Assembly: GCF_000013645.1 (NCBI RefSeq)
Contig: NC_007951.1
Coordinates: 620,001 to 684,000 of the forward strand
Direction: 5' to 3'
From: Paraburkholderia xenovorans LB400
Lineage (GTDB): Bacteria; Pseudomonadota; Gammaproteobacteria; Burkholderiales; Burkholderiaceae
DNA: 64,000 bases
A program made the position numbers and the translations under genes. This document shows positions 1-64,000 of the stretch, one piece after another (the first letter of the stretch is position 1; the number at the start of each line of letters is the position of its first letter). The notes beneath the pieces are model-generated. The model saw nothing but the letters and a program-made list of their open reading frames with translations. It searched no databases and was not told the origin of the DNA.

Positions 1-69
1 CAGATCTTCAGCGTCCGCGAGGACGGTTTTGATATCCGACATCAATCTCTCCTTGTTGATTTCCGACAT
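1..69 (-). CDS. DUF883 (ElaB/YqjD-like) protein, N-terminal fragment
   Basis: Only the first 23 codons are inside the window; the gene continues past the left edge. The minus strand shows GGGGAG a few bases before an ATG, then MSEINKERLMSDIKTVLADA. A second Met at codon 10 has its own AAGGAG, so the start could be either. The sequence resembles the beginning of the small ribosome- or membrane-associated ElaB/YqjD (DUF883) proteins common in Burkholderiales. The assignment rests on this short N-terminus and is recognised from memory, so it is moderate at best. Confidence 0.5.
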   Translation of the reverse strand, partial: MSEINKERLMSDIKTVLADAEDL

Positions 70-411
70 TGACAGCTCCCCTTCGTCTCACGCCACGCGT
101 GAATCGTAACCAAAGAAACGGCCGCTGGCGAGCGCAGGGCTCGGTTGGTTCACAACTTCGCACGAACCGTTCCCGGTTGAAGCATAGCCACAAAAAACTC
201 CGCCGCCCGCACTGTGTGAGGCAAAGTTTGCCTGAGATGGAGTTGATCTGGCCCGCAAAGTTTCCACTAAATCAGTGAAAATTACAAAAACGCATAAAGT
301 AGTGACGCGATGTTCGTTCGTCATATACCGTCGCTCCCGTATGCTTTATCTTTGCAGAGCGCCGTGGGTGAATGCTCGCGCGGCAATGTCCAAACCTTCA
401 GGAGATGCATG
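70..411. other. Divergent intergenic region
   Basis: This gap of about 340 bp separates the divergent DUF883-like and peroxiredoxin genes and should carry both promoters. Short reading frames here show no recognisable protein and lack ribosome sites. AT content rises toward the peroxiredoxin side. No clear operator was seen. Confidence 0.4.
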
Positions 412-1050
412 ATGAGTCTACGTCTTGGCGATATCGCGCCGGATTTCGAACAGCAGTCGAGTGTCGGCCCGATCAGATTCCACGAGTGGCTGGGCGATAG
501 CTGGGGCGTGCTGTTTTCGCATCCCGCTGACTTCACGCCTGTCTGCACCACCGAACTCGGCCTGACCGCGAAGCTGGCCAGCGAATTCGAGAAGCGCAAC
601 GTGAAGACGATTGCGTTGTCGGTGGACAGCGCCGAGTCGCACAAGGAGTGGATTAAAGACATTAACGAGACTCAGGCCGCCAATGTCGGCTTCCCGATTC
701 TCGCGGACGGCGACCGCAAGGTTTCCGAGCTGTACGACATGATCCACCCGAATGCGAACGAAACGCTGACCGTGCGCTCGCTGTTCGTGATCGACCCGAA
801 GAAGAAGGTGCGTCTCATCATCACCTATCCGGCCAGCACGGGCCGTAACTTCGACGAAGTGCTGCGTGTGATCGATTCGCTGCAGCTGACCGACAGTCAC
901 TCGGTTGCCACGCCGGGCAACTGGAAGCAGGGCGATGACGTGGTGATCGTTCCGTCGCTGAAGGACGAGGAAATCATCAAGCAGAAATTCCCGAAGGGCT
1001 ATAAGGCGCTGCGTCCGTATCTGCGCATGACGCCGCAGCCGAACAAATAA
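412..1050 (+). CDS. 1-Cys peroxiredoxin (Prx6 family)
   Basis: Thiol peroxidase of 212 residues that reduces hydrogen peroxide and organic hydroperoxides in the cytoplasm. The peroxidatic cysteine is Cys45 in the motif HPADFTPVCTTE. No resolving cysteine is obvious, and the long C-terminal arm with VIVPSLKDEE and the final KALRPYLRMTPQP stretch is typical of the Prx6/1-Cys class. AGGAG lies 7 bases before the chosen ATG; an ATG one codon earlier is also possible. The gene is monocistronic and ends at a strong terminator. Family confidence is high; the physiological reductant cannot be read from the sequence. Confidence 0.93.
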   Translation: MSLRLGDIAPDFEQQSSVGPIRFHEWLGDSWGVLFSHPADFTPVCTTELGLTAKLASEFEKRNVKTIALSVDSAESHKEWIKDINETQAANVGFPILADGDRKVSELYDMIHPNANETLTVRSLFVIDPKKKVRLIITYPASTGRNFDEVLRVIDSLQLTDSHSVATPGNWKQGDDVVIVPSLKDEEIIKQKFPKGYKALRPYLRMTPQPNK

Positions 1051-1108
1051 GCGTTCGATGAACCACGAAGCGCGCCGATAGCTGCGTCGCCGCGTCGAAG
1101 GAAAACAG

Positions 1109-1141
1109 AAAAGCCAGTCCGCAAGTGGACTGGCTTTTTTT
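1109..1141 (+). terminator. Rho-independent terminator after the peroxiredoxin gene
   Basis: A perfect 12-bp stem (AAAAGCCAGTCC with GGACTGGCTTTT) around the loop GCAAGT runs into a T tract. The A-rich left side means it can also stop transcription coming from the opposite strand, where gcdH converges. Confidence 0.92.
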
Positions 1142-1190
1142 CGTACTGCGCAAACCCGCCACGGCCGGCGGAATCAGCGTATCCCAGCGT

Positions 1191-2381
1191 TCAGAAGAAA
1201 GCCTGAATACCTGTTTGTGCGCGCCCCAGAATCAGCGCGTGAATGTCGTGCGTGCCTTCATAGGTGTTCACCACTTCCAGATTCACCAGATGCCGCGCGA
1301 CGCCGAACTCGTCCGAGATGCCGTTGCCGCCGAGCATGTCGCGTGCAAGCCGCGCAATATCCAGCGCCTTGCCGCATGAATTGCGCTTCATGATCGAGGT
1401 GATCTCGACAGCCGCGGTGCCTTCGTCCTTCATGCGGCCGAGACGCAGCACGCCTTGCAGTCCGAGCGTGATCTCGGTCTGCATGTCGGCGAGCTTCTTC
1501 TGGATCAGCTGGTTCGCGGCGAGCGGCCGGCCGAACTGCTTGCGATCCAGCACGTACTGGCGCGCGGTGTGCCAGCATGCTTCGGCCGCGCCGAGCGCGC
1601 CCCAGGCAATGCCGTAGCGCGCCGAGTTCAGACAGGTGAACGGACCGCGCAAACCGCTGACTTCCGGGAAACGGTTCTCTTCCGGCACGAACACTTCGTC
1701 GAGCACGATCTCACCGGTGATCGAGGCGCGCAAACCCACCTTGCTGTGGATGGTCGGCGCCGACAGCCCTCTCCAGCCCTTCTCCAGAATGAAGCCGCGA
1801 ATCGCGTCCTTGCCGTTTTCTTCGAGCTTTGCCCACACCACGAACACGTCGGCGATCGGCGAGTTGGTGATCCACATTTTCGAGCCCGACAGCGAATAGC
1901 CGCCGTCGACCTTTTTGGCCCGCGTGACCATGCTGCCCGGATCGGAGCCGTGGTTCGGCTCGGTCAGGCCGAAGCAGCCGATCCACTCGCCGGTGGCGAG
2001 CTTCGGCAGGTATTTCTGCTTTTGCGCTTCGGAGCCGAATGCGTGGATCGGCACCATGACGAGCGACGACTGCACTGACATCATCGACCGGTAGCCGGAA
2101 TCGACGCGCTCCACCTCGCGCGCAATCAGGCCGTAAGCGACGTAGTTCAGGCCGGGACCACCGTATTGTTCGGGAATGGTCGGGCCGAGCAGCCCGAGCT
2201 CGCCCATCTCGCGAAAGATCTCGATGTCGGTCTTCTCGTGACGGAATGCTTCGAGCACGCGCGGCTGGAGCTTGTCCTGCGCGTAAGCCGCGGCGGCGTC
2301 GCGCACCATGCGTTCGTCTTCGGTGAGTTGCTGATCCAGCAGCAACGGGTCTTCCCAGTGAAACTGCGCGGCCTCGGCCAT
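1191..2381 (-). CDS. gcdH: Glutaryl-CoA dehydrogenase
   Basis: FAD-dependent acyl-CoA dehydrogenase of 396 residues that oxidises and decarboxylates glutaryl-CoA to crotonyl-CoA in lysine, tryptophan and glutarate breakdown. The full family layout is present: N-terminal helical domain, FAD-binding strands with [17 protein letters not shown] and [12 protein letters not shown], and the catalytic base in [17 protein letters not shown] (about Glu375). The EGTHDIHAL form is characteristic of GCDH rather than short-chain dehydrogenases. AGGAGA precedes the ATG. It is divergent from an IclR-type regulator with a palindrome in between, which suggests local control. Confidence 0.93.
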
Positions 2382-2441
2382 GACTTATCTCCTGATTTCT
2401 TGCTTGACGAAACGTGCGTGAGCTTGACTTAAGTTCCGCTA

Positions 2442-2460
2442 TGCGAAACAATGTTTTGCA
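2442..2460. promoter_or_regulatory. Palindrome in the gcdH/IclR divergent spacer (candidate operator)
   Basis: TGCGAAAC-AAT-GTTTTGCA is an inverted repeat with 8-bp arms (7 of 8 pairs match) and a 3-bp spacer. It lies about midway between gcdH and the regulator. IclR proteins bind palindromes of this size, so it is a plausible autoregulatory and gcdH operator. The site covers an upstream ATG of the regulator frame, which favours the later start at 2484. Confidence 0.5.
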
Positions 2461-2483
2461 AACACGTCCGAGTGTACCACCCC

Positions 2484-3269
2484 ATGACGCCTGCATCCAC
2501 TCTCTCTGAACCGCTCGACGAGCGCAAATTCGTTGTCGCCCTTGCACGCGGGCTGGATTTGCTGCGCGCGTTCAAACCGGGCGAAACCATGCTCGGCAAC
2601 CGCGATTTCGTCGAGCGCACGGGCTTGCCGAAGGCCACGGTCAACCGTCTTGCCTACACGCTGACCGTGCTCGGCTATCTGCGGTTGGACGAATCCCTGG
2701 GTAAATATGCGCTCGACGCCGGCGTGCTGTCGCTCGGATTCGCGCTGCTCTCGGGCACGGACACGCTCGAACTGGCACGCCCGCATATGCGCACGTTCGC
2801 GCGCGAGGTGGGCGCGGCGGTCTCGCTCGGTTGCCGCGACGGGCTCGACATGATCTATCTGGAGACGATCCGCAGTGAAACCGCGCTGACGCTCGGGCTG
2901 GCATCGGGTTCCAGACTGTCGATGCTGACCAGTTCGATGGGGCGCGCCTATCTCGCCGTGCAACCGCTCGACGTGCGCGCCGCGTTGCTGGCGGAACTGC
3001 GCAAGGCGGCGGGCAACGAAGGCGACGCGCTGGTCGCCGACGCGGAGAAAGAGATCGCCGCGTTCGCCGCGCAGCGCTGCTGCTATTCGTTCCGGGCGTG
3101 GCACGACGACGTCAATGCGGTCGCGGTGCCGTTTCGCGAGCCGCGTGAAGGTCGCTGGCTGGTGCTGAGTTGCAGCGGGCCGGCTTCATCGATGGGCGAA
3201 GAGGTGTTCCGTGACAACGTCGCGCCGCGGCTGATGGCGCTTGCGCGGCGGTTAGGCGATACGGGCTGA
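2484..3269 (+). CDS. IclR-family transcriptional regulator
   Basis: DNA-binding regulator of 261 residues. The N-terminal winged helix-turn-helix starts at about residue 14 (VVALARGLDLLRAFKPGE, then GLPKATVNRLAYTLTVLGYL). The C-terminal IclR effector domain follows, with the conserved MGRAYLA segment and a late CSGPAS motif. An upstream in-frame ATG overlaps the palindrome, so the start at MTPASTL is preferred, although no strong ribosome site marks it. By position it most likely controls gcdH; the ligand is unknown but a glutarate-pathway metabolite would fit. Confidence 0.88.
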   Translation: MTPASTLSEPLDERKFVVALARGLDLLRAFKPGETMLGNRDFVERTGLPKATVNRLAYTLTVLGYLRLDESLGKYALDAGVLSLGFALLSGTDTLELARPHMRTFAREVGAAVSLGCRDGLDMIYLETIRSETALTLGLASGSRLSMLTSSMGRAYLAVQPLDVRAALLAELRKAAGNEGDALVADAEKEIAAFAAQRCCYSFRAWHDDVNAVAVPFREPREGRWLVLSCSGPASSMGEEVFRDNVAPRLMALARRLGDTG

Positions 3270-3317
3270 AGCGGCGGCGGCGCGAGCGGCCGCTTCGCCG
3301 GGCTCAATCCACGTGCC

Positions 3318-4151
3318 TCAAACCGCCCGGTCGTGATAATGCGCGTTGAACAGCGGCCCTTGCACGAAGCGCACGTCGTACTGCTGCAAAGCCTCGAACT
3401 GCGCTTCATCCACTACACGATTGAAGATCAACGGAATCCGCAGGCGGCCGGCGTAACCGACCAGCGGTTTGACCGTCGCGTCGCGCAAAGCGGTGCCCGC
3501 ATCCATCTTGAGGAAGTCGAGCCGCGCGGTTTCCGAGACCGACAGAATCTGCCCCGCGTTGGAGAGGTTGCCGGCCACCTTGAAGCCATAGTGCTGATAG
3601 CTCTTGGTCAGATAGCCGAGAAAGGTCTTGTGCGCGACCGCCGCCGCCGGCAACTCGATCACCACCCGCGACGGGTTCAATCCGAACGACACCAGCACGG
3701 TCGAAAAATGCCGGCCGTGGTCGTATTTCACACTCTTGAGCAGCCGCTCGTGCACACGCAGAAAGAGCAGCCCATGCCGCTGCGCGCCGAAGAAATTGAT
3801 GGCGTGCAGCGCGCGTGACATGCGGTCGAGCGCGACGAGATCCCGATCGTCGGCGATCCGGTCGAACGGATCGAACACGTCGGACGGCGCGGCGTCGAGC
3901 CGGTGCGTGACGGCCTGAAAGCCGAGTTCGTCGCCGAAACGGTCCACACCTTCGACCCCCGACGAGAGCGACTGCGCGAGCGCATGCACGCTGATATCGA
4001 AGATCGGCTCATAACCGCTGGCCAGTTCGAGGCCGTTGAACTGCGCCAGCGCGACGTCGTGATGCAAGCCGTGCCCCATCATCAGATGCGCGCCGAGAAA
4101 CGGATGATCGGCGGCGCGGGTAATGAGGTCGGGGATGGTCGGCGGAATCAT
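3318..4151 (-). CDS. Degenerate EAL-domain protein
   Basis: About 277 residues with the outline of an EAL (c-di-GMP phosphodiesterase) domain: EPIFDISVHAL near the start, VVIELP in the middle, LDFLKMDAG, and DVRFVQGPLFNAH at the end. The signature E-x-L is not seen, the DDFG metal-binding motif is replaced by a segment reading KVAGNLSNAG, and the lysine-containing motifs are altered. Catalysis is therefore unlikely, and a c-di-GMP-binding or protein-interaction role is an inference. The ATG at 4151 was chosen; a GTG-started extension to 4238 is possible. Neither start has a clear ribosome site. Confidence 0.7.
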   Translation of the reverse strand: MIPPTIPDLITRAADHPFLGAHLMMGHGLHHDVALAQFNGLELASGYEPIFDISVHALAQSLSSGVEGVDRFGDELGFQAVTHRLDAAPSDVFDPFDRIADDRDLVALDRMSRALHAINFFGAQRHGLLFLRVHERLLKSVKYDHGRHFSTVLVSFGLNPSRVVIELPAAAVAHKTFLGYLTKSYQHYGFKVAGNLSNAGQILSVSETARLDFLKMDAGTALRDATVKPLVGYAGRLRIPLIFNRVVDEAQFEALQQYDVRFVQGPLFNAHYHDRAV

Positions 4152-4320
4152 GTAGACGTGTAGATGGCGGTAGAGAGGCGTTCGGCAACCCGATCGATTG
4201 CCGCATCCAATGATGGTAGCAGTCCGCACCGCGCTCACATGAACAAATTGCTCATAACGTTATCCGCCCGCCCCTTGTATCTACGGGCGGTCCCGCGGTT
4301 TTGAGACGGGTTTTCAGGGT

Positions 4321-4366
4321 ATACGTTAATTTCACTATGCGTAATTAGTTTTACCATACGTAAATT
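4321..4366. promoter_or_regulatory. Direct repeats ATRCGTWAWT upstream of the aromatic carrier gene
   Basis: Three similar AT-rich words (ATACGTTAAT, ATGCGTAATT, ATACGTAAAT) begin at 4321, 4337 and 4356. The last overlaps the inverted repeat TTTAC-CATAC-GTAAA. They stand out against the GC-rich surroundings and lie about 140 bp before the MFS-hmgA-fahA operon. They could be regulator sites for homogentisate induction and/or part of the promoter; no cognate regulator gene is identified. Confidence 0.4.
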
Positions 4367-4501
4367 GTGGCGCGGCTGCGGTCGCGGGAAAGTGTGGGTG
4401 CCGCATGCACCGTGCGCACCGCATGCGCCGACCTCCGGGGTTCTCCGGGCGTTCGGGCCGCACGCCACTCAACAATCCAGTCAGCAGGAGGGGACGACCC
4501 A

Positions 4502-5866
4502 ATGAGCGCGAAACCGGCCGCGGCCGCCACCAATGTGATCGAAGTCGAGCGCGTGCTCGCCGAAACGCATCACCCGGCATTCCAGTTGATGCTGCTCGTG
4601 CTATGCGGGCTGTGCCTCGTGATCGACGGGTTCGACGCACAGGCTATGGGCTACGTCGCGCCGAGCGTGATCGGCGAATGGCACGTCTCGAAAGCCGCGC
4701 TCGGTCCGGTGTTCAGCGCCAGTCTGTTCGGCATGCTGCTCGGCGCGCTCGGGCTGTCGGTGCTGGCTGACCGCGTGGGCCGCCGGCCGGTGCTGATCGG
4801 CTCCACGTTCTTCTTCGCGCTGGCAATGCTTACCACGCCTTTCGTCACGACGATCCCCGCCTTGATCGCGCTGCGCTTCGTCACCGGTCTCGGGCTCGGC
4901 TGCATCATGCCGAACGCGATGGCGCTGGTCGGCGAATTCTCGACGCCTGTGCATCGCGTCAAGCGCATGATGCTGGTGTCGTGCGGCTTTACGCTGGGCG
5001 CGGCGCTCGGCGGCTTTATCAGCGCCGCGCTGATTCCGGCCTATGGCTGGCGCTCGGTTTTCTGGGTCGGCGGTGCGGCGCCGTTGCTGCTGGCGCTGGC
5101 GATGCTCGTCGCGCTGCCGGAGTCGCTGCAATTCCTGGTTCTCAAAGGCCACAACGAGCGCGCGTTGCGCTGGCTCGCGAAGTTCAACCCAATGCTGCCG
5201 ATCGACGCGAACACGCGTCTCGTCGTGCGTGAAAAGGGCAATGACGGCGCGCCGGTGGCCGAACTGTTCCGCGCCGGCCGTGGCCCGGTGACGTTGATTC
5301 TGTGGGCGATCAGTTTCATGAACCTGATCGATCTGTACTTCCTGTCGAACTGGCTGCCCACCGTGATGCGCGACGCCGGCTATTCGCCGAGCACCGCCGT
5401 GCTCGTCGGCACGGTGCTACAGACGGGCGGCGTGGTCGGCACCTTGCTGCTCGGCTGGTTCATCGAACGGTTTGGCTTTGTGCGCGTGCTGTTCGTGTGC
5501 TTCGCGGGCGCGGCGCTGGCAGTCAGCACGATCGGCACGGTGGCGCATATGCTGCCGTGGCTGCTGATCGTCGTATTCGCGGGCGGCTTCTGCGTGGTCG
5601 GCGGACAGCCGGCGGTCAACGCGCTGGCCGGCCATTTTTATCCAACCGCGCTGCGCTCGACGGGGATTGGCTGGAGCCTTGGCATCGGCCGGATCGGTTC
5701 GGTGATCGGACCGCTGATCGGCGGTCAGCTGATCGCGCTCAACTGGTCGAATGCTTCGCTGTTTCATGCGGCGGCGGTGCCGGTGCTGTGCTCCGCGCTG
5801 CTGGTGATCGGACTGGCCGCCGCGACGCGCCAGCGCGGCCGGCCGTCCGAGCCGCGCACCGCCTGA
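4502..5866 (+). CDS. MFS carrier, aromatic acid:H+ symporter type
   Basis: Membrane protein of 454 residues with twelve predicted hydrophobic segments. The segment [14 protein letters not shown] in the first helix and the loop motif [11 protein letters not shown] are hallmarks of the AAHS (PcaK/BenK-like) group, which imports benzoate-type aromatic acids by proton symport. GGAGG precedes the ATG. It is the first gene of an operon with hmgA and fahA, separated from hmgA by 34 bases, so homogentisate, hydroxyphenyl-acetate/pyruvate or a related aromatic acid is the likely substrate. That substrate is inferred from context. Confidence 0.85.
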
Positions 5867-5900
5867 GATGACGAGATCGAGTATCAACGGAGAACCTTGC

Positions 5901-7247
5901 ATGGATACCCAAACACGTACGCCGAACACTGTCAGTTCGCGGCTCGAGATCGAGCCCGGCTATCAGTCGGGTTTCGCGAACGAATTCGCGACAGAGGCGT
6001 TGCCGGGCGCGTTGCCGGAAGGCCGCAACTCGCCGCAACGCGTGGCCTATGGTCTGTACGCCGAACAGGTGTCGGGCACGGCGTTTACTGCGCCGCGCGC
6101 CCACAATCGCCGTTCGTGGCTGTACCGGATTCGTCCGGCGGCGGTGCACAAGCCGTTCACGCCGCTGCCCTCGGAGCGGCTCGTCGCCAACTTCGCCGAG
6201 GTGCCGCCCACACCGCCGAACCAGTTGCGCTGGGACCCGCTGCCGATGCCGGCCGAGCCGACCGATTTCATCGACGGCTGGGTGACGATGGCGGGCAACG
6301 GCGCGGCGGAATCGATGAGCGGTTGCGCGATTCACCTGTACGCGGCGAACCGCTCGATGCAAGACCGCTTCTTCTATAGCGCCGACGGCGAATTGCTGAT
6401 CGTGCCGCAGGAAGGGCGTCTCGACATTGCCACCGAAATGGGCCGGCTCGAAGTCGAACCGTTCGAGATCGTGGTGATTCCGCGCGGCGTACGCTTCGCG
6501 GTGAGCCTGCCGGACGGCGCGGCGCGCGGCTACATCTGCGAGAATTTCGGGGCGTTGCTGCGTTTGCCGGACCTCGGACCGATCGGCTCGAATGGGCTCG
6601 CCAATCCGCGCGATTTCCTCACGCCGCATGCGGCCTACGAGGATCGTGAGGGCGACTTCGAACTCGTCGCCAAGCTGAACGGCAACCTGTGGCGCGCGGA
6701 TATCGGCCATTCGCCGCTCGACGTGGTGGCGTGGCACGGCAACTATGCCCCATACAAATACGACCTGCGCCGCTTCAACACGATCGGCTCGATCAGCTTC
6801 GACCATCCGGACCCGTCGATTTTTCTGGTGCTGCAATCGCAAAGCGATACGCCGGGCGTCGATGCGATCGACTTCGTGATCTTCCCGCCGCGCTGGCTGG
6901 CGGCCGAAGATACGTTCCGGCCACCCTGGTTCCATCGCAACGTCGCGAGCGAGTTCATGGGCCTCGTGCACGGCGTGTACGACGCGAAGGCCGAGGGCTT
7001 CGTGCCGGGCGGAGGGAGTCTGCATAACTGCATGTCGGGTCACGGCCCGGATGCGGACACGTTCGAAAAGGCTTCGCATATCGATACGTCGAAGCCGGCG
7101 AAAGTCGGCGACACGATGGCCTTTATGTTCGAGACGCGCACGCTGATCAAGCCGACCCGTTTCGCGCTCGAAACCGCGCAATTGCAGGCGCATTACTACG
7201 AGTGCTGGCAAGGCCTCAAGAAACATTTCAATCCGGAGCAACGATGA
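5901..7247 (+). CDS. hmgA: Homogentisate 1,2-dioxygenase
   Basis: Non-haem iron enzyme of 448 residues that opens the ring of homogentisate to maleylacetoacetate in phenylalanine and tyrosine catabolism. The N-terminus carries the family start [19 protein letters not shown]. The C-terminal cupin holds the iron ligands in [14 protein letters not shown] (His and Glu) and the second His in [14 protein letters not shown] lies ahead of the ATG. Its stop codon overlaps the fahA start (ATGA), indicating translational coupling. An isomerase gene (maiA) for the intermediate step is not in the window. Confidence 0.97.
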
Positions 7248-8554
7248 ACGCATCGAGCGATCTTCAGGCGACGCTCGATCCGTCGCGCAAAAGCTGGGTC
7301 GAGTCGGCCAACAATCCGACCGGCGATTTTTCGATTCAGAATCTGCCGTTCGGCATTTTCAGCGACGGGCTGAATGCGACGCGCCGCGTGGGCGTGGCGA
7401 TCGGCGACAGCATCGTCGACCTGGCCGCGCTCGAAAGCGCGGGTCTGCTGAGCGTGCCGTCAACGGGCGCGGGCGACAGCGTGTTCGTGCGCGACGCGTT
7501 GAACGATTTCATCGCCCTCGGCCGTGACGCATGGCGCAGTGTGCGTGTCCAGTTGAGCAGGCTGTTGTCGCGCGACGACGCAACGCTGCGCGACGACGCC
7601 GAGCTGCGCGGCCGCGCGCTGATCCGTCAGGCCGACGCGCAATTGCATCTGCCGGTGCAGATTCCGGGCTACACCGATTTCTATTCGTCGAAGGAGCACG
7701 CAACGAATGTCGGCTCCATGTTCCGCGATCCGAAGAATGCGCTGCTGCCGAACTGGTCGGAGATGCCGATTGGTTACAACGGACGCGCGTCGTCGGTGGT
7801 GGTGAGCGGCACGCCCGTGCGTCGTCCTAACGGACAGCTGAAGCTGCCGGATCAGGAGCGTCCGGTGTTCGGCGCGTGCCGCAAGCTGGATATCGAACTG
7901 GAAACGGGCTTCGTGATCGGTGCGGGCAATGCCCTGGGCGAGCCGGTTACATGCGCGGATGCCGAAGCGCATATCTTCGGCATGGTGCTGCTGAACGACT
8001 GGAGCGCGCGCGATATCCAGCAGTGGGAATACGTGCCGCTCGGGCCGTTCAACGCGAAGACCTTCGCGACCACGATCTCGCCCTGGATCGTGACGCTCGA
8101 CGCGCTCGAACCGTTCCGCGTCGCGCAGCCCGCGCAAGATCCGCAGCCGCTCGCTTATCTGCGGCACGACGGCGAACATGCTTTCGACATCACGCTGGAA
8201 GTGACGCTACGCCCGCAGCAGGCGAAAGAGGCGAGCACGATCACGCGGACCAACTTCAAACACATGTACTGGACGATGGCGCAGCAACTCGCGCATCACA
8301 CGGTATCGGGCTGCAACACGCGCGTGGGCGACCTGATGGGCTCCGGCACGATCAGCGGGCCGACGGAGGATTCCTTCGGCAGCCTGCTCGAATTGACGTG
8401 GAACGGCAAGAAGCCGCTGGAGTTGCGCGAAGGCGGCACGCGCAGTTTCATCGAAGACGGCGACGAGTTGACGCTTGCCGGCTGGTGCCAGGGCGAGGGT
8501 TATCGGGTGGGCTTCGGCGTGTGCGCCGGGGAGATTTTGCCGGCGTTGAAGTGA
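7244..8554 (+). CDS. fahA: Fumarylacetoacetase
   Basis: Enzyme of 436 residues that hydrolyses fumarylacetoacetate to fumarate and acetoacetate, the last step of the homogentisate pathway. The N-terminal SH3-like domain contains NLPFGIFS. The catalytic C-terminal domain shows [15 protein letters not shown], the metal-binding [11 protein letters not shown], and [20 protein letters not shown] followed by [10 protein letters not shown], all standard for FAH. It starts inside the hmgA stop codon (4-base overlap) and ends shortly before a bidirectional terminator. Confidence 0.97.
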
Positions 8555-8597
8555 CGCTGGCAACGCGCCGTTAGCGTGTGTACGGAAGGCGCGCGAT

Positions 8598-8639
8598 AAA
8601 AAAACGGGGAAGCCATTTATCGTGGCTTTCCTGTTTTTC
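8598..8639. terminator. Bidirectional terminator between fahA and a converging MFS gene
   Basis: AAAAAAACGGGGAAGCCA, loop TTTATCG, then TGGCTTTCCTGTTTTT: a long stem flanked by A and T runs, placed between converging genes. Confidence 0.88.
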
Positions 8640-8684
8640 TATTTGCGGATCGCCATGCTGGGGCCCTGTGACAAGACCTGCCGA

Positions 8685-9845
8685 TCAACCCCCAACCCGC
8701 ACCGGCGCCCGTCGCTTTTCCCACCAAACCGCAGCAAGAAACGCCACCGCCGCCACGAGCAGCACACCGACCACCGCATCGTTGCCCACGCCCTTCATCA
8801 GCGCACCGGCCACCAGCGGGCCGCCGAAACTGGCCGCGCTCCACGACGCGCCCACCAGCGAACTGGCCGACACCAGCGCGACACCGCGAAAGCGCTCCCC
8901 GCAGGCCACCAGCGACAGCGTGTAGATCGCGCCCGCCGCCGCGCCGAGCACATAGAGCAGCGGCCAGCAAAGCCACGGCGAGGTGACCGCCCACGGCAGC
9001 ACTGGCAGCAACGCCACGACGAGCACGCCGCAACCGATATGCACGCGCTCGCGCCCCAGCCGATCAGCGAGCCAGCCGATCGGAAACTGCATCGTCGTAT
9101 CGCCGAGCAGCAGAGCCGACGCGAACAGCACGGCCACCTCGCTCGCAATGCCGTGCGACATCGCGAAGAGCGGCAGCAACGAGAGCGCGATCGTGTCGAA
9201 CAACGCGAAGAACCCGGTGCCGATCACGAGCGCCGGCATCTGCGGCAAAACATGACGCCAGCCGCCGTGCGCCGCGTGCTCGTCGCCGGACGCTTGCGGC
9301 GTCGCGCGGATCGTGGCGAGCATCGGCAGCGCCAGCAGGAAGATCGCGCCGCACATCAGGAAACGCCAATGCGTGAAGCCGGCGATCTGACTCACCAGCA
9401 CGGGCCCGGCCATCTGGAACAGCGTGAAGTTCGTCGCGTAGATGGCGATCACGCGGCCGCGCGAAGCGTCGTCGGCCAACTGGTTGACCCAGGCTTCGCC
9501 GATCGTGAAGAGCAGCATCAGCGCCGCGCCGCACAGCACGCGCAACACGGCCCAGAGCCAGAGGTTCGAAGTGAGTTGCATCAGCGCGGTGGCGAACGCC
9601 ACCACCAGCACCGCGCCGACGATCACCCGGCGGCCGCCAAAGCGCGCCGCGATCCAGCCGGCGAGCGGCACGATGGCGAGGCCGCCGCCTGCTTGCGCGG
9701 CGGTCAGCAGGCCGACCACGTCGGTGCCATAGCCGGCTTGTGTGAGCGAGAGGGCGGTAAGAGGAAGTGTCGCGCCGCTGCCGAGTCCGACCACGGCGAC
9801 ACTGAGGATCAACGCGAGGAAATCGCGGGTGAGGATAACTTTCAT
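8685..9845 (-). CDS. MFS transporter
   Basis: Twelve-segment membrane protein of 386 residues. Signature loops ARFGGRRVIVG after the second helix and DRLGRERVHIG in the second half mark the major facilitator superfamily; IGEAWVNQLADDASRGRVIA is the style of the YcaD/UMF-like group. The substrate is unknown. It sits in a minus-strand pair with another MFS gene, with 64 bases between them, but the two are not close relatives. The start codon is the first ATG of the frame. Confidence 0.8.
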   Translation of the reverse strand: MKVILTRDFLALILSVAVVGLGSGATLPLTALSLTQAGYGTDVVGLLTAAQAGGGLAIVPLAGWIAARFGGRRVIVGAVLVVAFATALMQLTSNLWLWAVLRVLCGAALMLLFTIGEAWVNQLADDASRGRVIAIYATNFTLFQMAGPVLVSQIAGFTHWRFLMCGAIFLLALPMLATIRATPQASGDEHAAHGGWRHVLPQMPALVIGTGFFALFDTIALSLLPLFAMSHGIASEVAVLFASALLLGDTTMQFPIGWLADRLGRERVHIGCGVLVVALLPVLPWAVTSPWLCWPLLYVLGAAAGAIYTLSLVACGERFRGVALVSASSLVGASWSAASFGGPLVAGALMKGVGNDAVVGVLLVAAVAFLAAVWWEKRRAPVRVGG

Positions 9846-9909
9846 CGGCCGAGATGCTACTACGGCCGCGAGTCATGCGCATCCGCGGGGGGCGCATGGA
9901 TGCTGGCGG

Positions 9910-11076
9910 CTAGCCCGCCACGGCGACCCGCTGCGCGCGCCGCTCGATCGACACCGACCACAGCGTCAGCGCCAGCGCGCCGATCGCGGTCGCCACGCCG
10001 ACCCACGGCAGCGTGGTGAGCGGTGCGCCCGCGCCGATCGCCATGCCGCCCAGCCACGCGCCCGTCGCGTTGCCGAGATTGAAGGCGCCCTGGTTCAAGG
10101 TCGAAGCCAGATTCGGCGCATGGCTCGCGCGGTCGACGATCAGCATTTGCAGCGGCGGCACGATGGCGAAGGCCAGAACGCCCCACGCGAAAATCGTGAT
10201 CATCGCCGGGATCTCCGAGTGCATGGTGCCGGCGAAGATGGTCAGAATCACCACGATGGCCAGCAGAAACGCCACCAGCGAAGGCATCAGCCGCCAGTCG
10301 GCGAGCTTGCCGCCGAGCGTGCTGCCCACCGTCAGGCCGAGCCCGAACAGCAGCAGCACGAGGGTGACCGCATGCGGCGTGAATCCGCTCACGTCTTCGA
10401 GAATCGGCGTGATGTACGTGAAGGTGGAAAAGAGACTTGCCGACGCGAGCACGCTGATGCCGAGCACCATCAGCACTTGCGGGTTCTTCAGCACGCTGAA
10501 TTCGTGGACGAGGCTCGCCTTCTGCATCTCGATCTTCGCCGGCAGGCACACGGCGAGCGCGGCCGCCGCGACGAGACCGATGCCCGTTACCGCCCAGAAA
10601 GTGGCGCGCCAGCCCACCGCCTGGCCGAGCGCGGTGCCGAGCGGCACGCCCAGCACGTTGGCGAGCGTGAGGCCCGTGAACATCAACGCGATGGCTTGCG
10701 CGCGGCGGTTCGGCGCGACGAGGCCCGCAGCCACCACCGAACCGATACCGAAGAACGCGCCGTGGCAGAACGCCGTCACGATGCGCGCGGCCATCAGCAC
10801 CGCATAACCCGGCGCCACCGCGCACAGCAGATTGCCGACGATAAACACGCCGATCAGACTCATCAGCGCCTTCTTGCGCGGCATGTTGGCGACCGCGATC
10901 GCGACGATCGGCGCGCCGATCGTGACGCCGAGCGCATACGCCGACACCAGCATGCCGGCCGCGGGAATCGAAACGGCCAGGTCGCGCGCCACGTCGGGCA
11001 GCAGTCCCATGATCACGAATTCGGTGGTACCGATTCCAAAAGCGGCAACGGCAAGGGCGAGCAGGGGCAAAGGCAT
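9910..11076 (-). CDS. MFS transporter, DHA1 (AraJ/YdhP-like) type
   Basis: Inner-membrane efflux-type carrier of 388 residues. The opening FGIGTTEFVIMGLLPDVARD, then SAYALGVTIGAPIVA, NMPRKKALM and FCHGAFFGIGSVVAA, are the well-known pattern of the drug/sugar:H+ antiporter-1 group (AraJ, YdhP, CmlA relatives). The exported compound cannot be told from the sequence. The gene is preceded by a 190-bp spacer and lies upstream of the other MFS gene on the same strand. Confidence 0.82.
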   Translation of the reverse strand: MPLPLLALAVAAFGIGTTEFVIMGLLPDVARDLAVSIPAAGMLVSAYALGVTIGAPIVAIAVANMPRKKALMSLIGVFIVGNLLCAVAPGYAVLMAARIVTAFCHGAFFGIGSVVAAGLVAPNRRAQAIALMFTGLTLANVLGVPLGTALGQAVGWRATFWAVTGIGLVAAAALAVCLPAKIEMQKASLVHEFSVLKNPQVLMVLGISVLASASLFSTFTYITPILEDVSGFTPHAVTLVLLLFGLGLTVGSTLGGKLADWRLMPSLVAFLLAIVVILTIFAGTMHSEIPAMITIFAWGVLAFAIVPPLQMLIVDRASHAPNLASTLNQGAFNLGNATGAWLGGMAIGAGAPLTTLPWVGVATAIGALALTLWSVSIERRAQRVAVAG

Positions 11077-11267
11077 GATGAAGAAGCGTGAATCGGCGCG
11101 ACGGGAGCGCCGCGCGGCCGGCGCGCGTTTTCGGGGCGAGCACGCGTGCGCCGTACAAAGAAGTGAAACAGTAGGGGATTCTACCTAAGTCAAAACAGCC
11201 TTGCTGATCGTAAGGGCGGTTGTTGTTTTTCGCTGAAAACGGCGGCGTGCCCGGCGCCGACGAGTGT

Positions 11268-12092
11268 CTAGCGTGTGCCGCCGCCGGCATCGAGCGTCTT
11301 GCCGTGACGGCCTGTGCCTTCGGCAAAACGCGCCGCGCCGGCGATACCTTCTTCAAAGACGGCTCGATAGCCGCCAGCGCCTTCACGACGCAGCGCTTCG
11401 GCGAAATCGTCGAGCATGCTGTTCTCGAGCACGGAGCGGCGGTCGGCGAGCAACGTCGCCTGCGGCAAGGCCGCCAGCTCGGCGGCCAACTGTTCGGCTG
11501 CGGCGCGAGCCGTGCCTTTGGCCACCACGCGATTGGCGAGACCGAAGCCGAGCGCTTCCTGCGCGCTCACCGCGCGGCCCGTCAGAATCAGATCCAGTGC
11601 GCGTGACAGACCGATCAGACGCGGCAGGCGGATCGTGCCGCCGTCGATCAGCGGAATCCCGACGCGCCGGCAGAACACGCCGAGCACGGCGTCTTCTTCG
11701 ACCACTCTCAGATCGCACAGCGCCGCCAGCTCCAGACCGCCCGCAACCGCATAGCCGGCAATCGCGGCGACCACCGGCTTGCTGAAGCTCGTGCGCGTCG
11801 GTCCCATCGGGCCGGGACCGCTGCCGTCGGCGTGCAGTTCGTTGCGACGGGTGTCGTCGGCGAGAGCGGTCAGGTCCGCGCCGGCGCAGAAAGTGCCGCC
11901 CGCGCCGAACAGCACCGCCGCGCGCCAGGCCGGCTGGGCTTCGAAGCAGGCGAACGCGGCGCTGAGCGCTTCCGCGACAGGACGATCGACGGCATTGCGG
12001 CGCGCGGGCCGCTCAAGGACGATCGTGGCGACGCCGATATCCTCATTAGCTTCGATGCGCACGTGGTCATTGAAATTTTGCGTGGTTACCAT
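11268..12092 (-). CDS. Enoyl-CoA hydratase/isomerase family protein
   Basis: Crotonase-fold protein of 274 residues. The oxyanion-hole segments are visible: GAGGTFCAGADLTALADD and AGYAVAGGLELAALCDLRVV. The position of the usual second catalytic glutamate reads GVFCRRVGIPLIDGG, so one of the two classical hydratase glutamates seems absent or shifted; the reaction may differ from simple hydration. GGAG six bases before the ATG at codon 13 of the longer frame decides the start. It stands alone, divergent from the ParB/Srx-like gene. Confidence 0.82.
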   Translation of the reverse strand: MVTTQNFNDHVRIEANEDIGVATIVLERPARRNAVDRPVAEALSAAFACFEAQPAWRAAVLFGAGGTFCAGADLTALADDTRRNELHADGSGPGPMGPTRTSFSKPVVAAIAGYAVAGGLELAALCDLRVVEEDAVLGVFCRRVGIPLIDGGTIRLPRLIGLSRALDLILTGRAVSAQEALGFGLANRVVAKGTARAAAEQLAAELAALPQATLLADRRSVLENSMLDDFAEALRREGAGGYRAVFEEGIAGAARFAEGTGRHGKTLDAGGGTR

Positions 12093-12180
12093 CGTTGTCT
12101 CCATAGCGGTCCGCGTTTGCCTGTTCATCCGGGTTTTCGCGCAGTGTGTTCATGCAGCATAGTTAATACCGTGGCCTGTC

Positions 12181-12798
12181 ATGCTTCTTACACAATCGGC
12201 TCGTAGCTTTAGCGCTCTTCTAACGCGCTGGCGATTTTTCGCCAGCTTATCGAGCCTGCCTTTGCCCTTGTCCAATTCATCGTCAACCGCCGCGCCGGCT
12301 TGTGCCGAGACGGTCTGGATCGTGCCGCTGCAAGAGCATTCATGGTACGACCATGTGCGCCTGAAACGCGTCTTCGTTACGGACGGCACGCGGCACCAGG
12401 TGGTACTCGTCGACGTGCGCAAGCTGCTCGTCTGTGCCGATCGCGACAACACCGATTATGTTTTGAAGCCGGTTGCCGAATGGCATTCCGGCAAGGTGCG
12501 CGGCATTCGCGAGTTCCTCGATCCGGACAATACGCGCGTTCCGCAGATGCCGTACGTGACCATCTCGACGCGTCGCGCGCCGGGTCTGCTCGGCTGGGTC
12601 GGACTGGAGCGCGAAGGCGTGGTGGCGTTCCGCAACGGCCAGCATCGCGCGCGTTATCTGGCCGAGGCGGGCGCGCGCTGGTTTCCGGTGGAAGTGCACG
12701 AACGCGAGGCGCTGTTGCTGCGCGAACTCTGCGGCGCGGCGGACGACGCGCGCACGGTGGTCCGCGCGACTTCGCTGAACAGCGGCGGCGGCGTCTAA
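12181..12798 (+). CDS. ParB/Srx-fold protein resembling plasmid fertility inhibition factor (FiwA-like)
   Basis: Protein of 205 residues. The core runs from about residue 44: VWIVPLQEHSWYDHVRLKRV, KVRGIREFLDP, and VAFRNGQHRARYLAEAGA (about 148-165), followed by FPVEVHE. The NG-x-HR-x-x-x-L pattern is the active-site loop of the ParB/sulfiredoxin superfamily, to which the conjugation inhibitors Osa and FiwA belong. Similarity to chromosomal fertility inhibition factor proteins of Burkholderiales is from memory. The first ~40 residues are low in conservation and the true start may be later. It overlaps the end of the converging ldhA by 4 bases. Confidence 0.55.
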   Translation: MLLTQSARSFSALLTRWRFFASLSSLPLPLSNSSSTAAPACAETVWIVPLQEHSWYDHVRLKRVFVTDGTRHQVVLVDVRKLLVCADRDNTDYVLKPVAEWHSGKVRGIREFLDPDNTRVPQMPYVTISTRRAPGLLGWVGLEREGVVAFRNGQHRARYLAEAGARWFPVEVHEREALLLRELCGAADDARTVVRATSLNSGGGV

Positions 12799-13793
12799 AC
12801 GGGCGCGCGCACCACGTTGCGCGGTGTGCCGTTGCGCCATGCCGCGACGTTCGCGAGCGTGGTCTGGGCGATCTCGCTCATCGCCTCACGGGTGAAGAAC
12901 GCCTGATGCGCGGTGACGATCACGTTCGGGAACATCAGCAGACGCGCCAGTACGTCGTCCTGCAAGGGCAGGTTCGAGTGATCCTCGAAGAACAGGCCGC
13001 CTTCTTCCTCGTACACGTCGAGCCCGAGGTGGCCGAGCTGACCGTCCTTCAATGCGCCGATCAGCGCATTGCTTTCGACGAGGCCGCCGCGGCCCGTATT
13101 GATCAGCATCGCGCCGCGCTTCATTCTGGCGAGCGCGGGACCGTCGATCAGATGGTAGGTGCCGGCCACCAGCGGACAATGCAGGCTGACTATGTCGGAC
13201 CCGGCGAGCAGTGTGTCGAGCGGCACGTAGCGGGCGCCTAGCGCGAGCAGGTCGTCGGCGGGCGTGCCGGGATCGTGCGCGAGCACCTGCATGCCGAAGC
13301 CCGCCATGATGCGACCGAACACGCGACCGATCATGCCGGTGCCGACCACGCCCACGGTCTTGCCATGCAGATCGAAGCCGAGCAGCCCGTGCAGCGAAAA
13401 GTCGCCTTCGCGCGTGCGTGCGGCGGCGCGCGGCAGGCGCCGGTTCAGCGCCAGAATCAGACCAACCGCATGCTCGGCCACCGCATGCGGCGAATACGCG
13501 GGCACCCGCGCGACCGTGATGCCGAGCCGCGCGGCCGCGTCCAGATCGACATGATTGAAGCCCGCCGAGCGCAATGCGATCATCCGCGTGCCGCCGGCGT
13601 GAAGCCGTTCGAGCACCGCCGCATCGACGTGGTCGTTGACGAACGGGCACACCACTTCATAGCCCTGGGCGAGAACGGCAGTCTCGCTATCCAGGTGCGA
13701 TTCCTGGAAATGCAGTTCGTAGCGGTGCGATGCATTGGCTTCGGTAAAGGTGTCGCTGTCGTACTGGCGGCTGCTGAAAAGAATGATGCGCAT
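12795..13793 (-). CDS. ldhA: D-lactate dehydrogenase (2-hydroxyacid dehydrogenase family)
   Basis: NAD-dependent cytoplasmic enzyme of 332 residues. It has the substrate-binding ALRSAGFNHVDLDAA, the Rossmann motif VGVVGTGMIGRVFG, and the catalytic Arg/Glu/His set in INTGRGGLVES, GLDVYEEEGG and VIVTAHQAF. The Y-E-E-E-x-G-L-F-F-E-D segment is typical of fermentative D-lactate dehydrogenases (LdhA). GGAG lies 8 bases before the ATG. The gene is monocistronic and converges on the FiwA-like gene. Confidence 0.9.
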   Translation of the reverse strand: MRIILFSSRQYDSDTFTEANASHRYELHFQESHLDSETAVLAQGYEVVCPFVNDHVDAAVLERLHAGGTRMIALRSAGFNHVDLDAAARLGITVARVPAYSPHAVAEHAVGLILALNRRLPRAAARTREGDFSLHGLLGFDLHGKTVGVVGTGMIGRVFGRIMAGFGMQVLAHDPGTPADDLLALGARYVPLDTLLAGSDIVSLHCPLVAGTYHLIDGPALARMKRGAMLINTGRGGLVESNALIGALKDGQLGHLGLDVYEEEGGLFFEDHSNLPLQDDVLARLLMFPNVIVTAHQAFFTREAMSEIAQTTLANVAAWRNGTPRNVVRAPV

Positions 13794-14230
13794 GTGAGCT
13801 CCGGAGGTAATACATACGGGGCGCTAAAAGATCATTTTTCGCGAAGACGAATCGGCCGGGATTTGAAAATAATATTGACAGTCTGACCGAACTACCATAT
13901 TTATTAAAAAAGCAGTCTCAACAAAGCATGTTTACGCATGCTGTAATAATTGGCCATCAGCAGACTATGTCTTTTTCAAGGCGTTAGGCAACTTCGCGAG
14001 GAAAAAGTGACTGTCGAGCTAGCGGAATACCGTTCCAGCATTGTCGCTGCAATGCGGCATACCACCTTGGACGCGACTCGCGTCATCCCATTGCCATTAA
14101 TTATGTTTTCACTCAATTGCTATGCCGGTTGAGTAATCTGGGGCGTCATACTGGGTGAAAATGAATTGGCTGGAATTCCTTGAATGATTTTTCAGCCTCC
14201 TGCTAAAAACCCGTCAATCGGCGAGCCAAC
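13794..14230. other. Intergenic region ahead of the aspT genes
   Basis: The gap of 437 bp is AT-rich in its first half. It contains the promoter candidate annotated separately and, just after it, a perfect inverted repeat AGCATG-TTTACG-CATGCT (13925-13942) that could be an operator or leader hairpin. A 60-codon frame at 13950 has no ribosome site and no recognisable product. Confidence 0.4.
13875..13903 (+). promoter_or_regulatory. Sigma-70 promoter candidate for the aspT-aspT-aspD operon
   Basis: TTGACA, 17-bp spacer, TATTTA, in an AT-rich patch. The start point would be near 13910, giving an untranslated leader of roughly 320 nt before the first aspT. Confidence 0.5.
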
Positions 14231-15913
14231 ATGATCGGTGAATTGCTGAGATCTCAACCTGAGATCGCGCTGTTCGCAAGCCTTGCAATCGGATATTTCA
14301 TTGGTTCGTTCCGCATTGGGCCCATCCAGCTGGGCGGCGTGTGCGGCACGCTGATCGTGGCGTTGCTGCTGGGTCAGACCGGCGCGCGTCTTGCCCCCGA
14401 CCTGAAGAACATCGCCTTTGCGTTGTTCATCTTTGCGCTGGGCTTCACCGGCGGACCGCAATTCTTCGCCAACATCGGGCGCGGCTGGCGTTACGGTCTG
14501 CTGTCGGTGGTCGAGATCGTATCGGTGCTGGCGCTGATCATGATCGCGGTGGCCGCCATGCGGCTCGACGCCGGCACGGCCGCCGGCCTGCTGGCCGGCG
14601 CCGCGACCGAGTCGGCCGTGATCGGCACGGCTTCCGAAGCGATTTCGAAGCTCGGCTTCAGCGAGGCGGAAACGGCGCGCCTGCAGGCCAACATCGTGAC
14701 CGCATACAGCGTGAGCTACCTGTTCGGCCTGATCACCATCGTGCTCTTCACGAGCCAGTTCGCGCCGCTGCTGCTGCGCATCAATCTGCGCGACGAAGCC
14801 GAGCGCGTGTGGCGCAAGCTCGGCGGCGACGGCGCATACGGCGAGGGTCAGCTCGCCGCCGCACCGGCGCTGGTGGGCCGCGCGTTCCACGTCGGCGCGG
14901 CGGCCGGCGCAACGATCCGCGCGTTCGAGCAGCAGTACGGCTTCAATCTGACGGTCGAGCGCGTGCGGCGCAACGGCGCGAACGTGCCGGCCGAGCCGCA
15001 ACTCACGCTCGCATCCGGCGACGTCATTCTGGTGGGCGGGCGGCGTGAAGCGATCGTGGCGGCCGCGGCCGCTCTCGGCGAAGAAGTGGACGGTTCGGAC
15101 TTCGGGCCGGTAATAGCCGAGAAGCTCGACGTGGTGCTGACGCGCCGCGACCTGCACGGTCTGACGGTCGCGCAGGTGCGCGAACAGGCGACGCCCGAAA
15201 ACGGGCGCGGCGTCTACATTGCGGCGGTCACGCGGCTCGAGACCACGGTGCCGGCACTGCCCGGCACCGAACTCAATCGCGGCGACGTGCTGACGCTGGT
15301 GGGCGGCAAGGCCGACGTCGAGCGCGGCGCGAAGCGTCTGGGCTACGTGGTCGTGGCCACGCAGAAGACCGACTTCGTCTATCTCGGGCTCGGCGTGCTG
15401 GTCGGCATGGCGATCGGCCATCTCGGCGGGCGGATCGGCGGCGTCTCGGTCGCGCTCGGCACGGGCGGCGGCTGTCTGCTGTCGGGGCTGCTGTTCGGCT
15501 GGATCCGTTCGCGTTACCCGGTGGTCGGGTCGCTGCCTTCGGCGGCGGCGCAAATCCTCAAGGACTTCGGCCTTGCCACGTTCATCGCCGCGGTGGGTTT
15601 GTCGGCCGGACCGGACGCTATCAAGCTGGTGCGCGAGTACGGTCTGGCATTGCCGGTGGCCGGGATTCTGATGGTGCTCGTGCCGGGCCTGCTGTCGCTA
15701 TGGATCGGCCGCATGTTTCTCAAGCTCGAGGCGCCCATGCTGCTCGGCGCGATTGCCGGCCAGCAATGCAGCACGCCCGCGATCAGCGCACTGGTGGGCG
15801 TGACCGGCAACTCGACTCCCGTGATCGGCTACACGATCACGTATGCACTCTCGAACATTCTGTTGCCGCTGATGGGGCCAGTGGTAGTCGGTCTCGCCGG
15901 GAAATTCCACTAG
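14231..15913 (+). CDS. aspT: AspT-type aspartate:alanine antiporter (first copy)
   Basis: Inner-membrane protein of 560 residues of the AAEx family. Two hydrophobic AspT/YidE blocks (about 1-190 and 380-560) flank a cytoplasmic region with two RCK_C (TrkA-C) domains, recognisable by GDVILVGGRREAIVA and GDVLTLVGGKADVERGAKRL. AspT swaps aspartate for alanine and, with the intracellular decarboxylase AspD, generates a proton motive force. The adjacent aspD supports this role. Its paralogue follows 153 bp downstream. Confidence 0.85.
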   Translation: MIGELLRSQPEIALFASLAIGYFIGSFRIGPIQLGGVCGTLIVALLLGQTGARLAPDLKNIAFALFIFALGFTGGPQFFANIGRGWRYGLLSVVEIVSVLALIMIAVAAMRLDAGTAAGLLAGAATESAVIGTASEAISKLGFSEAETARLQANIVTAYSVSYLFGLITIVLFTSQFAPLLLRINLRDEAERVWRKLGGDGAYGEGQLAAAPALVGRAFHVGAAAGATIRAFEQQYGFNLTVERVRRNGANVPAEPQLTLASGDVILVGGRREAIVAAAAALGEEVDGSDFGPVIAEKLDVVLTRRDLHGLTVAQVREQATPENGRGVYIAAVTRLETTVPALPGTELNRGDVLTLVGGKADVERGAKRLGYVVVATQKTDFVYLGLGVLVGMAIGHLGGRIGGVSVALGTGGGCLLSGLLFGWIRSRYPVVGSLPSAAAQILKDFGLATFIAAVGLSAGPDAIKLVREYGLALPVAGILMVLVPGLLSLWIGRMFLKLEAPMLLGAIAGQQCSTPAISALVGVTGNSTPVIGYTITYALSNILLPLMGPVVVGLAGKFH

Positions 15914-16066
15914 GCGGGCAGATGTGCTGGCCGTGGCGCGCCATGCCACGTCCGGCCGATGCGGCAAACGGCAAACGGCAAACGGTATGCGGCGCGACAC
16001 GATTGCGCCGCGCATGCACAGGCAGCAACCCGTACTCAGTATCGCAAACTATCCAGCGAGGGCACG

Positions 16067-17749
16067 ATGGACTGGCTACATCATATCTTTCAGAAATCAC
16101 CCGAGATTGCGCTGTTTCTGTCGCTCGCGGCCGGCTACTTCATCGGCCAGATCAACTTCGGCAAATTCCAGCTGGGCGGTGTGGGCGGGTCGTTGCTGGC
16201 CGCGGTCGTGATCAGTCAGGCGGGCGTGACGATCGACAACGGTGTGAAGTCGGTCATGTTCGCCGTCTTCATCTACGCGGTCGGCTACGACTCCGGTCCG
16301 GGCTTCTTCAACTCACTGAACCGCAAGACGCTGCGTGAGATCGCGATGGCCGTCTTTCTGGCCGTCACCGCGCTGATCACCGTGGTCGTATGCGCGAAGC
16401 TGTTCCACCTGAACAAGGGGCTTGCCGCCGGACTCGCGGGCGGCGCGCTCACGCAGTCGGCGATCATCGGCACGGCGGGCGACGCGATCGCGCGTCTCGG
16501 CCTGCCCGCCGATCAGGTCAAGTCGCTGCAATCGGACGTGGCGATTGCCTACGCGGTGACTTACGTATTCGGCTCGTTGGGCGCGATCATCGTGTGCGTG
16601 AATATTCTGCCCAAGTTCATGGGGCAGGGTTTGCGCGAAGCCTCGGTCGAAGTGGAGCGCGAACTGACGGCGGGCGCGGCGGCCGCTGGCCCGGGGCAAC
16701 TCTCCGCGTTGCCCGAGATGGTGGGCCGCGCGTACAAGATCGATGTCAGCGCCGGAAAAACGGTGAAGGCTGTGGAGACGCTGCATCAAGACCTGTTGAC
16801 GATCGAGCGGATCAAGCGGGACGGCCAGCCGCTCGACCCGGCGCCCGGTCTGATCCTGAAACCCGGCGACGTGGTCCTCGTGGTCGGCCGCCGCGAGGCA
16901 GTGGTCGAATTCGGCGCGGCCGGAGGCGAGGTTGCCACCGTGGAGGACGTCGGCGCCGTCATGCAGACCCGCGAAGCCGTGTTCACGCGCAAGGGCATGA
17001 ACCACACCACGATCGCCGCCGCGCGGGCCGTGGTGGATCGCGATATGCGGCACGGCGTCTATATCCAGAGTATCTCGCGCGCAGGCCAGCCGCTGCCGGT
17101 CCTGCCGGAAACCAAACTGGAGCACGGCGACGTCATCACCTTTTACGGCTCGCCGAAAGACACCAAGCGAGCCGCCGAGGCAGCCGGCTACGAACTGCCG
17201 TACAGCAACAAGACCGACTTCATTTACATGGGCGTCGGCATTGTGCTCGGCTTGTTGATCGGGCTGATCGTCGTCAACGTGGCCGGCATTCCGCTCACCC
17301 TTGGTTCGGGTGGCGGCTGCCTGCTGGCCGGGTTGCTGTTCGGCTGGATGCGCGGCAAGCATCCAATGTACGGCGCGATGCCGTCCGCGGCCTCGCAGTT
17401 GCTGAAGGACTTCGGCCTTGCGGCCTTCGTCGCGGTGGTCGGTTTGAACTCCGGCTTGCAGGCCGTGGTCACCGTCAAACAGAGCGGCATGACGATCTTC
17501 CTGCTCGGTGTGTTCGTCACGCTGTTTCCGCTATTGCTCACCATGCTGTTCGGCCGCTACGTGCTGAAGTACAACAACTCGGCCATTCTGGCCGGCGCGC
17601 TGTCCGGCTCGCGCAGTGCGAATCCGGCATTCGGCGGCGTGCTCGACAAGGCCGAAAGCGCTGTGCCGACCGTGCCGTTCGCGATCACGTATGCCATCGC
17701 GAACGTTGCGTTGACGCTGCTCGGTCCGCTCGTGGTCGGGCTGGTCTAG
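16067..17749 (+). CDS. aspT: AspT-type aspartate:alanine antiporter (second copy)
   Basis: Second AAEx-family membrane protein, also exactly 560 residues and with the same layout (transport block, two RCK_C domains, transport block). The N-termini match closely: FQKSPEIALFLSLAAGYFIG here against LRSQPEIALFASLAIGYFIG in the first copy. GAGGG before the ATG sets the start; the frame is open further upstream but without a ribosome site. Tandem retention suggests a heteromeric carrier or different substrates, which is inference. aspD follows after 89 bp. Confidence 0.85.
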   Translation: MDWLHHIFQKSPEIALFLSLAAGYFIGQINFGKFQLGGVGGSLLAAVVISQAGVTIDNGVKSVMFAVFIYAVGYDSGPGFFNSLNRKTLREIAMAVFLAVTALITVVVCAKLFHLNKGLAAGLAGGALTQSAIIGTAGDAIARLGLPADQVKSLQSDVAIAYAVTYVFGSLGAIIVCVNILPKFMGQGLREASVEVERELTAGAAAAGPGQLSALPEMVGRAYKIDVSAGKTVKAVETLHQDLLTIERIKRDGQPLDPAPGLILKPGDVVLVVGRREAVVEFGAAGGEVATVEDVGAVMQTREAVFTRKGMNHTTIAAARAVVDRDMRHGVYIQSISRAGQPLPVLPETKLEHGDVITFYGSPKDTKRAAEAAGYELPYSNKTDFIYMGVGIVLGLLIGLIVVNVAGIPLTLGSGGGCLLAGLLFGWMRGKHPMYGAMPSAASQLLKDFGLAAFVAVVGLNSGLQAVVTVKQSGMTIFLLGVFVTLFPLLLTMLFGRYVLKYNNSAILAGALSGSRSANPAFGGVLDKAESAVPTVPFAITYAIANVALTLLGPLVVGLV

Positions 17750-17838
17750 CGCACGTCTATCGATCTCTCTTACGCCGGCGTTAATCGGGCGATCATTCGC
17801 CGCGCCGGCGTCTTTCACTTGGCTCAGGAGAACGCATC

Positions 17839-19503
17839 ATGGCAAAAGAGAAGGGCGACAAGAAACACGCGGATACGGCAGAGCAGGATTTCTCCGCGCT
17901 CAGCCCGTTCGAGTTGAAGGACGAACTGATCAAGGCCGCTGGCGGCAGCGCCGTGGAGCGGCCCGCCAATGCATCCATGCTCAACGCCGGGCGCGGCAAT
18001 CCGAATTTTCTCGCGACGATTCCGCGTCACGGCTTCTGGCAACTCGGCCTCTTTGCGATGCGCGAATCGGAGCGCTCGTTCGCCTACATGCCGGAAGGCG
18101 TCGGCGGCTTTCCGAAGCGCGAAGGCCTGACCGAGCGTTTCGAGCTGTTCCTGCGCGAAAACCGGGGCGTGCCCGGGATCGATTTTCTGCGCGGTGCGGT
18201 GTCGTATGTGCGCGATCAGTTGGGACTGTCTGCGGGCGACTTTCTGTATGAGATGTGCGAGGGCATTCTCGCGTCGAACTATCCGGTGCCGGACCGGATG
18301 CTGAAGCTATCCGAGGTGATTGTCGGGCAGTACTTGCGGCGCGAGATGATCGGCAAGCATCCGTTCATCGGCGAGTTCGACATCTTTGCGGTGGAAGGTG
18401 GCACGGCCGCGATGACCTACATCTTCAACACGCTGCGCGAGAACCGGCTCATCAAGGCGGGCGATACGATCGCGCTCGGCATGCCGATTTTCACGCCGTA
18501 CATCGAGATTCCGCGGCTGAACGACTATCAGTTGAACGTCGTCAATCTGAACGCTGACGTCGAGAATAACTGGCAGTACTCGAAAGCGGAACTCGACAAG
18601 CTGCGCGACCCGAAAGTAAAGGCGTTCTTTCTCGTGAATCCGAGCAACCCGCCCTCGGTGCGGATCAGCGATGAAAGCCTCGAACAGATCGCCGATATCG
18701 TGAAAGCGCGGCCCGACCTGATCCTGTTGACGGACGATGTGTATGGCACGTTTGCCGACGATTTCGTGTCGCTGTTTGCGCTTGCGCCGAAAAACACGAT
18801 TCTCGTGTACTCGTACTCGAAGTATTTCGGTGCGACGGGCTGGCGGCTCGGCACGATCGCGACGCATCGGGACAACGTGCTCGACCGGTTGATTGCCGAA
18901 TTGCCGAAAGATGTGAAGAAGGAATTGCATACGCGCTATGAGTCGATTACGACGGAGCCGGATAAGCTCAAGTTCATCGATCGTCTGGTGGCGGATAGCC
19001 GGACTGTCGCGTTGAACCACACGGCGGGGCTGTCGACGCCGCAGCAGGTGCAGATGGTGTTGTTCTCGCTGTTCTCGCTGATGGATACGCCCGATGCGTA
19101 CAAGAATGCGTTGAAGCGGTTGATTCGTAGCCGCAAGCGGGCGCTGTATGAGGAGATCGGAATTTCGTTTGAAGACGACGACAAGAATCAGGTGGATTAC
19201 TACACGATTCTTGATATGGAGTTTCTCGGCGAGCGTGCGTTTGGGCGTGAGTTCGTGGAGTGGCTTTTCAAGAATACGGAGCCTTCGGAGCTTTTGTTCC
19301 GGCTGGCCAGGGAGGCGCGGGTGGTGTTGTTGCCGGGGCGTGGGTTTGGTACTAAGCATCCGTCGGGGCGGGTGTCGTTGGCGAATCTTAATGAGTCGGA
19401 TTATCGGCAGATTGGACGTGCGTTGCGTAAGCTGATCGAGGAGTATGTCGAACGGTTTAATGCGGCTACTGGGAAGACGCTTGATAAGGGGAAAGTGGAG
19501 TGA
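17839..19503 (+). CDS. aspD: Aspartate 4-decarboxylase (bifunctional aspartate aminotransferase)
   Basis: PLP enzyme of 554 residues that removes the beta-carboxyl of aspartate to give alanine and CO2. The fold-type I core shows LVNPSNPPSVRISDE, TDDVYGTFADDF and the lysine that forms the Schiff base in YSYSKYFGATGWRLG. Length and the long N-terminal extension match bacterial AspD dodecamers rather than ordinary aminotransferases. GGAG precedes the ATG. It is the last gene of the aspT-aspT-aspD unit. The last ~400 bases use more TTG/GTT-type codons than the neighbouring genes. Confidence 0.95.
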   Translation: MAKEKGDKKHADTAEQDFSALSPFELKDELIKAAGGSAVERPANASMLNAGRGNPNFLATIPRHGFWQLGLFAMRESERSFAYMPEGVGGFPKREGLTERFELFLRENRGVPGIDFLRGAVSYVRDQLGLSAGDFLYEMCEGILASNYPVPDRMLKLSEVIVGQYLRREMIGKHPFIGEFDIFAVEGGTAAMTYIFNTLRENRLIKAGDTIALGMPIFTPYIEIPRLNDYQLNVVNLNADVENNWQYSKAELDKLRDPKVKAFFLVNPSNPPSVRISDESLEQIADIVKARPDLILLTDDVYGTFADDFVSLFALAPKNTILVYSYSKYFGATGWRLGTIATHRDNVLDRLIAELPKDVKKELHTRYESITTEPDKLKFIDRLVADSRTVALNHTAGLSTPQQVQMVLFSLFSLMDTPDAYKNALKRLIRSRKRALYEEIGISFEDDDKNQVDYYTILDMEFLGERAFGREFVEWLFKNTEPSELLFRLAREARVVLLPGRGFGTKHPSGRVSLANLNESDYRQIGRALRKLIEEYVERFNAATGKTLDKGKVE

Positions 19504-19540
19504 GGGTGGGGCTGGCGGCCGGGTGGTTTTTTTGGGGGGG

Positions 19541-19752
19541 TGGCCTTTTCTTGAATTGTTTTTTGGTTTATTAGCGTTGCCCCTGTGCGGGGCGGCACCT
19601 ACTTTCTTTGCATGCCGCAAAGAAAGTAGGCAAAGAAAGCGGCTTTACACCGCCAGCTCATAAGCGGGGCCCTCGCGCAGTTTCGGTAGTGGTGCGTCTG
19701 GAATCTGTGTTCTCGTACATTCAGCCCTGGTGACAAGGCTGTCATACCTCCG
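19541..19752 (+). repeat. Dispersed intergenic repeat, copy A
   Basis: About 210 bp with high similarity to the reverse complement of 22110-22313. It contains a perfect 14-bp hairpin, CCTACTTTCTTTGC and GCAAAGAAAGTAGG around ATGCC, plus the shared words TTGCCCCTGTGCGGGGCGGC and CAGCTCATAAGCGGGG. Such REP-like units recur in Paraburkholderia genomes (recalled, not searched). It begins about 40 bp after aspD. Confidence 0.8.
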
Positions 19753-20003
19753 GCGGCGCTGCGCGCGCCGATGGGCAATTCATAACAGGCCGTCTGCGGG
19801 GGGCTCTCGCGTATTGCCGGGCCTTGCCAATGATGCGCGGCAAGTCGGCAAAGGAGTGGATCAACACCGACATCATCCAATCTTCCAATTGGTGACGTTA
19901 AGCGGAGAATTGCGCGACCATTGATGTCCCGGCCCGCCTCGCGCGGCCTTTTCCGTTTCCTCACATACCGCTTGCGATGCTGGCTCGAATTTCAGCGCAA
20001 CAC

Positions 20004-20453
20004 TCACGGCTTGAGTAGCCGGTAAACAATGAGTGACTTGCGCAGCGCAAGCATCGACCACGCATTACCCGCCACCATGACGGAAATCAGCACCACCATG
20101 AAGGCCGTGCCTGTATCCGGACGCAGTGCCCTGAGCAGGAAAACGATTCCGAAAAGGATCGTGAACGCACAAATGGCGCCCCGCTGACCGGGCGAATCCA
20201 CGCCGCAAATTTCGCCGGTTGCGTGATTGAGCCAACCCGCCAGCGTTTGCCAGTTCTCAGGATCACGCAATACCGCAGTCACGACCATGCCATTGTCCAG
20301 CCGGGGATTGCCACGCATCACGACGGCATATTGGCGCTTCCCCGCAATCGTGGCATTGAATGTAACGCCCTGCGTTGTGGAGTTGTACTTGTCTTTCACG
20401 ACAACGATGCCGCCGATATTTTCAAGCGTGACTGTAACAGCGTGATATGTCAT
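20004..20453 (-). CDS. Unknown protein with two C-terminal membrane segments
   Basis: Hypothetical protein of 149 residues. The first ~90 residues are soluble, with strand-like segments (VTLENIGGIVVVKDKYN, KRQYAVVMRGNPRLDNGMVV). The C-terminal 60 residues hold two hydrophobic helices (ICAFTILFGIVFLLRAL and AFMVVLISVMVAGNAWSML). The start codon overlaps the stop of the upstream 103-residue gene (ATGA), which supports both as real, coupled genes. The family is not recognised. It lies inside the repeat-bounded island. The 250 bp between copy A and its stop hold nothing identifiable. Confidence 0.6.
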   Translation of the reverse strand: MTYHAVTVTLENIGGIVVVKDKYNSTTQGVTFNATIAGKRQYAVVMRGNPRLDNGMVVTAVLRDPENWQTLAGWLNHATGEICGVDSPGQRGAICAFTILFGIVFLLRALRPDTGTAFMVVLISVMVAGNAWSMLALRKSLIVYRLLKP

Positions 20454-20761
20454 ATGCGCAACGTGCCGGGGCGGGTGTGGAAACGCTCAAATATATGTGA
20501 TGCGCCGCACGGAGGCGTGCCAAGGAAGGACTCGCAGCAGGGGGAACCGAGGGACCGCCTGAGCGCGCGATCCATTGCACCGCGTTGCGCGGGATGCAGA
20601 TATCGGACCAATCTGATTTCCGCGAGACCGGACCACGTCAGCGTCACATCGTTACGGAGCAGAACGCATTGCAAACTGCTCGCCATGAAGCTGTACTCGT
20701 CCTGCTCCAGTTCGCACGGCTCCGGCATGCGAGACATGCGCCCATCGTCGTGTGTATTCAT
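20450..20761 (-). CDS. Unknown small protein, coupled to the downstream membrane protein
   Basis: Hypothetical protein of 103 residues, no known domain. It contains EYSFMASSLQCVLLRNDVT and LTWSGLAEIRLVRYLHPAQR, then a cysteine-containing C-terminal tail. GAGAG eight bases before the ATG favours this start over a GTG five codons earlier. The stop overlaps the start of the 149-residue membrane protein. Repeat copy C begins about 20 bp upstream of the start. Confidence 0.5.
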   Translation of the reverse strand: MNTHDDGRMSRMPEPCELEQDEYSFMASSLQCVLLRNDVTLTWSGLAEIRLVRYLHPAQRGAMDRALRRSLGSPCCESFLGTPPCGASHIFERFHTRPGTLRI

Positions 20762-20781
20762 TGCAGCGTCTCTCACTGTCG

Positions 20782-20893
20782 CGTTTTACAACGGCAGCTC
20801 ATAAGCGGGGCTCTCGCACAGTCGCGGTAGCGGTGCATCTGGAATCTGTGTTCTCGCACATTCGGCGCATGTGACAAGGCCGTCATGCTTCCG
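20782..20893 (+). repeat. Dispersed intergenic repeat, partial copy C
   Basis: About 110 bp in direct orientation matching the second half of copy A: CAGCTCATAAGCGGGG, GGAATCTGTGTTCTCG and GTGACAAGGC are shared. The hairpin half is missing, so this looks like a truncated copy. Confidence 0.75.
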
Positions 20894-21062
20894 TCGCGGT
20901 AGTTCGTCTGCACATCAGCGAGGGTTTTTGCAGAAATTTCCTGGGTGGTGTAGTCCTCCGTTCGGGAGGATGTTTGCGAAATATCGGAATTCGTGGCCGC
21001 GGACGCGTTTTAGTCCATACGCATAACCACTCGCGGGATGATGTCGCTAAACTCGGTTTGTC

Positions 21063-21305
21063 GTGCGGTTCACGGCAAACAGGTTTCGCAGCCTGTGTTA
21101 CGTAGAACCCGCATGCTTGCACAAGCAGGAGTGCGGCTGCCTTCGCACGTCTTTTTCTCATGGGCGGGCCTTGGCGGGGGAGCCTCAAGGCTCACCGGTT
21201 GTTGGTTCTACGTGCCGGTCTGCGAATCCCGTCATTGTGCCCGCTCACCAACGTTCAAGTGAGTGTCGGGCGATCCGGGTAAGTTTCAGGGAGATCGCGT
21301 CATGA
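21063..21305 (+). CDS. Ash/Icd-like reading frame (phage satellite type)
   Basis: An 80-codon frame starting with GTG whose second half reads HGRALAGEPQGSPVVG then STCRSANPVIVPAHQRS. The G-R-A-x-A-G-x-P-x-G-x-P ... S-A-N-P-V pattern is that of the Ash (phage P4) and Icd-like proteins, whose coding region overlaps a regulatory antisense RNA in those phages. The frame ends in TGA that overlaps the ATG of the next gene (ATGA), consistent with coupling. Whether the peptide is functional or is only the imprint of a conserved RNA is uncertain, and the start is not fixed. Confidence 0.45.
   Translation: MRFTANRFRSLCYVEPACLHKQECGCLRTSFSHGRALAGEPQGSPVVGSTCRSANPVIVPAHQRSSECRAIRVSFREIAS
21095..21218 (+). 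ncRNA. Multi-hairpin element resembling C4/CI antisense RNA
   Basis: An outer perfect 10-bp stem (ACGTAGAACC at 21100 with GGTTCTACGT at 21204) encloses three small hairpins: TGCTT-GCAC-AAGCA, GTGCG-GCTGCCTT-CGCAC and GAGCC-TCAA-GGCTC. This multi-branch fold lies on the Ash/Icd-like frame. C4 RNAs of phages P1/P7 and CI RNA of P4 occupy the same place and act by pairing near downstream genes. The identity is inferred from the fold plus the Ash-like translation; no covariance model was run. Confidence 0.45.
21270..21298 (+). promoter_or_regulatory. Inverted repeat around the ribosome site of the 150-residue gene
   Basis: GCGATC and GATCGC flank the sequence holding GGGAG, the ribosome site for the gene starting at 21302. 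Pairing would partly hide the site, so initiation may depend on translation of, or antisense pairing with, the leader. Confidence 0.35.
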
Positions 21306-21754
21306 GTAAATCCGCCAAGAATTCACGCACCACGTCGCGCCCGCCGGTTGAGGCGCTTCAATACGAGAAACTCGCTTTGTCTGCATTTGGGCTGGTTGAA
21401 CGGCAACTGAGCCAACTGGAGAAGCTGATTACGCTTGCGGTCTCAATAGTTAGGAGTCCGGCGGTGACGCGTGAAGAACGGCATCGGCAGAGGAGATTGC
21501 TGGAGCTGCTGATCGACACGGGCGAGGATTACCAGAGGGAGGCCGAGATCGACAGTGAGTTGTATCAGGTCATTGCACTGGACGCGAAAGAAGTACCTCA
21601 AAGCCGGATCAAGGCGCGTCACGCGGCGAACCTTCTGGCCAAGGCGCTTCGGAAGCCATCAGACAATCGCGAACGAATCGGCGCAACCAGGGTAGTGCCG
21701 AGCAGGGCGATTCGCTTCAAAACGATGGCGCGACGTATAGCAACGGCGCACTGA
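21302..21754 (+). CDS. Unknown protein behind the Ash-like leader
   Basis: Hypothetical protein of 150 residues, mostly helical and charged: LQYEKLALSAFGLVERQLSQ, LEKLITLAVSIVRSPAV, LLELLIDTGEDYQREAEID. No membrane segment or signal is visible and no domain is recognised. It has a GGGAG ribosome site and overlaps the stop of the Ash-like frame by ATGA. The arrangement of leader RNA plus small protein recalls phage-satellite immunity regions, but no function is assigned. Confidence 0.65.
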   Translation: MSKSAKNSRTTSRPPVEALQYEKLALSAFGLVERQLSQLEKLITLAVSIVRSPAVTREERHRQRRLLELLIDTGEDYQREAEIDSELYQVIALDAKEVPQSRIKARHAANLLAKALRKPSDNRERIGATRVVPSRAIRFKTMARRIATAH

Positions 21755-21805
21755 CACAGAGACACAGCACTTCAGACCAGCCTCGAAAAGAGATACAGAA
21801 GAGCG

Positions 21806-21870
21806 GTACAAACGGAAGGTACAAACGGAAGACGCAAACAACAGGCGCAAACAACAGGCGCAAACAATAG
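21806..21870 (+). repeat. 13-bp tandem repeat, five units
   Basis: Two units GTACAAACGGAAG are followed by ACGCAAACAACAG, GCGCAAACAACAG and GCGCAAACAATAG. All are 13 bp and share the CAAAC core. It is a diverging minisatellite just downstream of the 150-residue gene. No spacers are present, so it is not CRISPR. Confidence 0.85.
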
Positions 21871-22109
21871 GCGCACCATATGCGTTGTTCGTATCTGAAG
21901 GGTACGGCGTTAAAACTTGGAACGCGGGCCGAATTCCTGTGCGGTGAGTGCCGTATGAAACGCATATGCGTTCAAGCGAAACGGGCCTTGAACAAGTGGA
22001 AGCTTATTCCGGCGTCTCGCCGAGGCAAAGCCGACGGCCTAACCGCATTTAAACGAAGTCTCTGGTTTTGAGCAGACCGTTCAGACGAGCGCGTAGCGCG
22101 AGGCGGGAA
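21871..22109. other. Spacer between the tandem repeat and copy B
   Basis: About 240 bp. A 63-codon plus-strand frame (from 21880) runs through it but has no ribosome site, no similarity that I recognise, and unremarkable codon use. I see no other signal. Confidence 0.35.
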
Positions 22110-22313
22110 GTATGACGGCCTTGTCACATGCGCCGAATGTGCGAGAGTGCAGATTCCAGATGCACCACTACCGTGGCTGCGCGAGGGCCCCGCTTAAGAA
22201 CTGGCGGTGTGAGCCGCTTTCTTTGCTTACTTTCTTTGCGGCCGCAAAGAAAGTGAGTGCCGCCCCGCACAGGGGCAACCCTAATAAACCAAAAACAATT
22301 CAAAAAAAGGCCA
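22110..22313 (-). repeat. Dispersed intergenic repeat, copy B (inverted)
   Basis: Read on the minus strand, it matches copy A from the GGCCTTTT start through TTGCCCCTGTGCGGGGCGGC to GACAAGGCCGTCATAC. Its hairpin is the perfect palindrome CTTTCTTTGCGGCCGCAAAGAAAG split by a NotI-like centre. With copy A it forms a ~2.8 kb inverted-repeat bracket around the island. Confidence 0.8.
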
Positions 22314-22369
22314 AAACCCGAAGCTCCCCGAAAAAAAGGCCCCACCCCAAACAGCCCCGAAAAAAAACC

Positions 22370-23581
22370 TCAAAGCGCCGCAGGCAAATTAGTAACCTTA
22401 GCATTCCGAAGATAAAGAAAAGTCGAGAGCCCCACAGCCACGGCAGCGGCAACCGCCGCAAAGAGAAACACCGACCCATACCCAAACTCACCTGCAATAT
22501 ACCCAGCCAACGGCCCGGTAATCCCAAGCGAGAGATCAAGAAAAACAGAATAAGCCGACAAAGCCGCCCCCCGACTAGCCGGCGGCACAAGCCCAACAGC
22601 CTCGACCCCAAGAGCGGGAAACACCAAAGCAAACCCAAACCCGGTCAAAGCCGCCCCAGCGAGAGCAACATGCGGCTCGGGCGCCAGCCACAACATCAGC
22701 AACCCTGCGCATTCAAACGAAAACGAAGCAATCGCGACCCGAAATCCCCCATACGTCTTGATCGTATTGGCGAACAACAACCGCGCCCCGATAAACAGCG
22801 TACCGAACACGGTCAACGAAAGCGCCGCATTCGGCCAATGCTTCGCCGCATAAAACAGCGTAATGAAAGTAGCAATCGACCCAAACCCGGCCGAGCCAAG
22901 CGCCAACCCGATCCCATGCGGCAACACGCGAGTAAACACACTCCGGTACGACATGCGCTCACCATGCACGACCGGCACTGGTGCAATCGGACGAGCCAGA
23001 TAAAACCCGAGCGCGGCCAGCAGAATCACCAGAATCCCCAGCGCCGCAAACCCAACCGTATGCGCAATCGCCACGCCGAGCGGCGCACCGACCGCCAACG
23101 CGCCATACGTCGCGATGCCGTTCCACGAAATCACCCGCGCGTTGTTGCTTGTGCCCACCCGGCCGATGCCCCACAGAATCGCCCCCGTACCGCACAGGCT
23201 CTCGCCGAATCCCAACACGAGCCGGCTGCACACCAGCAACCCGAGGCTCAGCACGGACCAGCGGCCACACAGCACGGCCAGCAACAACAGCACTCCGCTC
23301 GCGCCACAACCCAGCAAGCCGATCGTAACGGTCCGTTTCGGCCCCAGCGTATCCGCGGAACGGCCGGCCAGCGGCCGCGATGCCAGCGTAGCCAGGTATT
23401 GCACGCTGATCGCCGCACCCGCCAGCACGGCGCTGTACCCCAGGTCGTCGTGGACGTAGCCCGGCAACACCGCCAGCGGAATGCCGATCGTCAGGTAGCA
23501 AAGAAAGGTGAAAAAGACGACCGGAATGATCTGGAGAGTGGTCGCAAATTCGCTGTGAGGTGTCGCTGAGTCGGTGGACAT
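22370..23581 (-). CDS. MFS transporter, YfcJ/YhhS (UPF0226) type
   Basis: Membrane protein of 403 residues with twelve hydrophobic segments. The pattern [20 protein letters not shown] at the start, then [19 protein letters not shown] and [17 protein letters not shown], is that of the YfcJ/YhhS subgroup, thought to be arabinose- or drug-type exporters. The start at MSTDSATPH was preferred over a frame extension of 18 codons, but the ribosome site is weak. It stands alone between copy B of the repeat and the xdh operon. Confidence 0.8.
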
Positions 23582-23971
23582 GGGGAAAACGAGACTTGAA
23601 TTCGGCGGGAAGACGTGATTTTCACATGGAACCAATTCTCTTGCAGAACTTGCTTAATAAATCGACCCGCAAAGGGCCATTTCAGGAACCTTATAGTGGG
23701 CCGGTTTCGGCCCGTTCAGGCCTGTTTTCCCGGCATGAGCAGCAAAAGCGGTTCGCTACAGATTGTCTGCTGAGCAATATAAAAATCAAAAATAAGGCAA
23801 AAATTCAAATGCACCATAAGTCAACCGCCCCTCAAACCCATCTCGATATCTTTTTGCGGATATGTCCCTCATGCGATCGGAGCTATGGGTTGTGTTTATT
23901 GACGGTGATAGTTTTCAAACCATCCCTGCTGCACGTCCCCGCGGACACAGAACATTCGAGAGTAACGAGAC
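23582..23971. other. Divergent spacer upstream of the xdh operon
   Basis: About 390 bp, AT-rich in the second half. It contains a perfect hairpin GGGCCG-GTTT-CGGCCC at 23698-23713. TTGACG at about 23899 is a possible -35 box for xdhA but lacks a convincing -10. No gene was found. Confidence 0.35.
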
Positions 23972-25495
23972 ATGACTGAGCCGATTCGCTTCTATCACCG
24001 CAACGCGATCCGCGAGATCAAGGACGCGCCCGTCACCCGCACGGTCCTGCAATATCTGCGCGAAGACGCGCATTGCACGGGCACCAAGGAAGGCTGCGCC
24101 GAAGGCGACTGCGGCGCATGCACGGTCGTGATCGGCGAGCGCAACGAGGCGGGCGGCGTCGACTTCAAGGCGGTGAATGCCTGCATCCAGTTCGTGCCGA
24201 CGCTCGACGGCAAAGCGCTCTTCACCGTCGAAGACCTGCGCCAGCCGGACGGCTCGCTGCATCCGGTACAGGAAGCGATGGTCGAATGTCACGGCTCGCA
24301 GTGCGGTTTCTGCACGCCGGGCTTCGTCATGTCGATGTGGTCGCTCTACGAAAAGCACGGCCACGAGCACAGTTGCGCCAACAGGACGGTGCCGTCGCGT
24401 GAAGCGATCAGCAACGCGTTGACGGGCAATCTGTGCCGCTGCACGGGCTACCGTCCGATCGTCGACGCGGCGGTACGCATGTTCGAAGCGCCCGCGCCGA
24501 AAGCGCCGGTGAACGTCGAAGCGCTCGTCCGCGCGCTCGGCACGCTCGAACGCACGGACACATTCCACTATGAGCACGCGGGCCAGCAGTTCGACGCGCC
24601 GCGCACGGTCGAGGCGCTCGCCAGGATCAAGGAAGCCGAACCGGCCACGCGCATTCTTGCCGGCAGCACGGACATTGGCCTGTGGGTCACCAAGCAGATG
24701 CGCGAGCTCGGCAACATCGTCTATGTGGGGCAGATCGCCGGGTTGCAGAAGCTCGAAACCAATGGCGAATGGATCGAGATCGGCGCGGGTGTCAGCGTCG
24801 AAAAGGCTTATGCGGAGATCGCGAAGCAATATCCCGAACTGAACGAAATGTGGCAACGCTTCGCGTCCCTGCCGATTCGCAATGCCGGCACGCTCGGCGG
24901 CAACATCGCCAACGGCTCGCCGATCGGCGATTCGATGCCGGGTCTGATTGCACTCGGCGCGCGCGTGATCGTGCGCGGCGGCGAGATCGAGCGCGAAATG
25001 CCGCTCGAAGATCTGTACCTCGCGTATCAGAAGAAGGACATGGCGGAGCACGAGTTCGTCGTCGGGCTGAAAGTGCCGACGCGCAGCGGCGTGCGTCAGA
25101 ACCTGCAATTCCGCACCTACAAACTTTCGAAGCGTTTCGATTCGGACATCTCGGCGGTGTGCGCCGCTTTCGCTTTTATCGCCGACGGCAACCTGATCCG
25201 CGAGCCGCGCATCGCATTCGGCGGCATGGCCGCTACGTCCAAACGGGCGACGCACGCGGAAGCCGTGCTGCGCGACGCCGAATGGCACGAAGCGACGGCG
25301 CAGGCGGCGATGCTCGCGCTCGGCAACGACTACGCGCCGTTGTCCGACATGCGCGCGACCAGCAACTATCGCCTCGAATCGGCGAAGAACACGCTGTACC
25401 GCTTCTGGCTCGAAACGCGGCCGGACAATCCGCTGCCGAAGAGCGCGCTGGACGTGCGCGCGGTCGCCGCGGCCTGCGCGCCGGCCGGCGTCTGA
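23972..25495 (+). CDS. xdhA: Xanthine dehydrogenase small subunit (2Fe-2S/FAD)
   Basis: Electron-transfer subunit of 507 residues. The N-terminal ferredoxin domain has GCAEGDCGACTVVIGE; the second 2Fe-2S domain has CHGSQCGFCTPGFVMSM and NLCRCTGYRPIVDAA. The FAD domain (from about residue 215) carries ILAGSTDIGLWVTKQ and RNAGTLGGNIANGSPIGDSM, followed by the CO dehydrogenase flavoprotein C-terminal domain. It passes electrons from the molybdenum subunit to NAD in purine oxidation to urate. xdhB follows after 29 bp with its own GGAG. Confidence 0.96.
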   Translation: MTEPIRFYHRNAIREIKDAPVTRTVLQYLREDAHCTGTKEGCAEGDCGACTVVIGERNEAGGVDFKAVNACIQFVPTLDGKALFTVEDLRQPDGSLHPVQEAMVECHGSQCGFCTPGFVMSMWSLYEKHGHEHSCANRTVPSREAISNALTGNLCRCTGYRPIVDAAVRMFEAPAPKAPVNVEALVRALGTLERTDTFHYEHAGQQFDAPRTVEALARIKEAEPATRILAGSTDIGLWVTKQMRELGNIVYVGQIAGLQKLETNGEWIEIGAGVSVEKAYAEIAKQYPELNEMWQRFASLPIRNAGTLGGNIANGSPIGDSMPGLIALGARVIVRGGEIEREMPLEDLYLAYQKKDMAEHEFVVGLKVPTRSGVRQNLQFRTYKLSKRFDSDISAVCAAFAFIADGNLIREPRIAFGGMAATSKRATHAEAVLRDAEWHEATAQAAMLALGNDYAPLSDMRATSNYRLESAKNTLYRFWLETRPDNPLPKSALDVRAVAAACAPAGV

Positions 25496-25524
25496 AAAGC
25501 CCAAAGGATACGGAGAACACAACA

Positions 25525-27891
25525 ATGAATCAGCAAGCCGAACCGTTCCTGAAAAACCTTCAGGATCCCGACGACTTCACCCAGGTCCACATCTCGCGTC
25601 CGCACGAGTCCGCGCATCTGCACGTGAGCGGCCGCGCCACCTACACCGACGATATTCCGACGCTCGCCGGCACGCTGCACGCGGCGCTCGGCCTTTCGTC
25701 GAAAGCGCATGCGAAGATCGTCTCGATCTCGCTCGACAAGGTGCGCGCCACGCCGGGCGTGGTCGCGATCTTCACCGCCGACGATATCCCGGGCGTCAAC
25801 GACGTCGGCCCGATCATCCACGGCGACGATCCGATTCTCGCCGACGGCCTCGTGCAATACATCGGGCAGCCGATCTTCATCGTGGTCGCGACGTCGCATG
25901 AAACCGCGCGTCTGGCTGCGCGCCGCGCGGAAATCGTCTACGAGGAACTGCCCGCGATTCTCACCGCGCAGCAGGCCCGCGCCGCGAACCAGCACGTGCT
26001 GCCGCCGATGAAACTCGCGCGCGGAGAAGCCGGCACGAAGATCGCCCGCGCCGCGCATCGCGAAGCCGGCGAGATGCTGCTCGGCGGCCAGGAGCAGTTC
26101 TACCTGGAAGGCCAGATTTCGTACGCGGTGCCGAAAGACGACGACGGCATGCACGTCTACTGCTCGACGCAGCATCCGACCGAGATGCAGCACCTGGTCG
26201 CGCATGCGTTGGGCGTGGCGTCGCACAACGTGCTGATCGAATGCCGCCGTATGGGCGGCGGCTTCGGCGGCAAGGAATCGCAATCGGGTCTGTTCGCGTG
26301 CTGCGCGGCGCTCGCCGCATGGAAGCTGCTGTGCCCGGTGAAACTGCGTCCGGACCGTGACGACGACATGATGGTCACGGGCAAGCGCCACGATTTCCAC
26401 TACACGTATGAAGTCGGCTACGACGACAAGGGCGTGATCGACGGCGTGACGGTCGACATGACCTCGCGCTGCGGCTTTTCCGCCGACCTGTCCGGTCCGG
26501 TGATGACACGCGCGCTGTGCCACTTCGACAACGCGTACTGGCTCCCGGATGTCACGATCGACGGCTTCTGCGGCAAGACCAATACGCAGTCGAACACGGC
26601 GTTCCGCGGCTTCGGCGGTCCGCAAGGCGCGTTCGCGATCGAATACATCATGGACAACGTGGCGCGCTCGGTGGGCGAGGATTCGCTCGACGTGCGCCGC
26701 CGCAATCTGTACGGCAAGACCGAGCGCAACCAGACGCCGTACGGCCAGATCGTCGAAGACAACGTGATCCACGAGTTGATCGACGAACTCGAAGCGACCA
26801 GCGAATACCGCGCGCGGCGCGCGGCGATCAACGAGTTCAACGCGAACAACGCAATCCTGAAGAAGGGCATGGCGCTGACGCCGGTCAAGTTCGGTATCGC
26901 GTTCAACGTGACCCACTTCAATCAGGCCGGCGCGCTGGTGCATATCTACACCGACGGTTCGGTGCTGGTGAACCACGGCGGCACCGAAATGGGCCAGGGT
27001 TTGAACACCAAGGTCGCGCAGGTCGTCGCGCATGAACTGGGCATTGGCTTTAACCGCATTCGCGTGACGGCAACCGACACCAGCAAGATCGCCAATACGT
27101 CGGCGACGGCGGCCTCGACGGGCTCCGATCTGAACGGCAAGGCCGCGCAGGACGCTGCGCGCCAGTTGCGCGAACGTCTGTCCGCGTTTGCCGCTGAGCG
27201 CTTCGGCGCGGGACAGGTGAGCGCGTCGGAAGTGCGCTTCGCGCATGACCGGGTGGTGGTGGGCGATTCAGTCGTGCCGTTCGAGGAAGTGATCGCGAAG
27301 GCTTATCTGGCGCGTATCCAGCTCTGGTCGGACGGCTTCTATGCGACGCCCAAGCTCTACTGGGATCAATCGAAGCTGCAAGGCCGGCCGTTCTACTACT
27401 ACTCGTACGGCGCGGCCGTGTCGGAAGTGGTGATCGACACGTTGACCGGCGAAATGCGCGTGCTTCGTGCGGACGCGTTGCACGACGTGGGCGCCTCGTT
27501 GAACCCGGCACTCGACGTCGGCCAGGTGGAAGGCGCCTTCATTCAGGGCATGGGCTGGCTCACGACCGAAGAACTGTGGTGGAACGCGGGCGGCAAGCTG
27601 ATGACGCACGCGCCGTCCACCTACAAGATTCCGACCGTCAACGATACGCCGCCGGACTTCCGCGTGCGCCTCTTCAAGAACCGCAACGCCGAGGACAGCA
27701 TCCATCGTTCGAAGGCGACCGGCGAGCCGCCGCTGCTGCTGCCGTTCTCGGTGTTCTTCGCCGTGCGCGATGCGGTGTCGGCAGTCGGCGGCCATAAGGT
27801 TAATCCGCCGCTGAACGCACCCGCGACCAGCGAGGAAATCCTCAAGGCGGTCGGCGCGGTGCGGGCTGCCACCGCGGCGCCGCGCCGTTAA
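25525..27891 (+). CDS. xdhB: Xanthine dehydrogenase molybdenum-binding subunit
   Basis: Catalytic subunit of 788 residues that oxidises hypoxanthine and xanthine at the molybdopterin centre. Motifs include GRATYTDDIPTLAGTLHAA at the N-terminus, RRMGGGFGGKESQSG, NTAFRGFGGPQGAFAIEY, and near the end GQVEGAFIQGMGWLTTEEL with the catalytic glutamate context in KATGEPPLLLPFSVFFAV. CGGAG precedes the ATG; the frame is open further upstream only because it overlaps xdhA in another frame. Middle gene of xdhABC. Confidence 0.96.
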   Translation: MNQQAEPFLKNLQDPDDFTQVHISRPHESAHLHVSGRATYTDDIPTLAGTLHAALGLSSKAHAKIVSISLDKVRATPGVVAIFTADDIPGVNDVGPIIHGDDPILADGLVQYIGQPIFIVVATSHETARLAARRAEIVYEELPAILTAQQARAANQHVLPPMKLARGEAGTKIARAAHREAGEMLLGGQEQFYLEGQISYAVPKDDDGMHVYCSTQHPTEMQHLVAHALGVASHNVLIECRRMGGGFGGKESQSGLFACCAALAAWKLLCPVKLRPDRDDDMMVTGKRHDFHYTYEVGYDDKGVIDGVTVDMTSRCGFSADLSGPVMTRALCHFDNAYWLPDVTIDGFCGKTNTQSNTAFRGFGGPQGAFAIEYIMDNVARSVGEDSLDVRRRNLYGKTERNQTPYGQIVEDNVIHELIDELEATSEYRARRAAINEFNANNAILKKGMALTPVKFGIAFNVTHFNQAGALVHIYTDGSVLVNHGGTEMGQGLNTKVAQVVAHELGIGFNRIRVTATDTSKIANTSATAASTGSDLNGKAAQDAARQLRERLSAFAAERFGAGQVSASEVRFAHDRVVVGDSVVPFEEVIAKAYLARIQLWSDGFYATPKLYWDQSKLQGRPFYYYSYGAAVSEVVIDTLTGEMRVLRADALHDVGASLNPALDVGQVEGAFIQGMGWLTTEELWWNAGGKLMTHAPSTYKIPTVNDTPPDFRVRLFKNRNAEDSIHRSKATGEPPLLLPFSVFFAVRDAVSAVGGHKVNPPLNAPATSEEILKAVGAVRAATAAPRR

Positions 27892-27934
27892 GTGTGGCCG
27901 AAGCGCAGTAACGAACGAGCCGGGAAACCAGCGC

Positions 27935-28537
27935 ATGGACAACACGCTCACTGGAATTGGAACGATCGCCATGAACGATTTTTCGTCCGTTCAGATTGGC
28001 CGGCGCGGCGCCGTGCAGATGCCGCGTCCGGCGCCCATGCATATCGTGTTGTTCGGCGCGGGACACGTCGGGCATGCGTTGATCAAGCTGCTTGGCAGCT
28101 TGCCGTGCGTCGTCCAGTGGGTGGACGAGCGCGATGAACTGTTCCCCGACGAAACACCCGCCAACGTGCAGATCGAGGCGACCGACACGCCGGATGCGAT
28201 CGTCGACGCGGTGCCGCCCGGCGCATATTTTCTCGTGATGACGCATCACCACGCGCTCGATTTCTCGCTCGCCGCGCGCATCATGCGGCGGCGCGATTTC
28301 ACCTACTTCGGCATGATCGGTTCGAAGACGAAGCGCGTGAAATTCGAGCGGCGTTTGCTCGATCGGGGCGTCGATCCGGACCGGCTCGTGGAGATGACGT
28401 GTCCGATCGGCGTGGCCGGTATCGTCGACAAGGCGCCTGCGGCGATCGCCGTCGCGGTTTGCGCGGAGTTGCTGCAGATCCGTACGCGGCAGATGGTGGC
28501 GCAGGCCGCCACGCAGAAGCTCTACGCGAGCGTTTGA
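27935..28537 (+). CDS. xdhC: Short XdhC-like protein (Rossmann domain only)
   Basis: XdhC inserts the sulfurated molybdenum cofactor into xanthine dehydrogenase. This version has 200 residues, whereas usual XdhC proteins are around 300. Only the C-terminal Rossmann part is present: HIVLFGAGHVGHALIKLLG, VQWVDERDELFP, PPGAYFLVMTHHHALDFSL, YFGMIGSKTKR and CPIGVAGI. The N-terminal CoxI/XdhC domain, which holds the conserved cofactor-region cysteines, is replaced by ~34 unrelated residues. A full-length copy elsewhere, or a divergent mechanism, would be needed. Confidence 0.75.
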   Translation: MDNTLTGIGTIAMNDFSSVQIGRRGAVQMPRPAPMHIVLFGAGHVGHALIKLLGSLPCVVQWVDERDELFPDETPANVQIEATDTPDAIVDAVPPGAYFLVMTHHHALDFSLAARIMRRRDFTYFGMIGSKTKRVKFERRLLDRGVDPDRLVEMTCPIGVAGIVDKAPAAIAVAVCAELLQIRTRQMVAQAATQKLYASV

Positions 28538-28618
28538 AGAACAACGGCAGAAATTAGCCAGCCGGCACGAGGCGCTCAAGCGGCGCCCGCCGAACTGCAA
28601 ACCTGAATGTCATCCCGC

Positions 28619-29599
28619 TCAACCCGTCGCGGCTGACCTTTCCTTTTGCGGCGCCCGCTTCGCGCGCCGCACCTTCTGCGCGACCAGTCCGTCCGACACC
28701 CTGGACATCAGTGCGCGCAGCCAGCCGACATCGCTCGGCCTATCCGGTTGCGGATGCCACAGCTGATAGCACTTGATGCGCGGAAACGGAATCGGCACCT
28801 CGACCACCGCGAGCGGCAGCATGTCCGCGTAGTGCATCGCGAAACGGCGTGTCGTCGTGAAGATCAGGTCGGATTGCAGCAGCGTCTGCGGCACCAGCCC
28901 GAAGTAGGGCAGCGTGGCGACGATACGGCGTTCGGCGCGAGCCCGCGCAAAGCCCATGTCGATGGCGCCGCTGCTCGCGCCGCTATACGGCGTTGGCGCG
29001 AGATGCGGCGCGGCGAGATACGCTTCGCGCGTAAGCGGCACGCGCGTCAACGGATGATCGGCGCGCATCATGCACACCACGGTATCGGAGAACAGGTCGC
29101 TGCGTTCGAAGCGCGGCTCGGGCTTCGGCCAGTTGCCGATCACCAGATCGAGTTCGCCGGCATCGAGCGCGGCGCAATGATCGAGCATCGGACTCAGCGA
29201 ATCGATTTCGAGCCGCGCGTGCGGCGCCGCCTCGCGAAACTGCGCGATCACGGTAGGCATGAAGAAGTCGTTCAGATAATCCGGCGCGGCGACGCGAAAG
29301 GTGCGGCGCGAGCGGCCGGGATCGAAGTCGCCATGCGGCGTCGCGACGAAATCGACTTCGCGCAGCACGCGTTGCGCGGAGGCGAGCAGCGATTCTCCGT
29401 ATTCGGTGGGCACCATGCCCGACTTGCCGCGCACGAGAATCGGGTCGTTCAGCGTCTCGCGCAGTTTGCGCAGCGCGGTGCTGATAGCCGGCTGGGTCTG
29501 ATTCAGGCGCAGCGCGGTCTGCGTGACGCTGCGCTCGACCAGCAGCGTGCGCAGCACGCGCACGAGCCAGATATCGAGGGAGGCGGCGGTGTCGTCCAT
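28619..29599 (-). CDS. LysR-family transcriptional regulator
   Basis: DNA-binding regulator of 326 residues. The N-terminal helix-turn-helix (about residues 10-65) reads LVRVLRTLLVERSVTQTALR then QPAISTALRKLRE. The substrate-binding domain follows from about residue 95 and shows the PBP2 style of the NodD/LinR-like group. The start at MDDTAASL is the natural LysR N-terminus; a longer open frame upstream is out of register with the family. It converges on xdhC and its target is not evident; the nearest gene in the same direction is the isomerase-like gene upstream. Confidence 0.88.
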   Translation of the reverse strand: MDDTAASLDIWLVRVLRTLLVERSVTQTALRLNQTQPAISTALRKLRETLNDPILVRGKSGMVPTEYGESLLASAQRVLREVDFVATPHGDFDPGRSRRTFRVAAPDYLNDFFMPTVIAQFREAAPHARLEIDSLSPMLDHCAALDAGELDLVIGNWPKPEPRFERSDLFSDTVVCMMRADHPLTRVPLTREAYLAAPHLAPTPYSGASSGAIDMGFARARAERRIVATLPYFGLVPQTLLQSDLIFTTTRRFAMHYADMLPLAVVEVPIPFPRIKCYQLWHPQPDRPSDVGWLRALMSRVSDGLVAQKVRRAKRAPQKERSAATG

Positions 29600-29844
29600 G
29601 ATTTGAGCGAGGCGGGCAAACGGATCGGATCCGATGAAGCGCCGTGCGGCGCCGCCCGCGAGACGGCTCGGGAGAGCGGGGCGCCGGCGCGCACGGCGCA
29701 AAGGACATAACCTTAGGCCCGATTGCGGTGTAGCGGCATAGCGGGCACGGTATGGCCGGCATCAGCAGGACCATTTCGCCCTGACAAACGCGCCAGGGTG
29801 CCGCGCGGGACGCGCCTCACGCCTGCTTCAGGCTTCCGTGTCGC

Positions 29845-30495
29845 CTACGTCTGCGAATCCACGAGTCCGGACGGCAGCGTGCTGATCCGTTTGACTTCTT
29901 TCGATTCGAGCCAGTTCGGCGTGCGGGCGCAGTACAGCACCATAGGCAGCGCGTCTTCGCCCCAGAACAACTGATCGTTCAGACGGAAGGTCGGCACGCC
30001 GTAGACACCCAGGCCGATCGCGTCCGCCGTGTTGCGCTGCAGTTGCGCCTTCACTTCCGGATCCTTGATGAGTTCCGGGCCCTCGGGCAGGCCGACGCGC
30101 TCGCACAGTTCCGCAAAGGCCTCGTTCGTGGACGGATCGCGGCCTTCGCGCCAGATGAAGCGGAAAATCTCGCGCACGAAATTGACGTCGCCGTTCGCGG
30201 CGGTGGCGAGCAACAGGGGCTTCATGGAATCGAACGGATGAGCCGGCGGCATCCTGTACGGAATGCCGAGCTGTTCCGCGCGAAACAGCGCGTGCCGGTA
30301 CATGAAGGTGCGCTTCGAGGGCACGCCGTAAGCCGGCCGCTGCCCCCAGTGACGATAGAGGTCGTTCAGCACGACCGGCGTGAACACGAAGTCGAAGCCC
30401 GGCCATTTGTCATGTTGCTCGAGCAACAGGTACGTGAACGGCGAGACAAAGTCGTAAAACCACAGCGGTTGTCTGGCGTCGATGCCAACGGTCAT
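29845..30495 (-). CDS. DsbA-family 2-hydroxychromene-2-carboxylate isomerase-like protein
   Basis: Thioredoxin/GST-kappa fold protein of 216 residues. WFYDFVSPFTYLLLEQ at the N-terminus has the S-P-F/Y motif with the conserved serine of HCCA isomerases in place of the CxxC of true DsbA. Late motifs GLGVYGVPTFRLNDQLFWG and CARTPNWLESKEV also fit. The enzyme class uses glutathione to isomerise hydroxychromene-carboxylates in naphthalene-type degradation, but no such pathway is nearby, so the substrate is unknown. Confidence 0.82.
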   Translation of the reverse strand: MTVGIDARQPLWFYDFVSPFTYLLLEQHDKWPGFDFVFTPVVLNDLYRHWGQRPAYGVPSKRTFMYRHALFRAEQLGIPYRMPPAHPFDSMKPLLLATAANGDVNFVREIFRFIWREGRDPSTNEAFAELCERVGLPEGPELIKDPEVKAQLQRNTADAIGLGVYGVPTFRLNDQLFWGEDALPMVLYCARTPNWLESKEVKRISTLPSGLVDSQT

Positions 30496-30598
30496 AAATG
30501 TCTCCCGGATTGCTGGTCCGAACGGCGCGTCTGCTAAACCGTCGAAATTGTAATGATCTTACGCGGTGCGGTCGCGGCTTGCACCCGTCAATAACCCG

Positions 30599-32083
30599 TC
30601 AATATGGTTTCGCGGCGCCGCCGTTGGGCGTTTCGCCGATTTCAGCCGCTTCGTTCGCGGCGGACGGCGCGGGCGGAGCGCCGGCTTCGCCGGGCCCGTT
30701 GCCCGTGCCTTGCGTTTCATTCCCGGCGCCGTCGCGCTGCGTCTCGCGCGGCTGCGTGAGACGCTGGCGCACGAAGCCGATGTGCTCGCGCAGCACGTAA
30801 AACTGATCGGCGTAGGCGAGCGGCATCTTCAGACCGTTGACGGATTCCTCGATAGCGTCGAGCCGTTCGAGCAGCGACGCGCGTTCGGTGGGCGAATGGT
30901 CGCTGAGCGCGCTGCGTTCGATCGCGATCAGCGCGCCGTACCAGCGATAGATGCGCGATTTCACCCGCCATGCATACAGCGACGGCACGAGACGCAAGGC
31001 CGGCACCAGCAGCACGATCAGCGGCACCACGACCACCAGCAGCCGGTCGGCGAGACTCGCGAGCCAGAACGGCAGGATCCGGTAGAGGAAGCTCTTGCCC
31101 GACTTGTAGTAGCGCGCGGCGTCGTCGCTGATCGGGAAATCGTGCGCGAGCGGCGCGGGGAATTCGCCGGCGCGCTGCAGGATGTTCGCCTTGCCGTGCA
31201 CCTCGCGCGCGGCCTCGATCAACAGATCGGACAGCGCGGGATGCAGCGAGTCGCGCGCCACCAGCTCGGCGGTCGGCGCCACCATATGAATCGGCGCGGC
31301 CGGCAGATTCTTGCCGAGGTCGAACGCGCCCATGGGCATCGTGAGCTGGGTCAGATAGGGAAAGCGGCGCGTGTAGGCGTCGGCCTGCGAGAAATCGTAG
31401 AACTGCACGTTCGGCGTGCGGTAGAGCTTGCCCATCACAGCCGGTTGCGCCGAATCGCCGGCGAGGAACGCCGCGTCGACCTTGCCGGAGACGAGTGCGC
31501 TGGCGGCGTCGTCGCCCGAGAGCGGCAGCAGCCGGGTCGCGCCGCCCGGCACGATGCCGTTGGCCTTGAGGAGCGCGAGCGCCAGCTCGCGCGTGCCACT
31601 GCCTTCGGCGCCGACCGCGAGCCGCTCGCCCTTGAATTCGGAGAGCCGCGTGACGGTCGGGCCGTGATAGAAGATCGCGAGCGGCACATAGGCCACGCTG
31701 CCGAGCGACATGAGACCTCGGGCTGCCGGGCCGGGCGCGACGCCGTCCTGCACGAAGCCGACATCCACGTTCGACTTCGGATCGGACAGGCGCTTGAGAT
31801 TCTGCAGCGAGCCTTCCGAGGACAGCACATTCAGCGTGATGCGGTTGCGCGCCAGAATCTCCTTGTACTTCTGCGCCGCGTTCCAGAAGGTGCTGCCTTC
31901 CGGGCCGGCGCTGATTGTCAGCGTGTTGGGCGGTGCCGGCTGGATCAGACGCACGGCGACCCAGATCGCAACGGCGGCGATCAGCAGGATCGGCCCGAAC
32001 GAGACGGCGAGATCGCGCCAGGAGATCGCGACGAAACGGGCGACGAGACGGGGAGGGCTTCTGCGGCCGGTGGCAGGCTTCAT
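30599..32083 (-). CDS. TAXI-family TRAP solute receptor with C-terminal membrane segment
   Basis: Protein of 494 residues. It starts with a membrane anchor (AVSFGPILLIAAVAIWVAV), followed by a periplasmic TAXI domain: LTISAGPEGSTFWNAAQKYK, VDVGFVQDGVAPG and LAVGAEGSGTRELALALL. A second hydrophobic helix (LADRLLVVVVPLIVLLVPAL, about residue 340) and a ~120-residue cytoplasmic tail with a helical stretch follow, ending in a Gly/Pro/Ala-rich terminus. TAXI receptors normally feed a DctM/DctQ permease, but no permease gene is here. A sensing role is possible. Start ATG chosen at MKPATGRR; the frame is open for 53 codons upstream. Confidence 0.8.
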   Translation of the reverse strand: MKPATGRRSPPRLVARFVAISWRDLAVSFGPILLIAAVAIWVAVRLIQPAPPNTLTISAGPEGSTFWNAAQKYKEILARNRITLNVLSSEGSLQNLKRLSDPKSNVDVGFVQDGVAPGPAARGLMSLGSVAYVPLAIFYHGPTVTRLSEFKGERLAVGAEGSGTRELALALLKANGIVPGGATRLLPLSGDDAASALVSGKVDAAFLAGDSAQPAVMGKLYRTPNVQFYDFSQADAYTRRFPYLTQLTMPMGAFDLGKNLPAAPIHMVAPTAELVARDSLHPALSDLLIEAAREVHGKANILQRAGEFPAPLAHDFPISDDAARYYKSGKSFLYRILPFWLASLADRLLVVVVPLIVLLVPALRLVPSLYAWRVKSRIYRWYGALIAIERSALSDHSPTERASLLERLDAIEESVNGLKMPLAYADQFYVLREHIGFVRQRLTQPRETQRDGAGNETQGTGNGPGEAGAPPAPSAANEAAEIGETPNGGAAKPY

Positions 32084-32626
32084 CGGATGACGGTGGCGGC
32101 TACGGTCGAAAGTGAACAGGGACGGCGCGCTGCGGCGAATGGCGCACGAGCCGCGCGGCAGCGGGCGTCGCGCCGATGGTACCTGAGATTGCCCGCACGG
32201 CGGCACGCGCGGCGGCGGCACGCACCGACAAACCCGTAACAAATCGTGAACGCCGTGTGACAGCGGTGCGCCCGAACGCGATTCGTGCGTTCCGTTTGAC
32301 TAAACCCTTTGCGCTTCTGGCCCGGCTAGATTAAATTGTGCATCGCTGCCGCGAACTGACGTTTCGTGCAGCGCGACCCGGCAAGACACACAAGAACTGG
32401 GCGCGCTCGCGGACTTCGCGGCTTGCTGGTCTGCCGGACCGCATTGCATGCCCGTCATCGCATGCGGCAACGGCAGCCGGCTTCTCCGCCTCTCGCACAC
32501 CGTGTTGCAGCCATAGTCGGCCGTCGCTGGCCGCGCGTCTTGTCGCGCGTGTCCGCGTGGCTGCCGGAAGTCGTACGAAGCCGCTTGTATATGCGGTCCA
32601 ATGTGAAGCTAAGGAGAAGAAAAGCT
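32084..32626. other. Divergent spacer upstream of the BON-domain gene
   Basis: About 540 bp. The open frames here are GC-driven and lack ribosome sites. An AT-rich point around 32330 (GCTAGATTAAATTG) may be a -10 region for the BON gene, which would leave a leader of roughly 280 nt. No operator was identified. Confidence 0.35.
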
Positions 32627-32980
32627 ATGAAATCGGTCGGTTTTCTGAAAACGCTGGGCTCGGTCGTGGCAATGGTAGTGGCGTGCAATGTGTACGCTCA
32701 GGCAAGCGACGCAACGGCAACCGGCACGACCGCCGCGCCGGCTGCCAGCGCCAAAACGGTCAAGAAGGCGAACAGCCAGCTCGGTCGCAAGGTGCGTAGC
32801 GCGCTGGCCAAGGCGCAAGGTATCGACGTGTCCAGCATTGCCGTGCGCGCTCGCGGCGGCGCAGTGACGCTCACGGGTTCGGTGCCTGACCAAGGCCAGA
32901 TCGACGCTGCCGGCCAGGTCGCCAAGGGCGTCGCGGGCGTGACGTCGGTGTCGAACAAGCTGACCGTCATGCAGCAGTAA
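32627..32980 (+). CDS. Secreted BON-domain protein
   Basis: Periplasmic protein of 117 residues. A signal peptide (GSVVAMVVACNVYAQA, cleavage probably after VYA) is followed by an Ala/Thr-rich linker and one BON domain from about residue 50: LGRKVRSALAKAQGID, AVRARGGAVTLTGSVPDQG, AGQVAKGVAGVTSVSNKLTV. BON domains bind membranes or envelope components, and OsmY-like members respond to envelope stress. AAGGAGA before the ATG fixes the start. The gene is monocistronic with its own terminator. Confidence 0.88.
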   Translation: MKSVGFLKTLGSVVAMVVACNVYAQASDATATGTTAAPAASAKTVKKANSQLGRKVRSALAKAQGIDVSSIAVRARGGAVTLTGSVPDQGQIDAAGQVAKGVAGVTSVSNKLTVMQQ

Positions 32981-33049
32981 GCCGGCTGCGGCATCTGGCG
33001 CGGGCGGCTGCACGCCGCCATGCGCCATCGTGATGCAGGTGTGCACCAG

Positions 33050-33079
33050 GGTTCCGGCAAAAAAACCGGAGCCTTTTTT
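33050..33079 (+). terminator. Rho-independent terminator after the BON gene
   Basis: GGTTCCGG, a loop of eight A-rich bases, CCGGAGCC, then six T. One G-T pair lies in the stem. Confidence 0.85.
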
Positions 33080-33230
33080 ATTTTAATTTGCCGATTTTTG
33101 AAGCGGCGATGATGAGTCCTGGCAGTCGCCGGCAGCACGGCGGCGGCGCCGCGGCGCGACCGTGCGCTGTGACACATTACTGACGCGTTGGGAAGCGTAC
33201 TGTGATGCGTAGGGAACCGGAGTCAACGTC

Positions 33231-33479
33231 ATGGAAACCTCGCTTTTGCGCTATACCGATCTGCCTATCAGCGATCGGGCGGCTTTCGAACTGGTGTGCG
33301 CGCGACACGGTTTTGCCCCGGCGCATTTCGATATCAGTGCCTGCGCGGATCCGGACGATGCCGCGCACGAGCGCCTCGTCACCGTGCGGCGCGGCGGCTG
33401 GGCGCAGTCTTATCACGACCGTCACGGACAATGGGTACGGCAGTTCGAGGCCGACCTCACCTGCCGGTTTTTCAAATAG
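33231..33479 (+). CDS. Small conserved-type hypothetical protein
   Basis: Unknown cytoplasmic protein of 82 residues: METSLLRYTDLPISDRAAFE at the start and WAQSYHDRHGQWVRQFEADL near the end. No signal or membrane segment. GGAG lies before the ATG and the codon use is typical of the host, which argues for a real gene. It converges on the TSUP gene. Confidence 0.6.
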   Translation: METSLLRYTDLPISDRAAFELVCARHGFAPAHFDISACADPDDAAHERLVTVRRGGWAQSYHDRHGQWVRQFEADLTCRFFK

Positions 33480-33544
33480 CCGCCGCTATTCGCCGCTATT
33501 TGCCGGCCGGTTGCGCCGGCGCGCCGATATCCGTTCGCGGCGAT

Positions 33545-34333
33545 TCAGGCCAGCACGAGGCGCACGCCGACCAGCGTGAGCGTGGCGGCGAGCAGGTTGC
33601 GCAGCAGCGCATCCGGCGCGCGTGAGGACAGATAGCTGCCGATCGCGATGCCCGGCAGCGACCCCACCAGCAGCGACAACAGCATCGACCAGTCGATCGA
33701 GCCCAGCAGCCAATGACCGGCGCCCGCCAGCAGCGTGAGCGGCACTGCGTGCGCGATGTCGGAACCCACGATGCGCGTGGTCGGCAGAAGCGGATAGAGC
33801 AACAGCAACACCGTCACGCCGATGGCGCCCGCACCGACCGACGTCAGCGACACCAGCACGCCGAGCACCGCGCCGGTCAGCATGGTCAGCGCGAGCGTGC
33901 GGCCCTGGCGCGGCGTGCGTTGCTTGCGGGCGCCGAGCGCCGCGAGCTGCGGGCGAAACACCAGCGCCACCGCCGTGATCAACAACGCCGCACCGAGCAC
34001 GATCTGGATCAGGCGGCCGGCGCCCGGCGTGTCCATGCCGTAACGATGCAGCAGAATCAGCGTGAGGGTGGCGGCCGGCACGCTGCCGGCGGCGAGGCGC
34101 AGGGTGATCTGCCAGTCGACGGAGCCTTTCAGGCCGTGCACGAGCGTGCCGGTTGCCTTGGTGGCCGCCGCGTACAGCAGGTCGGTGCCGACGGCGGTGG
34201 CCGGATGCACGTTGAATAGCAGAACCAGGATCGGCGTCATCAGCGAGCCGCCGCCGACGCCCGTCAGTCCCACCAGAAAGCCGACGAACAGGCCGGAGAC
34301 GGAGTACAGCAGATCGATGTGGGGAAGAGCCAT
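33545..34333 (-). CDS. TSUP (TauE/SafE) family membrane transporter
   Basis: Inner-membrane protein of 262 residues with eight or so hydrophobic segments. The family motif GFLVGLTGVGGGSLMTPILV near the N-terminus and its repeat in the second half (GVLVSLTSVGAGAIGVTVLL) are diagnostic of TSUP carriers, which move sulfite, sulfoacetate and other organosulfur or C2 anions. The substrate is not given by context. The start is at MALPHIDLL; upstream the frame stays open for 100 codons but is Arg/Pro-rich noise. Confidence 0.88.
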   Translation of the reverse strand: MALPHIDLLYSVSGLFVGFLVGLTGVGGGSLMTPILVLLFNVHPATAVGTDLLYAAATKATGTLVHGLKGSVDWQITLRLAAGSVPAATLTLILLHRYGMDTPGAGRLIQIVLGAALLITAVALVFRPQLAALGARKQRTPRQGRTLALTMLTGAVLGVLVSLTSVGAGAIGVTVLLLLYPLLPTTRIVGSDIAHAVPLTLLAGAGHWLLGSIDWSMLLSLLVGSLPGIAIGSYLSSRAPDALLRNLLAATLTLVGVRLVLA

Positions 34334-34538
34334 TGAGCGGACCGCTGACGGTCGGGTGGGTTGGACGGAGCGGGCGGCAGGGCCCGTGCGCCTGCCTTCG
34401 ACAGTCGATGGAGGGCGGCGGGCGGGCCGCCGCGGCGCGGCGAAAGCCGCTATTGTCGCAAAACTGCTGCGTTTGCGTGCGAAGCGCTGTGCCGCGCCGC
34501 CTGCGCGCGTGGCGCCCGAACCGCCTGGCGGCGCCCGC

Positions 34539-35204
34539 TCACAGCGCCCGGCGAATTTCCACGACGCCGAATGCCGCCAGCGTGAAGCCCACGATCCGGT
34601 CGATGGCGACGCGCAGTCTGCTGCCGATCGCATGGCGCGCGAGCGAGACCACGGTGACGAGGAAGCACCACCACGCGATCGAGCCGCAAAATACGCCGCC
34701 TACCGTGGTCAGCGCAATGCTCGATGAAAACGCGCCGCGCGGGGCGAGCGTCGTGAACAGCGCGGCGAACATGATGACCGTTTGCGGATTGGTCAGCGTG
34801 AGCAGCAAAGAACTCACATAGGCGCGCAGCGCGCCGGCGCGGCCCACCTGCGCGAGCTTGCCGTTGCCGTTCGTTGTGTCGCCTGTCGGGCTCGGGCCAT
34901 TTGCCGCCTCGGCGGGCGCTTTCTGAAGCAGCGTGCGCACGCCCAGATACAACAGGAACAACCCGGCGAGCAGATGCAACGGCCGGTCATACGCGAGCAT
35001 GAACTGCGAGATGCCGACGAGGCCGAGCGCCGCGATCAGACCATAAGCCGCGTCGCCGGTCGCAATGCCGAAGCCGATCGCGAGTCCGGCGCGCGGACCG
35101 CCGGTCAGCGTGCGGCGGATGCACAGCATGCCCATCGGACCGACCGGCGCGGCAATGGCGAGCCCGACGCCCGCAGCGGTGAAGAAGAGACTGGTGGTGG
35201 ACAT
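34539..35204 (-). CDS. LysE/RhtB family amino-acid exporter
   Basis: Six-segment membrane protein of 221 residues. The N-terminal GLAIAAPVGPMGMLCIRRTL and the later LLLTLTNPQTVIMFAALF are the two defining LysE motifs. The family exports amino acids such as lysine, threonine or homoserine lactone; the substrate is not known here. A ~30-residue hydrophilic insert (AEAANGPSPTGDTTNGNGK) occupies the central cytoplasmic loop. Confidence 0.88.
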   Translation of the reverse strand: MSTTSLFFTAAGVGLAIAAPVGPMGMLCIRRTLTGGPRAGLAIGFGIATGDAAYGLIAALGLVGISQFMLAYDRPLHLLAGLFLLYLGVRTLLQKAPAEAANGPSPTGDTTNGNGKLAQVGRAGALRAYVSSLLLTLTNPQTVIMFAALFTTLAPRGAFSSSIALTTVGGVFCGSIAWWCFLVTVVSLARHAIGSRLRVAIDRIVGFTLAAFGVVEIRRAL

Positions 35205-35318
35205 GGCTATCCCGGCTCGATTGTTCTGGTTCGTCCTGCGTTTCGTGTTTTGCCGGCATGCCTGTAGCCGGCGAGCCGTTCAGCATAGCGAGACCTTCGA
35301 CAGCGAGCAAGTCCGCGC

Positions 35319-35705
35319 ATGAGCATTGGCTCGATCGATTCGATCGGATCCGCGCGCGCCGTGTTGCCGGCGAGTCCCGGAGTATGTCTCGTGCTAAAGG
35401 GAAATACTATTTCGCGTAACTATTACGCGAATCAGGCGCAGCCGTATTTAAAGTCGGGCAATGGGATTCGTTTATTTGCGGAGCCGGATTTCAGCGATAT
35501 TCTCCGTGAACGCATTCGCGGTCGCGAGATGTTTTCAGCCGCTTCGCAATGGACGGAGTGCGGGTTTATCTCCGCTGCAATGGCGATCATGATGCCGGCC
35601 ACTGGAACGCTCTGGCCGAAGATACGGGATGTGGTGCTGCGGGATATGCCGTTCTGGATGAATACCCGCCGTGCCGCGGCGGGCCTGCTCATGCGGTCTT
35701 GCTAG
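35319..35705 (+). CDS. Doubtful hypothetical frame
   Basis: A 128-codon frame without a recognisable domain. The perfect palindrome at 35411-35431 lies inside it, base composition is lower in GC than the neighbouring genes, and another frame overlapping its second half (VRVYLRCNGDHDAGHWNALA) looks equally protein-like. It may be a decayed or frameshifted gene, or non-coding. It converges with the 46-residue gene, overlapping by 4 bases. Confidence 0.22.
   Translation: MSIGSIDSIGSARAVLPASPGVCLVLKGNTISRNYYANQAQPYLKSGNGIRLFAEPDFSDILRERIRGREMFSAASQWTECGFISAAMAIMMPATGTLWPKIRDVVLRDMPFWMNTRRAAAGLLMRSC
35411..35431. promoter_or_regulatory. Perfect 21-bp palindrome
   Basis: TTCGCGTAA-CTA-TTACGCGAA: 9-bp perfect arms with a 3-bp spacer in an AT-richer patch. 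It is suited to a dimeric regulator. The nearest likely gene starts are the divergent LysE gene (207 bp away) and whatever is encoded at 35319-35705. Confidence 0.5.
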
Positions 35706-35842
35706 TGCTTCTTTGCGGTTGCCGAGGTGCTCGGTGCGACGCGGATCGGCGGCGCGCCGGATGGCGAAGTGGCAGGAGCCGGCTTCTTCGCCTGCTTCGG
35801 TTTCTTCGCTTCGCGGTTACTGCGCATTTGACCTTTTGCCAT
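35702..35842 (-). CDS. 46-residue basic protein
   Basis: A small gene read on the minus strand: MAKGQMRSNREAKKPKQAKK, then a Pro/Ala/Ser-rich middle (PAPATSPSGAPPIRVAPSTS) and an end in ATAKKH. GGGGAG lies eight bases before the ATG. Such short lysine-rich proteins beginning MAKGQMRSNREAKKPK are common in Burkholderiales by my recollection; their function is unknown, with nucleic-acid or ribosome association a guess from the charge. Confidence 0.7.
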   Translation of the reverse strand: MAKGQMRSNREAKKPKQAKKPAPATSPSGAPPIRVAPSTSATAKKH

Positions 35843-36017
35843 GATGGACTCCCCAATTGGCGGTTATTGCTCCGCATAGGAGCAGTTCGCTAGTGTGCGC
35901 CTCTTTTGTCCGCGCGGGCAAACAATCTGGATGTTCGCGTTTGCTCGCAACGGTGGCCGCCCGCGTCGAAATGGCGGCGTAAATTGAACGCCGCGCATCG
36001 TACGTCGGGCGCGTGGC

Positions 36018-37997
36018 TTACATGCCGACGTATCCCACCGGCGTCGTCGCGTTGGCTCGCGTCACCGACGCGTTGTTCGACACCACATACACCGGCGATT
36101 CGGTCAGGTTGAGCTTCAGCACACCGTTGCTGTAATTCGCATTGGTCGCGTTGCCCATCATGTCGATCACCTTGACGGTGCCGTTCGTGCCGGGCCCGTC
36201 GACGTTAAGGCTGTACGCGACGCCATAGCTCGAACTGAAGCCCGCGCTCGCGCTCCACACGTCGTTGTTGTGCGCCCACAGAGCGGTAATCACCGCACCG
36301 TTGCCCACCTGCTGGAACGCATAGGCATAGATGCCGGTCGGCGTGCCGTTCACCGGGCCGAGCGTCGTGGTGCCGTCGAGCGTGTGCGTCATCGCGCTGA
36401 TCGCCATCGCCACCGGCTTCGGACTGAGGTTGGTCGCGCCGAATGCGCCTTGCGGATCGCTCAGGTCGAAGAAGGTGCCGTAGCCGACTTCATCCGGATA
36501 GTCCGCACCGTAGAACACGTAGGTCTGATCCGCGCCTTCGCCGAGCGTGATGATGTGCATGCGCGCCGCAACCGCCGCTTGTGCGTACAGCACGTTGGCG
36601 CTCGGATAGTTCGGACCGTACGACGTGCCGAGGTCGTAGCTGATGCCCGCTTCCGTCGAGAACAGATGCATGCCGCTGCGGTAGTCGGCGGCCATTTCCG
36701 CGCGCAGGTTGCGCATCTGGCCGCGCAGCGAACCCGAGGCGGTGGACGGGTCGCTGTCATAGCGCTCGGGCGGATGCGACGGCGACGTGCCCGCGTCGTA
36801 GTAGCCGTGCGTGGCCACCGCGTCGATGTACTGGCCGAAGCCGAGCGACGCGAGGCGTTGCAGGTGCGAAGTGGTCAGGCTCGGGAAGGCGTCGGCCGGG
36901 CCCATCACCATCGCGTGCGGATCGGTCGAATGAATGCCCTGATAGACGGACTTGTACAACGCGACGAAGTTCGCGTCGGTGTCCGTCCACATCTGGTTCG
37001 GTTCCCACGTCACCTGATAGTAGTTCGCCGACTGGGTCGGGAAGTACGCGGCGCGAATCGCGTTCGATTCCGTGCCGACGCGGCTCATGTAGCTCTGGTA
37101 GTACGAAATATCGGAGGGCAGCGTGGTGTCGTCCTGGAAGGCGCCGGTGCTGCTCGCCCAGGCCGGAATGCCGTCGAGACGGATCAGCCGCATCACGTTG
37201 CCGCTCTTGTAGAACGGATCGAGATTGTCGGCCGACGGGTTGAACGTGTTCGGTCCGTTCGGTTCCATCGTGGAGAGCTGACGGTCGTCGATAGTCGACG
37301 AAATGCCGAGCGCGGCAAGCAGCGGACCGTTGTCGTTCGCGCCCTGCATGCCGAAGCGATGCTGCTCCTCGCGCGCATACGTGACGGCCGGCACGGCGCC
37401 GGACAGATTCGGCGTTACGCCGAAAGTCGCGATACCCACCGGACGCGTGCCGGCCTGCGGCAACTGTCCGCCGCTTTTGGCCAGCGTGCCCGTTGCCGCG
37501 AAATAGCCGGCGAGCGTCGAGGTGCAGTTGAACGTAATGGTGTGCGCGCCGCCCGGCACGGCGGCGGTGCCGCTCGCGGCAACGCGGCCGAGCGTGTCAG
37601 TGACGGCCCAGTTGAGCGTATCCGCAGCCGGCGCGTTGGTGTTGAAGGCGAGCTGGAAAGTGCTGCCGGACGCGAAGATGCGTGTGCCGTCCGCGCTGGG
37701 CGTATCCGCGGAGATCGTCGCGCTGCCCGAGCCTGCCGATGTGGTGGGCGAGGCGCAACTCATGGCCGCGGTGCCGCCCGTGGCGTTCAGCGCAACGGTG
37801 CCGGTGCTGGCGTTCCCTGCGGCGGACGTGCTGGCTGAACTGCTGGTGCCGCCCGTGCCGTTGGCCTGGTTGGCCGAGGCGCCGCCGGCGCTGTCACCAC
37901 CGCCGCCGCCGCCGCATGCGGCGAGTGCGAGGGATAGTGTCGAAAGTAGGAGTAGTTGCGTTTTCATCAATCCGTAAGCAATGCGTTGGCTGATCAT
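36018..37997 (-). CDS. Secreted lipoprotein, glycoside-hydrolase-like (clan GH-A type), paralogue 1
   Basis: Protein of 659 residues. A lipobox (LSLALAACGGGGGG) is followed by a Gly/Ser/Thr-rich linker, a strand-rich domain and a TIM-barrel-like catalytic region. Candidate acid/base glutamate is in YQVTWEPNQMW (about 331) and candidate nucleophile in STEAGISYDLG (about 449), as in GH5/GH39-like enzymes. A C-terminal strand domain ends in PVYVVSNNA. GAGGA eight bases before the ATG chooses this start; a Met ten codons later is possible. It is paralogous to the protein at 43248. A role in trimming or degrading the locus polysaccharide is inferred. Confidence 0.75.
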   Translation of the reverse strand: MISQRIAYGLMKTQLLLLSTLSLALAACGGGGGGDSAGGASANQANGTGGTSSSASTSAAGNASTGTVALNATGGTAAMSCASPTTSAGSGSATISADTPSADGTRIFASGSTFQLAFNTNAPAADTLNWAVTDTLGRVAASGTAAVPGGAHTITFNCTSTLAGYFAATGTLAKSGGQLPQAGTRPVGIATFGVTPNLSGAVPAVTYAREEQHRFGMQGANDNGPLLAALGISSTIDDRQLSTMEPNGPNTFNPSADNLDPFYKSGNVMRLIRLDGIPAWASSTGAFQDDTTLPSDISYYQSYMSRVGTESNAIRAAYFPTQSANYYQVTWEPNQMWTDTDANFVALYKSVYQGIHSTDPHAMVMGPADAFPSLTTSHLQRLASLGFGQYIDAVATHGYYDAGTSPSHPPERYDSDPSTASGSLRGQMRNLRAEMAADYRSGMHLFSTEAGISYDLGTSYGPNYPSANVLYAQAAVAARMHIITLGEGADQTYVFYGADYPDEVGYGTFFDLSDPQGAFGATNLSPKPVAMAISAMTHTLDGTTTLGPVNGTPTGIYAYAFQQVGNGAVITALWAHNNDVWSASAGFSSSYGVAYSLNVDGPGTNGTVKVIDMMGNATNANYSNGVLKLNLTESPVYVVSNNASVTRANATTPVGYVGM

Positions 37998-38398
37998 TCG
38001 TCCGGGTCCTCGCGCAAAGCGCGTCGGGAGGCGGAGCGAACATCGAGGTTCATTTGCAAGCCAGCCGATGACCAAGGCTTCGACACTGGCGTCCTGGGTG
38101 CGCCGCGTTGCAGCTGCGCGAAGGTGATGCCTTCCCGGGTTGTCGGCCCCGAACGCGTTTCTCCGCAGAGCAACGCTTGCCGTACGAAACCGGGCCGCTG
38201 ACGCGAGCGGCTTTGGCGGAATCGGACGACCGGGGAAGGTACGACGAAAACGGCTAGCGTGTGAGGAACAGCGCGATTCAGATCGCAATGCTTGAGTTCA
38301 TGGCGCTAGCCGATGAACTTTTTACTGTCCTGTAAGCTAGAAACGCTCAGTTTGGGAAGAATCGACCGCAACGATACGCATTAGTAGGCTTAAAAGAA

Positions 38399-38413
38399 GT
38401 AACGAGTCGTTAC
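38399..38413. promoter_or_regulatory. Perfect palindrome GTAACGA-G-TCGTTAC
   Basis: 15 bp with perfect 7-bp arms in the AT-rich divergent spacer, about 400 bp before the glycosyltransferase start. Candidate operator. Confidence 0.4.
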
Positions 38414-38557
38414 ATATGAACATTAATGCAGTACTAATTGCTTTTATCTTATGAAAAGATCTGTCAGGTGAAACCTGTCTTTTTCCGCCACCATGAATTG
38501 GGGCCGTAATGAGTTGAAACGGATACCTAACTATCGGCCGACGCCAATCCACTGAGA

Positions 38558-38577
38558 AATGGGCGCTAGCGCTCATT
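38558..38577. promoter_or_regulatory. Near-perfect 20-bp palindrome with GCGCTAGCGC core
   Basis: AATGGGCGCTAGCGCTCATT is symmetric except for one base pair. It lies about 240 bp before the glycosyltransferase gene and is flanked by CCAAT and ATTGG. It may be a regulator site or a cruciform-type element. Confidence 0.4.
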
Positions 38578-38813
38578 GGCCAGCCGAAAAAGTCTTGGGC
38601 TTGGCGCAAAAGTGCTGGATGTTGGGTGTAAGGTTTCCTCGCGACATGGATATCGCGGCGGAACTGTCGCTGTTTTATGGAGACAATGACGCGTTCCGCA
38701 AAAAAGGAGCGCGCCGTACACGACGATGGATACCGACGTTATTGGGTCTGGAATAACGGGGGCGGCATCCCATCCGCTGCGCAAAAAAGACGCTTAAGGC
38801 TGAGAGATCAATC

Positions 38814-39899
38814 GTGAGGATTCTTCAACTGGTTCATGCACCGCGATTGTCCGGCGCAGAAGTACTCGTAAAAGGGTTGGCCATTCATCATCAGCGCGGC
38901 GGCCATGAGGTCTGCATGACGTCGCTGCTGCCACAGCAGGACGATTTCGCCGACATTCGCGCCGAACTTCAGGCTGCGGGCGTCACCTGTCTGTTCCCCG
39001 ATGTTCGCTACGGCAGGGTAGGCAAGCTGCTGCATCTGTATCGCGTGGTGCGGCGTTTCCGGCCCGACTTCATCGTGGCGCATGCAACGCTTGCGGCGCT
39101 GTATGTACGTCTTCTGCCGGTCCATACGCCGATTGCCTGGGTCATGCATTCCGGCGTCAACGACTTCGAGAACGGCGCGCTCAAGCGGGCCGAGCGCCTG
39201 CTTTCGCGACGCGCGAGAGCGATCATCGGCGTGTCGCAGCAGAATATCGACGACTATCTGCGCGAGATCGGCCGGCATCCGTCCATGGTCGTGATTCCGA
39301 ATGGCGTGGACGCACAGTTGTTCTCCGAAGCCAACGACGCCTGCGCGCCGGATGTCGAGGTGTACCCGAAGCAGATCGTTCAGCTCGGCCGGTATATCGA
39401 AGGCAAGAGCCAGCTCGACACGATCCGTGCGTTCGAGCGCGTGCTGCAGGCGGAGCCGGAGGCGCGCCTTCTCTTGTGCGGTGTCGTGGAAGATCTGGAC
39501 TATCACAGGGCGGTGCTGTCGCTCGTCCGCGAACTCGGGTTGGAAAGCCGTGTGACCGTGGGCGGGCCGCGCTCCGATGTCGCCGCGATTCTGCGCGCCT
39601 CACGGGTCTTTGCCATGCCGTCGCGGTTCGAAGCGCAGAGCATCGGTTTTCTGGAGGCGCTTGCTTCGGGCATTCCTGTCGTGGCGAGCCGGATTCCTTC
39701 TTTCGGCTTTGCGAGCGCTTTTGCCGGCGTCAATCTCGTCGACACGACCGACCCGGAAGCCTACGGCGGCGCGCTGCTGAGCGCGCTCGGCACGCCGCGC
39801 GCGAACCGGCAACTGGCCGGCTATACGCTGCACGACACGGCGGATCGCTACATGACGATCGCGCGGAAGTTCGTTCAACCGCTGCGGGTTTCCGCCTGA
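38814..39899 (+). CDS. Glycosyltransferase, GT4 family
   Basis: Cytoplasmic GT-B enzyme of 361 residues with a GTG start (GAGAGA upstream). The N-terminus MRILQLVHAPRLSGAEVLVK is typical of sugar transferases acting on lipid-linked intermediates. The nucleotide-sugar site shows VIPNGVDAQLF, then FEAQSIGFLEALASGIPVVA with the E-x7-E pattern of GT4. Donor and acceptor are unknown; location beside the exopolysaccharide locus suggests a part in its repeat unit. It converges on the PIG-L gene with a 27-bp gap containing a GCGGGC/GCCCGC hairpin. Confidence 0.85.
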   Translation: MRILQLVHAPRLSGAEVLVKGLAIHHQRGGHEVCMTSLLPQQDDFADIRAELQAAGVTCLFPDVRYGRVGKLLHLYRVVRRFRPDFIVAHATLAALYVRLLPVHTPIAWVMHSGVNDFENGALKRAERLLSRRARAIIGVSQQNIDDYLREIGRHPSMVVIPNGVDAQLFSEANDACAPDVEVYPKQIVQLGRYIEGKSQLDTIRAFERVLQAEPEARLLLCGVVEDLDYHRAVLSLVRELGLESRVTVGGPRSDVAAILRASRVFAMPSRFEAQSIGFLEALASGIPVVASRIPSFGFASAFAGVNLVDTTDPEAYGGALLSALGTPRANRQLAGYTLHDTADRYMTIARKFVQPLRVSA

Positions 39900-39926
39900 C
39901 GCGGGCTGGATCGGCCGGCCCGCGCG

Positions 39927-42317
39927 CTACTGCGTGAGCCGGTCGATGCGCACTGTCTCCGAGAACAGCCCCGGCAGCTTGCCGAGTTCCTGAGCTTCGC
40001 CCAGCGCGAGTCCGTTTCCTGACGGATAACGCGACAACGCCGGCGCGCCGCCGGTGAAATAGAAATCGCCGAGGGTGGCGTCGGTGCGTCGAAACAGCAC
40101 GAGTGCCGCGCCTTGCTTGTCGCGCACGAATGCCGGAAAGACATCCGACCACGACAAGCCATGCAATGTCGCCGCCTGGGCCGGTGTATTGCCCGCGCCG
40201 CTCGTGTCGAGCGTGGCGACGTCGATCATCGCTTCTTCGCTCGATTCGCCGAGATGCGGCGTCAGCAGAATCAACGTGTTGCTGTCGCGGCCATGCACGG
40301 CGCCCATCGTTACTTTCACGAAGTCCGGGTCGAAACTCGCCGGCAAGACGTTGCGCTCGCCGACGCTCATGCGTGCCCCCTCGTTGGCGATGGGCGTGAG
40401 CGCGAGGCGTCCATTCGTGCTGCTCACCGCGACCAGCGCGGCGCGCGCGCCCACCGTTTCACGCACCAGCAGGTTGACGTTCTGCGGCAGGCTTCTGGCC
40501 TGTGCCCAAAGCGTCGGCGCTGATCCCGCCGGGCCTCCTGATCGTTGCGGCGACGCCATCCACAGATCGAGTCCGCTGTCGGCCCGTTTCTGCGCGATCA
40601 GCACGCTGGCCCGTCCCGTAGCGGTGAAGTCCGCGGCCACATACTGCTGCGTCAGCTCCGGCCTGAACGCATTGCTGGTTTGCAGCCACAGGCGCGGCGC
40701 CTCGAAGTGGTCGCCGGCACTGCGAAGCAGCCAGAACGCGGTGCCGCCCTCGCGTGCCGCGACGATCATCAGGTCAGCCTTGCCGTCGCCGTCGAAATCG
40801 CCGAGCAGGAAGCGCACGCTGTCGAAGCACAGTCTGTCGCCGGCGCAGCTCGGCGCGGTGGCCTGCGGATCGAACGGCACGACGTTGGCATACCACAGCG
40901 CGGGCGGCGACGCATTGGCGAGCGACGCGGCATACACGTTGAAGCCCGGGCCGTCGTGTTGCCGCTGAACGTACACCACCGATTGCTCGCCCGAGCCGGC
41001 GATGTCACCTGTCATCGCCGTGGCGAGCCTCAGATCGTTCGCCTGGGTGCGTTGCGTGGTGGCCCAACGGTAGCGCGTGGTGAGCGCGGTGCAGCCGCGC
41101 ATGGTCAGCTTGCCGTCGTTTTCGCCGAGGCAATGGCGCATCGGCGTATAGACGAGGCCGAAGTCCCACGGCGTCCAGCGCTGCGCCATGTCCCATTGAT
41201 CGCAGGTCTCGGCGACCAGATAGCCGTCGCGCTCGGCAATACATTGCGAAGTCGCGACGCTCACGAGCGCCGCGTTGCGTGCGTTGCCGGGATAGACGGT
41301 GAGCGGGTCCCACCGCCATTGCTGAGCCGGCGAACCCGTGCACGCGGCAAGTGCCGGCGCGCGTCCAGGACCCGCGGAGCTCAGGCAGCGGCTCGCCGCC
41401 GCGTTGAAGAGCTGAATTGGATGAGACACGAAATCCGGTACGCGGCGATCGGTGCGATCGGCAAACGCATAGCGGCGCGAAATCCAGTTACCGTCCCATT
41501 GAAACTCACCGAACACATGCGACGATTCGCTGCCGTCGATCGAAAAATAACTGGCGACGATGTCGCGCTTGCGCTGCACTTCGGCTGCGGGAAGATTGCC
41601 TGGCCAGCCGCCGGTCGGATAGGTGACGTGGTAGACGATCGGCACGCTCTTGCCGAGCGTCTGGGCGACGTGGCGGGTGATACGCGCGGCGTAGATATGA
41701 TCGGGATGCTCGATAAACGGCACGGTGTCCGGATTGAGCGTATAGATCAGCGTGGCCTGCGCGAGTATCGCTTTCAAGGTGGCCGACAAGGCATCGCGAT
41801 CGTACTTCACGCGCACGGAGCCGTCCGCGTTCATCGGATAAGTGGAGAGCGTTGCGTGTTGTTCCCACAGCAGGCCAAGCGGTTCGCGGCCGCCGCGCAC
41901 GGCGCCGCCGGGCAGGCGCAGTTCGAGCAGGCGCACTTGCGGCCTCGCCTTGAGCACCATCTGGTGCACGAGCTTGCCGGCAATCGTCACATTGGATTCG
42001 AGCCACTCGTCAGGCACACCCGCCATGCGTGCGTAGGCGAGACGCGAAGCCCGCTCGCGGGTTTGAACATACGCGAAGTCCGCGCCGTTGGCGCCGCCGA
42101 TCAGATGCACGGTGGTGATGCACCATCTCGCGTCGAGACGCTCGCTGATGGCGGGGTCCACGAAAAGCAGATCGTCGTCGAGATGCGCGACCACGGTGAC
42201 CAGCGTGCCGGCGCCGCAGTCCGCCGCGTGTGCGGATGCTGGCAGGAAGGCGAAGACGAACAACGCGAAGCACGCAATGAATGAATCGCGAACGAGCCTG
42301 ATTGCCGATGGTCGCAT
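39927..42317 (-). CDS. Secreted PIG-L deacetylase with ricin-type lectin and FG-GAP repeats
   Basis: Exported protein of 796 residues. A signal peptide ends near PASAHA/ADC. The PIG-L/LmbE domain (about 36-290) has the zinc motif AHLDDDLLF (variant of AHPDDE) and the second motif IEHPDHIYAA. A beta-trefoil-like segment (about 300-425) has Q-x-W motifs in QQWRWDP and AQRWTPWD. The rest (about 430-790) carries VCBS/FG-GAP-type repeats such as LLGDFDGDGKADLMIV. A zinc de-N-acetylase acting on an extracellular polysaccharide is the likely activity. It is well placed to modify the product of the neighbouring locus. Confidence 0.8.
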   Translation of the reverse strand: MRPSAIRLVRDSFIACFALFVFAFLPASAHAADCGAGTLVTVVAHLDDDLLFVDPAISERLDARWCITTVHLIGGANGADFAYVQTRERASRLAYARMAGVPDEWLESNVTIAGKLVHQMVLKARPQVRLLELRLPGGAVRGGREPLGLLWEQHATLSTYPMNADGSVRVKYDRDALSATLKAILAQATLIYTLNPDTVPFIEHPDHIYAARITRHVAQTLGKSVPIVYHVTYPTGGWPGNLPAAEVQRKRDIVASYFSIDGSESSHVFGEFQWDGNWISRRYAFADRTDRRVPDFVSHPIQLFNAAASRCLSSAGPGRAPALAACTGSPAQQWRWDPLTVYPGNARNAALVSVATSQCIAERDGYLVAETCDQWDMAQRWTPWDFGLVYTPMRHCLGENDGKLTMRGCTALTTRYRWATTQRTQANDLRLATAMTGDIAGSGEQSVVYVQRQHDGPGFNVYAASLANASPPALWYANVVPFDPQATAPSCAGDRLCFDSVRFLLGDFDGDGKADLMIVAAREGGTAFWLLRSAGDHFEAPRLWLQTSNAFRPELTQQYVAADFTATGRASVLIAQKRADSGLDLWMASPQRSGGPAGSAPTLWAQARSLPQNVNLLVRETVGARAALVAVSSTNGRLALTPIANEGARMSVGERNVLPASFDPDFVKVTMGAVHGRDSNTLILLTPHLGESSEEAMIDVATLDTSGAGNTPAQAATLHGLSWSDVFPAFVRDKQGAALVLFRRTDATLGDFYFTGGAPALSRYPSGNGLALGEAQELGKLPGLFSETVRIDRLTQ

Positions 42318-42448
42318 AGTGATTCGAGCCCTGACGGTGAGCTCGAATCATACTGTAGCGGCCCTGGCCGTCACGTTACCGAACTCACAGTCGGCGCCAC
42401 ATTGCAGTCCGGCATGAACGCAGGCACGCGCGCCTGCCTGCTCGCGCT

Positions 42449-42901
42449 TTAGCGGAAATAGGCTTTGGTGTTGTCGTGGACGTCCGCGCGCGCCAGCAGT
42501 TCCGCGGGCGCGAGCCACGCATATTCGCTGTGCTGCTCGGGGCGTCCGGGCGGCGCCGTGCCCGCGAGCGTGAGCGCATAGGCGAGCACGATGTAGTGAG
42601 TCGACACGTCCGGCTCGCCCGCGAAGTTGTCGCTGTAGTGATGTTCGAACACGCCTTCGAAGCGGGCCGCCGAGCGCGCCAGATTCGCGATGCCCAACTC
42701 CGCATCGGCAATGCGCGCGAAAGCGGCGTCGAGCGTTTCGCCTTTGTGAATGCGGCCGCCGGGAACGAACCAGGTGCCGCGAGCGGGGCGGTTACGGCGG
42801 CGGCCGATCAGCACGCGCCCGCGCGCATCGCTGACGATCAGATCGAACGCGACCAGAGGCGTGAGACGGACCACGTCCAGGAAATCGATCTCGGTCAGCA
42901 T
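42449..42901 (-). CDS. gmm: GDP-mannose mannosyl hydrolase (Nudix)
   Basis: Nudix-family enzyme of 150 residues that hydrolyses GDP-mannose or GDP-glucose to GDP and the sugar. The variant Nudix box GGRIHKGETLDAAFARIADA with ELGI after it lacks one of the usual glutamates, which is the known signature of Gmm/WcaH, an enzyme that breaks the sugar C-O bond. GGGAG lies before the ATG. WcaH accompanies colanic-acid type loci, and here it would tune the GDP-mannose pool used by manC, gmd and fcl. A 49-residue membrane protein gene lies just upstream. Confidence 0.88.
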   Translation of the reverse strand: MLTEIDFLDVVRLTPLVAFDLIVSDARGRVLIGRRRNRPARGTWFVPGGRIHKGETLDAAFARIADAELGIANLARSAARFEGVFEHHYSDNFAGEPDVSTHYIVLAYALTLAGTAPPGRPEQHSEYAWLAPAELLARADVHDNTKAYFR

Positions 42902-42983
42902 GTTTTCTCCCGCGTTTGCCGCGCCGCCGGGCGTGCCTGTTTCGGGCGGCCTCGAAGCGGCATTGGGCGTTCGTCACGATTCG

Positions 42984-43133
42984 CTAGTAGTCGCGATGGT
43001 GATCATCGTTTCGTGTGAGCCGGCTCGACACGCTCGCCAGAAAGAGCGCGAGCAGAACCGCGCCGATCGTCGCGAAGAGAAACGCGCCGAACATCGCGGC
43101 CAGTACCAGCATCATCCATGCAAGGCCGTTCAT
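42984..43133 (-). CDS. 49-residue membrane protein
   Basis: Small gene read on the minus strand. A hydrophobic stretch (WMMLVLAAMFGAFLFATIGA then VLLALFLASV) is followed by a charged tail SSRLTRNDDHHRDY. One long or two short membrane helices are likely. GGAG is eight bases before the ATG. It lies 82 bp upstream of gmm in the same direction and could be co-transcribed. A perfect repeat GATAGC-CAT-GCTATC at 43154-43168 sits in the promoter area. Function unknown. Confidence 0.55.
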   Translation of the reverse strand: MNGLAWMMLVLAAMFGAFLFATIGAVLLALFLASVSSRLTRNDDHHRDY

Positions 43134-43247
43134 GTATTCGGCTCCGGCGTGTTGATAGCCATGCTATCGTGGCCCCGCCTGCATACTATGTGCGCCAGTA
43201 GCCGCAGAGCCTGTCACATCACGCCGAAGTATCGTCACATCGCGCCG

Positions 43248-45536
43248 CTAGCGGGCTACATAGCCCTCGGGTGTCATGACAGCGTTGCTGAAAACGTCGG
43301 CGTTGCCGGAGACCACGTAGACCGGCGCCGGGGAAAGCTTCACGTTCGCCACGCCGTCGCGGTACGGCAAGGTCGTCGCGTTGCCCATCATGTCGAACAC
43401 TGTCACCTCTCCCGTGCTGCCGGGCGCGTCGACGCGCAGCCGATAATCCACGCCGCGGCTCGCGTCGAAACCGGTCCGGGCGCTCCATGCGTCGTTGTCA
43501 TGTGTCCAGAGCGCGGTGACGATCCTGCCGCCGCCGAGCCGGCGGAACGCGTACGCGTAGACCCCTTTGGGCACGCCCTTGAGCGGGCCGAGCGTCACGG
43601 TGCCGTCGATGATGCGCGTCATCGCCGCCACCGCGAGCGCCGCGGGCTTCGGGCTGATGCGGGTCGGGCCGTAAGCGCCCGTTGGGTGGTCGAGTTCGAA
43701 GAAAATGCCGTAGCCCGGCGCGGCGTCCGGCATATCCGCAAGATAGAACACGTAGGTCATGTCGGCGCCTTCGCCGAGCAGGATCAGATGCGTGCGCGCC
43801 GTGACCGCCGCCTGGGCGTACAACACATCCGCGCCGGGATAGTTCTTGCCATACGATTCGCCGATGTCGTAGCTGATGCCCGTCTCGGTCACGAATAGCG
43901 GCGCGCCGGGCTTCAGGTACAGACGCATCTCGTGGCGCAACGCCCGCATCGCGGCCGGCAGCGCGCCCGGCACCGTGCCCTGGTTGCCGGTGTCCGTCAC
44001 GCGCTCGGGCGGATGCGAGGGCGTCGTGCCGATGTCGTAATAGCCGTGAATCGTCATGCCGTCCATATAGCGGCCGATGCCAAGCGGACCGAGCTTGCGC
44101 ATCCACGTCACGTTGCCTTGCACCGACGAATACGTGAGGCCCATCACCACCGCGTGAGGATCCGTCTGATGGATGCCCTCCCAGACCGCCTTGTACATGG
44201 CGATGAAATTCGCGTCGGTGTCGCGCCAGGGCAGACCGCCGTCGGCGTCCGGTTCCCACGTCACCTGATAGTAGTTGTCGCGCTGTTTGGGAAAGTAGGT
44301 CATGCGAACCCGATTCGACTCGGCGCCGACTCTGGCCATGTAATCTTTCATCTGCGCGAGCGAAGTCGGCGCATAGCTGTGCGTTTCCTTGCCGGTTGGA
44401 CTCGCCCACTGCGGGATACCGTCGAGCTGGATCAGCCGCATGAGGTCGCCGCGCCGGAAAAACGGCGTGAGCTGCTTTGTCGCGGGGTCGAATGTGCCCG
44501 GTTTCTTCGGCTCTTCCATATACCAGTTGCGATTGTCGTTGACCCACGACAGGCCGAGCGCGGTGTAGACCGGCCGGTAACCGTCGCCGTCGCAGCATTG
44601 TTGGCCGGGTGCAAGATAGGCCGCGCCCTGGCCGCCGAAGCGGTGCAGATCTTCATACGGAAAACGTACCGCGGGCAACGCGGCGGAGGTGTCCGGCAGC
44701 ACGCCGAACGTCACGATGCCGGCAGGACGTGTGCCGCGCGATTCGAGCTGGCCGTGTGCGCGTTCCAGCGAGGCGGACACGGCAAAGTAACCCGCCACGC
44801 TGGATGCGCAACTCAACGTGGACAGGGTTGCGCCGGCCGCGACGGGGAAACGCCCACTGGCGCGCACGACATTCCACGTGTCGCGTATTTGCCAGGTGAG
44901 CGTGTCGCTTTGCGCGGGGCGTGTCGTGAAAACCAGCGCGAAGGGTCTGGCCACGGCGAACAGGCGGGTGCCGTCGCTGGGCGTGTCAGCTTCGAGCAGA
45001 TCACCGTTCTGCGCCGTGGGCACCTGCAACGAAGGTGCCGAGCAACGCAAGCCTTGTCCGGGCGGCGCCTTCAGTTCCGCAAGCGCGGCGGATCGCACTG
45101 CCGTGTCCGATGCCGTGTCCTTGTTCGCGACAGGCGCCGCCGCCTGCGCCGCTTGCGTCATCGCGCAGCGCTTCTCCACGCCGGGCGCCGGATCGCCGAA
45201 GACAGCGTTGTTGCACTCCGCGCTATCCGTAAACGTCTTGACGACGTGCTGCTGCACCGTGCCATACAGCACGTCACGTGTGCCGCTGAAACGGCAGGTG
45301 CCGTATTCCGCTGCACACAGTGTCCACTTCCTGCCGTCCGCCGTGAATTCGCCATTGCCCGCGCTCGCGCCATTCGCTTGCGGTGCAGCATCCGCGGCCG
45401 CGCATCGAACGGCTGGAAGACCGAGCAGGATGACGGCTGCCGCCGAGGCGACAAGACTGATTCGCAGTCCTCGACTCACGGCGCAAAAGCCGCCGGTGCG
45501 CTTTCGCAGCGCGTGCTGTTCGCGTACATTCGACAT
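43248..45536 (-). CDS. Secreted glycoside-hydrolase-like protein (clan GH-A type), paralogue 2
   Basis: Protein of 762 residues with a signal peptide or anchor (ISLVASAAAVILLGLPAV). An additional Cys-rich domain at about 60-130 (WTLCAAEYGTCRFSGTRDV, then CNNAVFGDPAPGVEKRC) resembles carbohydrate-binding modules. The barrel-like region has YQVTWEPDADGG (about 427) and VTETGISYDIGESYG (about 552) as candidate acid/base and nucleophile. The C-terminus SPAPVYVVSGNADV matches paralogue 1. GGGGAA precedes the ATG. It is divergent from the exopolysaccharide operon across the sigma-54 promoter spacer. Polysaccharide cleavage is inferred. Confidence 0.75.
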   Translation of the reverse strand: MSNVREQHALRKRTGGFCAVSRGLRISLVASAAAVILLGLPAVRCAAADAAPQANGASAGNGEFTADGRKWTLCAAEYGTCRFSGTRDVLYGTVQQHVVKTFTDSAECNNAVFGDPAPGVEKRCAMTQAAQAAAPVANKDTASDTAVRSAALAELKAPPGQGLRCSAPSLQVPTAQNGDLLEADTPSDGTRLFAVARPFALVFTTRPAQSDTLTWQIRDTWNVVRASGRFPVAAGATLSTLSCASSVAGYFAVSASLERAHGQLESRGTRPAGIVTFGVLPDTSAALPAVRFPYEDLHRFGGQGAAYLAPGQQCCDGDGYRPVYTALGLSWVNDNRNWYMEEPKKPGTFDPATKQLTPFFRRGDLMRLIQLDGIPQWASPTGKETHSYAPTSLAQMKDYMARVGAESNRVRMTYFPKQRDNYYQVTWEPDADGGLPWRDTDANFIAMYKAVWEGIHQTDPHAVVMGLTYSSVQGNVTWMRKLGPLGIGRYMDGMTIHGYYDIGTTPSHPPERVTDTGNQGTVPGALPAAMRALRHEMRLYLKPGAPLFVTETGISYDIGESYGKNYPGADVLYAQAAVTARTHLILLGEGADMTYVFYLADMPDAAPGYGIFFELDHPTGAYGPTRISPKPAALAVAAMTRIIDGTVTLGPLKGVPKGVYAYAFRRLGGGRIVTALWTHDNDAWSARTGFDASRGVDYRLRVDAPGSTGEVTVFDMMGNATTLPYRDGVANVKLSPAPVYVVSGNADVFSNAVMTPEGYVAR

Positions 45537-45661
45537 GTGTTCCCCGTGTCGTTCGCCGTGCTTTCCCCAGACGACAAACGCGTCGCCCATCTGCTAGTTC
45601 ACCAGGTCAGAGCCGCCGCGCCGCGCCTCTTCAGGCAATGTGTTGCGCAAACCGCATAGTG

Positions 45662-45688
45662 TATTTCCGCAACCTGCTGGCGGAAATA
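45662..45688. promoter_or_regulatory. Perfect dyad upstream of the sigma-54 promoter (candidate activator site)
   Basis: TATTTCCGC, 9-bp spacer, GCGGAAATA: perfect 9-bp arms. Its centre lies about 70 bp before the predicted start point, in the range used by enhancer-binding activators of sigma-54 RNA polymerase. Confidence 0.65.
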
Positions 45689-45718
45689 GCCCGTTTCTCA
45701 CCCGACACATTCCGCCAC

Positions 45719-45734
45719 TGGCCCGCCTATTGCC
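45719..45734 (+). promoter_or_regulatory. Sigma-54 promoter (-24/-12)
   Basis: TGGCCCG, four bases, TTGCC. GG at 45720-45721 and GC at 45732-45733 have exactly the required spacing, and only the fifth and the last bases differ from TGGCACG-N4-TTGCA. The predicted start is near 45745, reading toward the araC-like gene and manC. In Burkholderia cenocepacia the Bep exopolysaccharide genes are known to need an RpoN-type factor (BerB) together with a c-di-GMP-responsive regulator (BerA), so this placement fits established biology. Confidence 0.7.
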
Positions 45735-45761
45735 GCGCGGTCTAAAGTTGTCTTATTCCGG

Positions 45762-45779
45762 TGTTTCACGTTTGAAACA
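45762..45779. promoter_or_regulatory. Perfect dyad TGTTTCA-CGTT-TGAAACA
   Basis: 18 bp with perfect 7-bp arms, at about +18 to +35 from the predicted sigma-54 start. It could be a repressor site, or an activator site for a divergent promoter. Confidence 0.5.
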
Positions 45780-46340
45780 TTAATCGCCATGTTTATATTC
45801 GCGCGATCCAATAACAACCAATTAAATAATTTTGTCGCGCTCTTAAGTGCTTATATTGGATGTTCGTTTTACTTATTGCCACTCCGCAGATTTATCGTCA
45901 GAAGAAATGCAGGCTGGCGTTAGCGCGGAGCAGATGCCGGTATAGCGAAGGTGGCTGCGCTCATTCTGACGTTGCGGCGGGAAAAAGTCACTTCAAATCC
46001 GTTTGGCGGCGGATGGTTCGAATTGTAACTCGGCCGTTTTCGAGTAGTCGCTGTGTGTGCGGTGGCGTACGAAATGCCAGTTTTATTTGCATTAACATTC
46101 GCAGAATGCCAATTCATTCATATGTGGAATCGGCAATTAATCCGTTGAAAAGACAGCGGTAGCGGGGTTGTTCCGAAAATCCCTGGCGGGTCACCCTGTC
46201 CAAACGCCAACATGTACGCGCTTTCGGTCATGGCGGCTAAATACTTGATTGGCGGTGACTATGATGCGCTGCACAGAGCCGGCCTCTCTGCGGCCGTCCC
46301 GGGTGAAGAGTTAGATCCGTTTTCTGGTGAGAGGATGACT

Positions 46341-47327
46341 ATGACCTGCGCGAGTCTCGAGTCTGCAATGCTGCGCTGGGTGCACGCTCCGAACAAGGGT
46401 ATGCGTCGCATCGCGATACTGATGTTCAACGACTGCTCGCTGCAGGGCGCCGGAGTCGTTGCCGAGGTGTTTCAGGCCGCGAACGAAATGGCTTCGTCCG
46501 GCGCGGGCGGCTGGTTATATGACGTTTCCTTCCTGTCGGCCGACGGCGGCATGGTGACTTCGTCGTCCGCGCTGCGGGTCTGGACAGACGGACTCGACGC
46601 GCGGCATTACGGCGGTTTCGATGCGTTGTATGTCGCGGGCGGTAAAGGTGCACTCGCCGCCGCAAGCGACGAGCGGCTGATTGCGTGGCTGCGCCGCGTA
46701 CGCCGCAATACCGGCATGATCCGGCCGATCGCGGAAGGCCGCGCGCTGCTCGATGCGGCCTATGTGCCGGATAGCAGCAGGGAAGCCGGCGATGCACAGG
46801 CGCAGCCGATACCGGCGCGCCAACCGGAACAGACCGCCGACGCGGGCGATCGCCTCGAATCGATGAGAAGCGCGCTCGCCATGATCAAGCGCGATCTCGG
46901 CAGCGCCACGGCACGCACGGTGGCCGAGCGCCTGCTGGCCGATTCGTGCTCGAATCTCGCGCCGCTGCTCGGCGAAGACGGCGGCCTGAGCCCCGGCGAC
47001 AAGGTGCGCGCGGCCGCCCGCTGGCTGCAAGAGAATTGTCAGCAGGCGATATCGATTGCCGACGCGGCGCAGTTCGCCGCCATGAGCGAACGCAACTTTC
47101 TGCGCCGCTTCAAGATGGAAATGGGCATCACGCCCTCGAGTTTTCTGTTGCACGAGCGCCTTGCGGTGACCTGCAGCCTGTTGACCGAATCCGAATTGCC
47201 GGTCGACAAGATCGCGCGGCGTACCGGCATGGGCAATGGCGACCGCCTGGCCAAGGTGTTTCGCAAGCGGATGAGAATTTCGCCGACCGAATTTCGGATT
47301 CAAAGCCGCCGACTGGTCGGCGAATAG
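46341..47327 (+). CDS. AraC-family regulator with DJ-1/GATase1-like domain
   Basis: Regulator of 328 residues. The N-terminal half (about 20-165) is a DJ-1/PfpI-like amidotransferase fold (RRIAILMFNDCSLQGAGVVA, YDVSFLSADGGMVTSS, DALYVAGGKGALAAASDERL). The C-terminal ~100 residues form the double helix-turn-helix AraC domain (ISIADAAQFAAMSERNFLRR and IARRTGMGNGDRLAKVFRKR). GAGAGG seven bases before the ATG chooses this start over an ATG 43 codons upstream. It is the first gene after the sigma-54 promoter, 88 bp before manC, and probably controls the locus. Confidence 0.85.
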   Translation: MTCASLESAMLRWVHAPNKGMRRIAILMFNDCSLQGAGVVAEVFQAANEMASSGAGGWLYDVSFLSADGGMVTSSSALRVWTDGLDARHYGGFDALYVAGGKGALAAASDERLIAWLRRVRRNTGMIRPIAEGRALLDAAYVPDSSREAGDAQAQPIPARQPEQTADAGDRLESMRSALAMIKRDLGSATARTVAERLLADSCSNLAPLLGEDGGLSPGDKVRAAARWLQENCQQAISIADAAQFAAMSERNFLRRFKMEMGITPSSFLLHERLAVTCSLLTESELPVDKIARRTGMGNGDRLAKVFRKRMRISPTEFRIQSRRLVGE

Positions 47328-47415
47328 CGCGACGGGGCCAGCCGGAGGGCCGTGCGGCAACGCGGCATCCGGTCCGTTATTCCGCCGATCTTTGCGAATT
47401 ATAAGGAATGCGAAT

Positions 47416-48975
47416 ATGTTGACTCAGGCAGCTATGAGTGCTCTGTCGATCGACCCGAACAGTGCGGGTGCCGCGACGGCGCACGGGCGTTGCGCGCGCA
47501 TCGTTCCGGTGATTCTGGCGGGCGGTTCGGGCACCCGGCTGTGGCCGGTGTCGCGCGAGAACTACCCGAAGCAACTGATCGACGTAGTCGGTTCCGATTC
47601 GCTGCTGCAGGCTACCGCGCGGCGCATGGACGGGTTTCCCGCGGGCTGGAAAGTGGATGCGTCGCCGGTCATCGTGTGCGGCGAGGAACACCGCTTCGTG
47701 ATCGCCGAACAGCTTCATGAAAACGGCGTCGACGCTCGTCTTATTGTCGAGCCGGCGCGCCGCGATACGGCGCCGGCGCTGACGCTGGCGGCGTCGCTCG
47801 CATGCGCGGACGGCGGCGACGCGATTCTCGTCGTCATGCCCGCGGATCATTCGATTGCCGACGTGCCCGCCTTGCAGGCCGCGCTCGAACGCGCGGCGCA
47901 GTACGCGGAGCAGGGTTCGATCGCGACGCTGGGCGTGCCGCCCACGCGCCCCGATACGGGCTTCGGTTATATCCGCATCGGCGCGGAACTGGCGGGCGGC
48001 GGCCATGCGATCGACGGTTTCGTCGAAAAGCCCGCGGAAGAACTCGCGGCGAAGTATGTCGCGGCGGGCATGTACTGGTGGAACAGCGGCATCTTCATTG
48101 TCCGGGCGAGCGTGTGGCTCGATACGTTGAAGCGTCTGCAGCCGGAAATGCACTCGGCCTGCGAGCGCGCGTTCAGCGGTGGCCGCCAGGACGGCGCGTA
48201 TTTCCGGCCGCTGGTCGAAGCGTTCCTCAGTGCGCCCGCGAATTCGATCGACTACGCGGTGATGGAGCGCCTGACCGAAACGGCCGAACCGGATGCGACC
48301 GACGGCGCGGCCGCAAGCGCGCCGGCGCAACCGGCCGGCGTCGTGATCGGCCTGGATGCGGGCTGGTCGGACCTGGGTTCGTGGGACGCCGTCTGGGCCG
48401 CGATGGAGAAGGACGCCAACGGCAACGCGGGGCGCGGCCGGGTGACGTTCGAAGGCGCGGTATCGAGCTATGCGCATTCGGAAGGGCGGCTGGTCGCCTG
48501 TGTCGGCACCACCAATGTCGTGGTGGTCGAAACCGCCGACGCGGTGCTGGTGGTCGACCGCTCGCACGTGCAGGACGTGAAGGGTCTGGTATCGCGCATC
48601 AAGGCGCAGCACGCGCCGGAGGCCGACGCGCATCGCAAGGTGCGCCGCCCGTGGGGTTTCTACGATTCGATCGACCACGGCGAGCGTTTCCAGGTCAAGC
48701 GCATTGTCGTGACGCCGGGCGCGCAACTGTCGCTGCAATTGCATCACCACCGCGCGGAACACTGGGTTGTCGTGCGCGGTACGGCGCTCGTCACGCGCGG
48801 CGACGAGCAGTTCCTGCTGAGCGAAAACGAATCGACCTACATTCCACTCGGCACCCGCCACCGGCTCGAAAACCCGGGCAAGGTGCCGCTCGAAATCATT
48901 GAAATCCAGTCAGGCACCTATCTCGGTGAAGACGACATTGTGAGGTTCAACGACAACTACGGCCGCTGCTCCTAA
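47416..48975 (+). CDS. manC: Mannose-1-phosphate guanylyltransferase / mannose-6-phosphate isomerase
   Basis: Enzyme of 519 residues that makes GDP-mannose. The nucleotidyltransferase domain has PVILAGGSGTRLWPVSREN, FVEKPAEELAAKYVAAG and WNSGIFIVRAS. The C-terminal cupin domain of type II enzymes has RRPWGFYDSIDHGERFQVK and LHHHRAEHWVVVRGTA, suggesting both guanylyltransferase and isomerase activities. AAGGAA precedes the ATG; a TTG eight codons earlier is unlikely. It supplies GDP-mannose to gmd-fcl and to mannosyl transfer. Confidence 0.95.
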   Translation: MLTQAAMSALSIDPNSAGAATAHGRCARIVPVILAGGSGTRLWPVSRENYPKQLIDVVGSDSLLQATARRMDGFPAGWKVDASPVIVCGEEHRFVIAEQLHENGVDARLIVEPARRDTAPALTLAASLACADGGDAILVVMPADHSIADVPALQAALERAAQYAEQGSIATLGVPPTRPDTGFGYIRIGAELAGGGHAIDGFVEKPAEELAAKYVAAGMYWWNSGIFIVRASVWLDTLKRLQPEMHSACERAFSGGRQDGAYFRPLVEAFLSAPANSIDYAVMERLTETAEPDATDGAAASAPAQPAGVVIGLDAGWSDLGSWDAVWAAMEKDANGNAGRGRVTFEGAVSSYAHSEGRLVACVGTTNVVVVETADAVLVVDRSHVQDVKGLVSRIKAQHAPEADAHRKVRRPWGFYDSIDHGERFQVKRIVVTPGAQLSLQLHHHRAEHWVVVRGTALVTRGDEQFLLSENESTYIPLGTRHRLENPGKVPLEIIEIQSGTYLGEDDIVRFNDNYGRCS

Positions 48976-49028
48976 ACAGCACGCCGGATTCAACTGCAGA
49001 CAAGAACGGCAAGAACGAGGTGACCAGA

Positions 49029-50414
49029 ATGCGCAAGTTTCAGGATTTGCTCGCGCGAGTTTTCGATGTTGCATTGGTGTTGGCGGGGGCGGCGGTGGCG
49101 TCGCAGATCCGTTTTGATTACCTCGCTCAATCCGGGTTCTATTGGGCGCTCGTGATGTTTTCCGCCGCGTTCGCGCTGGCCATCTTTCCGGCGTTCGGCG
49201 TGTACGAATCATGGCGCGGCCGCTCCAAGCTGGTACTGGCCGGCCAGGTGTCGCTCGCATGGCTGATGGTGCAGGGCAGCGCCCTCGTGCTGATGTATTC
49301 GCTGCATCGCATCGACTTCGTGTCGCGCCTATGGTTCTCGTACTGGACGGCGGTGACCGGCGGCCTGCTGATCGCGTACCGGCTGATGACGCACGCGGTA
49401 TTGGCGAGCGCGCGCAGCGCCGGGATGAATCTGCACCAGGTCGCCATTGTCGGCAGCGGCTCGCAGTGCGACGCGATCATCCGCCGGATCAATGCGGCGC
49501 CGACCACCGGTTTTCGCGCCACGGCCGTGTACAACGCGCGTCCTGACGTGTCGCAGGTCATCAGCCAGGGCGTGCCGGTGTTCGAGTCGGTCGAAGCGCT
49601 CGCCGGCTACATGCGGACCAACGACGTGCACGAACTGTGGCTGATGCTGTCGCTTTCCGAGGAGCCGCTGATCTGCTCGCTGGTCAGCGAATTCCGTGAC
49701 GACCTCGTGAACATCCGCTTCATGCCGGACGTGCGCAGCCTCGCGCTGTTCGAGGGCAGCGGGGTGATCGATCTGCTCGGCGTGCCGGCGATCAACCTGG
49801 TGGCCTCGCCGCTGTCCGCGAGCTCGATGCTGAAGAAGGAAATCTTCGACCGCCTGTTCGCGTTGACCGCGCTGATCGCCCTTGCACCGCTCATGCTCGC
49901 CATTGCGATCGCGGTGAAGCTGTCCTCGCGCGGTCCGGTTCTGTTCAGGCAGAAACGCAAAGGCGCGGACGGCCACGTATTCACCATCTACAAATTCCGC
50001 TCGATGCGTCTGCACACCGAGCAGAAAGGCACCGTCAGGCAGGCCACGCGCAACGATCCGCGCGTCACCAGGGTGGGCGCGTTCCTGCGCCGCACGAGCC
50101 TCGACGAACTGCCGCAATTCTTCAACGTGTTGCGTGGCGACATGTCGGTCGTTGGACCGCGTCCCCATGCACTCGAGCACGACGACCTCTATCAGAAAGT
50201 AGTCGCGGGCTATATCAATCGCTACCGGATCAAACCGGGGATCACGGGGTGGGCACAGATCAACGGCTTTCGTGGCGAGACCGACCGCATCGAGAAGATG
50301 GAACGTCGGGTGGAACATGACTTGTATTACCTGGGACATTGGTCGTTCGCACTCGACATGCGGATTATCGGCGCGACGATAGTCGCCGGACTGGTGCATC
50401 GAAACGCTTACTAA
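49029..50414 (+). CDS. Undecaprenyl-phosphate sugar-1-phosphate transferase (WcaJ-like)
   Basis: Polyisoprenyl-phosphate hexose-1-phosphate transferase of 461 residues, which starts the repeat unit by putting a sugar phosphate (usually glucose) on undecaprenyl phosphate. Four N-terminal membrane helices, a CoA-binding-like cytoplasmic domain ([17 protein letters not shown]), a re-entrant helix ([20 protein letters not shown]), then the catalytic part [38 protein letters not shown] and [16 protein letters not shown] lies before the ATG, nine bases after a possible GTG. It follows manC by 53 bp. Confidence 0.92.
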
Positions 50415-50481
50415 GTAGTTAACAAAACGCCAGACGCTACCTCTCCCGAGGAACAACGCCGTGGCACAAGGAGGAAACATC

Positions 50482-51621
50482 ATGAGCTCGCTTGGTTTAC
50501 GCACGGGAAGTCTCCTGGTTTTCGCTACTGCCGCACTGCTTTCCGGATGCGGAATCGCACCGGGCCAGCGGATGGTCACGCCCGCCGCAATTCAGGACAC
50601 GGGTGGTGATTACAGTACTGAAGCGAATTCGCAGCAGCAGATTCCGATTACCGATATCAACCTCGCGTTGCTGCGCAAGATGAATCAGGCGCAGACCACC
50701 GCGCCGCTGTCGCCGCAGATGCTGGCGCTGTTCGGCAAGCCGACCCCTTACAAGGTCGGCCCCGGCGACGTGCTGCAGATCGTCGTGTGGGATCACCCGG
50801 AACTTGCCGCCGCGCTCGGTCAGCCGGCACAGAACTCGAAGACGACGGATGCCGCACCCGGCTTCCTGATCGATGAAAACGGCGATGTGCAGTTTCCGTA
50901 CGCAGGCACGGTGCACGTGGCCGGCAAGGACGTCGCGGCGATCCAGAAGGAACTGCACCGGCGCCTGAGCACCGTGTATCAGAAGCCGGAAGTAACGGTA
51001 CGGGTGGCCTCGTTCCGCGCGGCGCAGGTCTACGTGGACGGTGAAGTGCGTACGCCCGGCGCCCAGTCGGTCAACGACATTCCAATGTCGCTGACGACCG
51101 CGATCAGCCTGAGCGGTGGCCTCAGCCCGAATGCGGACCGCAGCCGCGTGGTGTTGATCCGCAACGGCGTGCCTTATCAGCTGAACATGGACGATCTGAT
51201 CAGGCGCGGCCGCAATCCGTCGGACATCTATCTGCAGGCGGGCGACATGCTGCGGGTGGCGTCGCGCGAAGACAGCGGTGTCTACGTGATGGGCGAGGTC
51301 AACAAGCCGGCAACCATCCTGCCGATGCGCAACGGCTCGCTGACGCTTTCGCAGGCCATTTCCGATAGCGGCAGCTTCGATTCGAACACCGCCGCGGCAC
51401 GGCAACTGTTCGTGATCCGCAATTCGACGAGCGAAGCGCCCGAGGTGTACCACCTCGATGCGACGTCGCCGGTTTCGATGGTGCTCGCCAATCAGTTCGA
51501 ACTGCAGCCGAAGGACGTGGTGTACGTCGGTCAAGGCGGACTGGTCCGCTTCAACCGTGTGTTGAACCTGCTGCTGCCGGCGATCAATGCGGCTGTAACG
51601 GGCGCCGTCCTCGCGAAATAA
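50482..51621 (+). CDS. wza: Polysaccharide export outer-membrane lipoprotein (Wza-like)
   Basis: Lipoprotein of 379 residues forming the outer-membrane export channel. The lipobox is in FATAALLSGCGIAPGQ (Cys about 24). The polysaccharide export domain has YKVGPGDVLQIVVWDHPEL and VRVASFRAAQVYVDGEV; SLBB-type repeats follow (GEVNKPATILPMRNGSLTLS). A C-terminal helix (LNLLLPAINAAVTGAVLAK) would cross the outer membrane as in Wza. AAGGAGGAAACATC before the ATG is a strong ribosome site. It is directly upstream of wzc. Confidence 0.94.
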   Translation: MSSLGLRTGSLLVFATAALLSGCGIAPGQRMVTPAAIQDTGGDYSTEANSQQQIPITDINLALLRKMNQAQTTAPLSPQMLALFGKPTPYKVGPGDVLQIVVWDHPELAAALGQPAQNSKTTDAAPGFLIDENGDVQFPYAGTVHVAGKDVAAIQKELHRRLSTVYQKPEVTVRVASFRAAQVYVDGEVRTPGAQSVNDIPMSLTTAISLSGGLSPNADRSRVVLIRNGVPYQLNMDDLIRRGRNPSDIYLQAGDMLRVASREDSGVYVMGEVNKPATILPMRNGSLTLSQAISDSGSFDSNTAAARQLFVIRNSTSEAPEVYHLDATSPVSMVLANQFELQPKDVVYVGQGGLVRFNRVLNLLLPAINAAVTGAVLAK

Positions 51622-51671
51622 CAACCGTGCAAACGTGATCTTGAACCGCCGGGCTTTGTTGGGTGAAGAAA

Positions 51672-53906
51672 ATGGCAATCAACTTCGAAAACCGCTACAC
51701 CGACGTGTCCGGACCGGACGAGCTTCACCTGTCGGACTATCTGCGTACGATCGTGCGGGGTTGGCGCACGATCGCGATGGTGACGCTGATCGCGCTCGCG
51801 CTGGGGTGCGCGTACGCCTTCCTCGCGCCGCCGACTTACCGCGCGGATGTTCTGTTTCACGTCGAGGACAAGACGGCGAATGCCAATGCGAACGGCAAGG
51901 ATTCCTTGCCGCCGCTCACCGGCATGTTCGACACCAAGCCTTCCACGGCAGCCGAGATCGAGTTGCTGAAGTCGCGGCTCGTCACGGAAGAAACCGTCAA
52001 GAAGCTGCACCTCGATATCTCGGCGGCGCCGCGTTATTTTCCGGTCATTGGCGGAATGATCGCGGGGTTGGTGAACGGGCAATGGGGCTTCAGGTTGCCG
52101 CAGTTCATCAACCTGTCCGGCTATGCATGGGGTGACGAGGCCATTACGGTGTCGCAGTTCGACACGTCGAAAGACATGTACGACACCACCTTCACGCTGA
52201 TTGCCGGCAATGACGGTTCATACGTGTTGCGCGACAGGAATGGTATCGCGATCCTGTCGGGCAAAGTGGGCGAGACCGTGGAAACGGATACCGCCGACGG
52301 ACCGATCACGTTGCACGTCGACAAGCTGGTCGGCCCGGCCGGCTCGCGCTTCGAATTGTCGCGCGCGTCGACGCTGAGCACCGTGGACCGGCTGCAAAAG
52401 GCCCTGGTGGTGCAGGAAACCACGCTGCAATCCGGCGTGATCCGCGCGAGTCTGGAAGGCGGCGACAGCGCGCTGACCGCGGCGATCGTCAACAGCATGG
52501 CGCGCGAGTTCGTGCGCCAGGATGTCGAGAGCCGTTCGACCGAAGCCGAGCATATGCTGGCCTTTCTCGATCAGCAACTGCCGGGCTTGCGCAAGGAACT
52601 CGACGACGCCGAGCAACGCTACAACAAGTTCCGCAACACGCACGGCACCGTCGACCTCGGTGAAGAAAGCCGCTTGCTGCTGCAACAGATCGTCGATAAC
52701 AAGACCAAGCTGATGGATCTGCAGCAGCAGCGCGCGGAGATGTCGCAACGCTTCACCGCGAATCACCCGGCGGTGGCCGCGCTCGACGCGCAGATCGCCG
52801 CGTTGCAAGGCGCGGCGGCCAATATGAACCGCAGCGTGGCGGTCATGCCGGATACGGAGCAGACCGCACTGCGCTTGCTGCGCGACGTGCATGTCGACAC
52901 CGAGCTGTACACCAATCTGCTGAACAGCGCGCAGCAACTGCGCGTGGCGAAGGCGGGGCAGGTGGGCAGCGTGCGCGTGGTCGACTTCGCGGAAGCGCCG
53001 GACGACCCCGTGCGTCCGAAGCGCGTGATCGCGATCCTGATCGCGCTCGGCGGCGGACTCGTGCTCGGCATTCTGCTGACCTTCTTCAAGCGCGCCATGT
53101 ACGGCGGCGTGGAACGTCCGGACGAACTCGAAGGCATGCTCGGCGTGCCGGTGTTCGCGGTGGTGCCGCGCAGCCAGACCCAGCTGAAGCTGCAGGAAAA
53201 CGTCATGCTGCGCCGTCGCGGGCTGCATGTGCTGGCGCAGCAGGCGCCGGAAGACATCGCCGTGGAAGGCGTGCGCAATCTGCGCACCTCGCTGCAGCTC
53301 TCGCTCGATCACGCCGAGAACAACGTGGTGATGATCACCGGCTCGCGGCCCGATTCCGGCAAGTCGTTCCTCTCGGTGAATCTGGCGGCGCTGGTGGCGT
53401 CGGCCAATAAGCGGGTGCTGATCATCGACGGTGATATGCGGCGCGGCGACGTGCACTCGCATTTCGGTATCGGTCATCAGCCGGGCCTGTCCGACGTGCT
53501 GAGCGGCGGCGACCTGAACGCGATGATCCAGCGCGACGTGCTGCCGGGTCTCGATGTGCTCGCCAAGGGCACGCTGCCTTCGCATCCGGCCGAACTGCTG
53601 ATGAGCAAGCGCTTCGAAACGATGCTCGAAGAATTGAAGTCGCACTACGACCTCGTGATCGTCGATACGCCGCCGGTTCTGGCGGTGACCGATTCGACGC
53701 TGATCGGCAAATACGCGGGCACGACGCTGCTGGTGGTGCGCCACGGCCGCCATCCGCTCAACGAGGTGATGGAAACGGCCAAGCGGCTGCGCAACGGCGG
53801 CGTGGCGCTGCGGGGCGTGCTGCTGACCGACGTGCCGCAGGAAGGCGCGTTCCTCGGCTCGGGTTATCAAGGCGGTTACTACGGCTACGACAGCATCGCC
53901 GGTTGA
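51672..53906 (+). CDS. wzc: Chain-length regulator / BY-kinase (Wzc-like)
   Basis: Inner-membrane tyrosine autokinase of 744 residues. The Wzz domain opens with LSDYLRTIVRGWRTIAMVT and the first membrane helix, followed by a long coiled-coil-rich periplasmic region and the second helix (IAILIALGGGLVLGILLTFF, about 455). The cytoplasmic kinase has Walker A GSRPDSGKSF (about 557), Walker A-prime VLIIDGDMRRGD, Walker B LVIVDTPPVL, and a short tyrosine cluster GSGYQGGYYGYDSIAG at the end. It controls polymer length with Wza. No cognate Wzb phosphatase gene is present in the window. Confidence 0.94.
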   Translation: MAINFENRYTDVSGPDELHLSDYLRTIVRGWRTIAMVTLIALALGCAYAFLAPPTYRADVLFHVEDKTANANANGKDSLPPLTGMFDTKPSTAAEIELLKSRLVTEETVKKLHLDISAAPRYFPVIGGMIAGLVNGQWGFRLPQFINLSGYAWGDEAITVSQFDTSKDMYDTTFTLIAGNDGSYVLRDRNGIAILSGKVGETVETDTADGPITLHVDKLVGPAGSRFELSRASTLSTVDRLQKALVVQETTLQSGVIRASLEGGDSALTAAIVNSMAREFVRQDVESRSTEAEHMLAFLDQQLPGLRKELDDAEQRYNKFRNTHGTVDLGEESRLLLQQIVDNKTKLMDLQQQRAEMSQRFTANHPAVAALDAQIAALQGAAANMNRSVAVMPDTEQTALRLLRDVHVDTELYTNLLNSAQQLRVAKAGQVGSVRVVDFAEAPDDPVRPKRVIAILIALGGGLVLGILLTFFKRAMYGGVERPDELEGMLGVPVFAVVPRSQTQLKLQENVMLRRRGLHVLAQQAPEDIAVEGVRNLRTSLQLSLDHAENNVVMITGSRPDSGKSFLSVNLAALVASANKRVLIIDGDMRRGDVHSHFGIGHQPGLSDVLSGGDLNAMIQRDVLPGLDVLAKGTLPSHPAELLMSKRFETMLEELKSHYDLVIVDTPPVLAVTDSTLIGKYAGTTLLVVRHGRHPLNEVMETAKRLRNGGVALRGVLLTDVPQEGAFLGSGYQGGYYGYDSIAG

Positions 53907-53990
53907 CATGGCGGCGGATAGCTGATGGTCAGACGAGGTTCAACGAGGTTGCGGCATCAGGCTTGCAAAGGTTAACGAGGAGAATGCTCC

Positions 53991-55109
53991 ATGAAACGTA
54001 AGGTCGCGCTGATCACCGGCATCACAGGACAGGACGGGTCGTATCTGGCGGAGTTGCTGCTCGCCAAGGATTACGACGTACACGGCATCAAACGCAGGTC
54101 ATCCCTGTTCAATACAGACCGGATCGATCACCTGTACCGCGATCCTCACGATCCGGACCAGCGGCTCTTTCTGCATCACGCGGATCTGACCGACTCGACC
54201 AGCATTCTGCGCGTGATCCAGCGTGTCGAGCCCGACGAGATCTACAACCTCGCCGCGCAGAGCCACGTCGCGGTGTCGTTCGAGGAGCCGGAATACACCG
54301 CGAACGCCGACGGCCTCGGCGCGTTGCGGATTCTCGAAGCGATCCGGATTCTCGGGCTGCAGGAAAAGACGCGCTTCTATCAGGCGTCCACCTCGGAGCT
54401 TTACGGCCTCGTGCAGCAGGTGCCGCAGTCGGAGACCACGCCGTTCTATCCGCGCAGCCCGTATGCCGTCGCCAAGCTGTTCGCGTACTGGACCACGGTC
54501 AATTATCGCGAGGCTTACGGTCTCTATGCGTGCAACGGGATTCTGTTCAATCACGAATCGCCGGTGCGCGGCGAGACGTTCGTGACGCGCAAGATTACGC
54601 GCGCAGTCGCGCGTATCGCGGTGGGCATGCAGAAGACCCTGTATCTCGGCAATCTGTCGGCCTTGCGCGACTGGGGCCACGCGCGCGATTACGTGGAGAT
54701 GCAATGGCGCATGCTCCAGCAGGAGCAGCCGGAGGATTACGTGATCGCCACCGGCGTGCAGTACAGCGTGCGCCAGTTCGTGCAGCACGCGGCCGCCGAG
54801 CTCGGCGTCACCGTGCGCTTCGAAGGCACCGGCGTGGATGAAATCGGCATTGTCGAGAAAGTGGAAGGGCGCGAGATCAAGATGTCGCCGGGCGACGTGA
54901 TCGTGCGTGTCGATCCGCGCTACTTCCGGCCCGCCGAAGTCGAGACGCTGCTCGGCGATCCGTCCAAGGCGCATGCGAAGCTCGGCTGGCAGCCGACCAC
55001 GTCGTTCGCTTCACTGGTCAAGGAAATGGTGCGCGCGGACTATCAGATTGCCCGACGTGACGCGCTCGTCACGCTGGCCGGCTTCACGGCGCTGGAACAT
55101 CACGAGTAA
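53991..55109 (+). CDS. gmd: GDP-mannose 4,6-dehydratase
   Basis: NADP-dependent short-chain dehydrogenase-type enzyme of 372 residues converting GDP-mannose to GDP-4-keto-6-deoxymannose. The Rossmann start is [19 protein letters not shown]; the catalytic Thr/Glu and Tyr-Lys lie in [18 protein letters not shown] and [15 protein letters not shown]; the later segments [20 protein letters not shown] and [18 protein letters not shown] are highly conserved in Gmd. GAGGAGAATGCTCC before the ATG is a good ribosome site. fcl begins six bases after the stop. Confidence 0.97.
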
Positions 55110-55115
55110 CCTGCG

Positions 55116-56075
55116 ATGAACAAACAAGCACGCATTTTCGTCGCGGGCCACCGGGGCATGGTCGGCTCCGCGCTCGTCAGGCGCCTTGCCGCCGACGGGT
55201 ATCAGAACGTGATCACCCGTTCGCGCCAGGAGCTCGACCTGACGGATCAGGGCGCAGTGAACCGCTTCTTCGAAAGCGAGAGGATCGACGTGGTGCTGCT
55301 CGCGGCCGCGCGGGTGGGCGGCATTCTCGCGAACGCCACGCGGCCGGGTGAGTTCATCTATGAAAATCTGGTGATCGAAACCAACGTGATTCACGCGGCG
55401 TACCGTGCCAGGGTCGAGCGGCTGGTGTTCTTCGGTTCCTCGTGCATTTATCCGAAGCAATGTCCGCAGCCGATCCGCGAGGAGTATCTGCTGACCTCGC
55501 CGCTCGAACCGACCAACGACGCCTACGCGATCGCGAAGATCGCCGGCGTCAAGCTGTGCGAAGCCTACAACCGCGAGTACAACACCCAGTACGTCGCGCT
55601 GATGCCGACCAATCTGTATGGCCCGAACGACAACTACGACCTGAACAGCAGCCACGTGTTGCCGGCGCTGCTGCGCAAGGCGCACGAAGCGAAGCTGAAC
55701 GGCGACGCCACGTTGTCGGTGTGGGGTTCGGGCACGCCGCGCCGCGAGTTCCTGCATGTCGACGATCTCGCCGCGGCCACGCTGTTCGTGCTCGAACACA
55801 ACGTGACAGAGGGGCTCTTCAACGTCGGCGTGGGCAAGGACCTGTCGATTCGCGAACTGGCCGAATGCATCTGCAAGGTGGCCGGCTTCGACGGTGAGCT
55901 CATGTTCGACGCCTCGAAACCCGACGGCACGCCGCGCAAGCTGCTCGACGTCTCGCGGCTCGCGCAAATGGGCTGGCAGGCGAGCATTGCGCTGGAGGAC
56001 GGTATCGCATCCACGTACCGGGATTTCGTCGAATCACACGCCGGTTCGACGCCCGCTGCCGCCGTCGAGGTTTAG
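55116..56075 (+). CDS. fcl: GDP-L-fucose synthase
   Basis: Epimerase-reductase of 319 residues that turns the Gmd product into GDP-L-fucose. Motifs: [36 protein letters not shown], the catalytic Tyr-Lys in [19 protein letters not shown], and [19 protein letters not shown]. It is tightly spaced with gmd, so the two are co-transcribed, and with manC they form a complete GDP-fucose route from mannose phosphate. Confidence 0.96.
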
Positions 56076-56188
56076 CCGCACGAATTGCCGCTTCAGCGCG
56101 GGTTGGCAGTCAAGGACCAGCTGGGACGCCGTGCATGCGCACCCACGCGCGATGCACGCAGGACGATTTTTCGAGGAGTGGCATAAAA

Positions 56189-57331
56189 ATGACAGCGTCA
56201 GTCACGATCTTCCACAACGTGGTGTGGTCGCGCCACAAGGGTGTCGTGTTTTCCGCCTTGCATAACATTTCGGCTTCCGGAGCGATTCGCTATTCGATGG
56301 TGCAGATCGCGGATACGGAGCACGACCGCGTCGGCTTTTCCGACGTCGATTATTCGTTTCACCGCTATCCGATGCAAAAGCTCTTCGACGGCTGCTACGA
56401 AGACGTGCCGACCATGAAGCTGATCGCGCGGCTCACGTGGGAAGTCTTGCGCACCAAGTCAGATCTGATCGTTCTGCCCGGCTATCACCGGCCGGAATAC
56501 TGGGCGATGCTCGCGGCCTGCATCGTGACCGGCAAACGGCGCGCGGTGTTCTGCGACTCGACCGCGCGCGACCGGCCCAAGAAGCTGCTGACGTCGATTC
56601 CCAAGCGCGTGTTTTTCTCGCTGTGCGACGGCTATTTCGGTTTCGGCGAGCGCAGCCGCGAGTATCTGTTGTCGCTCGGCGCGAAGCGCGACAAGATTTT
56701 CGTGCCGTGCCAGGCGGCCGCGCTGCCGGGATCGTTTTCGCCGGAACGTGCGCTGGTCGAGCGGGTTGCCGCTCGCGCGGGTAATCCGCCGGTGTTTCTG
56801 TTCGTGGGACGTCTGTCCGAAGAGAAAGGCATTGGCACGCTGATCGAGGCGCTCGCCGGATTGCGGCGGCGGATTCCGGCGGCGAAGCTGCGCATTGTCG
56901 GCACCGGCCCGATGGCCGACGCGTTGCATGCGAAGGTGGCCGAGCTCGAACTCGGCGACGCGGTGACGTTCGTCGGCAGTCTGCAGGACGAGCCGCTGAC
57001 GCAGGAGTATTACGGCGCAACCTGCATGGTGCTGCCGAGCTACAGCGAACCGTGGGGACTAGTGGTCAACGAAGCGCTCGCCCACGGTTGCCCGGCGGTG
57101 GTCAGCGAGAGCTGCGGCTGCGTGCCGGAACTGGTGATCGACGGGGTGAGCGGCTATGCGTTTACAGCGGGCGATGTCGCCGGGCTGCAGCGCACCATGC
57201 TCAAGGCAATGGAAGCATTCGCCGATGCGGGCGGCACCGCGCGCCGGTGCATGGATGTGATTCGCCGTTTCGACCCGCCTTCCGCGGCTGCCAATATCGC
57301 TCGCGGCTGTGCGTTGATGTTGAGCGACTGA
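56189..57331 (+). CDS. Glycosyltransferase, GT4 family
   Basis: GT-B enzyme of 380 residues. N-terminal acceptor domain without a clear sub-family motif; donor domain with VFLFVGRLSEEKGIGTLIEA and SYSEPWGLVVNEALAHGCPA (E-x7-E). GAGGAG before the ATG at MTASVTIFH sets the start; a longer frame upstream lacks such a site. It is the first transferase after fcl and so may be a fucosyl- or mannosyltransferase of the repeat unit, but the sugar is not readable from the sequence. Confidence 0.88.
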   Translation: MTASVTIFHNVVWSRHKGVVFSALHNISASGAIRYSMVQIADTEHDRVGFSDVDYSFHRYPMQKLFDGCYEDVPTMKLIARLTWEVLRTKSDLIVLPGYHRPEYWAMLAACIVTGKRRAVFCDSTARDRPKKLLTSIPKRVFFSLCDGYFGFGERSREYLLSLGAKRDKIFVPCQAAALPGSFSPERALVERVAARAGNPPVFLFVGRLSEEKGIGTLIEALAGLRRRIPAAKLRIVGTGPMADALHAKVAELELGDAVTFVGSLQDEPLTQEYYGATCMVLPSYSEPWGLVVNEALAHGCPAVVSESCGCVPELVIDGVSGYAFTAGDVAGLQRTMLKAMEAFADAGGTARRCMDVIRRFDPPSAAANIARGCALMLSD

Positions 57332-57388
57332 GTCGCTTCGCACCACCGCGTTGCGCGCACGAAGCCCTAACCCGTTCTGGCAGTCACG

Positions 57389-58741
57389 ATGAAGATACTG
57401 ATCTACGGCATCAACTATGCGCCTGAACTGACGGGAGTGGGCAAGTACACGGCGGAAATGGCCGTGCTGCTGGCTGACCGCGGGCATGAAGTGCGCGTGG
57501 TGTGCGCGCCGCCGTATTACCCCGAGTGGCGCGTTTCAGAGGGCTACGCGTCGTGGCGGTATCAGCACGAGACACGCGACGGCGTGGCGGTCTGGCGCGC
57601 GCCGCTGTGGGTGCCGTCGCGCCCGAGCGGCCTGAAGCGCATGCTGCATCTGGCCACTTTCGCGGCAACCTCGCTGCCGCTGCTCGCATGGCAGGCGCTG
57701 TGGCGTCCGCACGCGGTGATGCTGATCGCACCGACCCTGATGTGCGCGCCGGCTTCGCTGATGCTCGCGCGTATCACACGCGCGAGCGCATGGCTGCATA
57801 TTCAGGACTACGAGGTCGATGCGGCCTTCGATCTGGGTCTGCTGAAAAGCTCGCGCGCGGCCCGCACGGCGCGCTGGATCGAAAGCGCGTTGCTGAAGCG
57901 CTTCGATGCGGTGTCGTCGATTACGCGGCAGATGAGCGCGCGCGCGACGACCAAGGGTGTCGATGCATCGAAGGTGGTCTGCCTGCCGAACTGGGTCGAT
58001 GTGTCGACTATTTTCCCGCTTGCACGGCCGAGCGAATTCCGCCGTCTCCTCGGCATTCCCGCGGAGCAGAAAGTGGTGCTGTACTCCGGCAACATGGGCG
58101 CGAAGCAGGGCATTGAAACACTCGCCGACGCGGCGGTCGCGCTCGCCGCGCGTCCTGACCTCACCTTCGTGTTCTGCGGCAGCGGCGCCGCAAGAGAGAA
58201 TCTGCTCGAACGCTGCTCCGGTTTGACGAATTGCGTGTTCATGCCGCTGCAACCGGTGGAACGTCTGAACGAACTGCTCAATCTCGCCGATATTCACGTG
58301 CTCCCGCAACGCGGCGACGCGGCGGATCTCGTCATGCCGTCCAAGCTCACCGGCATGTTCGCGAGCGGCCGCGCAACCATCGCGATGGCGCGCCGTGGCA
58401 CGGCACTCTACGAAGCCGTGGCGCCGCGCGGCGTGGTCGTGCCGCCGGACAACGTGAAAGCGCTGGCGGCGGCGATCACGGTGCTGGCGGGCGACGCGGA
58501 ACGGCGCACGGCGCTCGGCAAGGCGGCACGCAATTACGCGGAGCGCGCGCTCTCGCCGGAGTCGACGATTCGCACCTTCGAGGAGCGGCTCGCGGTGCTG
58601 TTGCGTGAGTCGGGGCTAGAAGATGCGGAAGATGCGAAACGTGCGAAAGGCGCGCCACCTTCTTTCGGTCCGCGGCCTTCAGGAGCCGCGGGCCGGCGGC
58701 GACGCAAACCGGCCACGGCGGAGGAAGCCGCGCCGGATTGA
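57389..58741 (+). CDS. wcaI: Glycosyltransferase, WcaI-like
   Basis: GT4-type enzyme of 450 residues similar in outline to WcaI of colanic-acid synthesis: MKILIYGINYAPELTGVGKY and VRVVCAPPYYPEWRVSEGY at the N-terminus, VVCLPNWVDVSTIFPL and PSKLTGMFASGRATIAMARR in the donor domain. A hydrophobic patch (FAATSLPLLAWQALW) suggests membrane association. The last ~40 residues are a charged, Arg/Pro/Ala-rich tail (RRRRKPATAEEAAPD) not found in the typical enzyme. Position within the locus supports transfer of a repeat-unit sugar, perhaps fucose. Confidence 0.85.
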   Translation: MKILIYGINYAPELTGVGKYTAEMAVLLADRGHEVRVVCAPPYYPEWRVSEGYASWRYQHETRDGVAVWRAPLWVPSRPSGLKRMLHLATFAATSLPLLAWQALWRPHAVMLIAPTLMCAPASLMLARITRASAWLHIQDYEVDAAFDLGLLKSSRAARTARWIESALLKRFDAVSSITRQMSARATTKGVDASKVVCLPNWVDVSTIFPLARPSEFRRLLGIPAEQKVVLYSGNMGAKQGIETLADAAVALAARPDLTFVFCGSGAARENLLERCSGLTNCVFMPLQPVERLNELLNLADIHVLPQRGDAADLVMPSKLTGMFASGRATIAMARRGTALYEAVAPRGVVVPPDNVKALAAAITVLAGDAERRTALGKAARNYAERALSPESTIRTFEERLAVLLRESGLEDAEDAKRAKGAPPSFGPRPSGAAGRRRRKPATAEEAAPD

Positions 58742-58772
58742 TCCGGCACGCGGCCTGATCATGAAGCTGATA

Positions 58773-59267
58773 TCACCACGGAGAGCGATAGACGCCGCGC
58801 TTGCTCGCATAGGGATCGGCGTACGTGGTGGTCGCCGCGGCTTCGGGCGTCAGCGCGTTAGCGGGGTTCGGACGGCCTGGCTGGCCGGCCACGCGCACCT
58901 GGCCGTTGGCCGCGGCCGGCGCTTTGCGCTGGCCTTTGCCGAGCGCGGGTTGTGCGCCCTGGCCGCCGCCCAGCACCGTCATGCGTTGCGTATCGAGCAG
59001 CGCGGTGCGCTGGGCGTCGTCGGTATTGTCCTGCGCGTTGTCCGTGCCGTATGGGTTGGGAGCGCCGAGCAGCGCCTGCTCGCTGTTGCGATGCGCGGTG
59101 CGCCGGTTGGCGGGAAGCTGGGCATTGACGCCATAGTCGTTGGCGGCCGTCGCGGCGGGTGCGGCCGCCGCGGGATTGGGCGCGGCGTTTTGCGCGAACG
59201 CCGGCAACGCGCACGATGCGATCGCGAAAAACATCCAGCTAGCGGTGTGTCGAAGCGAGGTGGTCAT
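58773..59267 (-). CDS. Secreted low-complexity protein inside the exopolysaccharide locus
   Basis: Unknown protein of 164 residues on the opposite strand to its neighbours. A signal peptide (SWMFFAIASCALPAFAQ) is followed by an Ala/Asn/Pro/Gln-rich chain: NAAPNPAAAAPAATAANDYG, LPANRRTAHRNSEQALLG, DPYASKRGVYRSPW at the end. No domain is recognised; disordered periplasmic or extracellular protein is the best description. Typical host codon use and the signal peptide argue for a real gene. Its promoter would lie in the 185-bp spacer before the acetyltransferase gene, reading the other way. Confidence 0.6.
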   Translation of the reverse strand: MTTSLRHTASWMFFAIASCALPAFAQNAAPNPAAAAPAATAANDYGVNAQLPANRRTAHRNSEQALLGAPNPYGTDNAQDNTDDAQRTALLDTQRMTVLGGGQGAQPALGKGQRKAPAAANGQVRVAGQPGRPNPANALTPEAAATTTYADPYASKRGVYRSPW

Positions 59268-59452
59268 CTTGTTCCCCAGGGAGATGCTGTCGGGATAAAG
59301 CTATCGTGCGCCAACCAGTACGCGTGTAGCCGCCAAAACGCTTGCCGGCACGGCCACAGTGCAAAGTCCCGCAAGGCGCCGCAACATAATGTAATGAGTT
59401 TGCCTGGCAGGCCTGCGTATGTTTACCACTGTTCGTGGTTCGGAGAAAGCTG

Positions 59453-60073
59453 ATGGGTAACGTTGCCGACGATCCGCAGATCGGGCGCCTGCCGCAAGCC
59501 GGAGACGCGCGTAAAGACGGCCGCGTGATTAATCTGCGGCAGGCCGGGAAAGGAAACTATCAGGCAAGGCGCGGCGCGCTGGTCGAGCTCATCTGGTTCG
59601 TGCTCGAGGCCTGCGTGATCAACAACAAGCTGCTGCCGCTTTCATCCGTGCGCGTTGCGTTGTTGCGCCTGTTCGGCGCGAAGATCGGCACAGGCTGCCG
59701 CTTCGTGCATCCGGTGCGCGTGAAGGCGCCGTGGAATCTGGAAGTGGGCGACAACTGCTGGTTCGGTGTGGATGTCTGGATCTATAACCAGACGTTGATC
59801 CGCATCGGCTCGAATGTGTGCATTTCTCAAGGCACGTTTCTCACCGCCGGCTCCCACGATATGAGCACCACGATGGATCTGCACGTTGCGCCGATCGTCA
59901 TCGAGGACGGCGTCTGGATTACTTCGAAGTGCGTAGTGCAAATGGGCGTGACGATTGGCCGCTCGGCGGTCGTGACGCCGTTGTCGGTCGTGCATCGTTC
60001 GCTGGAAGCCGAGGGCGTGTACGGCGGAAATCCTTGCCGTTTTATCAGGAAACGGTTCGACTCCGTGACCTGA
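59453..60073 (+). CDS. wcaF: Hexapeptide acetyltransferase, WcaF-like
   Basis: Left-handed beta-helix acyltransferase of 206 residues. After ~45 charged residues the domain starts with ALVELIWFVLEACVINNKLL; hexapeptide turns follow (APWNLEVGDNCWFGVDVWIY, IVIEDGVWITSKCVVQMGVT, IGRSAVVTPLSVVHRSL). The histidine in TAGSHDMSTTMDLH is the expected catalytic residue. WcaF-type enzymes O-acetylate a fucose residue of colanic-acid-like repeat units. GGAG before the ATG at MGNVADD sets the start. Confidence 0.88.
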   Translation: MGNVADDPQIGRLPQAGDARKDGRVINLRQAGKGNYQARRGALVELIWFVLEACVINNKLLPLSSVRVALLRLFGAKIGTGCRFVHPVRVKAPWNLEVGDNCWFGVDVWIYNQTLIRIGSNVCISQGTFLTAGSHDMSTTMDLHVAPIVIEDGVWITSKCVVQMGVTIGRSAVVTPLSVVHRSLEAEGVYGGNPCRFIRKRFDSVT

Positions 60074-60294
60074 ACCACAGACATAGAACCACAGCGTTCG
60101 TACGCTGGGGAGGCCGAGGTCGTATTGCCGGAATGTGGGCTGCCGCAAGGGGATTGTCGCGCGATCTGGCGGGCGGCTCCCGGTAGCGGTGGCAAGGCAG
60201 GGTCCGGTTGCGACGTTTGCGTGGCCCGGTTGCCAGCTCCGACTGGCGAACCGTGACGCGCTCAGGAAATGCGTGAAGAAGATGGGAGTAGGGG

Positions 60295-62034
60295 ATGTTC
60301 ATCGATACGCGTACTGTTGAACAAAACACGGTCATTGAAACGACGGTCTGCATCATCGGCGCAGGCGTCGCGGGAATTACGCTTGCGCTCGAAATGTCGC
60401 GGGCCGGTATCGATGCCTGCGTGCTCGAAAGCGGTGGCTTTGGACCCGACGACGCGACCCGCGATCTGTATCGCGGCGAGAACATCGGGCTTCCCTACAC
60501 GTTTGCGGACGGCTCGCGCAGCCGGTATTTCGGCGGCAGCAGCAACTGCTGGGGCGGCTGGTGCCGCCCGCTCGATCCCTGGGACTTCGAAAAGCGCGAC
60601 TGGATCGCGCACAGCGGCTGGCCGTTCGGGCTCGATGAACTGGCGCCCTACTATGCGCGCACGCACGAACTGCTGAAGCTCGGCCCGCAGAATTTCGACC
60701 CCGCATACTGGGAGCGCGAGATCGGTCGCCAGGACGTGCGCCGCCTGCCGCTCGCCACCGGCGATATGCGCGATACCGTTGCGCAGTTCAGCCCGCCGGT
60801 GCGCTTCGGCAAGGCGTATCGCGAGGAACTCTCGCGCTCCACGCGGGTGCGTGTGTTTCTCCATGCGAACGTGCTCAATATCGACGCCGACGCACAGGGC
60901 ACGGCAATTTCCAGGGTGAAGATCGGCACGATCAGCGGCCGCCGGCTCACGATGACCGCGAGGATTTTCGTGCTGGCCACGGGCGGCATCGAAAACGCGC
61001 GCCTGCTGCTCGCGTCGAACAACGTGCAGGCCGCCGGCCTCGGCAATGCCAACGACCTGGTCGGCCGCTATTTCATGGATCATCCGCGCATGATGTCGGG
61101 CAAGGTGCGCTTCCGTCCGGGCATTGCGCGCAACAAGCTGTACGACATCAAGTATCACTACCAGAATGCGGCGGTGTCGGCGCACGGCACGAAGATCTCG
61201 TCACAGTTCGCGCCGAAACAGGAATGGATGGAGCGCGAGAAGCTGCTCAATTCACGCGTCTGGCTCTATTCGAAATGGTATGGCGAAGGCAGCGCGGGTT
61301 CCGAGGCGTTGATCCGCCTCAAGGAAGCGCTGATGGGCAAGGACCAGCCGGGTCGCAGCCTGAAGCGCGACATCGAGACCATGATTGCGCACCCGCTGCA
61401 CACCGTCGGTTTTGGTTTGACCCGGCTGTTGCAATGGCCCGCGCTGATTACCGACGTGACGCTGCAGGCTATCGTCGAAGCGGTGCCCAATCCGGATAGC
61501 CGCGTCACATTGTCGGCGGACAGGCGCGACCACTTCGGCATGCCGCGCGTGCGGGTGGAGTGGCGCCTCGGCGAACAGGTGCAGCGCACTTTCGACAAGA
61601 CGTTCCAGTTGCTCGCGCAGGAATTGCAGATGGCGAACGTCGCGGACGTCACGCTCGACGAGTCGCTCGAAGGCCGGACGTGGCCGGCGAAACTGGAAGG
61701 CACGTGGCACCACATGGGCACCACGCGCATGCACGACTCGCCGCGCGAGGGCGTGGTCGATCGCGATTGCAAGGTGCACGGGATCAGCAACCTGTACATT
61801 GGCGGCAGTTCGGTGTTTCCGACTGTCGGCGCCAACTTCCCGACCATCACGATTGCCGCGCTGGCGCTGCGCCTCGCCGGTCATCTGAAACGGCAGCTCG
61901 ATTTGCCGGAACTCGTCGGCATTACACGGGGCGACGCCGCGAACAGCGCCGCCATGTCGCTTCAGGCGCCGCCTCAGGTCGACACGTTGCCGATCGCCGC
62001 CTCGACCCTGACGCCGTTGATGAAGGAACAGTGA
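60295..62034 (+). CDS. GMC-family FAD-dependent oxidoreductase
   Basis: Flavoprotein of 579 residues. The N-terminal FAD motif TVCIIGAGVAGITLALEMSR is followed by RYFGGSSNCWGGWCRPLDPW and LATGGIENARLLLASNN. The C-terminal GMC block has the catalytic His region in GTWHHMGTTRMHDSP and the closing FAD contact YIGGSSVFPTVGANFPTITI. The layout resembles pyranose-oxidase and glucoside-3-dehydrogenase-like GMC enzymes that oxidise sugar hydroxyls. No signal peptide, so it acts in the cytoplasm. Its position at the end of the plus-strand operon suggests oxidation of a repeat-unit sugar or precursor, which is inference. Confidence 0.85.
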   Translation: MFIDTRTVEQNTVIETTVCIIGAGVAGITLALEMSRAGIDACVLESGGFGPDDATRDLYRGENIGLPYTFADGSRSRYFGGSSNCWGGWCRPLDPWDFEKRDWIAHSGWPFGLDELAPYYARTHELLKLGPQNFDPAYWEREIGRQDVRRLPLATGDMRDTVAQFSPPVRFGKAYREELSRSTRVRVFLHANVLNIDADAQGTAISRVKIGTISGRRLTMTARIFVLATGGIENARLLLASNNVQAAGLGNANDLVGRYFMDHPRMMSGKVRFRPGIARNKLYDIKYHYQNAAVSAHGTKISSQFAPKQEWMEREKLLNSRVWLYSKWYGEGSAGSEALIRLKEALMGKDQPGRSLKRDIETMIAHPLHTVGFGLTRLLQWPALITDVTLQAIVEAVPNPDSRVTLSADRRDHFGMPRVRVEWRLGEQVQRTFDKTFQLLAQELQMANVADVTLDESLEGRTWPAKLEGTWHHMGTTRMHDSPREGVVDRDCKVHGISNLYIGGSSVFPTVGANFPTITIAALALRLAGHLKRQLDLPELVGITRGDAANSAAMSLQAPPQVDTLPIAASTLTPLMKEQ

Positions 62035-62050
62035 ACGCGCAATGAAGACG

Positions 62051-62096
62051 GCCGAAGCGGGCGCACGTGGAGTGCGTCGGCTTCGCTTTGGTGAGT
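62051..62096. terminator. Possible terminator hairpin between the GMC gene and the converging GT gene
   Basis: Nested arms CGAAGC/GCTTCG and CGCAC-GTGGA-GTGCG are followed by CTTTGG. The T run is short, so termination would be weak or factor-assisted. Confidence 0.35.
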
Positions 62097-62174
62097 GGCA
62101 GAGCCGCGAGCCCGTCGTGAGCCTGCTGCGCTTTCGCGCCGTGTGCTGAGCGCGTGATCGGCCTCCCCCGCGCG

Positions 62175-63389
62175 TCAGCGGCTTTGCTGGGTCGCTTCGC
62201 GCAGCGTGGTGAGCGTGGTTTCGCGCACTTCTTCGTGGCTACCCTTCGATTCCAGCAGCGCGGTCAATGAACTCACCATCGTCTCGACCCGGAAGCGCGC
62301 ATTGAACGTGCGGGCCGCCTGCGCGCGCATTGCGTCGCGAGCCGTGTCGTCCAGTTCGAGCCAGCGTATGAGATTCTTTTCCGTCCCGTCGACGGTATCC
62401 GCGGCCACCATCCCCGCGCCGTCGGCTTCGATCTCGCGCCACACGTTGACCTTGTCGGAAATCAGCGCCGGCAGACCGCAGCCGAGCGCCTCGGCCACCG
62501 CCACGCCGAAATTCTCCTGATGCGACGGCAGAATGAACACGTCGCTCGCATGAAACGCGCCCCACTTCAGCTCGCCCTGCAGCATGCCCGGCAGACTCAC
62601 GCGATGCGCGACGCCGGCCGCCTGCGCCCGGGTGCGCAGCGTGGCGCCCCAGCCGGTTTCGTCCGGACCGGCGATCACGAGGTGCAACGTCTGATCGCGG
62701 CTGGCAATGCGTGCGAACGCATCGATCAGCAGATCGCAGCCTTTCTTGGCGTGCACACGGCCGAGAAACAGCACGATGCGCTTGCCGCGCAAGCTCGGTA
62801 TGGCGTGCAGGAACGCTTCGCGCAGCGGTGCGCCTTCGCGTTGCGGCACGCTCGTGCCGAACGGCACGATGCGTTCATGCGCCTTGTACAGCCAGAACGA
62901 CTGGCGTGCTCGCGTGCGCTCTTCTTCGGTCGTGAAGATGACGGCGCGCGCGTCGCGCAATACCCGATATTCGGCCCACGGCCAGTACAGCCACTTCTTC
63001 AGATGCTTGAGCGGATAAGCCTCCTTGAACCACGGGTCCAGCATGCCGTGCACGTACACGTAGTACGGCACGTCGCTGCCGTGCAGTGCTTTCCATGCCG
63101 CGAAGCCGTGGTATTGCCACAAGCCGTGCACGATCACCGCGTCGAAGCGTTTCGCGTTGGCGGCAAGCCAGAGCGCGAGGCGCTCGCTGAAGCTGTAGCG
63201 GCCCCGGGTCGGGCCGAATGCGTGGACCGGAAACGGGTAAGCCGCAAGGTAGGCCTCGCTGGGCGCGTCGCAGGTGGCCACTTCGATTTCGTGTCCGGCT
63301 TGCTGCATGGCCGCGCCACTGCGGCGAACGCCTTCAACCGGACCGCCGGCGCGTGGGTCGACGCTTGCAAGCAGGTGGAGAATTTTCAT
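62175..63389 (-). CDS. Glycosyltransferase, GT4 family
   Basis: GT-B enzyme of 404 residues: MKILHLLASVDPRAGGPVEG at the N-terminus, IVHGLWQYHGFAAWKAL and YYVYVHGMLDPWFKEAYPLK in the acceptor half, IVLFLGRVHAKKGCDLLIDA and HQENFGVAVAEALGCGLPAL (E-x7-E) in the donor half. These features match the WcaA/Wca-like transferases placed beside polymerases in such loci. The ATG overlaps the stop of the upstream polymerase-like gene (ATGA), showing a coupled minus-strand operon that converges on the GMC gene. Confidence 0.9.
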   Translation of the reverse strand: MKILHLLASVDPRAGGPVEGVRRSGAAMQQAGHEIEVATCDAPSEAYLAAYPFPVHAFGPTRGRYSFSERLALWLAANAKRFDAVIVHGLWQYHGFAAWKALHGSDVPYYVYVHGMLDPWFKEAYPLKHLKKWLYWPWAEYRVLRDARAVIFTTEEERTRARQSFWLYKAHERIVPFGTSVPQREGAPLREAFLHAIPSLRGKRIVLFLGRVHAKKGCDLLIDAFARIASRDQTLHLVIAGPDETGWGATLRTRAQAAGVAHRVSLPGMLQGELKWGAFHASDVFILPSHQENFGVAVAEALGCGLPALISDKVNVWREIEADGAGMVAADTVDGTEKNLIRWLELDDTARDAMRAQAARTFNARFRVETMVSSLTALLESKGSHEEVRETTLTTLREATQQSR

Positions 63390-64000
63390 CGGACGATATC
63401 GGGTCGGTTGGAGCGGTGCCTGGGCGGCGTGTGCGGAACGAGGGCGCCGAACTGGCCGGAGTCGCGCGCGGTGTGCGCCGTGCGCGACATGCCGAGCGTG
63501 GACGGCAGGTCGGCGCGGCCCATGCCCGGCTGGACCCTGCCCGGCAATTCGGGCATCGCGTCCGGGCGCACGTATGGCGGGCGGCGCAAGCGTCTCGCGC
63601 GCGCCGGCAGTGCGCGCTGCAAACGCGCGTGCGTGGCGATCATCAAGCCGAGCGCGACGCCGAATATCAGGCCGGAAAAACGCGGCCCGAGCGGATTGCC
63701 GCCGATCGAGGTGGCCGGTAAAGCGGCAAACAGCATGATGGCGCGCCCCAGCACCGGCAGCATCGGCGCGTCCGGCACGACCGAGCGCCAGTATCGATAC
63801 GAGAAGAAGCAGATCGCCAGCGCCGCGAGCGTGACCAGCGGCATGGCGAGGCCGAACAGCAGGCCGCCCGCGAAGAACTGATAGACCCAGAAGTTGTGTC
63901 CCGCGGCCCATTCATTGATCGCATAGAAGTCTTTCTCGCTGATCTGGCCGGCGAGATCCGGCAGATAGACCGGCGAGTAGCGATAGTAATGGCCGTAGCC
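63386..64000 (-). CDS. Polymerase-like membrane protein (Wzy/O-antigen ligase type), C-terminal part
   Basis: The gene enters from the right edge; the last 204 codons are visible. The reading begins in YYRYSPVYLPDLAGQISEKD, continues through AINEWAAGHNFWVYQFFAGG and three hydrophobic helices (LVTLAALAICFFSYRYW, AIMLFAALPATSIGG, FSGLIFGVALGLMIATHA), and ends in an Arg/Pro-rich cytoplasmic tail. The H-N-x-x-x-x-x-x-F-F-A-G-G-L pattern before a helix is typical of Wzy_C/O-antigen ligase proteins. A polymerase for the repeat unit is expected in this locus, but the N-terminal half is needed to confirm it. Confidence 0.65.
   Translation of the reverse strand, partial: GYGHYYRYSPVYLPDLAGQISEKDFYAINEWAAGHNFWVYQFFAGGLLFGLAMPLVTLAALAICFFSYRYWRSVVPDAPMLPVLGRAIMLFAALPATSIGGNPLGPRFSGLIFGVALGLMIATHARLQRALPARARRLRRPPYVRPDAMPELPGRVQPGMGRADLPSTLGMSRTAHTARDSGQFGALVPHTPPRHRSNRPDIVR

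Follow-up and report, generated by a model that had tools for sequence, protein, structure and literature searches.

A candidate multi-copy form of C4 antisense RNA control, with self-matched target sites, in Paraburkholderia

Introduction

What does an antisense RNA of a kind known from phages control when it lies in a bacterial chromosome ahead of an uncharacterised gene? The question is raised by a 64-kb stretch of Paraburkholderia xenovorans LB400 (64,000 nt, called the window throughout), in which a structured leader precedes a gene for a 150-residue protein, here named X. C4 RNAs are known from phages and satellites. In P1 and P7, the C4 fold contains two pairing segments, a′ and b′, the icd and ant genes lie downstream, and a further pair of target sites, a2/b2, covers the downstream ribosome site.

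The C4 and c4-a1b1 motifs have been described (PMC2864571), and the chromids of Mycetohabitans carry C4 RNAs (PMC12696581). A search of the open-licence literature (C4 antisense RNA, c4-a1b1, Burkholderia small RNAs and Icd-like protein) found no description of the present module. On the comparisons presented below, which concern sequences throughout, the module is a new, multi-copy form of C4 control with self-matched target sites.

Identity and distribution of the C4 RNA

An Rfam scan, which the first-pass annotation of this DNA had proposed for the leader, matched the C4 antisense RNA (RF01695) at 21156–21252(+) with 51.9 bits against a gathering score of 45 (E = 4.3e-07); nothing else in the 64-kb window reached its gathering score. 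The annotation's claim of a C4-type antisense RNA linked to an uncharacterised gene is thereby borne out and, judged by the model score together with the pairing described below, the RNA is a true C4. The features of the locus are as follows, where A4 denotes an alignment of 47 leaders of relatives.

21048..21053 (+), –10-like box TAAACT of the presumed leader promoter; a TATAAT or TAAACT-like box is present there in relatives
21057..21079 (+), leader hairpin 1, from the predicted fold; the equivalent helix is 91.3% paired in A4
21063..21305 (+), Ash-like open frame, not conserved and considered incidental
21085..21091 (+), target site a1, TTCGCAG, the 7-nt complement of a′ at 21220–21226
21100..21109 (+), target site b1, ACGTAGAACC, the 10-nt complement of b′
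21110..21135 (+), antiterminator-like hairpin, whose 3′ arm GTGCG (21131–21135) is common to the next hairpin
21131..21158 (+), terminator-like hairpin and its T tract, separating C4 from the target sites; from a terminator scan
21156..21252 (+), C4 antisense RNA
21204..21213 (+), b′ loop of C4, GGTTCTACGT, pairing with b1
21220..21226 (+), a′ segment of C4, pairing with a1
21270..21298 (+), hairpin GCGATC...GATCGC over the X ribosome site, with the Shine-Dalgarno motif CAGGGAG at 21287–21293
21302..21754 (+), gene X, encoding a basic protein of 150 aa (pI 10.5) that is mostly helical in a weak model; supported by homologues and dN/dS

The genome to which the window belongs (9.73 Mb, 3 contigs) harbors eight C4 loci, every one above the cut-off. 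Six precede a clear X homologue and one (L004) precedes a divergent X relative (26% identity; E = 5e-06 with the family profile). At the eighth, L008, the C4 also scores above the cut-off and X is absent downstream. Across the genus, C4 exceeds the cut-off in 85 of 117 genomes, with up to 11 copies each, and X is found at E = 1e-05 or better in 58 of the 117, with up to 10 copies. The eight C4 loci in one genome and the wide occurrence of X agree with the earlier suggestion of an independent cassette. Only 12 of the 37 C4 loci first examined (8 from the own genome and 29 high-scoring ones from other genomes) carry X, so the best-scoring C4s of the genus mostly belong to another class.

The linkage is close when approached from the side of X. 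C4 was above the cut-off at 19 of 20 X loci scanned with Rfam, L065 being the one without it. Spacing was measured in 122 loci (the 8 own loci, 5 C4 loci and L058–L166), and an X start was found in 118; the other four, which gave no value, are L004, L008, L057 and L165, the last two being truncated. The X start codon follows the C4 3′ anchor at 46–61 nt in 117 of these 118 genes, the exception being L140, and the same holds for 97 of the 98 different upstream sequences. Parsing recovered the two C4 anchors together in 109 of the 118.

Target sites in the leader

The "10-bp outer stem" of the first-pass annotation is exact, joining ACGTAGAACC (21100–21109) to GGTTCTACGT (21204–21213). By its sequence this stem is the b′ loop of C4 against a target site, b1, of its own leader.

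Covariation was assessed in A4 over 66 pairs drawn on one member, L072. Paired cells make up 95.1% of the whole structure, against 87.9% after shuffling and 36–41% in partner-slid controls that keep the kinship of the sequences; the pairs were drawn after the pairing had already been noticed, which favours the true register over the slid controls. Two-sided changes occur in 26 of the 66 pairs (17.3 in shuffled alignments), counts that are not independent events because the leaders are related. The b1:b′ helix is 96.1% paired, and all 8 of its aligned columns have changed on both sides, one of them through one sequence only; a column holds as many as five kinds of pair. A ninth, outlying column reaches only 59.6% because length differences misalign it. 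The a1:a′ helix is 96.4% paired, with two-sided change in 4 of 7 pairs, again one through a single sequence. Compensatory changes in the stems of homologues, on which the first-pass annotation had staked its proposal, are thus present in both helices. The helices of C4 itself are 93–100% paired.

In the X modules, the upstream sites match the own C4 with a mean run of 8.83 for b and 6.78 for a, against 5.26 and 5.20 for foreign copies. Near the X ribosome site, no second C4 target rises above foreign copies (b, 5.85 versus 5.92; a, 4.64 versus 4.69; n = 112). The c4-a1b1 motif (RF03163) scores 20.7 bits in L072 against a cut-off of 46.7 (E = 0.0055), under the gathering score.

Copy-by-copy specificity

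Specificity was investigated in 128 loci, comprising 120 X loci from 25 genus genomes and the 8 own C4 loci. Initially 116 and then 113 were parsed, and the 15 unparsed loci lie outside the count. Within a copy, b1 matches b′ with a mean run of 8.84 nt and –13.5 kcal/mol (113 copies), compared with 4.50 nt and –5.4 kcal/mol for b1 against the b′ of other copies in the same genome (484 ordered pairs). Runs of at least 8 nt are found in 96 of 113 own comparisons, in 14 of 484 foreign ones within genomes and in 433 of 12,172 between genomes. Where a genome has at least three parsed copies, a C4 finds its best or equal-best target in its own leader in 97 of 100 cases (19.0 expected). The exceptions are L002, L182 and L277; in L002 the loop was misparsed and an own 9-nt match is present. 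Mutual matching in both a and b and in both directions is confined to the pair L261/L262. A previous count, which used wider windows and scored by duplex energy, placed the own target best in 42 of 103; it is superseded because the wide windows contained GC-rich stems.

With an a/b type particular to each copy, the modules of one genome would be controlled for the most part independently. Repulsion of b types within genomes was not seen (4 same-b pairs against 4.9 ± 2.1 expected). Among pairs with X identity of at least 90%, b is shared by 26 of the 170 that span two genomes and by 1 of the 16 that lie in one genome. What is seen at the sequence level is fast turnover of b types rather than repulsion.

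Leader architecture

The leader (21054–21310) has a predicted fold of –106.3 kcal/mol (z = –2.45; equalled by 3 of 200 dinucleotide shuffles), and in this minimum-energy fold b1 is paired with b′ in cis, as are a1 and a′. The order of paired arms between b1 and C4 reads as the anatomy of an attenuator: the succession GCAC..GTGC..GCAC, whose middle arm can pair either way, is found in 72 of 108 leaders (89 under relaxed matching) and in 0 (4 relaxed) of 108 shuffled ones. The terminator-like score of the 108 leaders is 10.6, compared with 4.4 in shuffles that keep base composition only. A terminator scan of 1 kb on both strands found 2 where shuffling predicts 1.3, which is weak by itself, and the stem of the terminator is nearly invariant in A4, so that covariation gives no test of it.

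A sigma-70 promoter scan of 20900–21900 gave no match. Upstream of the –10-like box, at about 20978–21045 of the window, lie the conserved motifs GAAATTTC.GAAAT and TTTAGC...GTGATCACTC, which are also found at the same place in L059, L064, L087, L092, L093, L097 and others and are perhaps an operator.

The ribosome site of X is folded in a hairpin of its own, with arms GCGATC (21270–21275) and GATCGC (21293–21298). This bracket, noted in the first pass, proved to be exact and also conserved, with 96.8% of cells paired across the 47 leaders and C-G to U-A changes in 4.

Gene X and the Ash-like frame

The 150-residue open reading frame picked out earlier is a real gene, with 451 homologues at E = 0.001 or better and a signature of purifying selection. 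Among the 120 matches listed of these 451, the nearest X with a species name belongs to P. xenovorans (96%). In a sample of the family, X occurs in 16 of 299 genomes, 15 of the same genus and 1 of another. No tblastn match to X was found in 50,697 phage records or in 72,556 plasmid records, and the 51 IMG/VR pattern matches include no sequence coding for a relative.

Sixty-eight aligned X sequences have a mean column identity of 48%. The median dN/dS is 0.234 over 1170 pairs, with 0.146 for residues 1–116 and 0.49 for the tail (930 pairs), which argues that X is under purifying selection. X lacks a membrane-like stretch (best 19-residue hydropathy mean, 0.87), and the AlphaFold2 model is weak (pLDDT 66.6, pTM 0.43), with helices at 18–51, 57–96 and 105–117. 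Comparison with Pfam, NCBIfam, PHROGs, PADLOC, PDB sequences and, by Foldseek, PDB and viral structures returned nothing above threshold. Two NCBIfam candidates were rejected, a chorismate mutase (16.9 bits against a cut-off of 73.7) and a helicase family (12.9 against 348.9). Searching for homologues of the divergent L004 protein yielded four proteins, none of them a bridge to a known family. From its charge, one might guess that X binds nucleic acid.

An Ash/Icd protein was also considered as the point of the locus and rejected. The Ash/Icd-like signature read into the frame by the first-pass annotation did not hold up: the Phage_ASH profile (PF10554) scores 14.7 bits against a cut-off of 26 (E = 0.042), and over the stretch that begins 90 nt ahead of C4 and reaches X, the frame is open in 28 of 115 leaders, compared with 23 and 39 for the other two frames. 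The ATGA overlap with X is present in the window as described; as a general feature it falls away, the stop of the Ash frame being placed there in only 17 of 115 unique leaders.

C4 loci without X

A second class in the genus comprises 24 C4 loci without X (among L029–L057). In these, the matches to C4 have mean runs of 8.03 (b) and 6.89 (a) upstream and of 9.64 (b) and 7.02 (a) downstream, with non-cognate controls at 5.4–5.6. All 24 have downstream a2/b2 sites, with runs no shorter than 8.0 for b and 7.0 for a, and 22 of the 24 have the downstream b site overlapping or directly adjoining a motif that resembles a Shine-Dalgarno sequence ahead of a start codon (for example, CGTTCTAGGAGG). By eye, these loci have a hairpin and T run after b1, and their a2/b2 sites lie at the ribosome site of a short frame. 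Six downstream proteins picked by eye gave two PriCT-2 matches, one DnaG-type zinc ribbon, two DUF3987 matches and one helix-turn-helix family, a set that would fit replication genes of satellites or prophages.

In the X modules a2/b2 are absent, and the X ribosome site is folded in its own conserved hairpin instead. As read from the sequences, this contrast between the two C4 classes is the clearest new fact. The first-pass claim that the window has the same arrangement as P1 and P7 therefore fails on the second C4 target over the downstream ribosome site, which X modules lack.

Chromosomal surroundings

Three repeat arms lie around the module in the window.

19541..19766 (+), left arm of a long inverted repeat enclosing the module, an 86% match to 22089–22313 in inverse orientation
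20788..20892 (+), second, partial repeat arm on the left side, an 88% inverted match to 22106–22210
22089..22313 (–), right arm of the long inverted repeat, matching the left arm

Such long repeats enclose window-type copies at 8 of 72 testable named loci, and also L141 at a contig end; among further window-type copies, L092 has one repeat arm and L094 has none. One arm has 14 matches in its own genome. A dispersed palindrome with inverted arms of about 100–240 nt occurs in the genus both with and without a central C4–X, as seen in the three arms of the window and in L310, L314, L348, L349, L351, L352 and L355. In L097, L100 and L106 the arms are arrays of a ~108-nt unit, recurring every ~137 nt, on both sides of C4–X.

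Among 23 relatives, the site of the window holds only about 180–250 nt between the flanking genes in 6 and the repeat pair with X absent in 2, while 15 of the 23 are undecided. Among 19 relatives, the L089 site shows the repeat pair but no C4–X in 5 and neither of the two in 3, the right side not being resolved in 11. In 19 relatives, the L087 site has C4–X in one (G022) and the repeat pair without it in at least five. The repeat thus exists as a dispersed palindrome independent of C4–X; the exact insertion point inside it was not placed because the spacers are too diverged.

The whole stretch matches only between L098 and L102 among 80 named loci, and the DNA common to most locus pairs is the module itself, from about –330 to +340/+500 of the X start. 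Some sites recur in part, with an RF3 gene beside four copies and CbiX-type genes beside five. According to simple-script gene calls, 31 of 67 sites lie between converging genes and 5 of 67 between diverging genes. A survey of 140 of the 146 neighbour proteins, considering the 25 commonest of 135 Pfam families and of 84 PHROG families, found mostly ordinary chromosomal genes. The neighbours include three transposase families of two members each and a weak minor-head match with three members (best E = 6e-06); integrase, primase and satellite genes are absent from the 25 commonest families of either database. The earlier remark that no other phage genes are near stands to the extent that no prophage genes stand out among those families.

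Proposed working of the module

We prefer the reading, with a probability of about 0.7, that the window carries one of the many copies of a Paraburkholderia module in which C4 is predicted to pair with its own a1/b1, likely switching X off. By sequence, the C4 identity, the fixed C4–X spacing, the a1:a′ and b1:b′ covariation, the matching of copies, the ribosome-site hairpin and the selection on X are established. A leader transcript would start from a promoter near 21050 and run through C4 into X, and C4 would be cut out of it, as it is released by RNase P in P1 and P7 (PMC5320573). Free C4 would pair with a1/b1 of new transcripts and favour the terminator-like hairpin at 21131–21158, so that neither C4 nor X would be made, a proposed negative feedback for which the action of the P4 CI RNA on seqA offers a precedent in termination (PMC4825925). 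Where C4 is scarce, as in a cell newly given the module, transcription would run into X, and the GCGATC/GATCGC hairpin would remain as a further barrier for ribosomes to unfold.

The module may instead resemble a type I toxin–antitoxin system, in which X is harmful, the C4 RNA is the antitoxin and the copies are scattered addiction or selfish units; this is possible, although we doubt it. Antisense specificity for the own copy, as judged by sequence pairing (97 of 100), is what such a system would show, and sites that mostly differ between genomes, long inverted repeats round window-type copies and relatives' sites without the module are all in keeping with it. The protein fits poorly, being 150 aa long with a pI of 10.5 and a hydropathy maximum of 0.87 rather than a short hydrophobic peptide, and X has no PADLOC match. 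Purifying selection would be expected equally of a useful protein.

According to the fold model, a1/b1 could also fold onto a′/b′ within one transcript as a cis lock rather than act as targets of a trans antisense. The leader with a1/b1 and C4 would then keep C4 and the X ribosome site folded until a short leader RNA opened them. Such opening is reported for IsrK of Gifsy-1, which PMC4825925 compares with P4 seqA. Besides this precedent, the minimum-energy fold, which pairs b1 with b′ in cis, and an isrK-like match of 28.7 bits in the leader of one relative (L072) point in this direction. However, the cut-off for IsrK (RF01394) is 50, and a lock would have no need of an intact C4 fold, yet the C4 helices are 93–100% paired; we therefore consider a lock rather unlikely.

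In Acinetobacter baumannii, C4-derived RNAs present in many copies have been proposed to act in trans (PMC5320573), and by analogy the C4 RNAs here would be small RNAs for other genes, with X a passenger. The many copies with variable loops recall the situation in that paper. The proposal is improbable for the present loci, where the partner with which b′ covaries lies in its own leader and the distance from C4 to X is nearly fixed in 117 of 118 cases. A guarding role, also suggested for A. baumannii (PMC5320573), would have resident C4 RNAs act against any phage or satellite that enters the cell and whose target sites match. It follows the logic of superinfection immunity and is very improbable here, since the b′ loops of X modules match the targets of the 24 X-less C4 loci in 100 of 5424 cases and reversed targets in 155. 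Finally, the locus could be the functionless remnant of a prophage immunity region. This reading, suggested by the occurrence of C4 in phages and satellites and by the 24 X-less loci of the genus with a2/b2 layout, some beside primase-type domains, is already contradicted by the purifying selection on X and the covariation, as well as by the absence of X from 50,697 phage records and IMG/VR, and can hardly be upheld.

If antisense control of X by its own C4 is correct, a phage immunity RNA would have persisted without a phage and multiplied in chromosomes while its specificity was kept per copy. The dozens of matched antisense pairs would form a natural library of how short RNA–RNA recognition diversifies without cross-talk, and the module would offer a clear entry point to what protein X does. 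More tentatively, the module could be a phage lysogeny switch turned phage-free, a set of scattered, mutually insulated RNA switches (up to 10 modules per genome) in which the antisense type is recorded twice, in b1 and in b′, the two changing together more quickly than X does; each switch would guard a protein released on loss of C4. This would be a new class of RNA antitoxin or heteroimmunity, with an antisense RNA that is excised from the leader of its own target message.

Comparison with known systems

Sib/Ibs loci are multi-copy type I toxin–antitoxin loci with paralogous antisense RNAs specific for their own copy. The antisense RNAs of the X modules are likewise paralogous and own-copy specific; unlike those of Sib/Ibs, they are part of the leader and share its strand, and they come with a large, basic protein. 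As in P4 CI/seqA, the X-module antisense RNA is predicted to pair with an upstream site in its own leader, with what by sequence is a terminator-like hairpin in between, whereas a downstream site like seqC is lacking and X takes the place of satellite genes.

The X module shares with P1 and P7 the C4 fold, the a′/b′ segments and a downstream protein gene (in part, PMC5320573). It differs in lacking a2/b2 over the downstream ribosome site, in having X rather than icd/ant downstream, in its many copies per genome and in the absence of phage genes among the neighbour families surveyed. The Group 1 C4-derived RNAs of A. baumannii are also numerous within one genome and have variable a′ loops, with targets left unidentified in the parts of the paper drawn on here (PMC5320573). 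The X modules are similar in having many C4-type RNAs in one genome and, relative to that description of Group 1 (PMC5320573), differ in their linked protein family and own-leader covariation. A leader RNA with a terminator and structured control of a downstream frame are shared with IsrK-orf45-anrP of Gifsy-1 (PMC4825925). In contrast to the X module, IsrK is a prophage locus, and the isrK model reaches only 28.7 bits against its cut-off of 50 in the relative's leader.

Other arrangements

Locus L063 has two tandem C4 RNAs (2009–2101 and 2541–2633) about 440 nt apart. The Rfam small RNA Bp1_684 is found near two X modules, at 2801–2924 in L067 and 2669–2793 in L068. One contig of P. fungorum harbors four X modules (L121, L132, L133 and L142; also L247–L249 and L251) within about 120 kb, and their b′ loops differ in all four.
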